A stretch of 34,922 bases of DNA from Flavobacteriaceae bacterium. Lineage in GTDB: Bacteria; Bacteroidota; Bacteroidia; Flavobacteriales; Flavobacteriaceae. The number at the start of each line of letters is the position of its first letter. The stretch's first letter is position 1. A program made the position numbers and the translations under genes. The notes beneath the pieces were generated by a model. That model worked only from the letters and a program-made list of their open reading frames with translations, was not told the DNA's origin and ran no database searches. Positions 1-34,922 of this stretch are shown piece by piece. The DNA lies in contig NZIQ01000006.1 in assembly GCA_002691685.1 (NCBI GenBank), positions 1 through 34,922 on the forward strand. Reading direction: 5' to 3'.

Positions 1-621
1 AAATGCTTCTAGAGAGTTTAAGAGTTGAAAATTTTGTTCAAGTGTTTTAGAAAATCCAAATCCAACATCTAAAATCAAATCGTGAATTTGTAATTCTGTA
101 ACCTGCTCTTCAAGCGCTGAAAAATAATATTTGATTTCTGTGATTAAATTCTTGTAGTTGGTTTGTTCTTGCATATTCTGAGGTGAACCTTTCATATGCA
201 TGCCTATATAACAAACTCCATGACGGGCTACAGTAGCGAGCATTTTTGAATCGAGCTGTCCTGCAGAAATATCGTTTATTATTGCTGCCCCACTTTCTAT
301 TGCAGCCTCTGCAATTTCAGACCTAAAAGTATCGACGGAAATCAAACCTTTAGGGAAAGACTGTTGTATTAATTTCACAGCGTTAATAACTCGACGGAAC
401 TCTTCTTGAAGACTTATATCTTCTGCGCCTGGTTTTGAACTATATCCGCCAACATCTATAAATTGAGCACCGTCTCTAAGATATTGTTCTACTTTGTTCA
501 AAAGAGCTCTATCGTCTTTTAGCTTTCCTCCGTCGTAGAATGAATCAGGAGTTAAGTTGATAATTCCCATTGTTTTGGGTATGCTGAGATCGATGAGTTG
601 ACCTTTACAATTTAGGGTCAT
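1..621 (-). CDS. folP: Dihydropteroate synthase, 3' end cut by window edge
   Basis: This enzyme condenses p-aminobenzoate with dihydropterin pyrophosphate to give dihydropteroate in cytosolic folate synthesis. The reading frame runs from ATG at 621 down to base 1 without a stop, giving 207 residues; the family is usually about 270-280, so roughly the last 70 residues lie outside the window. Residues 18-31 carry the pterin-binding signature MGIINLTPDSFYDGG, and residues 55-66 carry DVGGYSSKPGAE, the second diagnostic loop. A further core segment around residue 96 reads ISVDTFRSE. It is transcribed divergently from the DUF1599 gene. The family call is secure. Confidence 0.95.
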   Translation of the reverse strand, partial: MTLNCKGQLIDLSIPKTMGIINLTPDSFYDGGKLKDDRALLNKVEQYLRDGAQFIDVGGYSSKPGAEDISLQEEFRRVINAVKLIQQSFPKGLISVDTFRSEIAEAAIESGAAIINDISAGQLDSKMLATVARHGVCYIGMHMKGSPQNMQEQTNYKNLITEIKYYFSALEEQVTELQIHDLILDVGFGFSKTLEQNFQLLNSLEAF

Positions 622-692
622 AATAAATAGCTTTATGTATCTTTGAGCACCCCATGCAGGGTGTAGCACAAAATTAGAATAAATACCTGTAG
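622..692. promoter_or_regulatory. Divergent promoter region between folP and the DUF1599 gene
   Basis: This 71-bp gap separates two divergent genes. The plus strand has TATCTTTG at 638-645 and the minus strand has TAATTTTG at 676-669. Both fit the TAnnTTTG -7 element known for Bacteroidota housekeeping sigma factor. I see no convincing TTG -33 element at the expected 17-23 bp spacing for either, so the sites are tentative. A short inverted repeat (GCACCC around 646-652, GGGTGT around 659-664) lies between them. Confidence 0.35.
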
Positions 693-1229
693 ATGAGCGA
701 TACTTCAAGTCAATTTGACCTAGTAATCAAAAAATGCCAAACTCTTTTTGAAAAGAAAACTAAGGATTATGGAACAGCTTGGCGTATTCTTAGACTTCCG
801 TCTTTGACTGACCAAATCTACATCAAAGCTCAACGCATCAGGGGACTGCAAACCAACGAGGTCCAAAAAATTCAAGAAAATCAAGAATCTGAATTCATAG
901 GAATCATCAATTATGCAGTGATGGCTTTAATTCAAATTGAAAAAGGTGTCGCAGAACAACCTGACTTAGATGAAAAGGAGGCTTGCGATTTATACGCTCA
1001 GAAAGTGAAGGAATGCAAGCAACTTATGATGGATAAAAACCACGATTATGGGGAAGCTTGGAGAGATATGCGAGTAAGTTCACTTACAGATTTAATAATT
1101 CAAAAATTGTTGAGGGTAAAACAAATTGAAGATAATCAAGGACAAACTTTGGTGAGCGAAGGAATTGATGCCAATTATCAAGACATGCTGAACTATGCGG
1201 TCTTTGCACTTATACATTTAAAGAAATGA
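693..1229 (+). CDS. DUF1599 (nucleotide modification associated domain 1) protein, tandem duplicated
   Basis: The 178-residue protein is two copies of one domain. Residues about 8-84 contain KKTKDYGTAWRILRLPSLTD and residues about 101-178 contain DKNHDYGEAWRDMRVSSLTD, each followed by an ALI-type helix (MALIQIEK, FALIHLKK). This DYG-AWR-LTD pattern is that of DUF1599, a small helical domain of unsettled function common in Bacteroidota and phages. No signal peptide is visible, so it is probably cytosolic. It starts the DUF1599-BT_3928-tpiA-prmA-clpS run; its stop overlaps the next start by four bases (ATGA), implying cotranslation. The biochemical role is unknown to me. Confidence 0.85.
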   Translation: MSDTSSQFDLVIKKCQTLFEKKTKDYGTAWRILRLPSLTDQIYIKAQRIRGLQTNEVQKIQENQESEFIGIINYAVMALIQIEKGVAEQPDLDEKEACDLYAQKVKECKQLMMDKNHDYGEAWRDMRVSSLTDLIIQKLLRVKQIEDNQGQTLVSEGIDANYQDMLNYAVFALIHLKK

Positions 1230-2329
1230 AAATGAATCTTATCGTACACGTTAGTAGAGGTTTCGTAGGCTTGCTTTTTATTATTAGTGGCTTAATTAAA
1301 CTCAATGACCCTCTTGGATTCTCGTTTAAACTCGAAGAATACTTTTCAGAAGCCGTTTTGAATTTACCATTTTTAGTCCCACTTGCACTCTCATTATCTG
1401 TTGTAATTGTTATTACAGAAGTGGTTCTAGGTGTTTTATTACTCATAGGATACCAGACCAAATGGGTATTGTACAGTTTGTTGGGCATGATTGTCTTTTT
1501 CACCTTTCTTACATTCTATTCGGCCTATTTCAATAAGGTTACTGATTGTGGATGTTTCGGAGATGCTATAAAACTTACGCCTTGGGAATCTTTTATCAAA
1601 GATATTATACTCTTAGTTCTCATTGTATTCCTATATCTGAAGCAGGAATTTATACAGCCCTTATTGGATTTAAAGTACCAACAAATTGTCTCTGGAATAA
1701 CGCTATTTCTATGTGTTTTAATGGCATATCACGTTTTAAACCACTTGCCAATGGTTGATTTTCGACCTTATAAAATTGGTGCAGATGTCTATGAAAATAT
1801 GATTGTACCTGAGGATGCTCCTAAGGCGATATACAGTTATAATTGGGAGTTCGAAGTTGATGGAAAAAATACCATTATAAGTACTACTGGAAGCTATCCT
1901 GAGGTAGATGGGACTTTTACTGGTAATGTTGAAACAGAATTAGTGCAAAAGGGATATGAGCCTCCTATTCACGACTTTTCAATTGAAAAAAATGGGGTAG
2001 ATATTACCCCAGAGGTTCTTGAGGAAGAAAAAGTAATACTGATCATTTCTTATGATCTCTATTTGGCCAAAGAAAAGGGATTATCCCAAATAAAAACTTT
2101 AACAGAGAATGCTGCTGTCAATGGTTTTAGGATTATTGGGATGTCGGCTTCGAGTGAAGAAGAAACAGAATCCGTCAATTTGAAATACGATACATCTCTT
2201 GATTGGTATTTTACAGACCAAACAACACTTAAGACAATAGTTCGCTCTAATCCTGCTGTTGTGCTTCTAGAAAATGGCGTAATTACCAACAAGGTTCACT
2301 TTAATGACTTTAACCACTTATTTAAATAA
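1226..2329 (+). CDS. BT_3928-like DoxX/MauE-type membrane protein with thioredoxin-like C-terminus
   Basis: The 367-residue protein has four to five predicted membrane helices in residues about 8-176, arranged as in DoxX/MauE proteins. A TDCGCFGD motif sits near residue 107 in a loop; MauE-like and quinone-linked redox proteins carry similar cysteine pairs. The remaining roughly 190 residues look soluble. The segment VILIISYDLYLAKEKG and the late PAVVLLENGVI resemble the strands of a thioredoxin fold, but no CxxC is present there. Its start overlaps the DUF1599 stop and tpiA begins four bases after its end. In Bacteroidota this protein is repeatedly found in this setting. A redox or quinone-related role is inference; the substrate is unknown. 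Confidence 0.8.
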   Translation: MKMNLIVHVSRGFVGLLFIISGLIKLNDPLGFSFKLEEYFSEAVLNLPFLVPLALSLSVVIVITEVVLGVLLLIGYQTKWVLYSLLGMIVFFTFLTFYSAYFNKVTDCGCFGDAIKLTPWESFIKDIILLVLIVFLYLKQEFIQPLLDLKYQQIVSGITLFLCVLMAYHVLNHLPMVDFRPYKIGADVYENMIVPEDAPKAIYSYNWEFEVDGKNTIISTTGSYPEVDGTFTGNVETELVQKGYEPPIHDFSIEKNGVDITPEVLEEEKVILIISYDLYLAKEKGLSQIKTLTENAAVNGFRIIGMSASSEEETESVNLKYDTSLDWYFTDQTTLKTIVRSNPAVVLLENGVITNKVHFNDFNHLFK

Positions 2330-2332
2330 AAT

Positions 2333-3085
2333 ATGAGACAAAAAATTGTAGCTGGAAACTGGAAAATGAATAAAACTCTTCAAGAAACTGAAGAATTGAT
2401 AAACGCGCTTCAATCTGATTATACGACAACAAATACAGAGGTAATTATAGCACCAGCTTATGTAAACCTCTACCGATCACAAGAATTGTTGAATTCATCA
2501 AAAATTAATGTTTCTGCCCAAAACATGCACTTTGAAACTACAGGAGCTTTTACAGGAGAAATCTCTGCTGAAATGCTTCAGTCGATCGGCATTGATACTG
2601 TTATTTTAGGGCATTCTGAGCGAAGAGATGTCTTTCTTGAAACCGATGAGATTATCGCTAAAAAAGTAAGAAAAGCATTAGATCAACAAATGCGAGTTAT
2701 TTTTTGCTTTGGCGAACAGTTAGAAGAACGAAAGTCTAATACGCATTTTGAAGTGGTCTCGTCTCAACTTAAATCAGTTTTATCTGATTTATCAGAAACA
2801 GATTGGAATAATGTGGTTTTGGCTTATGAGCCTGTTTGGGCTATAGGTACTGGAGAAACTGCTAGTCCGGAACAAGCACAAGAAATGCACAAGCATATTC
2901 GCAATGAAATTAGTGTTATGAGTTCTGAAGCTGTGGCATCTCAAATTTCTATTCTTTACGGTGGAAGCGTTAAACCCGCTAATGCAGTAGGTCTTTTTTC
3001 AAAAGAAGATATTGACGGAGGTTTGATAGGTGGAGCATCCTTAAAAGCTGACGATTTTCTAGCAATTGTGGATGCGGCTGAATAA
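2333..3085 (+). CDS. tpiA: Triosephosphate isomerase
   Basis: This glycolytic enzyme interconverts dihydroxyacetone phosphate and glyceraldehyde 3-phosphate in the cytosol. At 250 residues it is full length. Visible catalytic landmarks in order are GNWKMNK near residue 8 (the active-site Asn and Lys), LGHSERR near 95 (the electrophilic His), AYEPVWAIGTG near 165 (the catalytic Glu and the start of loop 6), and YGGSVKP near 208 (phosphate binding). It is placed between the BT_3928-like gene and prmA; its TAA shares one base with the prmA ATG (TAATG). Confidence 0.98.
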   Translation: MRQKIVAGNWKMNKTLQETEELINALQSDYTTTNTEVIIAPAYVNLYRSQELLNSSKINVSAQNMHFETTGAFTGEISAEMLQSIGIDTVILGHSERRDVFLETDEIIAKKVRKALDQQMRVIFCFGEQLEERKSNTHFEVVSSQLKSVLSDLSETDWNNVVLAYEPVWAIGTGETASPEQAQEMHKHIRNEISVMSSEAVASQISILYGGSVKPANAVGLFSKEDIDGGLIGGASLKADDFLAIVDAAE

Positions 3086-3927
3086 TGAGCGCAATGCACT
3101 ATCTCGAAGTTTATTTTAAAATAAATTCAACTCAAAATTATAATGAGGTTCTTCTTGCGGAATTACAATATTTTGATTTTGAAAGTTTTGCAGAAACTGA
3201 AAATGGAATTAAAGCTTATATTCGGGTTGAATCTTCTACTTCATTTGAATTTGATGTAGCGCGAGATTTACCTATTTCATGTAGCCTCTGTGACCAAATT
3301 ACTTTTGAAGTAACCACCATAGAACAGACCAATTGGAATGCTAAATGGGAAGAGAATTTTGATCCGATATATGTTGAAGATCAAATTGAGATCAGAGCAC
3401 CATTTCATCCGACAAAAAATTACCCTAACGAGTTAATAATTACCCCAAAAATGAGTTTTGGGACAGGTCACCATCAAACGACTCAATTGATGTTGAGGCA
3501 TATCTTACAATTGGATTTAAAGCAAAAACGAGTGCTTGATATGGGTTCAGGCACGGGGGTTTTAGGCATATTTGCCTTAAAAAAAGAGGCTAGAGAAGTC
3601 ATCGCAGTTGATATTGAGCCTTGGTGCATTGAAAACTGTTTGGAAAATGCACATCTCAATGAGGTAAAATTAACTGCAATCCGTTCTGATTCCGTTCCAA
3701 AGGATCTAGGATTGTTTGATGTGGTCATAGCGAATATCAATAGAAATGTACTTCTTGAACAGCTCGAAGATTATCGTAAAGTGTTGAAAGATAAGGGTAT
3801 ACTCCTAATGAGTGGATTTTACAAGGAAGACCTTGAGCAAATCGAAAAAAAGTGTGGGGAGTATCACTTCAATTTTAGTGAATTTTATGAATTGGATGGG
3901 TGGATAGTTGTAAAATACGTACTTTAG
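3085..3927 (+). CDS. prmA: Ribosomal protein L11 methyltransferase
   Basis: This SAM-dependent enzyme methylates ribosomal protein L11. The 280-residue protein has an N-terminal substrate-recognition part and a C-terminal Rossmann-type methyltransferase. Diagnostic stretches are TPKMSFGTGHHQTT near residue 120, the SAM motif LDMGSGTGVLGIF near 150, and VIANINRNVLLE near 212, the NIxxNxL catalytic-loop type motif. The start ATG overlaps the tpiA stop by one base; a second in-frame ATG follows three codons later and cannot be excluded. It is followed by clpS after a 21-base gap. Confidence 0.95.
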   Translation: MSAMHYLEVYFKINSTQNYNEVLLAELQYFDFESFAETENGIKAYIRVESSTSFEFDVARDLPISCSLCDQITFEVTTIEQTNWNAKWEENFDPIYVEDQIEIRAPFHPTKNYPNELIITPKMSFGTGHHQTTQLMLRHILQLDLKQKRVLDMGSGTGVLGIFALKKEAREVIAVDIEPWCIENCLENAHLNEVKLTAIRSDSVPKDLGLFDVVIANINRNVLLEQLEDYRKVLKDKGILLMSGFYKEDLEQIEKKCGEYHFNFSEFYELDGWIVVKYVL

Positions 3928-3948
3928 AACAGGTAATGTATTATTCAT

Positions 3949-4224
3949 ATGAGTACCCGAGAAAAAGTAGAAGAACTCGTTCTAACCGACACAGAGACGT
4001 CTGATGGATATCATTTGGTCTTGTACAATGATGACCACAACACCTTTGATCACGTCATATACACTCTTGTAAAGGTATGTGAACACAGTGCTGAACAAGC
4101 TGAGCAGTGCTCCCTTATTGTTCATTACAAAGGAAAATGTACAGTAAAATCAGGGGAAATTGAAGACCTTAAATCACGTTGTCAGGCACTTTTAGATGCG
4201 GGTTTAAGTGCAAAAATCAAATAA
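3949..4224 (+). CDS. clpS: ATP-dependent Clp protease adaptor ClpS
   Basis: ClpS binds proteins with N-degron residues and hands them to the ClpA/ClpC-ClpP protease. The 91-residue length is typical. Landmarks are LVLYNDDHNTFDHVI near residues 25-39 (the NDD/H pocket region), the VHYKGKC segment near 64-70 and a final helix ending in LLDAGLSAKI. It lies at the end of the tpiA-prmA run and ten bases before the next gene. The Clp-partner gene is not in this window. Confidence 0.93.
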   Translation: MSTREKVEELVLTDTETSDGYHLVLYNDDHNTFDHVIYTLVKVCEHSAEQAEQCSLIVHYKGKCTVKSGEIEDLKSRCQALLDAGLSAKIK

Positions 4225-4233
4225 ATTTTGGTC

Positions 4234-5619
4234 ATGAAAAGAAGAGACTTTATTTCTAAATCTTCAATAGGAACTGCTGCAGTTATTGCTGGTTCTTCAT
4301 TGACTGCATGTGTAACAGGAGGAACACGTCTAGCTACACAACAATACATGGGTGATTTTCAAGCAGAGCCCTTGAGTACGATACGTGCTGCATTTATTGG
4401 CGTTGGTGCTAGGGGAGGCTATCACGCCAAGTCTTTTGCTCGTTTAAAAGGTACAGAAGTGGTTGCTATATGTGATGTTTATCAGGATTTAGTTGAAGAA
4501 AAGAAAAATTGGGTTGAAGAGGTTGATGAGTTTCAACAACATCAAAATATTGCTTTGTACTATGGCGATGAACAACAATGGTTAAAGATGTTAGAGGAGA
4601 TAAAACCTGATATTGTATTTATTGCAACCAATTGGGAAAACCACGCGCCGATGGCCATAGCCTCTATGAAAGCTGGAGCTCATGCCTTTGTCGAGGTTCC
4701 TATGGCAACTACTTTAAAGGATTTATGGGATATTGTCGATACTTCAGAACAGACCCAAAAGCATTGTATGATGATGGAAAACGTCAACTACGGTAGGGTA
4801 GAACTGATGTATCTCAATATGGTGCGCCAGGGTCTTGTAGGTGATTTGTTACACGCAGAAGCTGCTTATATTCACGAGTTGAGATGGCAAATGCAAGAGC
4901 AAGAGCGAGGCACCGGATCTTGGAGAACTCATCATTACGCAAATCGAAATGGTAATCTGTACCCTACCCACGGTTTAGGACCAGTTGCACAATACATGAG
5001 TTTAGCTCGAGGAGAGGACAATTTTGCAAGTTTAGTTTCTTTTTCTACACCTGCGATGGGACGTGCCTTATATGCCAAAGAAAATTACCCTTCTGATCAC
5101 AAATGGAATCAATTGGACTACAAGGGAGGTGACTTAAATACTTCAATTGTGAAAACTAAATTAGGTAGAACCATAATGATACAGTGGGATGAAACTAGCC
5201 CAAGACCTTATTCTAGGCATAATTTGATTCAAGGAACTAAGGGCACCTTAGCCGGTTTTCCTACGCGTATTGCTCTGGATGGAGGAGTTGAAGGATTAAC
5301 TAAGAATCATCACAGTTGGGTGCAAGGAGAAGAACTGCGTGCTATTTACGAAAAATATGATCACCCGCTCTACAAAAGACTCAATAAGAGCACTAAAAAC
5401 AGTGGTCACGGAGGAATGGACGGTATTATGATTTATCGTATTGTAGAATGTCTTCAAAACGGACTTGCTCTTGACCAAAATGTGTACGAAGGTTGCTTGT
5501 GGTCTGCAGTTTCACCATTGAGTGAAATTTCGGTTTTGAATGGGGGAGCACCTCAAACATTTCCGGATTTTACAAGAGGAGATAGTGTTCAAACCAATCC
5601 GATTTCGATTATTTCTTGA
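4234..5619 (+). CDS. Exported Gfo/Idh/MocA-family protein, GH109-like (candidate alpha-N-acetylgalactosaminidase)
   Basis: GH109 enzymes are NAD-dependent glycosidases that cleave alpha-linked N-acetylgalactosamine by transient oxidation. I start at ATG 4234; a TTG two codons upstream is less likely. The N-terminus begins MKRRDFIS with twin arginines, a hydrophobic stretch and SLTAC, consistent with Tat export and possible lipidation. GVGARGG near residue 57 is the dinucleotide-binding loop, FIATNWENHAPMA near 130 and EVPMATT near 154 are Gfo/Idh/MocA core segments, and NLYPTHGLGPVAQY near 240-255 is the stretch I associate with GH109. Total length is 461. It shares one base with the following kinase gene. 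An ordinary secreted sugar oxidoreductase remains possible. Confidence 0.8.
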   Translation: MKRRDFISKSSIGTAAVIAGSSLTACVTGGTRLATQQYMGDFQAEPLSTIRAAFIGVGARGGYHAKSFARLKGTEVVAICDVYQDLVEEKKNWVEEVDEFQQHQNIALYYGDEQQWLKMLEEIKPDIVFIATNWENHAPMAIASMKAGAHAFVEVPMATTLKDLWDIVDTSEQTQKHCMMMENVNYGRVELMYLNMVRQGLVGDLLHAEAAYIHELRWQMQEQERGTGSWRTHHYANRNGNLYPTHGLGPVAQYMSLARGEDNFASLVSFSTPAMGRALYAKENYPSDHKWNQLDYKGGDLNTSIVKTKLGRTIMIQWDETSPRPYSRHNLIQGTKGTLAGFPTRIALDGGVEGLTKNHHSWVQGEELRAIYEKYDHPLYKRLNKSTKNSGHGGMDGIMIYRIVECLQNGLALDQNVYEGCLWSAVSPLSEISVLNGGAPQTFPDFTRGDSVQTNPISIIS

Positions 5620-6680
5620 TGAAAAAAATTCGAGTTCCTTCGAGGATTTGCTTATTTGGAGATCATCAAGATTACTTGAATCTGCCTGTAATTGCAGCTG
5701 CTATTGACAGGTATATGAACTTGGAATATACCCCTACGGCTTCTAGTTTTTTCAAGATTAATCTCATAGATTTAGAACGTACTCTAGAGGTACACTTTGA
5801 TGATACTACGAAGGTCTCAAATAACGATTACTTTCGCTCTTGTATAGAGGTGCTTAAAACCTATGGATTTGAATTTCAATCTGGTTATGAATTAAATATT
5901 CACAGTGATATCCCCATAAATGCTGGTCTTTCAAGTTCTTCTGCACTGGTGGTTAGTTGGCTTCGTTTTTTGGTGGAGGTATTGCACAACCCCAGACAAA
6001 TTACAATCTCTGATTATCAAATAGGACGTTGGGCTTATGAATCTGAGGTTTTATTTTTTCAACAGCCAGGAGGGTGTATGGATCAATTCACTATTGCCAA
6101 TTCAGGAGTAATTTATATCGATACACTTACCCAACAACTAAGGAGATTACCCAAACCTAAAGGGTGTTATGTCATTGCCAATAGCGGGATTTCAAAGGAC
6201 ACCTTAACGGTTTTGGCTGAGGCGAAGAAATTGGCTTTAAGTAGTATTGAGAAAGCAATTCAAGAAGAAGGTAAAGTCGATAAAGTCACTGATTTTAGTC
6301 TTGACGATTACCATAACTATTTACATCTTATGACGCAAGACGAAAGGCCGTATTGGTTTTCAACCTTAGAAAATTATCGCATTACCCTAAATGCGCTCAA
6401 AGCGATGACTGCTGAGCATTCTTCAAAGGTCATAGGATCACTTTTAAATCAACATCAGTACATTTTAAAAAAGTACATTAAGAATACACCTGAAATCATG
6501 CAGGGTTGGATTGATGGAGTGATTCAAGATGGCGCTTTAGGTGCAAAAATAATTGGTTCTGGAGGAGGAGGATGTCTATTGGCGGTATGTAATGATGACG
6601 AAAGTGCACAAAAGATAGTTTTTCGTTTTAAAGAAATGGGAGCCAAAGAAGCTTTTCAAATAAATTTAATTGAAAGATGA
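5619..6680 (+). CDS. GHMP-family sugar kinase, galactokinase-like
   Basis: GHMP kinases of this type phosphorylate a sugar, usually at C1. The ATG at 5619 overlaps the previous TGA by one base; a TTG one codon earlier is rejected. Of about 353 residues, the N-terminus shows RICLFGDHQDYLNLPVIAAA, matching the galactokinase-type GxHxDYxxxPV sugar-binding signature. INAGLSSSSALVVSW near residue 107 is the GHMP ATP-binding motif, and KIIGSGGGGCLLAV near 308 is the third motif. No signal peptide is visible, so it is cytosolic. Its stop overlaps the next start by four bases (ATGA). The true sugar is not readable from the sequence; galactose, N-acetylgalactosamine, arabinose or a heptose phosphate are alternatives. 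Confidence 0.85.
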   Translation: MKKIRVPSRICLFGDHQDYLNLPVIAAAIDRYMNLEYTPTASSFFKINLIDLERTLEVHFDDTTKVSNNDYFRSCIEVLKTYGFEFQSGYELNIHSDIPINAGLSSSSALVVSWLRFLVEVLHNPRQITISDYQIGRWAYESEVLFFQQPGGCMDQFTIANSGVIYIDTLTQQLRRLPKPKGCYVIANSGISKDTLTVLAEAKKLALSSIEKAIQEEGKVDKVTDFSLDDYHNYLHLMTQDERPYWFSTLENYRITLNALKAMTAEHSSKVIGSLLNQHQYILKKYIKNTPEIMQGWIDGVIQDGALGAKIIGSGGGGCLLAVCNDDESAQKIVFRFKEMGAKEAFQINLIER

Positions 6681-7504
6681 GTGCAAATCTCATAGTATTA
6701 GCAGGTGGGAAATCTTCGCGGATGAAGAAGAGCTTAGATTCGATTGATTTAAATGATCAAGTTAAAAATATTGCCCTGCACCAGCACAAAACTCTAATCC
6801 CTATAGGTTCGAATGATGAGCCCTTGATGTATTATTTATTGCTAAATGCTAAAGCTGCTGGATACCGACGAATTTACATTGTTACTTCTAAAGAAAATCA
6901 GGCATTTAAATCTTTTTTAGCACGTTATTCTTTTGTTGGTATGCAAATTGACTTGTGTATTCAACATACCCCTGAGGGTCAAAAACCTATGGGAACAGCC
7001 GATGCTGTTTTTCAGTGTGTAAGCCAATTCGAGGAATTGACTAAAGCCTATTTTACGGTATGCAATGCGGATAATCTATATGGAGTAGAAGCACTAAAAG
7101 ATATGCTTAAAGTTCGGGAAGCACCGCATGCATTAGTGGCCTATAATCGAGCAGGTTTGCGATTCGCAGGGGAACGTATAGCAAAGTTTGCCTTAATAGT
7201 GTTCAATACTCAAAATCATTTGGAACAAATCATCGAAAAACCTGAAGAGTATCAAGTTTCACACTGCATGAGAACTCAAGGTGAACTCAGGGTTAGCATG
7301 AATATTTTTAGTTTTTACGGTCCTTTAATTTATGATTACTTGAAGGACTGCCCTGCACATCCTGTTCGTAAGGAAAAGGAATTACCGACTATGCTCATGA
7401 TAGCTATCAAAGAACATCCAGATTCTGTCTTCTGTTTTAAAAGTGAAGAACACGTTCCTGATTTGACTTCGGCGATGGATATTGATCAATTTTTCAAGAC
7501 TTAA
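6677..7504 (+). CDS. Sugar nucleotidyltransferase (NTP_transferase family)
   Basis: This 275-residue protein should transfer a nucleotide from NTP to a sugar 1-phosphate. The N-terminus has LIVLAGGKSSRMKKS, the LAGGxxxRM nucleotide-binding loop of the family. PMGTADAVFQCV near residue 100 is the GTADA segment that contacts the base and sugar, and VCNADNLYG near 124 carries the metal-binding Asp. IIEKPEEYQ near 178 is the EKP motif. No acyltransferase or left-handed helix domain follows, so it is a single-domain enzyme. It is translationally coupled to the kinase upstream. The sugar and nucleotide are unknown; UDP-sugar formation is my inference. It ends tail to tail with the SIMPL gene, overlapping it by four bases. 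Confidence 0.82.
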   Translation: MSANLIVLAGGKSSRMKKSLDSIDLNDQVKNIALHQHKTLIPIGSNDEPLMYYLLLNAKAAGYRRIYIVTSKENQAFKSFLARYSFVGMQIDLCIQHTPEGQKPMGTADAVFQCVSQFEELTKAYFTVCNADNLYGVEALKDMLKVREAPHALVAYNRAGLRFAGERIAKFALIVFNTQNHLEQIIEKPEEYQVSHCMRTQGELRVSMNIFSFYGPLIYDYLKDCPAHPVRKEKELPTMLMIAIKEHPDSVFCFKSEEHVPDLTSAMDIDQFFKT

Positions 7505-8232
7505 CGATCGATTCCAAATTCCAATTTCATTGTGATGGTTGCTGTTTTTTCTTTGGAACTGGTGTTGAATGTTCCTCCCCATGAATAATCTTCATTTGAA
7601 TTCTGACCTATGATTTGAAAGATACCCATTTTTGCAGATTTGAGTCCTCCCAAATCGGCATTGGCATTTTTTGCGATTTGTTCAGCCCGACGCGTGGCAT
7701 CATCTGTTGCTGCAGCAATCATCTCTACCTTTAGGTCTGCAAGTTGAGTATAATAGTATTGAGGCGCATTGGAATAAAATTCGATTCCATTGGTGATTAG
7801 CTCTGTGATATCTCTCGAGATCTGTTCAATTTTTTCAATTTCTTTGGATTCAATTTCTACTCTTTGACTAAGTGAATAACCAGAAAAAACTCTCCTACTT
7901 TGTCCGTTTTTTTCATAGACATAATCAAAGTTTTTATTGATGTCTACGGCTTTGAAAACGATTTCACTTGCTGAAACACCTTTGGTTATTAGATAATTAT
8001 GAATAGCTTGTTTATCCTGGTCAAGTCTATTGTAAGCGTTATTTAATTCATAAGCTCTCTTTGAAAATGAACCACTCCATACGATTAAATCTGACTTGAA
8101 ATCTTTGGTTCCTAAACCGGTTACACTAATGCGTTCTTGTTTTTGATTTCTGTTTTTATAGGCATGTGCAATGATTGCAACCGAAATCACAATTGACAAG
8201 CCTATGATAATTGAGGCTAATTGATTTTTCAT
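7501..8232 (-). CDS. SIMPL domain (DUF541) membrane-anchored protein
   Basis: The 243-residue protein begins with MKNQLASIIIGLSIVISVAI, a single N-terminal membrane anchor or uncleaved signal. The rest is a SIMPL/DUF541 domain: RISVTGLGTKDFKSD near residue 34 is the usual first strand pair, FSGYSLSQRVEIESKE near 116 and a late AEQIAKNANADLG helix near 185 followed by an STS-containing end. Family members are periplasmic and form beta-rich oligomers; their role is not well defined. Downstream, four bases overlap the nucleotidyltransferase gene on the other strand. Upstream, 52 bases separate it from another minus-strand exported protein, so the two may be cotranscribed. Confidence 0.88.
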   Translation of the reverse strand: MKNQLASIIIGLSIVISVAIIAHAYKNRNQKQERISVTGLGTKDFKSDLIVWSGSFSKRAYELNNAYNRLDQDKQAIHNYLITKGVSASEIVFKAVDINKNFDYVYEKNGQSRRVFSGYSLSQRVEIESKEIEKIEQISRDITELITNGIEFYSNAPQYYYTQLADLKVEMIAAATDDATRRAEQIAKNANADLGGLKSAKMGIFQIIGQNSNEDYSWGGTFNTSSKEKTATITMKLEFGIDR

Positions 8233-8284
8233 AGGTAAGATGATAATTTTGTTTTTTTATTCAATTACAATTATTGTGCCTAGT

Positions 8285-8908
8285 TTAATAAGGTTTAAAG
8301 GGAGGTAATACAAATTGAAAGTAATCCTTATAGTGATTTACTACAATCATAGCAGGTTTATTAGATAAAATTTGAGTATAAAGTTCTAGCGTAACTTCCT
8401 GTTCGTAGGTAAAAGTAATTTCAAAGGTTTTGGAACTTGGCTGCTGTGGGTGTCCAAAATCAACATATTCAATGGATTTACCCTCTGCTGTCTTATAAAC
8501 CATAACGACATCATTCCACCCCCATAGAAAAGAAGGATTTACACCGAATTCTAAAAATTTAAATCGAATGCTTCCAATTTTAGGGATTTGACTCAATAAA
8601 TATTGATTGTAGATTTCCTCTTGAACGACGCTGTCTTTTTTGATGATTTCTTTTTCTCTTTCTCCTATTTTTATTTTGGTTACAAAATCTTCGATATAAC
8701 TTTTTTTATCGATCAAATCAGTTGGTCTCTTTTCAAGGGCTATTTCAACTTTTACCTTAAGAGGAGCACTTTCTGTACTCGCATTTTTCAATTTTCCGTT
8801 TTCTACAATATAGGTGTAGGTCGTTTGCTCTTGGGCCTCTTTTTTTGTCCATTGTCCTTGAGCTACAAGGAAGAACATCAGCGATATGTATAGAAATATA
8901 GTTTTCAT
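8285..8908 (-). CDS. Exported protein of unknown function
   Basis: From the ATG at 8908 the product is 207 residues; a TTG one codon upstream is a less likely start. The N-terminus MKTIFLYISLMFFLVAQGQ is a signal peptide with a probable cleavage after AQG. The mature part alternates polar beta-like strands with charged loops and contains two Trp-rich pieces (NPSFLWGWNDVVMVYK near 123). I recognise no family. It lies between the SIMPL gene and the terminator of the MFS gene, so it probably starts its own transcript with the SIMPL gene downstream. Confidence 0.7.
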   Translation of the reverse strand: MKTIFLYISLMFFLVAQGQWTKKEAQEQTTYTYIVENGKLKNASTESAPLKVKVEIALEKRPTDLIDKKSYIEDFVTKIKIGEREKEIIKKDSVVQEEIYNQYLLSQIPKIGSIRFKFLEFGVNPSFLWGWNDVVMVYKTAEGKSIEYVDFGHPQQPSSKTFEITFTYEQEVTLELYTQILSNKPAMIVVNHYKDYFQFVLPPFKPY

Positions 8909-8914
8909 CAAAGT

Positions 8915-8941
8915 AAAAAAAAGCAGGCTTTTAGCCTGCTT
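8915..8941 (-). terminator. Rho-independent terminator of the MFS transporter gene
   Basis: AAGCAGGCT at 8921-8929 pairs perfectly with AGCCTGCTT at 8933-8941 around a three-base loop. Read on the minus strand the hairpin is followed by a run of T. It sits 10 bases past the end of the MFS gene. Confidence 0.88.
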
Positions 8942-8951
8942 TTGTATGCTG

Positions 8952-10163
8952 TTAGGCTATACTAGCCTTATTCTTTTTTTGCCAAAAATAAAGTATGGTA
9001 AATAGAATAACTAGTAATCCTGGAAAACTGACCATGTAAGTAATGGTTTGTTGACCAGCGGCCAGTTCAAGAGCATCTCCACTTAAACCATTGGCCTCTT
9101 GAGCGACTTTAGAAGCGTCAATCCAACCTCCAATGATAGGTTGAAAAATAGCTGTAGAGAACATTCCGACAGCTCCAACCATTGACATACCTAATGCTCC
9201 AGAGGCAGGTATTTTTTCAGCTACAAAACCGATCATATTAGGCCAGAAGTAACATACTCCTAATGCAAATGTCACAGCGGCAACATAAACCATAGATCCT
9301 GTTGAAGTACTTAAAAGATATACGCCTACTGTAGTCAAAACAGCTGAACCTAGTAAAACACCTGTTTGGTCTAACTTGTGCACCATTTCTCCTCCGAAAT
9401 AACGCCCAATGGCCATGAGACCTGTTATTAATGCTAAAATAAGCATGGGTTGTGCACCACTGTTTGAAAGTATTAAACTCGTCCATTGCTGAGGTCCAAA
9501 TTCTGAGATTGCCGTAAAGGCCATACAGAACATCATGAATAAAAAGAGTGGAGACAACATGGCTTTAAAATTTTCACTGATTGATCTCGATACTTCTTCT
9601 TTTGGTTTTGGAAAACTTTGACCGGCAAATAGGTAAGCGTAAATTAAGGTTGGAATAACAATAATACAAATTTGAGCTTGCCACCCTAAACTCATATCAG
9701 TCATAAATTTAGAGATTAAGCTACCTAAGACGATACCTCCAGGAAACCACATATGAAATCTATTGAGTAAAGTATTCATTTTTTTACCCTCATAGGCGTC
9801 TGCAATCATTGGATTACAAGCGGCCTCTGTGCATCCGTTTCCTATTCCGATTAAGAGTGTAGAGAGAAGTAGACTATTATATCCTGTTGCATAGATGGTA
9901 AGGATGATACCCGCCATGTGTGCAAGAAAGGCAAACTGCATGATTCTCTTACCTCCAAGGCTGTGGTAGACAAGCCCTCCAATGACCATTGAAATTGGAA
10001 ATCCGACAAACCACATTGAATTGATGAAACCTAATTCTTGTGCATTGAGGTTAAAATCATCTCCAAGTTGAGGGAGAATACCAGCTCTAATGCTGAACGA
10101 AAATGCTGTAGTGATTAATGCAAAACAACTTGCATAAAATAATCTTTGGTTATTCGTTGACAT
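8952..10163 (-). CDS. Major facilitator superfamily transporter, sugar-permease (FHS)-like
   Basis: The 403-residue protein has about twelve hydrophobic segments, the normal MFS layout, with a basic loop (SLGGKRIMQ near residue 68) at the MFS loop 2-3 position. GIGNGCTEAACNPMIADAY near 107 and LNRFHMWFPGGIVLGSLI near 134 resemble the conserved parts of the fucose/glucose/galactose-proton symporter branch, so a sugar substrate is plausible. The substrate cannot be read from the sequence. It is monocistronic by context: a strong terminator follows, and upstream it is divergent from a decayed lipoprotein gene. It is not adjacent to the glycosidases in this window, so no pathway is assigned. Confidence 0.85.
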   Translation of the reverse strand: MSTNNQRLFYASCFALITTAFSFSIRAGILPQLGDDFNLNAQELGFINSMWFVGFPISMVIGGLVYHSLGGKRIMQFAFLAHMAGIILTIYATGYNSLLLSTLLIGIGNGCTEAACNPMIADAYEGKKMNTLLNRFHMWFPGGIVLGSLISKFMTDMSLGWQAQICIIVIPTLIYAYLFAGQSFPKPKEEVSRSISENFKAMLSPLFLFMMFCMAFTAISEFGPQQWTSLILSNSGAQPMLILALITGLMAIGRYFGGEMVHKLDQTGVLLGSAVLTTVGVYLLSTSTGSMVYVAAVTFALGVCYFWPNMIGFVAEKIPASGALGMSMVGAVGMFSTAIFQPIIGGWIDASKVAQEANGLSGDALELAAGQQTITYMVSFPGLLVILFTILYFWQKKNKASIA

Positions 10164-10255
10164 AATTTATTAGTTAGTGTTAGAGAAGTGTAAAATAATA
10201 TATTTTTTCGTATTTCTGTTTTGAATACTAGACTTTAAGTAGATATATTTAACAT

Positions 10256-10724
10256 ATGTTGGGTCGAGAAAATCATTTCATCATTGTTTCTTTTATACTA
10301 TGGACTTTTTTTTCATGCGCTACAGATCAGAAAAAAACGAATAAGGTTGATCAAGAGCAACATCAATTAATACTCCAAATAGCTTAAAAGAAATTGAAAG
10401 TGATATTCGAATTTCCAATTTTGCTGAAGATTTTATGGAGTATCAGGTCTTTGAATGGAATGACAATCCTAACTTTGAAATAAAATCGTATTGGATTAAA
10501 GAGGAATTTATGGTTTCGGATAAGTTACTTAGAATAAAGGGAGAAAAATCTTTTCCTTTTCGCCAATGGGATGATCAAATGAGTTATGTTTTCTAGAGAA
10601 GACATATAGTGACAACAGAAATTTTTTTTACCAACAGGGCAAGAATTATCGTCAATATTGGTTGAGCACAGAATATAATCAAAGATTTGTACAATCCTAC
10701 AACTCTTCAGATTCGAAGGAATGA
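10256..10724 (+). pseudogene. Frameshifted lipoprotein gene
   Basis: The ATG at 10256 opens a signal peptide with a lipobox-like end (ILWTFFSCAT) but the frame stops at 10385-10387 after 43 codons. A second frame continues without a gap (TPNSLKEIESDIRISNF, then FAEDFMEYQVFEWNDN) to a stop at 10594-10596. A third frame follows (LEKTYSDNRNFFYQQGKNYR) to a stop at 10722-10724. Joined by two frameshifts this gives one acidic lipoprotein of about 155 residues. The second shift lies by a T-rich stretch (gttttc), so sequencing error cannot be excluded. Composition matches a coding region in each piece. I do not recognise the family. Confidence 0.65.
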
Positions 10725-10737
10725 TAAAAAATAAGTG

Positions 10738-11484
10738 ATGAATACTAGTCAGTTTAAATACAAGCATTATGTATTGGAATTTGTGGTTGTCTTTTTAGGT
10801 GTTTTGATTTCCTTTCAACTTCAGAATATTAGCCAATCCAAAGCAATAAAATCAAAAAATGAACTTTTTCTGAAATCTCTGGTATCAGAAATAGATGCGA
10901 ATATTGCGTATTGTGAAGAACACCTAAGTCAACTGAAAAATATGCTAATCATCAATGAAACCATTGAGCAGGAGTTTCGTTTTGATAAGCCCTTTCTTAT
11001 GAAACTGCACAACGAGTATCCTTTTGGACACAGTTATCTCGAAGACGGGTCATACCGCTATTGGACAGCGCCATCTGATTACGAAAATCTTTATCTCTGG
11101 ATGATTACTTGGTGGAACACCTTTGCACAAAATGAAATTTATTTTAACTCTCTTGTTTCTAATGGCTTACTTCTTGAAATTAAAGATGCGGATTTGCGCA
11201 ATAGAATAGAGGGTATTTACAGTACTAAAAAAAGACGTGTAATTGTTAACGAACAATTATTAAAGGCGAATTCCGATAAAATATTTGAATGGGCAGAAGC
11301 AAAAAGAGATGCCTCTGTGATTTCAAGCTCTAGGGATTATGTCTTTAAAGAATTGAAAGACTTGCAACTCAAAAACCTGATTGAAGACAGGAGCTATAGA
11401 ATTGAACTAAGGGTTATGAGTTTGGAAAACTACATTCAATCTTTATATTCTGTTCGTGAAGATTTAGCACAAATAAAACTTTGA
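10738..11484 (+). CDS. DUF6090-like membrane-anchored protein
   Basis: From ATG 10738 the product is 248 residues; the GTG one codon upstream is rejected. After a short cytosolic start it has one membrane helix, VLEFVVVFLGVLISFQLQ at about residues 11-28. This is followed by a long, charged, mostly helical region (SKNELFLKSLVSEIDANIAY onward). A short N-terminal tail, one helix ending in a Q/N motif and a helical body match the pattern of DUF6090 proteins, which are abundant in Flavobacteriia and have no known role. The assignment rests on this pattern only. It begins 13 bases after the lipoprotein pseudogene and the next gene follows by four bases, so the group was probably one operon. Confidence 0.7.
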   Translation: MNTSQFKYKHYVLEFVVVFLGVLISFQLQNISQSKAIKSKNELFLKSLVSEIDANIAYCEEHLSQLKNMLIINETIEQEFRFDKPFLMKLHNEYPFGHSYLEDGSYRYWTAPSDYENLYLWMITWWNTFAQNEIYFNSLVSNGLLLEIKDADLRNRIEGIYSTKKRRVIVNEQLLKANSDKIFEWAEAKRDASVISSSRDYVFKELKDLQLKNLIEDRSYRIELRVMSLENYIQSLYSVREDLAQIKL

Positions 11485-11488
11485 GTAT

Positions 11489-11923
11489 ATGAAATTACTT
11501 TTGAATATGCTATTCATATCATTTGTGACCTCTATTTCAGCACAGCAGCTTAGTGAATATCAAAATAAAAAACTATTTAGTTTAGGTTATAACCTTTACG
11601 AAGAAGGAGAATTATCTCAAAAAAAATATCAAGATTTAAATGAGCTTCTCAACTACCGAACGAAAATCCGAAGAAATAAAAACTTTGCTTCAGCATTTAG
11701 GATAGCAGCCTTAACAGCAGGATTAATAGGGGCTGTTGTAATTGTAGAAACGAATATTTTAAATCCTGAGCCAATTGGAACTGAGATAGGGGCTATTTTT
11801 GGAACAGGTATTTTGGTTTCTGGAGGATTACTTTATGCTGTTTCCTTTCCAATGAAAAAACGAGAGCGAAAACTAAAAAAAGAATTTGACCGAATAGACG
11901 CTATTTATAAAAACACAAATTAA
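11489..11923 (+). CDS. Small membrane protein of unknown function
   Basis: The 144-residue product starts with MKLLLNMLFISFVTSISAQ, a signal peptide. The mature part begins with a helical polar region that looks amphipathic. Two hydrophobic segments follow, IAALTAGLIGAVVIV near residue 70 and IGAIFGTGILVSGGLLYAVS near 96, and the protein ends with a very basic tail (KKRERKLKKEFDR). No family is recognised. It is four bases after the DUF6090-like gene and five before the cupin gene, so it is probably in the same transcript. Confidence 0.65.
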   Translation: MKLLLNMLFISFVTSISAQQLSEYQNKKLFSLGYNLYEEGELSQKKYQDLNELLNYRTKIRRNKNFASAFRIAALTAGLIGAVVIVETNILNPEPIGTEIGAIFGTGILVSGGLLYAVSFPMKKRERKLKKEFDRIDAIYKNTN

Positions 11924-11928
11924 TCGGA

Positions 11929-12288
11929 ATGTTTAAAATCAATCTAAAATCTAAGTTTGAATTATTTCAAGACTTGTGGTCGCCTAAGGTCATTGCCGAG
12001 CTGAATGATTATCAATTCAAATTAGTGCGCGTTAAGGGAGATTTTGTCTGGCATAAACACGATGAGACCGATGAGGCCTTTTTGGTACTTGAAGGTTCGC
12101 TCAATATAGAATTTGAAGATAAAACCATTCAATTGAAAGAAGGAGAACTTTATGTTGTCCCTAAGGGTGTGCTGCACCGTCCTTTTGCTCTTCAAGAGAC
12201 TAAAATTTTAATTCTTGAGCCCAGGAATATTATCAACACAGGAGATGTGTCTAATGAGTTGACAGCAGAAAACGATCAGTGGATTTAG
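11929..12288 (+). CDS. Small cupin-domain protein
   Basis: A single cupin barrel of 119 residues. Motif 1 is VWHKHDETDEAFLVLEGS, supplying His42, His44 and Glu49 as likely metal ligands; motif 2 is ELYVVPKGVLHRPFA with His83 as the fourth. Such small cupins act as sugar isomerases, dioxygenases or binding proteins, and nothing here decides which. No signal peptide is present. Its 3' end overlaps the nucleoside hydrolase gene on the opposite strand by four bases. It is in the same direction as the upstream membrane genes, so its presence beside the ribose genes may be accidental. Confidence 0.88.
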   Translation: MFKINLKSKFELFQDLWSPKVIAELNDYQFKLVRVKGDFVWHKHDETDEAFLVLEGSLNIEFEDKTIQLKEGELYVVPKGVLHRPFALQETKILILEPRNIINTGDVSNELTAENDQWI

Positions 12289-13250
12289 TGCTGATTTAGA
12301 CTATCGTAAAAATCATTGATAATTGCCTTGCGATCAAAATTTTCCCAAAGCGTAATCCGATTTTGATTTTGTGGTCGATCTACCCACTTTTTAGCAACAA
12401 CGGTTGGAGTTGGAATACTTCTTTTTTTCCCCCATTGACTGTTTTTAAGCACTGCGAGTGCCACTAAATCAAATAAGGCTCTAGAGGGCGGATTACCGTA
12501 TAAGTCTATTTTTGAGAATAGCTCGATAGAGTAGTCTCCAAAATTGGTAAAACTTCCTCCATGTCGACCTATAACTGGTTTTACCTCAGGCCCCTTGTCT
12601 TTCATTTTTTTCTGTACTTCGTCTAGGGATACTTTTACGGCATCTGAGCCTGATTTTTTTCCATATCTCACGGTTACTATTTCAAAATCTAAATCTTGTT
12701 CAAGAAGGTAATTCAACGAAGGAATATCATTCTCTTGATTGTATTCACCAGGTTCTGGATAATTAGAGCCCAACCAAACCAATCTAATTTGATTTTTAAT
12801 TGAAGGGTCTTTTTCTACGGCCAAGGCCACGTTGGTCAACTTTCCGATTGCGGCAATAACAAGTTTTTCTTTTTTTGACTTATGGGCTTCTTTTATAATG
12901 AAATCAACGGCTGTTTTGCCGTCAAAGTTTTCAGATTGAACTTGTGCTTTAAGCTCGTCAAAATTCGAATTTGCGCCTTTTAAAATGAGATATTTTCCGG
13001 ACACATCACATAGGTCTGCAACTCTGTTGGCTTCATCGTAATGCTGGTCTATTTCTCCACCATTATAGGTGGTATTTACAGTTATACCTTTGATGTCAAA
13101 TGTCTCTTCATTGAAAAATAAATACGCTAGGGCGTGTTGATCATCTAGTTCATTATTGGCATCTGTATCTAAAATAATAGGTATTTTTCTTTCTTGACTA
13201 ATACTCCATTTGAAACTGATTACTAAAAGTAGGAGTAGGTATTTTTTCAT
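12285..13250 (-). CDS. Exported inosine-uridine-type nucleoside hydrolase
   Basis: It should hydrolyse the N-glycosidic bond of nucleosides to give free ribose and base. The N-terminus MKKYLLLLLVISFKWSISQ is a signal peptide, so the enzyme acts in the periplasm or is surface bound. IILDTDANNELDDQHAL at residues 25-41 is the DTDxxxxxDD calcium-binding signature of the family, and AIGKLTNVALAVE near 136 is a second conserved stretch. The length of 321 is normal. It is the last gene of a set of four (ADP-ribosylglycohydrolase-family protein, GRP permease, ribokinase, this gene), one base after ribokinase, which implies cotranscription and a shared ribose pathway. Base preference is not readable. 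Confidence 0.9.
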   Translation of the reverse strand: MKKYLLLLLVISFKWSISQERKIPIILDTDANNELDDQHALAYLFFNEETFDIKGITVNTTYNGGEIDQHYDEANRVADLCDVSGKYLILKGANSNFDELKAQVQSENFDGKTAVDFIIKEAHKSKKEKLVIAAIGKLTNVALAVEKDPSIKNQIRLVWLGSNYPEPGEYNQENDIPSLNYLLEQDLDFEIVTVRYGKKSGSDAVKVSLDEVQKKMKDKGPEVKPVIGRHGGSFTNFGDYSIELFSKIDLYGNPPSRALFDLVALAVLKNSQWGKKRSIPTPTVVAKKWVDRPQNQNRITLWENFDRKAIINDFYDSLNQH

Positions 13251-13251
13251 A

Positions 13252-14154
13252 TTAAATGATTTCGTTCATAACGGGTATAGAGGGTTGTGCACCTTTACGG
13301 GTTACTGATAGTGTTGCGGATTTCATGCCCAATTCAATAGCAGTTCTTAAGTCATTATCTTTTAAAGCCGCTGCCAAATATCCGTTAAAAACATCACCAG
13401 CAGCGGTGGTATCAACGGCTTTAACCTTTGAAGTCGATATAAATTGTCCTTTCTGCTCGTGAGAAATCAAATAAACACCTTTATCTCCAAGGGTTATTAT
13501 GACTGCTCTATTTACCATTTGTAACAAATTGAAAGCTGCTCGTTCGATACTTTCCTGGTCAACCAATTCTATACCTGTTAAGCCAAATGTTTCTGTTTCG
13601 TTTGGGGTAATGATGTCTACATTTTTTAAAAGCTCAAGACTAATTCCCTGGTATGGAGCAGGATTTAAAATAGTTAAAGCCTTTTTGCTTTTTGCTTGAG
13701 TCAATAAATAAGCTACTGAAGTTAAGGGTATTTCAAGTTGACAAAGTACAATATCCTTTTCAGTAATCTGATCTGAAATACGATCTATATTCTGTTGGTT
13801 TAAGTGCTTGTTAGCCCCAGGAGCAACTATTATTGCATTCTCACCTGAATTTTGATTCACCATAATCATCGCTGTTCCTGAAGCAACTCCTTTTTGTTTT
13901 TCTATGAATGAAGTATCTATACCTTCACTATTGTAAACAGCTATGGCATTGCTTCCGAATTCATCATCACCTACCTTGGTTAAAAAAAGTACATTTGCTC
14001 CGGCTCTTGCCGCTGATACTGCTTGATTAGCTCCTTTACCTCCTGAAATCACTTCAAAATCTCCACCTATTACCGTTTCACCATCCGCTGGAAATTTAGG
14101 AGTTTCAAAAACTAAATCTGTATTACTACTCCCGACTACTATTACTTTTGACAT
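13252..14154 (-). CDS. rbsK: Ribokinase
   Basis: This PfkB-family kinase phosphorylates ribose to ribose 5-phosphate in the cytosol. Over 300 residues, all expected elements are seen: VGSSNTDLVFE at the start, GGKGANQAVSAARAGA at residues 38-53 (sugar binding), the NETE segment near 185, and VDTTAAGDVFNGYL at 247-260 with catalytic Asp254 in the AAGD anion hole. The length and motif order are those of true RbsK rather than fructokinase or adenosine kinase. The neighbours (sugar permease two bases upstream, nucleoside hydrolase one base downstream) agree with ribose as substrate. Confidence 0.93.
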   Translation of the reverse strand: MSKVIVVGSSNTDLVFETPKFPADGETVIGGDFEVISGGKGANQAVSAARAGANVLFLTKVGDDEFGSNAIAVYNSEGIDTSFIEKQKGVASGTAMIMVNQNSGENAIIVAPGANKHLNQQNIDRISDQITEKDIVLCQLEIPLTSVAYLLTQAKSKKALTILNPAPYQGISLELLKNVDIITPNETETFGLTGIELVDQESIERAAFNLLQMVNRAVIITLGDKGVYLISHEQKGQFISTSKVKAVDTTAAGDVFNGYLAAALKDNDLRTAIELGMKSATLSVTRKGAQPSIPVMNEII

Positions 14155-14156
14155 GA

Positions 14157-15152
14157 TTATAATTTAGCGAGAATAATTAGGGTTAACCCACCGAGAAATA
14201 ATAGAAACATCAAAGAGATTAAGGTATTCGTTCCTTTAGGAGCATTTTTAAATTCTTTCCAAATAAATACGCCCCAAAGAGCTGCAACCATTGTTGCTCC
14301 TTGCCCTAGACCGTAAGAAATGGCGTAACCGGCTTCTCCAGCAGCAATCGTATTAAGTACCATACCTATGCACCAGATTGCACCACCTAAGATCCCAATT
14401 AGATGTAATTTAGTGTTGCCCTTTTTGAAATAATCTGAATAGCTCACTGCTGCGCCACTTAATGGCTTGTACATGAATATGCTATTGAATAAAAAGTTGG
14501 AAAAGAAAATACCAAGAGAAAAAATGAAGGTTGCCGTATAAGGAGTAAGTTTACCTGTTGCAATAACTTCGAAATTTTCGGACATAGAAGCCGCGACAAA
14601 GCGGTAAAAGAATCCCATTAAAACACCCGCACAAATGGAAATTAAAATTCCTTTTGTCGAGGACTTTTGAGTATTTATTTTTTTGTAAGCAATGGCATCT
14701 ACAATAATAGCTATAGTCACTAAGGCAACACCTATAAAGAGCAGGGTTGGATTTCCATCTGGTACAGCGATATAATTAACTAGAACACCTTGAACTAGTG
14801 CAATTCCAATACCTATTGGAAAAGCAATAGCCATTCCAGCGATGTCGATTGCTGCCACTAAAAGCAAGTTGGCTATATTGAATATAACACCACCTAAAAG
14901 TGCCAGTCCAATGGCATTAAGAGAACTTTGATTGAGATTTTCAATAAAGGGAGCCCCAGAATCTCCGGTACTTCCAAGGGTAAGTCCAAAAAGAAGAGAA
15001 AGTAAAATAATCCCTAAGGTATAGTCCCAATAAAAAAGGGGGAACCCCCATTCTTTTGAAGCCATTTTCTGGGTGTTTGCCCAGGATCCCCAGCAAAGCA
15101 TTGTGATAAAACACAGGATGACCGCAGTCAAATAAGAAGAAACAAGAAACAT
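14157..15152 (-). CDS. GRP-family (RbsU-like) sugar permease, probable ribose transporter
   Basis: The 331-residue protein has about ten hydrophobic helices with DMT-superfamily character. The start MFLVSSYLTAVILCFITMLC leads into WGSWANTQKM, and internal segments LLVAAIDIAGMAIAFPIGIG near 98 and EAGYAISYGLGQGATMVAAL near 272 resemble glucose/ribose porter (GRP) proteins. It would import free ribose across the inner membrane for the ribokinase encoded directly downstream. The substrate is inferred from neighbours. Upstream lies a 69-bp gap to the ADP-ribosylglycohydrolase-family gene; that gap contains an AT-rich TATATTTTT that could be a promoter, so this gene may also be transcribed independently. 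Confidence 0.85.
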   Translation of the reverse strand: MFLVSSYLTAVILCFITMLCWGSWANTQKMASKEWGFPLFYWDYTLGIILLSLLFGLTLGSTGDSGAPFIENLNQSSLNAIGLALLGGVIFNIANLLLVAAIDIAGMAIAFPIGIGIALVQGVLVNYIAVPDGNPTLLFIGVALVTIAIIVDAIAYKKINTQKSSTKGILISICAGVLMGFFYRFVAASMSENFEVIATGKLTPYTATFIFSLGIFFSNFLFNSIFMYKPLSGAAVSYSDYFKKGNTKLHLIGILGGAIWCIGMVLNTIAAGEAGYAISYGLGQGATMVAALWGVFIWKEFKNAPKGTNTLISLMFLLFLGGLTLIILAKL

Positions 15153-15221
15153 AATTTAGTGAGGTTAGTTCTTCTAAAAATATAATTTTTTTGCGAAATG
15201 GTTTTGTGCAAGCTCGTAAAC

Positions 15222-16853
15222 CTAATTTTTTATCCGAATCAAATCAATAGTTTTGGGATTTGGACTCTGATCGCCAATTATTTTTAAGGTGTGTGTTTTA
15301 TGTTCAAGTGTCGTTTTTTCAAATACTTTAAAATAGAACTGACCTAAGGATTGGGTAGTGCTAAGATCATAATTACCAATGAAGTTTTGGTCCAAGTAAA
15401 TTTTGATTGAACCTGCATCAAGACTTCGATAGGAGTACAATTGAATAGCCTTACCTTTAAATGAGATTTCTGCTGAACAATTTGCTTTGCCAACAGTTAG
15501 GGTTGCTCCAGAGGCATTCCACTGTTCTTGTTGGGTTTCGAAACCTGAATAACACCAAGATTCGTGGTTATCTTCTATGGTTTGCCATTTATCTTCTTCA
15601 ATGACTGAGGAAGCCGTAGAAAGTTCATGAGTGATTCGAGGAATGATCCAATGGCCATTTTCAACACTTCCGTTCATTTCTTTTCGAACGACCGCATCGA
15701 TAAGTTTTAATCCTCTATCTGCCATATCGTTAAAATCATCAATCATAAGGGGTGTATTGTAGCGTGTTCGAGCAATGTTATATGAGGTCGAAAAATTATA
15801 ATCAAATACGTCTTTTAATTCGTCGAAACCCATTAGAAGTCCCAAAAATCCACCCCAGGTTGCGGTTGGATTGTCCGAATCCCATCCACACATGCTCGCT
15901 ATGGAAAGGGTTCTTTTAAAATCACCTTCTCCGTAGAGTAAACTTATAATTGAAGCTGCGAAGTTAATGCCTGAATCCCAAGGATATTGGTAATCATATC
16001 CAGCATTATGATTGTATTGGTATCTGTTTGCTACCATATCCCTCGTTTTTTCCCAATCGTTTTTATCTGGATTTTTAAGGTAACTGTTGTATACAAAGTC
16101 ATACATATCGGCGATGTAGGAGGAATTAGGAATGTATTTTCGCGCAATCTCAGTTATTCTTAAGATTTCGTCTTTACGACTTTTATCAGAATCGATAGTG
16201 ATGGCCAACGTATGCATGATAACATAAAATTCTGCAGCCCATTGTGAATGCGCATAGGCTGTTGTTCTAATAGGTAGATGTGCTAGTTTAAGGCCTATAT
16301 CTGGTCGAGATGGAGCAAGTGCTCCAAATATTTCTGTAGTTAATTGAGCATCAATCATTTCCCACATGGGATTATTGTCAGGATGAGAGGTGTCAGGTGG
16401 TAATGAGCCGTTTTGCATTTGGGTTAGGGCAGCCAAGTTTGATACCCAGAGTAAGGGTAATCCAATGTGTTTTTGCCATGCTGTACTGATTTGACTAGGT
16501 GTCAATAAAGGAGAATTGTTTTGTTCCATAGCCAGTTGATAGATATACTCTATATCAGTATCGTCATCAGCTCCCCAGGGATCTTCATCCAGCACGAAAT
16601 TAAATTTCCCTTCTCCAAAATCGTCATCAGTAAAAAAAGGAAAATTCACTCTTCTATTTTCGGTAGGAAGTCCTGTCCAATTTCCGATACATGACCCCAA
16701 CCAAAAACCCATTAAATGATCCCTATAAACGGATTTGGAAATAACCAATGAGTCATTTGTAGTCGTATTTTTTACTTCTGATTCACCTTTTAAAAATGAA
16801 GAGAAAAAGTAAAATGAGATGCTCAACAGAAAGGACATTACGTGCATAATCAT
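15222..16853 (-). CDS. Secreted ADP-ribosylglycohydrolase-family protein with C-terminal beta domain
   Basis: I start at ATG 16853 (543 residues); a GTG two codons upstream and ATGs at 16847 and 16838 are alternatives. The N-terminus is hydrophobic (SFLLSISFYFFSSFL), so the protein is exported or anchored. GFWLGSCIGNWTGLPTE at residues 49-65 and WGADDDTDIEYIY at 94-106 are the first metal-binding motifs of the ADP-ribosylglycohydrolase fold; CGWDSDNPTATWGGFLGLL near 322-340 is the second. There the usual GDxDT is changed to WDSDNPT. Residues about 415-543 form an added beta-rich part (GKAIQLYSYRSLDAGSIKIY, ending HTLKII) that looks like a carbohydrate-binding sandwich. Context with ribokinase and nucleoside hydrolase suggests it releases ribose or ADP-ribose from ribosylated substrates. 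The exact substrate is unknown. Confidence 0.85.
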   Translation of the reverse strand: MIMHVMSFLLSISFYFFSSFLKGESEVKNTTTNDSLVISKSVYRDHLMGFWLGSCIGNWTGLPTENRRVNFPFFTDDDFGEGKFNFVLDEDPWGADDDTDIEYIYQLAMEQNNSPLLTPSQISTAWQKHIGLPLLWVSNLAALTQMQNGSLPPDTSHPDNNPMWEMIDAQLTTEIFGALAPSRPDIGLKLAHLPIRTTAYAHSQWAAEFYVIMHTLAITIDSDKSRKDEILRITEIARKYIPNSSYIADMYDFVYNSYLKNPDKNDWEKTRDMVANRYQYNHNAGYDYQYPWDSGINFAASIISLLYGEGDFKRTLSIASMCGWDSDNPTATWGGFLGLLMGFDELKDVFDYNFSTSYNIARTRYNTPLMIDDFNDMADRGLKLIDAVVRKEMNGSVENGHWIIPRITHELSTASSVIEEDKWQTIEDNHESWCYSGFETQQEQWNASGATLTVGKANCSAEISFKGKAIQLYSYRSLDAGSIKIYLDQNFIGNYDLSTTQSLGQFYFKVFEKTTLEHKTHTLKIIGDQSPNPKTIDLIRIKN

Positions 16854-16928
16854 AATCACTTAGGGCAAGGTAAGATAGCACTTTGAATTTAAAAAACTGC
16901 AATCACAAAGGGTAGTATGTTAAGTAAA

Positions 16929-17711
16929 TTAAACCACTTTTTCAGACATAGCATGGGCTATACCATCCCAAAGACTAATCCTTTTTTCTAAGGCTTGAAT
17001 AGCAATTTCTTCGGCCTCTTTCCATTTAACCTCATCATTTCCGCATAATTCTTCAACCATTTGAAGAGAAAGGGGTCCGTGCTCGTCACCGTCTAATTCG
17101 ATATGCCTTTCTAAATAATAATTCAGTTTGCTATATTTTTTATTGGACTCATCAGCTTGTTTTAAAATTTCTATGAACATATCTGGGATGAGGTCTTCTC
17201 TTCCAAAAGTGAAAGCAGATGCAATGAGGTGTATTTTTCTTGTTTCAATAACTGCAAAGGTGAAGTTCACAAAATCGGAAACTTCAGCTCTTAGTTGTAA
17301 ATCTCCCAAGGCTGATGAAATGGATTTTTTTTCTTTTATTTCTTGTACGAACCTTTGAATAGATTTGGTGCTTGCACCTGCCTGATTCATGGCATCTAGA
17401 TACATTTCAAAATGACTTTTTGCCTCACCTAATTCATTGATATCACTTTCTTCTCCATGCACGATTTCATTAATAAATCTAGACAAAGTTGGATTTTTTG
17501 CGGGTGTCCAGGGAACCTCTGTAGTAGTAAGTTCAATCTGTAAGGCCTTTAGAAGCGACATAAAGTCCCATACCGCAAACACATGATGCTCCATAAACAT
17601 TTGTATATCTTCAATAGAAGAGAGTTGGGAGTACAACGGATGTGATCTCAGTTTTTTTTGCAGTGGCACTAACTTTTCTTCAAGTAATCGAATTGATGAT
17701 GAAACTTCCAT
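16929..17711 (-). CDS. DUF3050 protein, heme-oxygenase-like fold
   Basis: The 260-residue protein is all-helical by composition and soluble. [18 protein letters not shown] near residues 40-57, HGEESD near 85 and [19 protein letters not shown] at 200-218 are the stretches by which I recognise DUF3050. Many His, Glu and Asp residues fall on these helices (Glu41, His42, His43, Glu201, His203, Asp207, His211). Relatives with the heme-oxygenase-like fold include diiron oxidases and oxygenases, so a metal site is plausible but not shown. It sits 47 bases after the BNR-repeat gene and about 75 bases before the ADP-ribosylglycohydrolase-family gene on the same strand; no functional link is evident. 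Confidence 0.85.
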
Positions 17712-17758
17712 TTTTTGTTAGCAAGTTAAGCCGAATTTACCGTTTGACTAAATTTTGT

Positions 17759-20700
17759 TTAACGACTGTTGTTATCTTCAATCAATAGCTTCACTTTAGT
17801 GAAATCGTTCTTTAATACTTTATTGAGGTTTTCCAGGTGTAATTCAAGTTCTTCGGAGAGTTCAGCAAAGACTTTATAAGCGCCGTTTGTGGGCCTTGCA
17901 TCTCCATTTTCTAAACTTCTTCTCAAAGAAGCAAGACGGTTATTCAATTTGATCGGAAAGTTTAAAGGGTCTTGACCAGATTGATTTCGTACTTGATATA
18001 AGGCTTCTTCTATTTCACTTAATTTTGAAAGGAAAGGTGTTATAATTTTTTTCTGATTTTTTTCAGAAATTCTGGTATCTGCATCTTTGATTTTTCCTTT
18101 TATATCTCGAATCTTAATCACAGCTTCATTTGCAGCTGTGGTTTTTTGCGTGATTTGCATAGCTAGCTTAAACTGCTCGTCTAAATCTTCTTTACTGATT
18201 CCTTTGAGATTCGGATTTATTTCGATGTAGAAGGGATAGGTCTGCTTATAATCACCTACTCTCATCCTAACTTTAAATTGTCCTAGTGGTGCTTTTGGGC
18301 CTCTTGTAGGTCTTGCACTCCAGATGATCATTCCATCAAAATCTGTTGCTCCCGGATAGCGTAAATCCCATGTGAAGGTATTTAGTCCCTTAGCTGTAGT
18401 GGGTTTTGAGGAACCTCCTCTTTGCCACCAAGGAATATTGGGATCCACTTCGTATTTAACCTGGTCTCCTGTAAAAGTGTCTATCACTTCATTGTTTTGA
18501 TCAAGTATTTCAAAACTCACTTTTTCAACTTCCTCGTTGAGGTGATATTGAATGTGAGCTTCACTAATTCCTCTTATGGCATTATTAGGCATGTAAAGAA
18601 TAGCTTCTTGGTTTTTCATCTCAGCATGGTGTTGACGAATAGGTTCGATATCGTCCATGATCCAAAAGCCTCTACCGTGAGATCCGAGAACGATATCATT
18701 GTCTTTAATTACTAGATCTCGAATTGGCGTGTCAGGAAGGTTCAATTGTAAACTTTCCCATTTTGCTCCGTCGTTTATTGAGAAGTATACCCCGTGTTCT
18801 GTAGCCAGAAAGATTAGCCCTTCGCGTTTATGATCTTCACGTATAGCCCTCGCAAAGTGACCATCTGCGATGCCATCAATTATTTTGGTCCAGGTTTTTC
18901 CGTAATCATGTGTTTTAAATACATAAGGCTGTCTATCATCTACTTGATATCGGTTTGCTGCGACATAAAGTGTACCTGGTCTATGTTTAGACTCATCGAT
19001 GATGCTTACCCTAGAAAATTTCGGCAGGTCTTTTGGAGTGATATCTTTCCAATTTTTCCCTCCATTTTGAGTGATGTGAATTTTTCCATCATCTGATCCT
19101 GCCCAGATGGTGTTAATGTTATGAACAGATGGAGCCAGAGCAAAGACAGTAGCATAAATCTCTGGACCATTCATATCCATGGTAATCACCCCTCCTGTTT
19201 TTCCGAGTGTGCTCGGATCTGCATAAGTGAGGTCAGGACTTATTTGTTCCCATGTTTGCCCGTCGTTAGTGGTTCTCCAAACATGTTGAGAACAGGTGTA
19301 CATTACCTTACTGTCTTGAGGAGCAAACATTATGGGAAAGGTCCATTGCCAGCGTTCCGGCAAAGCCTCTGAAGGTTCTCCTGAGAAAAATCTTGGATAT
19401 ACCTGAATATCTCGTATTTGACCATTGCTGCGATCGTATCTTGTCAGAAGGGCGCCTTGACTTCCCGCATAAAAAATATCTGGATCATCAGGGTGTTGTG
19501 TAATCCATCCACTTTCTCCTCCTCCTACGGCGTAATACCAACCTTTATTCGGTCCTCTAGCTAGCATATGATCCCAACCATCACTTGGCATGGCTAGGGT
19601 GCTATTGTCTTGTTGTGCTCCTGCGACGTGATAGGGAACATCACTTGTGGTCATAACGTGATAAAACTGTGAAGTGACAAAATCTTGTTCTGTCCAAGAT
19701 TTCCCTCCGTTAATGGTAACATTACCTCCACCGTCATTTGCATTGATCATACGTTGTGGATTATTAGGGTCAATCCAGAGGTCGTGATTATCTCCGTGAG
19801 GTGTCTGAATTATTTTGTCAAAAGTATGACCGCCATCACTGGACATATACATTCTTGTATTTAGCCCGTAGACCTTGTCTTTATCTCGAGGATCGGCATA
19901 TATTCTTGAATAGTAAAATGCTCTTTGGCGTAACTTTCTTTCGTCATTAGTTTTTTGCCAAGTCTTACCGGCATTATCAGAACGAAAAACACCACCTTCA
20001 TTGGCCTCGACAATGGCCCATACGCGATTAGAATCAGCAGGAGAAACCGTGACGCCAATTTTACCAATTGGGCCCATTGGCATACCTTGATTTTCGGTGA
20101 GGTCTGACCAGCTGTCGCCACCGTCTTCTGACTTCCACAATTTACTTTGGCCTCCGCCTCCCCACATTTTCCAAGCTTTTCGGTATACCTGCCAAGTACT
20201 GGCATAAATAACATTAGGATTGTTGGGGTCAATAATTAAATCTACAGCACCTGCTTTAGGCCCTACATAAAGTACCTTTTCCCAAGATTCCCCACCGTCT
20301 TTAGATCTAAATACGCCACGCTCTTCGTTATCGCCGTAAGGATGCCCTAGAGCAGCAACATAGACTAAATCTGAGTTGGTAGGATGTATACGTATTCTTG
20401 CCACCGCTTGTGTTTCTTCAAGGCCTAAATGTTTCCAGGTTTTTCCAGCATCGGTAGATTTATATACCCCATTACCTTGGGTGATACTTCCACGTAATTG
20501 AACTTCACCCATGCCGATATACACGACATCAGGATTGCTTTCTGCGACAGCAACTGCTCCTACCGAGGAGCTAGTTACTTGACCATCAGTTGCTGGTTTC
20601 CATTCATTACCGCCATCTACGGTTTTCCATAAACCTCCTCCTGTGGCACCGAAATAATATTCATTGGGTCGACTAGGACTTCCTGCGCATCCTAATGATC

Positions 20701-20848
20701 GGCCTCCTCGTTTTGGGCCAATATTTCGCCATTCTAGCCCATTGTAGTACTGTTCCTCAATAGAAGAAAGACTGTTTTCTTGTGCAAAAAGCGTAGGAGT
20801 AATTGATAGTAATGCGATGACACAGCAGTATTTAAGTAGCGTTTTCAT
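17759..20848 (-). CDS. Secreted BNR/VPS10-like beta-propeller protein
   Basis: A 1029-residue exported protein with signal peptide MKTLLKYCCVIALLSITPTL followed by FAQ. At least nine Asp-box (BNR) repeats are visible, for example YKSTDAGKTWKHL, FRSKDGGESWEKV, WKSEDGGDSWSDL, FRSDNAGKTWQKT, WRTTNDGQTWEQI, ITQNGGKNWKDI and FKTHDYGKTWTKI, spread over residues about 70-730. They would form one or two large propellers as in sortilin/VPS10 and BNR-repeat glycosidase-like proteins. The last 300 residues hold a beta-sandwich-like segment and then a helical tail. Proteins of this architecture are often annotated glycosyl hydrolase, but I see no catalytic motif and leave the activity open. It lies 141 bases downstream of the GH95 gene, same strand. 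Confidence 0.88.
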   Translation of the reverse strand: MKTLLKYCCVIALLSITPTLFAQENSLSSIEEQYYNGLEWRNIGPKRGGRSLGCAGSPSRPNEYYFGATGGGLWKTVDGGNEWKPATDGQVTSSSVGAVAVAESNPDVVYIGMGEVQLRGSITQGNGVYKSTDAGKTWKHLGLEETQAVARIRIHPTNSDLVYVAALGHPYGDNEERGVFRSKDGGESWEKVLYVGPKAGAVDLIIDPNNPNVIYASTWQVYRKAWKMWGGGGQSKLWKSEDGGDSWSDLTENQGMPMGPIGKIGVTVSPADSNRVWAIVEANEGGVFRSDNAGKTWQKTNDERKLRQRAFYYSRIYADPRDKDKVYGLNTRMYMSSDGGHTFDKIIQTPHGDNHDLWIDPNNPQRMINANDGGGNVTINGGKSWTEQDFVTSQFYHVMTTSDVPYHVAGAQQDNSTLAMPSDGWDHMLARGPNKGWYYAVGGGESGWITQHPDDPDIFYAGSQGALLTRYDRSNGQIRDIQVYPRFFSGEPSEALPERWQWTFPIMFAPQDSKVMYTCSQHVWRTTNDGQTWEQISPDLTYADPSTLGKTGGVITMDMNGPEIYATVFALAPSVHNINTIWAGSDDGKIHITQNGGKNWKDITPKDLPKFSRVSIIDESKHRPGTLYVAANRYQVDDRQPYVFKTHDYGKTWTKIIDGIADGHFARAIREDHKREGLIFLATEHGVYFSINDGAKWESLQLNLPDTPIRDLVIKDNDIVLGSHGRGFWIMDDIEPIRQHHAEMKNQEAILYMPNNAIRGISEAHIQYHLNEEVEKVSFEILDQNNEVIDTFTGDQVKYEVDPNIPWWQRGGSSKPTTAKGLNTFTWDLRYPGATDFDGMIIWSARPTRGPKAPLGQFKVRMRVGDYKQTYPFYIEINPNLKGISKEDLDEQFKLAMQITQKTTAANEAVIKIRDIKGKIKDADTRISEKNQKKIITPFLSKLSEIEEALYQVRNQSGQDPLNFPIKLNNRLASLRRSLENGDARPTNGAYKVFAELSEELELHLENLNKVLKNDFTKVKLLIEDNNSR

Positions 20849-20989
20849 ATGCTTTTAGTGGTGTTTTTTGGTTTTTATATTGGGTATATCAAATCCCATA
20901 ATTAAATATAAACATTTGAGCATTAAATTGTTGGTTGAAAATAATTACTTCTGATTACTTTGCTTTTAGGAATTGGAATTTCACTGTAT

Positions 20990-23452
20990 TCAGGAATCTA
21001 GGTCAAGAAGTATTTCTTCGCCTTTTTTAAGAGTTATTGTATATTCTTGGCCTTTGCATAATACTGTGGTGCTACCATCTTTAGATGAACGTATTCTGAC
21101 TTGGCTTACCTGATTATTGAACCATTTAAAATCTAGCTCAAATCCACCTCTAGTTTTAACTCCCTGCAGGTTGCCCTCTGACCACGTGTCTGGAAGAGCT
21201 GGTAGTAATTCAATTTGCTCATTTGAAGATTGAATGAGCATTTCTAAGACGCCTGCGGCACCTCCAAAATTGCCGTCAATTTGAAAGGGTGGATGAGCGT
21301 CTAACAAATTGGGATAAGTACCTCCGCCATTAGTATAATTGTAGTTTAGACCGGAGGGATCTACAAAAGTCAGCAACTCTTTATAGAGTTTATACGCTCT
21401 ATTACCATCTTTTAGACGTGCCCAAAGATTAATACGCCAGCCTTGAGACCATCCAGTACTTTTATCTCCTTTGATATTAAGTGTTTTCTTTGAGGCTTCA
21501 GCTAATTCTGGTGTTTGTTCTGGGTTGATATGCATTCCTGGATAAAGACCAAAGAGATGTGATTGATGTCTGTGTTTAGGATCGGTATCGTCCCAGTCAT
21601 GGTACCATTCTAAAAGTTGCCCGTTTTTACCAATTTGATAGGGGTGAAGCTCTTCGAGATAGTTTAAAAGCTTTTGTTCAAATACAGGGTCGACTTGAAG
21701 TAATTGTGCAGCCTGGGCCGTGGCCGAAAATAATTCACGAATAATGGCCAAATCAGCTGTAGCTCCGTACAGTGTGGCTCCTGAATATCCTTTTGGAGTG
21801 AGATACATATTTTCTGGAGATGTTGTTGGCGAACTTACCCATTTGCCATTTTGATCTCTTATGAGCATATCCATGCAGAATTCAGCGGCCCCCTTCATCA
21901 GAGGGTAAGCCTTTTGTTTTAAAAATTCTAGATCTTGAGTGAAAGAATAATGTTCCCAAAGATGGGTACTTAACCATGCTCCTCCCATATTCCAATTGGC
22001 CCAAACCGGATGCCCTTCACCAAAATCTCCTACAGGATTTGACATCGCCCAAATATCTGAGTTGTGACCAACGCTCCATCCTTTAGCGTTGTAAAAATTG
22101 GCAGCACTGATTTGACCTGTTTTTTCTAAATTTTCAATAAAACTCAAAAGAGGGTAGTGAAGCTCGCTTAAATTTGCAGTTTCAGCAAGCCAGTAATTTT
22201 CTTCTGCATTGATATTTAAGGTGTAATTACTGCTCCATGGAGGTCTGAGGTAGGGATTCCAAATGCCTTGTAAATTAGCAGGCACTTCTGGAGTACGAGA
22301 ACTACTGATTAATAAATAGCGACCAAAGTGGAAGTACAATTCTTCTAAGCCTTTGTCTTTCTCGCCTTCTGCGTAGCGTATCAGTCTTTGATCTGTTGGA
22401 AGTCGTAGACTATCCTTTGGCTGGAGTATTAATTGCAAACGATTAAAAAAGGAATGATAATCTGCAAGGTGTCTTTTTTTTAGTTCTGAATAACTTTTTT
22501 TCGCAGTATTTTCTAATTGGTTTAGCGTTATTTTTTGATAAGGTTTTCCTTCTAGAACTGGGTCTTTTTCAAACCCGTTAAAACTAGTGGCTGTAGAGAC
22601 GATAACCTCTGCATATGAAGCATCTGTAACCTGTAACTTTTGCCCATTTTTTTTAATCTTACCATCGGTATCTTTAATTTTTACATAATTTGAAAAGTGG
22701 ATGCCTCTATTTTTATCAAAACGAATAGGGTTTTCAATATTGCTTCTGTAGATGGGTTCAGCATGGTAAGGAGCATATCCATTGGTTTTTTGAATACTTT
22801 GGTCAATCTCAGTTTTGGTTCTCAGAAGACTTGAGAAATCTATATTAAAGTTTAAGGATTTCAATTGATCGCTCTCTATTTTGATGATCATGACCTTGTC
22901 AGGGTACGAAATAAAATAGTTTCGGGTGAAATTCACTCCTTTTATCTGGTAGCTTACCTTTGATATGGCATTACTAATGTCTAATGATCGCTTGTATTTT
23001 TTGACTTCTTCTAATGGATGGTCATATTCGAAATATAGTGTACCTAAAGGAGCATAGGACTGAGAAAATGAACCTTGAATATTTTTGATGAGTCGATCGG
23101 CCTCTTGATAATTTTCGTCTTGTAGTACTTTTCTAACTTTTGGAAGATATTCATATGCGTTAGAATTCATATCTGGATTGATCGGCTCACCGGACCAAAG
23201 AGTAGACTCGTTTAAAAACATAGAGTCTATTTCAACACCTCCAAATATACTTGCGCCCATACGACCATTTCCAATTACAAGTGATTCTTCAAAATATGAA
23301 GCGGGTTTCTCATACCAGAGTTCATACTGTTTTGACTTTATTTCACGAGTCTCTGACGTTGAGCACGATTGTATACAAAGTGAAAAAGTAAAGATTAGAA
23401 AGAGGGTTAACTTTTCTTTAGGGGAAATTTGTGTGCGGATTAGAAAAGACAT
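20990..23452 (-). CDS. GH95 family alpha-L-fucosidase-type lipoprotein
   Basis: GH95 enzymes invert alpha-1,2-fucosyl (some alpha-L-galactosyl) linkages. The 820-residue protein has a lipoprotein signal (FTFSLCIQSC, Cys30). FEESLVIGNGRMGASIFGGV at residues 54-73 and NESTLWSGEP at 81-90 begin the N-terminal beta domain. In the helical barrel, TLNINAEENYW carries Asn413 and Asn415, SPTTSPEN carries Glu547, and FQIDGNFGGAAG carries Asp726. These match, by motif, the Asn/Asn/Glu/Asp catalytic set of the Bifidobacterium bifidum enzyme. The length is typical, so it looks active. Lipidation suggests a cell-surface or periplasmic site. No SusC/SusD pair is in the window. Alpha-galactosidase activity is the main alternative. 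Confidence 0.93.
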   Translation of the reverse strand: MSFLIRTQISPKEKLTLFLIFTFSLCIQSCSTSETREIKSKQYELWYEKPASYFEESLVIGNGRMGASIFGGVEIDSMFLNESTLWSGEPINPDMNSNAYEYLPKVRKVLQDENYQEADRLIKNIQGSFSQSYAPLGTLYFEYDHPLEEVKKYKRSLDISNAISKVSYQIKGVNFTRNYFISYPDKVMIIKIESDQLKSLNFNIDFSSLLRTKTEIDQSIQKTNGYAPYHAEPIYRSNIENPIRFDKNRGIHFSNYVKIKDTDGKIKKNGQKLQVTDASYAEVIVSTATSFNGFEKDPVLEGKPYQKITLNQLENTAKKSYSELKKRHLADYHSFFNRLQLILQPKDSLRLPTDQRLIRYAEGEKDKGLEELYFHFGRYLLISSSRTPEVPANLQGIWNPYLRPPWSSNYTLNINAEENYWLAETANLSELHYPLLSFIENLEKTGQISAANFYNAKGWSVGHNSDIWAMSNPVGDFGEGHPVWANWNMGGAWLSTHLWEHYSFTQDLEFLKQKAYPLMKGAAEFCMDMLIRDQNGKWVSSPTTSPENMYLTPKGYSGATLYGATADLAIIRELFSATAQAAQLLQVDPVFEQKLLNYLEELHPYQIGKNGQLLEWYHDWDDTDPKHRHQSHLFGLYPGMHINPEQTPELAEASKKTLNIKGDKSTGWSQGWRINLWARLKDGNRAYKLYKELLTFVDPSGLNYNYTNGGGTYPNLLDAHPPFQIDGNFGGAAGVLEMLIQSSNEQIELLPALPDTWSEGNLQGVKTRGGFELDFKWFNNQVSQVRIRSSKDGSTTVLCKGQEYTITLKKGEEILLDLDS

Positions 23453-23506
23453 TGTGTTTAAGTTATACTTAGCTTAAGGTAAAAAAATATCCTTTCAATT
23501 TATCAT

Positions 23507-23527
23507 GTACACTTAGAATAAGTGCAC
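23507..23527. promoter_or_regulatory. Interrupted palindrome upstream of the GH95 gene
   Basis: GTACACTTA and TAAGTGCAC flank a central GAA, with one mismatch in nine pairs. It lies 54 bases upstream of the GH95 start on the minus strand, where an operator would be expected. No regulator gene adjoins it. A fortuitous AT-rich palindrome is possible. Confidence 0.35.
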
Positions 23528-23611
23528 GGTGCTATACATTTAAAAACGCTGAGGCTTTGAATTACAACATTCTGGCAAATAAATTTGTTAGGGATATAAA
23601 TTTCTGAGAAT

Positions 23612-23639
23612 AAAAAACCCACCTTAGAGAGGTGGGTTT
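23612..23639 (-). terminator. Rho-independent terminator of tRNA-Arg
   Basis: AAACCCACC at 23615-23623 pairs with GGTGGGTTT at 23631-23639 around a short loop. On the minus strand the hairpin is followed by a T run (complement of 23612-23617). It begins six bases past the tRNA 3' end. Confidence 0.88.
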
Positions 23640-23644
23640 ACTTG

Positions 23645-23718
23645 TGACCTCGGCAGGATTCAAACCTGCAACCGCCTGAGCCGTAATCAGGTATTCTATT
23701 CAGTTGAACTACGAGGCC
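23645..23718 (-). tRNA. tRNA-Arg(ACG)
   Basis: Read on the minus strand the gene folds as a standard tRNA of 74 bases: acceptor arms GGCCTCG and CGAGGTC with one G-U pair, D arm, anticodon stem CCTGA/TCAGG with loop TTACGGC, and T arm GCAGG-TTCGAAT-CCTGC. The anticodon ACG (complement at 23682-23684) reads CGN arginine codons once A34 is converted to inosine. The CCA end is not encoded. A terminator follows directly. Confidence 0.96.
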
Positions 23719-23851
23719 TTTTGTCCCTTTAAAGGGGCTGCAAATATAATCTCTTTTTTAAAACTGTTCAAAGTAGATTTTAAGAATCTTTAATTGAAAT
23801 ATTAATCGAGACTCTACTGAGATCAGTAATACTTATTTTCTTTTTTAATGA

Positions 23852-24007
23852 TTAGTCTTCAAGAGAACGACAGGTGACATAAGCCCTATAGCCTATGATT
23901 GCTAATTGCCATTTTTTGGCCTTGGCTAAATCCAGTCTTCTCTTGGTGAATGAAGGTAAAACTACTTTGTTTAAACGGGCTAGACTTTTATAAAATGTAG
24001 GATTCAT
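23852..24007 (-). CDS. Small conserved-type basic protein, 51 residues
   Basis: ATG at 24007 opens 51 codons ending at TAA 23852-23854. The product begins MNPTFYKSLARLNKVVLPSF and ends RAYVTCRSLED, with AKKWQLAIIGYRAYVT between; it is basic with one weakly hydrophobic stretch. I recall proteins of this type in Flavobacteriia being labelled SsrA-binding protein; at 51 residues it is far shorter than true SmpB, so I would not use that name. Its ATG shares the last base of the upstream TAA (TAATG on the minus strand), indicating translational coupling to the exported plug-like protein. Length, start context and coupling support a real gene. Confidence 0.75.
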   Translation of the reverse strand: MNPTFYKSLARLNKVVLPSFTKRRLDLAKAKKWQLAIIGYRAYVTCRSLED

Positions 24008-24669
24008 TACTTTGATTTACTTTTGATTTCGACCACTCCGTACTTTGCTTTTTCTCCGTATTTATCGAGTGCTTTTTTTCCTTTCAAAACGTTTACAGAT
24101 TCTATGTCTTGAGGAATTAATTTGTTGACTTTTTCCATTTTGACTTCACGACCGTCAATAATGAATAGGGGATTAAGGTCTTCTTCTTCTTCTTCCTCTC
24201 CCATAAACATATTTCCCGAAAATGCTTGTGACATATGGGCTTGCATTTGAGTACGCATTTCGTCGATAGTCTTGTCGAAGTCTGAGAGATCCATATCATC
24301 CATATTCATAAATCTGCTATTGAAACTTTTGGATATATCACCCTGCCTAATCATTGAACTACCTCTTTCGGGATCTATGACGATTGTAAAAGGTTGAATG
24401 GGTTTGTTTCCTCCGCTCCCCACAGTATTTTTTGATCTGCTGTTCTTAGATTTCAATTCTAAACTGAGCGAAGTGATTTCTAATTTTTCATTTCTTGTAA
24501 TGCTATACGAAAAATTAATGCCCTGTTCTTCGAGTTCGTCTTTGATGACTAAAATTTGCTCATCACTAGTGTCTTTATCAATCTTGAAGGTGATAGGCTC
24601 ATAGGAATTTGTAATACTTGAAGGGATTGCAAGTAGTGTATATAAACTAAAGAAAATCGATTTAATCAT
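24007..24669 (-). CDS. Exported protein with TonB-plug-like C-terminal module
   Basis: The 220-residue product starts with a signal-like MIKSIFFSLYTLLAIPSS. A first part (EPITFKIDKDTSDEQILVIK, then a Glu-rich segment) resembles the beta-alpha modules seen in the C-terminal regions of BlaR1/M56-type peptidases of Bacteroidota. A central Met-rich helical region follows, then a run of six Glu encoded by a GAA-type microsatellite around 24181-24197. The last 55 residues read PLFIIDGREVKM, ESVNVLKGKKAL and YGEKAKYGVVEIKSK, the pattern of the TonB receptor plug. No barrel or peptidase is attached. The role is unknown. It is coupled to the 51-residue gene downstream. Confidence 0.75.
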   Translation of the reverse strand: MIKSIFFSLYTLLAIPSSITNSYEPITFKIDKDTSDEQILVIKDELEEQGINFSYSITRNEKLEITSLSLELKSKNSRSKNTVGSGGNKPIQPFTIVIDPERGSSMIRQGDISKSFNSRFMNMDDMDLSDFDKTIDEMRTQMQAHMSQAFSGNMFMGEEEEEEDLNPLFIIDGREVKMEKVNKLIPQDIESVNVLKGKKALDKYGEKAKYGVVEIKSKSK

Positions 24670-24732
24670 CGTAACCGTTTTAGACCATCGAAATTACAAT
24701 TTATGCTTTGATCAAGTCTTTAAGGGTTCGTT

Positions 24733-24774
24733 AAAATCAAAACGTATTTCTTAAAGTATAGTTAAGTGCTTTGT
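24733..24774 (+). repeat. 42-bp direct repeat, copy 1
   Basis: It matches the copy at 25330-25371 in 40 of 42 bases; the core AAAGTATAGTTAAGTGCTTT is identical in both. Weaker similarity continues about ten bases upstream (GGGTTCGTT against GGGTTTGTG). The copies are 597 bases apart in the same orientation and flank the 82-residue membrane-protein gene. Confidence 0.85.
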
Positions 24775-24914
24775 AACCCGTCTGCTCTATAGCAAAAATA
24801 GGTGAACACCAAAACCTTTCTTTAGCATAGTCTCTATAACATACAGCACACCTTACATCAATCCCATAATTATTTCTTGATCATTTTGTATATTAAGAGT
24901 TTAAATCAATCCCA

Positions 24915-25163
24915 ATGAAAAAACTAATACTGCTATTAAAGTTTATAAAAACTGGGCTAACCATTAGAAATTTATTTATTTCAATTTTAGGAGGAATAGC
25001 AATGCTTCTTTTTTTGTTTGTAATTCAATTTTTTATGGGAGATTTAGACAATTTTTTGGATGATGATTTGATTTTTCCATTTATACTGGGGGCATCAGTT
25101 TCTTTAATGAAATTTGAGAAACCAATAATAACTTGGGAAGAATACTGGAAAAAAAATAAATAA
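24915..25163 (+). CDS. Small membrane protein, unknown function
   Basis: The 82-residue product has a basic start (MKKLILLLKFIKTG), a long hydrophobic segment ISILGGIAMLLFLFVIQFFM at about residues 23-42, an acidic patch (DNFLDDD), a second weaker hydrophobic segment LIFPFILGASVSLM and a polar tail EEYWKKNK. Two membrane helices are likely. No family is recognised. It stands alone between two copies of a 42-bp direct repeat, so it may be a mobile or cassette-like cargo gene. Confidence 0.6.
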   Translation: MKKLILLLKFIKTGLTIRNLFISILGGIAMLLFLFVIQFFMGDLDNFLDDDLIFPFILGASVSLMKFEKPIITWEEYWKKNK

Positions 25164-25649
25164 ACTAATTAAGCTATAAAAAGTAAATCTTTAGTTTATT
25201 CTAGGGGCTTTTTTACTAGGTAAAGTATACCTGTATTCTTAAAGAAATCTAGAGGGTTAAAGGGCGCATAAAAGGGTTCAAATATTTTTAAGAGTGCTGT
25301 TTAAGCGAGATATAAACTATGGGTTTGTGAAAATCAAATCGTATTTCTAAAAGTATAGTTAAGTGCTTTGTTGCTCAAGTAATCACTTAAGAATAGCATT
25401 GTCTCATCTGCTCCATTTAAACAGGTATAAAAACAGTCATTACACTATTTCGAAGGTTCTTAAAATCACAAATAACTCACTAGACGTTTCCACACTAATG
25501 ATGAGTCAATATTATTTTGGTCTTTTTCGAATTACTTTTAATATAATAAAAATACTTTTAGCCAAGACTAGAATAGAAGCTACTAGTTTCAAGTCAGGAT
25601 AAGCTGAAAATAAATTGTTGATATCGGAAAGCATTTCCATAAATATTTG
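25164..25649. other. Gene-free stretch holding repeat copy 2
   Basis: About 490 bases of AT-rich DNA without a credible gene. The only open frame of note (25363-25602, plus) starts inside the repeat copy, has no recognisable domain and a biased composition, and I do not count it as a gene. A weak hairpin-like TTTAGTTTATTC/TAGGGGC region follows the 82-residue gene but has no clear T-tailed stem. Confidence 0.6.
25330..25371 (+). repeat. 42-bp direct repeat, copy 2
   Basis: Second copy of the repeat at 24733-24774, differing at two positions. The sequences diverge immediately after the shared CTTTGT. I found no third copy by eye. Confidence 0.85.
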
Positions 25650-26069
25650 TTAGCTCTTGTAGAATTTGTTCTGTAATCTATATTCAGTATTTTTTGGTGG
25701 ATAGGCTATGTTTTTACAACTATACTTAATGTATTTTATTTTGAAATTTTCTTTGTTTAGCCTGTGTTTTCTTTTTTGAATTCTCTTTACGCTTGTGTCG
25801 AGATACAAGCCTTTCTTTATTCTGTTTTTAGCCTGATATAAACCATTAGTTAAATTGCTTTGATTTAATTCTGAGGTCTCTGCTTCTTCTTTTAGTACAA
25901 TTACTTTTTTTCTTCTAAACCTATCTACGATTTTAGATAATAGGTATACACTGCAAAAGAATATTAATGAAATAAAAAGGCGCTCAAGGCTTGAAATATT
26001 TTCTATAAATGCCTTATACTTTATGACAATGTCTAGGTTATTTAAATCTGAAATGAATTCTAAATACAC
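25650..26069 (-). CDS. Hypothetical single-pass membrane protein, basic C-terminus
   Basis: A 139-residue frame with one clear membrane helix (ERLFISLIFFCSVYLLSKIV at about residues 29-48) followed by a strongly basic, Lys/Arg/Asn-rich tail (DRFRRKKVIVLK, SVKRIQKRKHRLNKENFKIK). The N-terminal 28 residues are polar, so the topology is a single-pass anchor with the basic part probably inside. No family is recognised. Composition is very AT-rich and the gene is isolated between gene-free stretches, so a random open frame is possible. Confidence 0.45.
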   Translation of the reverse strand: MYLEFISDLNNLDIVIKYKAFIENISSLERLFISLIFFCSVYLLSKIVDRFRRKKVIVLKEEAETSELNQSNLTNGLYQAKNRIKKGLYLDTSVKRIQKRKHRLNKENFKIKYIKYSCKNIAYPPKNTEYRLQNKFYKS

Positions 26070-26382
26070 GTCGCTAAATAACTGCTTTTAATTTTTATGA
26101 ATATTTTCGATTAATAAGGCGATATTCGTATTAATATTTAGGCCTTATAGCTAATTTACTTATTTTTTTTCATTATATATTCAAAATCATTGATTATCTT
26201 TTAATAAAGTCATTCTTTCCAATAAGTACTAAAATGTAGAAGGAATCAATCGTAATTTAGGTTTTGCTAGTGATGTGTTTATGTAACCTATAAAGAGCCA
26301 TTGGACACTTAATATTTCATTTTAAAATAAGTCAATTAGGGTTTCTTACAACTTATGTGTTTTAGTTGAAAATACTAATTTT
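26070..26382. other. Gene-free AT-rich stretch upstream of the Kazal gene
   Basis: About 310 bases with frequent stops in all frames. I see no RNA gene, repeat or strong hairpin. The plus-strand promoter of the Kazal-domain gene should lie near 26340-26380, but no clear TAnnTTTG was found. Confidence 0.6.
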
Positions 26383-26586
26383 ATGTCTATGAAAAACACT
26401 TTGTTTCTTTCTGTTTTTGCGCTCTTCGTTATTTCTTGTGGTACCATATCTCCGCAAGAAGATGATGATGCTTGTATTGAAGTTTATGATCCAGTTTGTG
26501 GTGCAGATGATGTTACTTATTCAAATACCTGCTTTGCAGTGAAAGCCGGTATTCAACAATGGACTACAGGTGAATGCGCTGGATAG
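26383..26586 (+). CDS. Kazal-domain lipoprotein, putative serine protease inhibitor
   Basis: The 67-residue product has a lipoprotein signal, LFLSVFALFVISCG, with the lipidated Cys near residue 19; ATG at 26389 is an equally good start. The mature part is essentially one Kazal-type domain: ACIEVYDPVCGADDVTYSNT, then CFAVKAG and a final GEC. The spacing PVCGxDxxTYxNxC is diagnostic. The Cys count in the domain is four, fewer than the six of classical Kazal inhibitors, as in short bacterial members. It would tether a protease inhibitor to the outer or inner membrane. Target protease and role (defence against own or foreign proteases) are inference. Confidence 0.85.
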   Translation: MSMKNTLFLSVFALFVISCGTISPQEDDDACIEVYDPVCGADDVTYSNTCFAVKAGIQQWTTGECAG

Positions 26587-26709
26587 TTTATTAAATTCAT
26601 TCTATGGATTTATTTTTTTAAAATGCTCATTTGTTGACCCCTAATTTGAATTATATTTTGGTTTTTGGACTTGTCGATTATTTTTTAATCCCTTTCTTTA
26701 ATTATCAAA

Positions 26710-26742
26710 TTGATAGAGATCTCGGTTAAAATATTATCTTAG
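26710..26742 (+). promoter_or_regulatory. Putative Bacteroidota-type promoter of the exported CsgG-like gene
   Basis: TTG at 26710-26712 and TATCTTAG at 26735-26742 are separated by 22 bases. The -7 element differs from TAnnTTTG at one base. Transcription would start near 26749, ten bases before the ATG at 26759. Confidence 0.4.
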
Positions 26743-26758
26743 AGAAAACACTTATATC

Positions 26759-27400
26759 ATGAAAAAAATAGTACTCTCAACTTGTTTCTTTCTTTTTACG
26801 CTCTCTGTTTTTTCGCAGACTAAATTATACCTGCATCCACAAGCAGAGAGTTATGCGAAAGCAACAGAGACAATTGCAATTTTACCCCTTAGAGTTCAAG
26901 TTAATTTGAGACCAAAAGAATTAAAAGATTTTACGCCTGAACAAATTGTTCAAATGGGTAAAGACGAATCTTTAGACATTCAAAAAGGAATGCATACATG
27001 GTTTTTAAAAAGAAAACAAAGAGGAGATTTATCTTCAACTGTGCAAAATCCAGCTAAAACAAATGCATTGCTCCTTAAAGCAGGCTATGACATTCACAAC
27101 TTAGATCTTTTAACACCGAATGAGCTTGGTCAGATTTTAGGAGTAGACTGCGTCATTTCGGGATCACTAGAAACTTCAAAACCAATGTCAGGAGCTGCTG
27201 CATTGGGTGCTTTGGTTATTGGTTTTGCAGGAGCAACTAATTCCGCAACTTGTAACTTAGATTTTTATAATACTGAAGATGACGAACTAGTGGTCAATTA
27301 TTATAAGACGGTTAGAGGAGGGTTAGGCTCAAATTCACAAGATTTAATCAATGTGTTAATGAGAAAAGTCACGAGAAGAATTCCATACACTTCCTCATAA
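26759..27400 (+). CDS. Exported protein of unknown function, CsgG/LpoB-like features
   Basis: A 213-residue protein with signal peptide MKKIVLSTCFFLFTLSVFSQ. The mature part starts with ETIAILPLRVQVNLRP near residue 37, and later has LGVDCVISGSLETSKPMSG near 126-144 and a glycine-rich hydrophobic stretch ALGALVIGFAGATNSATC. An early IAVLP-type strand plus a late (V)DxVISG strand is the pattern of CsgG, LpoB and GNA1162-like secreted proteins. I place it in that broad group with low certainty. No lipobox Cys follows the signal. It is monocistronic by context, with a terminator far downstream. Confidence 0.65.
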   Translation: MKKIVLSTCFFLFTLSVFSQTKLYLHPQAESYAKATETIAILPLRVQVNLRPKELKDFTPEQIVQMGKDESLDIQKGMHTWFLKRKQRGDLSSTVQNPAKTNALLLKAGYDIHNLDLLTPNELGQILGVDCVISGSLETSKPMSGAAALGALVIGFAGATNSATCNLDFYNTEDDELVVNYYKTVRGGLGSNSQDLINVLMRKVTRRIPYTSS

Positions 27401-27612
27401 AAAATAAGTTTCTAATTGTTATTGTCTTAGTCTTAATCATAGATTGTTAAAATAGCTCACGGAGTTATTTAATCAATCAATTACACTTTTCGTCTATGGC
27501 AGTGTGAAATAAGAATTGTTTTTTAAAGTTTTTTTATTTCAAAAGACAATAAACAATTTTTAATATCGTTAATGTTTTACGAAACTTAGAGTTTTGATTG
27601 TTAGTAGAGAAG

Positions 27613-27639
27613 AGGGTAGTTTAAAAGCTACCCTTTTTT
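27613..27639 (+). terminator. Rho-independent terminator, 213 bases after the CsgG-like gene
   Basis: GGGTAG at 27614-27619 pairs with CTACCC at 27628-27633 (loop TTTAAAAG), followed by six T. It ends either a long 3' untranslated region of the upstream gene or an unseen short RNA. No open frame lies in 27401-27612. Confidence 0.75.
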
Positions 27640-27691
27640 GTTGCCTTTATTGCAGTTGGGTTTTATAAGTGTAATTCAAAACTCCTTGTGT

Positions 27692-28265
27692 TTACTCACA
27701 ATTTTTTTTCGTCTCATAGTAGTGATTTTCACCACGGTCTTGAAATTCTCTTTGAAGTTCTAGTTCCTTCATCTTAAATAGATTTATATATTGTTCACGA
27801 CCTAGCGATTCTAATTGTTGCCCAGTCATGATATCTGTCCATTTTGCTTTTTGAATGGGAGCAGTAAAAAGAAACTCGCCATCTGTATTTAAGTGGGTAC
27901 TGATTTTGGATAAAATGAGCTCTTGTTCTATTGAATTAAAACAAAATAAGAATCCCCAAGCAATGATGATATCAAATTTTACATTAAAAAATTCAGAAGT
28001 CAAGATATCGTTACATTAAGAGGTGGCATGGGGTGGGTTTCTTTGAAAAGTTTGAATCATTTTCGGTGCGTGATCTAAGCCATACATCGCGTTTTTATTT
28101 TGATTAAACAAAATACTTATTGGAATACCAGTACCGCAACCTATATCTAAAAATCTTCTTATTGCTAAAATGCCTGTACCAATTTCTTACTTCAGCACTT
28201 CCAGGATCATTTAAATCTCTTCCTCTGTTTTTTAAAAAGAAATCAAAATGCTGCTCGTAATTCAT
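27692..28265 (-). pseudogene. Broken SAM-dependent methyltransferase
   Basis: ATG at 28265 starts a frame MNYEQHFDFFLKNRGRDLND and on to AEVRNWYRHF, which then shifts. The next frame holds the SAM-binding motif RFLDIGCGTGIPISILF (about 28100-28155) and AMYGLDHAPKMIQTF, then meets an in-frame TAA just upstream of DILTSEFFNVKFD. The remaining 103 codons (stop at 27692) contain FDIIIAWGFLFCFNSIEQEL, the post-motif region of a class I methyltransferase. One frameshift and one nonsense codon thus break a gene of about 190 residues. Substrate is unknown. Decay, not assembly error, is likelier because two independent lesions exist. Confidence 0.75.
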
Positions 28266-28336
28266 AGAATTAAAATATAAAACTTATTCAATTAGAAACC
28301 ATACAAATCGGTAATTTTGAATTTAAATTGACGTTC

Positions 28337-29275
28337 ATGCTGAATTTTTCTTTTGTTGTTTTTGGCCTTATACTTTTAATTGCCGGTGGCAATTATTTGC
28401 TTAAATCATCTGTTTCTTTGTCTTTGAAACTAAATATTTCAAAACTAGTAATTGGAATGACTGTGGTTTCATTTGCCACCTCGGCCCCTGAACTCTTGGT
28501 GAGTGTTAATGCTGCTATTTCTGGAATTCCAGACTTGTCTCTGGGAAATGTGGTAGGGTCTAATATTGCCAATTTAGGACTTGTTTTGGGCGTTACGCTG
28601 TTACTAGGCAGCATAGATGTCAAATCTTCATTTTATAAAATTGATTGGCCAATGTTAATGATTGCAACCCTTACTTTTTATGGATTTGTGGTTTTTGACT
28701 ACCAATTAGACGCTACAGAAGGTTTGCTCATGTTCTCGGGATTAATATTGTTCCTCATTTACCTATTGTCTTCTGGAAAAGATGAGGGCGTTGTCGATGA
28801 CTTCTCAGAAGACGATGAAGCTTTGAATTGGGGCAGAACTTTTTTGTACCTTATTATCGGTGGAGTTGGACTTTGGGGAGGCTCTGAATTGTTGGTAATC
28901 GGTTCAAAGGCGCTTGCTGTAGATTTTGGAGTTAGTGATAGAGTTATCGGGATTACGGTCGTTTCAGTAGGAACGAGCATTCCCGAATTGGCCGCTTCAA
29001 TTATGGCGATGTTGAAAAAGGAAAAAGCAATTTCTATAGGTAACCTAATCGGATCAAATATTTTTAATTTATTTGCTGTTCTTGGAATTACTTCAATGAT
29101 TACACCTATACCAGTTGGAGATCCGAATTTGATTGATAGTGATGCTCTTTATATGATAGGTATTTCAGCATTACTTTTAGTACTGGTTTTCATTCCAAGA
29201 AAAATGAGTTTAGGCCTACGAGATGGACTTATCTTACTCTCCATTTATATTTATTTTATTTACCAAGTATTATAA
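28337..29275 (+). CDS. Na+/Ca2+ antiporter (YrbG-like CaCA family)
   Basis: The protein exchanges Ca2+ for Na+ across the inner membrane. I start at ATG 28337 (312 residues), rejecting a TTG three codons upstream. About ten hydrophobic helices are present in two inverted repeats. Repeat one carries SFATSAPELLVS and GNVVGSNIANLG; repeat two carries SVGTSIPELAASI and GNLIGSNIFNLF. The acidic Glu of each SxPE motif is the ion-binding residue. A charged acidic linker (KDEGVVDDFSEDDEAL) separates the halves. A convergent terminator follows. The specific ions cannot be read from the sequence. Confidence 0.93.
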   Translation: MLNFSFVVFGLILLIAGGNYLLKSSVSLSLKLNISKLVIGMTVVSFATSAPELLVSVNAAISGIPDLSLGNVVGSNIANLGLVLGVTLLLGSIDVKSSFYKIDWPMLMIATLTFYGFVVFDYQLDATEGLLMFSGLILFLIYLLSSGKDEGVVDDFSEDDEALNWGRTFLYLIIGGVGLWGGSELLVIGSKALAVDFGVSDRVIGITVVSVGTSIPELAASIMAMLKKEKAISIGNLIGSNIFNLFAVLGITSMITPIPVGDPNLIDSDALYMIGISALLLVLVFIPRKMSLGLRDGLILLSIYIYFIYQVL

Positions 29276-29300
29276 AAAAAGCCCTCCATTGGAGGGCTTT
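29274..29300. terminator. Bidirectional terminator between the antiporter and glutamine synthetase genes
   Basis: AAAGCCCTCC at 29278-29287 pairs with GGAGGGCTTT at 29291-29300 around ATT. An A run precedes it (giving T on the minus strand) and it is followed by AATTTTTT on the plus strand, so it can serve both convergent genes. Confidence 0.93.
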
Positions 29301-29322
29301 AATTTTTTATCGAATTTATGTC

Positions 29323-30327
29323 TTAAGCAGATTTAACTGTTTTAATAATTCTTGAGGCAACTTCATAAGGATTTGCATTAGAAGCAGGTCTTCTGTCTTC
29401 TAACCATCCTTTCCATCCACTCTCTACGGTAGCGATTGGAATACGAATAGATGCTCCGCGGTCAGAAACTCCATAAGAGAATTCGCTGATGGATTGAGTT
29501 TCGTGTAAACCTGTAAGTCTTTGATCATTAAAGGCGCCGTAAACTTTAATATGCTCTGCTGTTACAGGTCTGAAAGCCTCACAAATTTTCTCATATATAT
29601 CTTTAGAACCAGCATTTCTTAAAGTGGAGTTGGAGAAGTTCGCGTGCATACCAGAACCATTCCAATCACCATGAACAGGTTTTGGATGAAGTTCGATGTA
29701 ATAACCGTATTTTTCAGTAACACGGTTTAGAAGATAACGCGCAACCCATATTTGGTCTCCAGCTTCTTTTGCTCCTTTGGCAAACACTTGAAATTCCCAT
29801 TGTCCTGGAGCAACCTCTTGATTGATTCCTTCCACGTTTAATCCAGCCTCTAAACAAATGTCCAAATGCTCTTCAACAAAATCTCTACCCCAAGTGTAAC
29901 GTCCACCAACAGAGCAGTAATACTGTCCTTGTGGTCCAGGGAATCCTCCTCTTGGAAATCCTAAAGGCAAGTCTGTTTCAGTGTCCATTAAGAAATATTC
30001 TTGTTCAAAACCGAACCAGAAGTCGTTATCGTCGTCATCGATTTCAGCTCTGTGGTTAGACACGTGAGGAGATCCGTCAGGATTCATTACTTCAGTCATT
30101 ACCAACCACCCGTTGATACGGTCAGGATCAGGATAAATAGCCACAGGTTTAAGTAAACAATCTGAAGAATTCCCCTCAGCTTGTAGCGTTGAACTTCCAT
30201 CGAAAGACCATACTGGGCAGCTTTCAAGCTTACCGTCAAAGTCTTTAACAATTTTTGTCTTACTTCTTAATTCTTGAGTGGGAGTATATCCGTCAAGCCA
30301 AATATACTCTAGTTTTGATTTGTTCAT
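29323..30327 (-). CDS. Glutamine synthetase, type II (GSII)
   Basis: It joins ammonia and glutamate to glutamine using ATP. The 334-residue length and motifs are those of the short, eukaryotic-like GSII rather than the 470-residue GSI: LEYIWLDGYTPTQELRSKTK at the start, WSFDGSST near residue 42, FWFGFEQEYFLMD near 102, and GWKGWLEDRRPASNANPYEV near 304. GSII is common in Flavobacteriia. It is transcribed alone, convergent with the antiporter and divergent from purM. I leave the symbol empty because glnA and glnII naming differs between groups. Confidence 0.95.
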   Translation of the reverse strand: MNKSKLEYIWLDGYTPTQELRSKTKIVKDFDGKLESCPVWSFDGSSTLQAEGNSSDCLLKPVAIYPDPDRINGWLVMTEVMNPDGSPHVSNHRAEIDDDDNDFWFGFEQEYFLMDTETDLPLGFPRGGFPGPQGQYYCSVGGRYTWGRDFVEEHLDICLEAGLNVEGINQEVAPGQWEFQVFAKGAKEAGDQIWVARYLLNRVTEKYGYYIELHPKPVHGDWNGSGMHANFSNSTLRNAGSKDIYEKICEAFRPVTAEHIKVYGAFNDQRLTGLHETQSISEFSYGVSDRGASIRIPIATVESGWKGWLEDRRPASNANPYEVASRIIKTVKSA

Positions 30328-30352
30328 TATTTAGAAATTGAATATTAATAAA

Positions 30353-30360
30353 CAAAAATA
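30353..30360 (-). promoter_or_regulatory. Putative -7 element of the glutamine synthetase gene
   Basis: On the minus strand TATTTTTG fits TAnnTTTG and lies 26 bases before the start codon. No TTG -33 element is evident at the right spacing. Confidence 0.35.
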
Positions 30361-30497
30361 TGGAAATTCCACCGCTATTCTTTTGTTTAAAAATATGAGA
30401 ATCAAATTTTTACATAATTCATAATTTTTAAATCCCTAAAAATAAAATTCCATAAAATCATCATTGGATTTTTTTAACATTACAAAAGATATAATCT

Positions 30498-30505
30498 TAA
30501 TTTTG
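30498..30505 (+). promoter_or_regulatory. Putative -7 element of purM
   Basis: TAATTTTG on the plus strand fits TAnnTTTG and lies 15 bases before the purM ATG at 30521, which would give a very short leader. The upstream -33 element is weak. Confidence 0.35.
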
Positions 30506-30520
30506 TGCTAACTTTTACCT

Positions 30521-31702
30521 ATGAGCCAAAAACATTCCAACAGATATACGCAAAGAGGTGTGTCAGCAGCAAAAGAAGATGTCCACAAAGCAATATCAAA
30601 AATTGACAAGGGATTATTTCCACAAGCTTTTTGTAAGGTCGTTCCAGATTATTTGACGGGTAGCGAAGAACATTGTATCGTTATGCATGCAGATGGAGCA
30701 GGCACAAAATCTTCATTAGCCTACATGTATTGGAAAGAGACGGGAGATTTAAGTGTTTGGAAAGGTATTGCACAAGACGCACTGATTATGAATATTGATG
30801 ATTTAATCTGTGTAGGAGCGACTACTGACATCATGTTATCATCAACCATAGGAAGAAATAAATCTTTAATTCCTGCTGAAGTACTCAGTGCCATTATAAA
30901 TGGCACGCAAGAACTTATTGATGAATTGGCCGAAAATGGTATTCGTATTCATTCTACAGGAGGTGAAACTGCTGATGTGGGAGACTTGGTAAGAACAATT
31001 ATTGTGGATTCTACAGTTACTGCTAGAATGAAAAGAAGTCAGGTTATTGATAATGGTAGAATAACTGCTGGAGATGTTATTGTAGGTTTCTCTTCTTCTG
31101 GTCAAGCCACCTATGAAACAACCTATAACGGGGGTATGGGAAGCAATGGATTAACCTCTGCCCGTCATGATGTTTTTTATAAAGAATTGGCTGAAAAGTA
31201 TCCCGAGAGTTTTGACCCTTCGATTGACGATAATCTGATTTATTCAGGAAATCATAGTCTCACTGATTCTCTTGACGGAGTTCCTATTGATATGGGTCAA
31301 TTGGTTCTTTCTCCAACGCGCACCTATGCGCCTATCGTGAAAAAGATTCTTGAAGAATGCGACTTTGAAAAAATACACGGCTTCATTCATTGTAGTGGAG
31401 GAGCTCAAACAAAAATTCTTCATTTTGTAGATAATCTACATATTGTAAAAGACAATCTTTTACCGGTGCCTCCTTTGTTTGAAGCTATTCAAAAAAGCTC
31501 CGATACGGACTGGAAAGAAATGTATCAAGTATTCAATTGTGGTCATCGTTTGGAGTGTTATACCGATCAGGATTCAGCTCATAGAATGATAGAAACCTCA
31601 GAGTCTTTCGGTGTAGAAGCTCAAATTATTGGACGTGTAGATTCCTCTAAATCAAAGCGATTGACTATCTCCAGTGAAAAGGGAATTTTTGAATACAACT
31701 AG
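30521..31702 (+). CDS. purM: Phosphoribosylformylglycinamidine cyclo-ligase (AIR synthase)
   Basis: It closes the imidazole ring of purine biosynthesis in the cytosol. The 393-residue protein has the expected start RYTQRGVSAAKEDVHKAI. HADGAGTKSSLAY near residue 55 and GIAQDALIMNIDDLICVGA near 81 form the ATP-binding and catalytic loops, GGETADVGD near 147 is the PurM dimer signature, and HCSGGAQTKI near 288 is a late conserved loop. It is longer than the roughly 345-residue E. coli enzyme, as is normal for Bacteroidota members. It is followed by prfA after 55 bases that hold their own promoter-like elements. Confidence 0.92.
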   Translation: MSQKHSNRYTQRGVSAAKEDVHKAISKIDKGLFPQAFCKVVPDYLTGSEEHCIVMHADGAGTKSSLAYMYWKETGDLSVWKGIAQDALIMNIDDLICVGATTDIMLSSTIGRNKSLIPAEVLSAIINGTQELIDELAENGIRIHSTGGETADVGDLVRTIIVDSTVTARMKRSQVIDNGRITAGDVIVGFSSSGQATYETTYNGGMGSNGLTSARHDVFYKELAEKYPESFDPSIDDNLIYSGNHSLTDSLDGVPIDMGQLVLSPTRTYAPIVKKILEECDFEKIHGFIHCSGGAQTKILHFVDNLHIVKDNLLPVPPLFEAIQKSSDTDWKEMYQVFNCGHRLECYTDQDSAHRMIETSESFGVEAQIIGRVDSSKSKRLTISSEKGIFEYN

Positions 31703-31707
31703 TAAAA

Positions 31708-31736
31708 TTGCAATGCTTCAAATTGTCGTAATTTCG
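31708..31736 (+). promoter_or_regulatory. Putative promoter of prfA
   Basis: TTG at 31708-31710 and TAATTTCG at 31729-31736 are separated by 18 bases. The -7 element departs from TAnnTTTG at one base. The start point would be near 31743, fifteen bases before the ATG at 31758. This is the best -33/-7 pair I found in the window. Confidence 0.45.
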
Positions 31737-31757
31737 CGATAGTGTGATTTTTAGTTC

Positions 31758-32834
31758 ATGATAGACAAACTCAATATCATTAAACAACGTTTTGACGAAG
31801 TATCAGATTTGATTATTCAACCTGATGTTATTTCTGATCGAAAGCGCTATGTACAACTAAATAAAGAATACAAGGATCTTCAATTGATGGTAGAGAAAAG
31901 AGCTGCCTATCTCGATTGCCTAAATAATTTAAAAGAGGCTGAAGAAATTATAGCTGATGAAAGTGATTCAGAAATGGTTGAAATGGCAAAGTTGCAGCTG
32001 GATGAATCTAAGAAAACAATACCTCAATTAGAAGAAGAAATAAAATTTTTGTTAATTCCTAAGGACCCTGAAGACGCAAAAGATGTTGTCATGGAAATCC
32101 GTGCAGGTACTGGAGGTGATGAGGCCAGTATTTTTGCTGGAGATTTGTTCAGAATGTACACTAAATACTGTGAGTCAAAAGGTTGGAAGACAAATATTAT
32201 TGACCTTAGTGAGGGTACCTCAGGAGGATTCAAAGAAATTCATTTTGAAGTCAATGGTGCGGATGTTTACGGCACGCTAAAGTTTGAGGCGGGTGTACAC
32301 CGTGTTCAAAGAGTTCCACAAACAGAGACCCAAGGAAGGGTACATACTTCGGCAGCTACTGTTATGGTTATACCAGAGGCAGAAGATTTTGATGTTCAAA
32401 TTGACCCCAAGGACGTGAGAATTGATTATTTCTGTTCGTCTGGTCCTGGAGGACAATCCGTGAACACCACTTATTCTGCAGTTCGCCTAACTCACGTTCC
32501 AACCGGATTAGTGGCGCAATGCCAGGATCAAAAATCACAACACAAAAACAAAGAAAAAGCATTTAAAGTATTGCGTTCCAGGTTATATGATTTAGAGTTG
32601 GCCAAAAAGCAAGAAGAAGATGCGGCTAAGAGAAATTCACAGGTGAGTTCAGGTGATCGCTCTGCAAAAATTAGAACATATAATTACCCTCAAGGACGAG
32701 TGACTGATCACAGAATTGGTTTGACACTATATGATCTCACAAACATTATTGATGGTGAAGTTCAAAAAATTATCGACGAATTAAGACTCGTGGAAAATAC
32801 CGAAAAGTTAAAAGAAGCCTCGGAAACATTTTAA
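31758..32834 (+). CDS. prfA: Peptide chain release factor 1
   Basis: RF1 reads UAG and UAA stop codons and triggers peptidyl-tRNA hydrolysis on the ribosome. The 358-residue length is normal. [16 protein letters not shown] at residues 185-200 contains the PxT tripeptide (Pro187-Thr189) that identifies RF1 instead of RF2, and [17 protein letters not shown] at 227-243 contains the catalytic GGQ (231-233). [20 protein letters not shown] near 112 is another conserved segment. It is followed 11 bases later by pyrF, an arrangement seen in other Flavobacteriia. Confidence 0.97.
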
Positions 32835-32845
32835 CACACACTGAG

Positions 32846-33664
32846 ATGACAAGAAGTGATTTAATAGAACAAATTCAGTTAAAAAATAGTCTTTTGTGTG
32901 TGGGTTTAGACTCAGATATCAATCGTATTCCTCTGAGCTTAATTGCAAATGAAGACCCTGTTTTTGAATTCAATAAGGCTATTATTGATGCTACGCATTC
33001 TTATTGTGTGTCTTTTAAAATTAATATGGCATTTTACGAATCTCGAGGGGTTGAAGGGTGGCAAAGCCTTGAAAAAACAATTGATTATATCAATGAGAAT
33101 TACCCAAAACACTTTACCATTGCAGATGCAAAAAGAGGAGACATAGGAAATACCGCAGATCAATACGCTAAAGCTTTTTTTGAGGCGATGGATTTTGATG
33201 CAGTTACTGTTGCTCCTTATATGGGCAGAGATTCCGTACTTCCTTTTCTCAAGTATACAAATAAATTTACCATCGTTTTGGGGATAACCTCAAACGATAG
33301 TGCTTCTGATTTCCAAATGCACGGAGAAGAAACCCCCTTGTACAAAGAGGTTTTATTAAAAACAGCTACATATCCATTTGCCGAACGTTTAATGTACGTT
33401 GTTGGAGCTACAAAAGCAGATGCTCTAAGCGAAATACGAGAGATTTTACCAAATCATTTTTTGTTAATTCCTGGTGTAGGTGCCCAAGGTGGATCTTTAA
33501 AAGAAGTACTGCACCAAGGACTCATAAAAGATTACGGATTGTTAATCAATAGTTCAAGGGGTATTATTTTTGCTTCAGAAGGGAACGACTTTGCGCTAAA
33601 AGCAAAAGAAGCAGCTGCTGACCTCCAAAAACAAATGAGTACTTTACTTCAAGAATCCATTTAA
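32846..33664 (+). CDS. pyrF: Orotidine 5'-phosphate decarboxylase, type 2
   Basis: It decarboxylates OMP to UMP, the last step of pyrimidine synthesis. The 272-residue length identifies the longer type 2 branch. SLLCVGLDSDINRIP near residue 15 begins the barrel, FKINMAFYESRGVEGWQ near 57 follows, and ADAKRGDIGNTA at 93-104 gives the catalytic DxKRxDI tetrad (Asp94, Lys96, Asp99). LIPGVGAQGGSL near 208 and NSSRGI near 231 form the phosphate site. The gene starts 11 bases after prfA, and 15 bases separate it from the hydrolase gene. Confidence 0.96.
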   Translation: MTRSDLIEQIQLKNSLLCVGLDSDINRIPLSLIANEDPVFEFNKAIIDATHSYCVSFKINMAFYESRGVEGWQSLEKTIDYINENYPKHFTIADAKRGDIGNTADQYAKAFFEAMDFDAVTVAPYMGRDSVLPFLKYTNKFTIVLGITSNDSASDFQMHGEETPLYKEVLLKTATYPFAERLMYVVGATKADALSEIREILPNHFLLIPGVGAQGGSLKEVLHQGLIKDYGLLINSSRGIIFASEGNDFALKAKEAAADLQKQMSTLLQESI

Positions 33665-33679
33665 TTTGTAATTTTAGGT

Positions 33680-34465
33680 ATGCTCCATTATCAAATTTTT
33701 GAATTAGATTCCAATAAGCCATGGGTAACTTTTGTTCACGGTGCAGGTGGAAGTTCTTCAATTTGGTTTAAGCAAATTAGAGATTTCAGAAAGGAATTTA
33801 ATGTTCTCTTGTTGGATTTGAGAGGACATGGTAATTCGAAAATGAATGTCAAGGAAGCGTTTAATGAACGCTACACATTTGATCGAATTACTCAGGATAT
33901 CATTGAGGTTTTAGATTATTTAAAAATTATCAAGTCACATTTTGTAGGCATTTCATTGGGTTCAATCCTGATTAGAAATTTAGCTGAAAAACATCCTGGA
34001 CGTGCACAATCGCTTATTATGGGAGGAGCCATTGTCAAATTAAATCTGAGGTCTCAATTTTTAATGGGGTTAGGTAGAGTGTTTAAGTCTGTAGTTCCTT
34101 ATATATGGTTGTATCGTTTTTTTGCCATTATTATCATGCCACATAAAAATCACAAAGAATCACGATCTCTATTTGTTAGAGAAGCCAAAAAACTTTACCA
34201 GAAAGAGTTTTTAAAGTGGTTTAAAATGACATCTGAACTAAATCCTCTTTTGCGATTTTTAAGAGCTTCAAAGCTCAATATTCCGGTTTTGTATATCATG
34301 GGAGGTGAGGATTACCTGTTTTTACCTGCCATTAGACAAGTGGCCTCGAACTGTCAATTATCTACACTCGAGATATTTGAAAACTGCGGTCACGTAGTCA
34401 ATGTGGAAATGCCTGTTAAATTTAACGAAGTGGTTATTTCTTTTTTGGGTAAATTTAGAGGTTAA
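33680..34465 (+). CDS. Alpha/beta-hydrolase fold protein
   Basis: A 261-residue cytosolic hydrolase. FVHGAGGSSSIWF at residues 18-30 gives the oxyanion loop, LLLDLRGHGNS at 43-53 is the second conserved strand, and HFVGISLGSILIRNLA at 87-102 contains the nucleophile Ser92 in GxSxG context. Asp211 (MGGEDYLFLP) and His238 (NCGHVVNVE) complete a plausible triad. The substrate is not readable; esterases, thioesterases and MenH-type enzymes share the fold. It follows pyrF by 15 bases, so cotranscription is likely but a functional link is not evident. Confidence 0.9.
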   Translation: MLHYQIFELDSNKPWVTFVHGAGGSSSIWFKQIRDFRKEFNVLLLDLRGHGNSKMNVKEAFNERYTFDRITQDIIEVLDYLKIIKSHFVGISLGSILIRNLAEKHPGRAQSLIMGGAIVKLNLRSQFLMGLGRVFKSVVPYIWLYRFFAIIIMPHKNHKESRSLFVREAKKLYQKEFLKWFKMTSELNPLLRFLRASKLNIPVLYIMGGEDYLFLPAIRQVASNCQLSTLEIFENCGHVVNVEMPVKFNEVVISFLGKFRG

Positions 34466-34467
34466 GC

Positions 34468-34827
34468 CTACAAGCCAAGACGCCATTTTTTCAAAAGACG
34501 CCTCATATAGATAAATTCCTTTCTCATTATCTTAAGATAATCTCTGCCTTCAATCTCAATAAATTCTAAACCACGTGTATACTGATTGAGGTTTTTGACA
34601 ATAATAGTAGCGAATTTAAAACTGTATTCTTTCTTTAATTCCGAGGTCAAAGGGCTGACTAAGGCTTTGGTCTGTTCGTCAAGAACTTTAATGTCTGTAT
34701 TTAAGGCGTATAAAAGCTCATTTTTAAGAGCCTTAGAACTGTTGTTGTAGGCAGCATCGTAAAAATAATTGAGCGAGGTACTTAGTTTAAGAAGTTCACT
34801 GGAACAATGAGATATACTTCGATTCAT
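34468..34827 (-). CDS. Hypothetical helical protein
   Basis: A 119-residue frame without signal peptide or membrane segment, rich in Leu, Lys and Asn and predicted mostly helical by composition. It has stretches such as SSELLKLSTSLNYFYDAAYN and a very basic C-terminus (RRLLKKWRLGL). It is convergent with the hydrolase gene, with two bases between the stop codons. No family is recognised. Codon use fits the neighbours, but no independent evidence beyond length and placement supports it. Confidence 0.55.
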   Translation of the reverse strand: MNRSISHCSSELLKLSTSLNYFYDAAYNNSSKALKNELLYALNTDIKVLDEQTKALVSPLTSELKKEYSFKFATIIVKNLNQYTRGLEFIEIEGRDYLKIMRKEFIYMRRLLKKWRLGL

Positions 34828-34922
34828 TTCATTAACAATTTTATTAAAATTACAGGTTAAATTACTGTAATTACATTAATATTATGACTATTTTTGCTTT
34901 ATATCCTTGAATTTTAAATAAA

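Follow-up and report, generated by a model that had tools for sequence, protein, structure and literature searches.

Architectures of rus loci reportedly vary across Bacteroidetes, as the 2020 rus paper by Glowacki is said to describe. The rus set of B. thetaiotaomicron, as listed in one published account, comprises a ribokinase, a TonB-dependent receptor, a SusD, a DUF4969 protein, a nucleoside hydrolase and a DMT permease (PMC10434189), and a passage of another names BT2803-2809 the Rus PUL, gives its activity as highest on ribose and puts RusT forward as the ribose transporter (PMC12596196). Staphylococcal SCC elements, in the stretch shown in PMC3637587, carry an ADP-ribosylglycohydrolase-permease-ribokinase gene set. 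The window, i.e., the whole 34,922-nucleotide stretch of DNA analysed here, makes up contig C38 of a genome of 2.1 Mb that is 82.5% complete. Compared by gene content, it resembles BT2803-2809 in holding a ribokinase, a DMT-type permease (RusT in B. thetaiotaomicron) and a nucleoside hydrolase in one locus, yet it differs from that locus, as far as the published descriptions of rus go, in lacking SusC/SusD and a linked RusR-like gene, in showing no DUF4969 protein and in having an extra DraG-fold protein. By description, the staphylococcal set shares the functional trio with the window; however, its permease is of the cytosine/purine/uracil/thiamine/allantoin type, and no nucleoside hydrolase lies in the stretch shown (PMC3637587).

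The sequence-only reading described four minus-strand genes separated by gaps of 69, 2 and 1 bases. The open reading frame list bears out these gaps, and the families are confirmed by Pfam and NCBIfam. The first gene (15222-16859) encodes a putatively exported DraG-fold protein (PF03747) of 545 residues if read from the GTG at 16859; in-frame ATGs lie at 16853 and 16847, and the latter, giving 541 residues, is probably the true start because the copies in two close relatives begin there. The second gene (14157-15152) encodes a GRP, or ureide-permease-type, sugar permease of 331 residues, for which PF07168 (Ureide_permease) is the best Pfam match (E 2.1e-22), followed by PF06800 (Sugar_transport, E 4e-8). 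A Kyte-Doolittle scan gives nine hydrophobic segments in this permease, which finds no match among solved structures and is RusT-like. The third gene (13252-14154) encodes the 300-residue ribokinase RbsK (PF00294 PfkB, E 2.4e-61), whose TIGR02152 score of 337 bits exceeds the cut-off of 299.65 and is the sole such match over cut-off in this incomplete genome. The fourth gene (12285-13250) encodes a nucleoside hydrolase of 321 residues (PF01156), predicted to be exported from a plain, signal-peptide-like N-terminus judged by eye.

The related-species comparison proposed at the outset gives the same gene order in the closest bacteria: in two close relatives, the MAGs Flavobacteriaceae bacterium MED604 (L004) and Flavobacteriales bacterium PL36327bin_9 (L005), the order and spacing of the four genes are identical to those in the window. 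These two MAGs, whose names suggest marine source bacteria, are probably the same as assemblies G002 and G006, given equal identities, and each was counted once. The shared flanks comprise a sortilin-like gene, DUF3050, a cupin and an MFS transporter. Across eight comparisons (four genes in two relatives), dN/dS lies between 0.025 and 0.16, and the four genes are thus under purifying selection; together with the common order and spacing, these values argue that the set is not a chance arrangement. The four genes may well be co-transcribed. A promoter scan gave no excess (19 versus 18.2 ± 4.5), and the terminator-like sites (11 versus 4.0 ± 1.7) were set aside because several fall within genes. 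Of the 11 genomes of the genus, three carry the DraG-fold gene; they are the largest of the genus set, and they alone have the neighbouring MFS gene as a close copy (97-100%).

To place the locus more widely, permeases were searched in a class sample (found in 12 of 345 genomes, own included), an order sample (3 of 395, i.e., the own genome, one clear case and one weak partial match) and a set of chosen genomes (6 of 14, two genus members included), and three further loci came with nucleoside hydrolase matches. Outside the genus, this yielded 20 permease loci in 19 genomes of 15 genera, with flanks read mostly for 5-12 kb on each side and for less at contig ends. Excluded from the 20 were a second, 27% match in one genome (L044, G463) and a 62-residue match with stops (L061, G585); ribokinase matches had to reach 35% identity and 140 aligned residues, and open reading frames under 80 residues were ignored. 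A ribokinase occurs in 15 of the 20 loci (11 genera), a DraG-fold gene in 8, a RusR-like gene in 7, a nucleoside hydrolase in 6 and a SusC/SusD pair in 2 (L050 and L126), tallies that are not independent draws, the loci having been found via permease or hydrolase and some belonging to one genus; absences are weaker in the seven loci cut by contig ends (L047, L053, L113, L115, L116, L133 and L138). Four loci (L083, L127, L128 and L129) have permease and ribokinase with neither hydrolase nor DraG-fold gene nearby. As a control, 11 loci anchored on DraG-fold genes away from permeases (9 foreign, 2 own) were read, and 0 of 11 had any of permease, ribokinase or nucleoside hydrolase; the nine foreign loci stand for 9 of 10 foreign relatives, the tenth (G057) being excluded since its three distant copies (26-36%) lie near a permease in L126, one of the 20. 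The permease-ribokinase pair is therefore the stable core of these loci, being present in 15 of 20 versus 0 of 11 and found even without hydrolases.

Around this core, the loci closest to the window and to rus differ in their additions. L050 combines a permease 58% identical to the window's with a ribokinase, nucleoside hydrolases, SusC, SusD and a RusR-like gene, a set much like BT2803-2809 in the gene lists published (PMC10434189, PMC12596196). All four families of the window come together in L110 (nucleoside hydrolase, permease, ribokinase, DraG-fold) and L047 (ribokinase, DraG-fold, nucleoside hydrolase, permease), likewise with no SusC/SusD in the flank read, though in other gene orders; L047 further differs from the window in its DraG subfamily, its nucleoside hydrolase subtype and a RusR-like neighbour. 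The likeness to rus claimed by the sequence-only reading thus holds for ribokinase, RusT-like permease and nucleoside hydrolase, with L050 adding the SusC/SusD pair.

That reading had also noted the missing SusC/SusD, and indeed blastp finds no homologue of either in the window. For the search that it proposed for a distant rus-type pair, one PF14322 SusD match lies on contig C64 of this 82.5% complete genome. The absence at the locus is the usual state in our sample rather than an oddity, since no pair occurs in the flank read of 18 of the 20 permease loci, where a SusC-like protein (28%) about 7 kb from the permease without SusD (L054) and a 21% SusC-like match (L137) were not counted as pairs; for the same reason, SusC/SusD is not taken as defining the wider kind. 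Entry of small substrates through general porins is plausible. A linked RusR-like regulator has no match in the window either. The RusR-like family, proteins of about 500 residues named by position and not by comparison with RusR, has matches on contigs C77 and C89 of the genome. All seven further members of the genus that were tested have them too, five of them without a DraG-fold gene match, arguing that the family is not tied to the operon.

We therefore consider it likely that the operon is a SusC/SusD-free form of a rus-kind ribose-scavenging operon. The gene set is already known in related bacteria, and the window holds a further example. In the proposed route, nucleosides and other small ribosides would diffuse into the periplasm. 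There, ribose would be freed from nucleosides by the exported nucleoside hydrolase, and probably from a different riboside by the exported DraG-fold enzyme. The GRP (RusT-like) permease would then carry ribose across the inner membrane, and the ribokinase would convert it into ribose 5-phosphate for the pentose phosphate pathway. The substrates of both hydrolases are assigned here from family and gene context, as is ribose as the sugar carried by the permease. Of the route sketched by the sequence-only reading, hydrolysis, GRP import and ribokinase stand up, with TIGR02152 over its cut-off, the permease-ribokinase linkage in 15 of 20 loci and a ribokinase in 5 of 7 close hydrolase loci, whereas ADP-ribosylated material as a substrate fares poorly, with two motif positions changed and the subfamily often encoded away from ribose genes. 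These findings suggest that the rus idea, in which ribose is freed outside the cytosol, imported and phosphorylated, extends to a small-genome flavobacterium, and that permease and ribokinase form the rus core to which hydrolases, regulator and SusC/SusD are added or omitted.

The nucleoside hydrolase matches PF01156 (IU_nuc_hydro) at E 1.4e-18, over the cut-off. Its motifs DTDANNELDD, GKLTN, EYN and LFD are conserved in the subtype, with EHN replacing EYN in 3 of 9 sequences; D28, D30, D36, D37, T139, N140, E169, N171 and D261 are invariant among the nine aligned. The Asp-rich DTD..DD, the TN, the E-x-N and the C-terminal Asp are presumably the motifs of inosine-uridine nucleoside hydrolases, the acidic ones serving metal and ribose. 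Alignment with solved chains covers the TN and E-x-N stretches, and a profile of the subtype reaches 19 solved sequences at E <=0.001, nearly all named nucleoside hydrolases. The AlphaFold model of the window's hydrolase, built from a three-row alignment, is poor (mean pLDDT 52). Hydrolases match at any level in 27 of 345 genomes of the phylum sample, own included; the closest relatives (48-59% identity) come from 7 of these genomes, in families f101, f119 and f122, and their seven loci have a ribokinase nearby in five cases and a permease in three. One of these seven loci, L112 (3815-10434), joins a hydrolase of the window's subtype to an ABC importer, a LacI-type protein and a ribokinase, the importer standing in the permease's stead. 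For the permease, the ATPase and the binding protein of this ABC importer, the top-scoring models are those for arabinose, xylose and allose, with ribose models close behind; the LacI-type protein is closest to RbsR, and the kinase exceeds the ribokinase cut-off. Equivalog cut-offs are reached by neither the ABC parts nor the LacI-type protein, and no ABC part has ribose as its top model. That one importer takes the place of another beside this hydrolase and kinase is consistent with transport of a pentose, ribose being the simplest candidate.

The alternative that survives best concerns what the two hydrolases cleave: both might act on modified ribosides, e.g., 2'-O-methylnucleosides, with ordinary nucleosides used elsewhere. 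Solved nucleoside hydrolases are distant from the window's subtype (best profile E 4.8e-10), the genome encodes a second PF01156 protein on contig C85, and 2'-O-methylnucleoside hydrolases with a ribokinase nearby in some genomes are described in a section of PMC6278475. However, the acidic metal and ribose motifs are conserved in the window's protein, and nothing in it is specific to a modified riboside, so that we consider this alternative unlikely.

A less probable alternative turns on the first gene, which would strip ADP-ribose from proteins, or cleave ADP-ribose or NAD material outside the cytosol, and thereby feed the ribose route. In its favour, the DraG-fold protein matches PF03747 (ADP_ribosyl_GH) over residues 51-348 at E 2.5e-26, with 93.5 bits versus a cut-off of 26.2, and a glutamate and the aspartates that form the metal site in ARH enzymes are retained. 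As given in the motif description of PMC6309922, this site reads E...SDDT...DSDS or E...[T/S]DDT...DTDT in ARH1/ARH3, and mutation of one Mg-coordinating residue abolishes the activity of both enzymes. In our sequence alignment, however, the window's protein has E67...D98 D99 D100 T101...D327 S328 D329 N330, which departs at two positions from E...[S/T]DDT...D[S/T]D[S/T], and this E...DDDT...DSDN motif is shared without change by all 14 sequences aligned, namely the window's and those of 13 relatives, including one close relative and the genome's own paralogue on contig C73. By comparison, the other paralogue of the genome, on contig C32, reads STDDT...DNDT. The single sequence matches no solved structure, and the 14-member profile reaches no PDB chain at E 0.01.

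Gene context likewise cuts both ways. At 7 of the 20 loci, a PF03747 gene neighbours permease and ribokinase; four of the seven have the window's subfamily (L049, L051 and L052 of one genus, and L110), and the staphylococcal stretch in PMC3637587 joins the same three functions. In 9 of 10 foreign relatives, by contrast, neither permease, ribokinase nor nucleoside hydrolase lies near the DraG-fold gene; the tenth, G057, has distant DraG-fold copies near a permease and SusC/SusD. No DraG-fold protein is present in the flank read of the ribose genes in L111, L114 and L115. The permease is present in 4 of the 10 genomes chosen for the DraG-fold gene, unlinked in three and about 5 kb away on the same contig in G057, whereas the order sample holds, the own genome aside, a single clear case. 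The sampling was not matched between these sets, and a functional tie between DraG-fold gene and permease is possible. Weighing these points, we find the ADP-ribose alternative distinctly unlikely, and "ADP-ribose scavenging" is a label taken from the family name. It is conceivable, with the balance tilting somewhat against it, that the exported or lipoprotein E...DDDT...DSDN subfamily is instead a separate Bacteroidota family of ribosidases or other glycosidases. If so, a separate glycosidase family with a C-terminal extension would supply the ribose operon with a ribose source besides nucleosides; the subfamily is assayable, and the name ADP-ribosylglycohydrolase may mislead.

The N-terminus of the DraG-fold protein is hydrophobic and has no lipobox, whereas lipobox-like starts are seen by eye in many more distant relatives. 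Its C-terminal extension of about 130 residues (about 410-545) matches no named family and has no counterpart in the aligned close relatives outside the genus; the distant DraG-fold copies of L046-L048 have an extension of their own. The AlphaFold model, again from a three-row alignment, is poor (mean pLDDT 37) and renders the extension partly as strands. Elsewhere in the genome, a second lipoprotein-like DraG-fold gene of the same subfamily (L057, 4143-7101, contig C73) is divergent from an FGGY-type sugar kinase, possibly another sugar link. In G057, L126 (6689-19487) holds three tandem PF03747-type genes by a SusD/SusC-like pair (blastp 26% and 31%) and a GRP permease, with no ribokinase found in the flank read, and is possibly a PUL built around DraG-fold enzymes.

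The window's permease shares 56-69% identity with those of the 15 RbsK-linked loci. It is very improbable that it carries a nucleobase, a ureide or an intact nucleoside in an operon for nitrogen or nucleobase salvage, as Ureide_permease being the best Pfam match and the permease type of the staphylococcal analogue (PMC3637587) might suggest, given that permease and ribokinase pair even without hydrolase or DraG-fold gene in L083, L127, L128 and L129, that the operon has no nucleobase-processing gene, and that RusT, a DMT-type protein likened to it by family, is put forward as a ribose importer in the rus descriptions (PMC12596196, PMC10434189). Ribose import thus remains our preferred reading for the window, while the GRP permease family as a whole is probably not ribose-only, because 5 of the 20 loci have no ribokinase nearby and L053 lies beside dehydrogenase-like genes. 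In that locus (5298-10569), the permease adjoins genes judged by eye to be dehydrogenase-like and cyclase-like, neighbours that suggest another substrate for the family.

A possible horizontal origin of the operon was weighed. In the order sample the permease is scarce, and it is commoner among the relatives picked for the DraG-fold gene, two samples that are not matched; the permease and the hydrolases most similar to the window's in foreign genomes (69% and 59%) belong to family f101 of the same phylum. In the trees, both permease and ribokinase of the window are placed weakly: the permease tree joins the window clade to f101 rows at 82/89 and 87/78, and the ribokinase tree leaves the placement unsettled.

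Upstream of the operon, both close relatives have an open reading frame of 298 residues between the sortilin-like gene and DUF3050 (L004, 7147-8043; L005, 7146-8042), which has no counterpart at 17711-17759 of the window. The adjacent gene, at 17759-20848, encodes a sortilin/VPS10-type protein. With 15 match rows in the own genome of 2.1 Mb and 4-13 per genome in 10 further members of the genus, some rows being pieces of one gene, this family shows a notable expansion for such small genomes.
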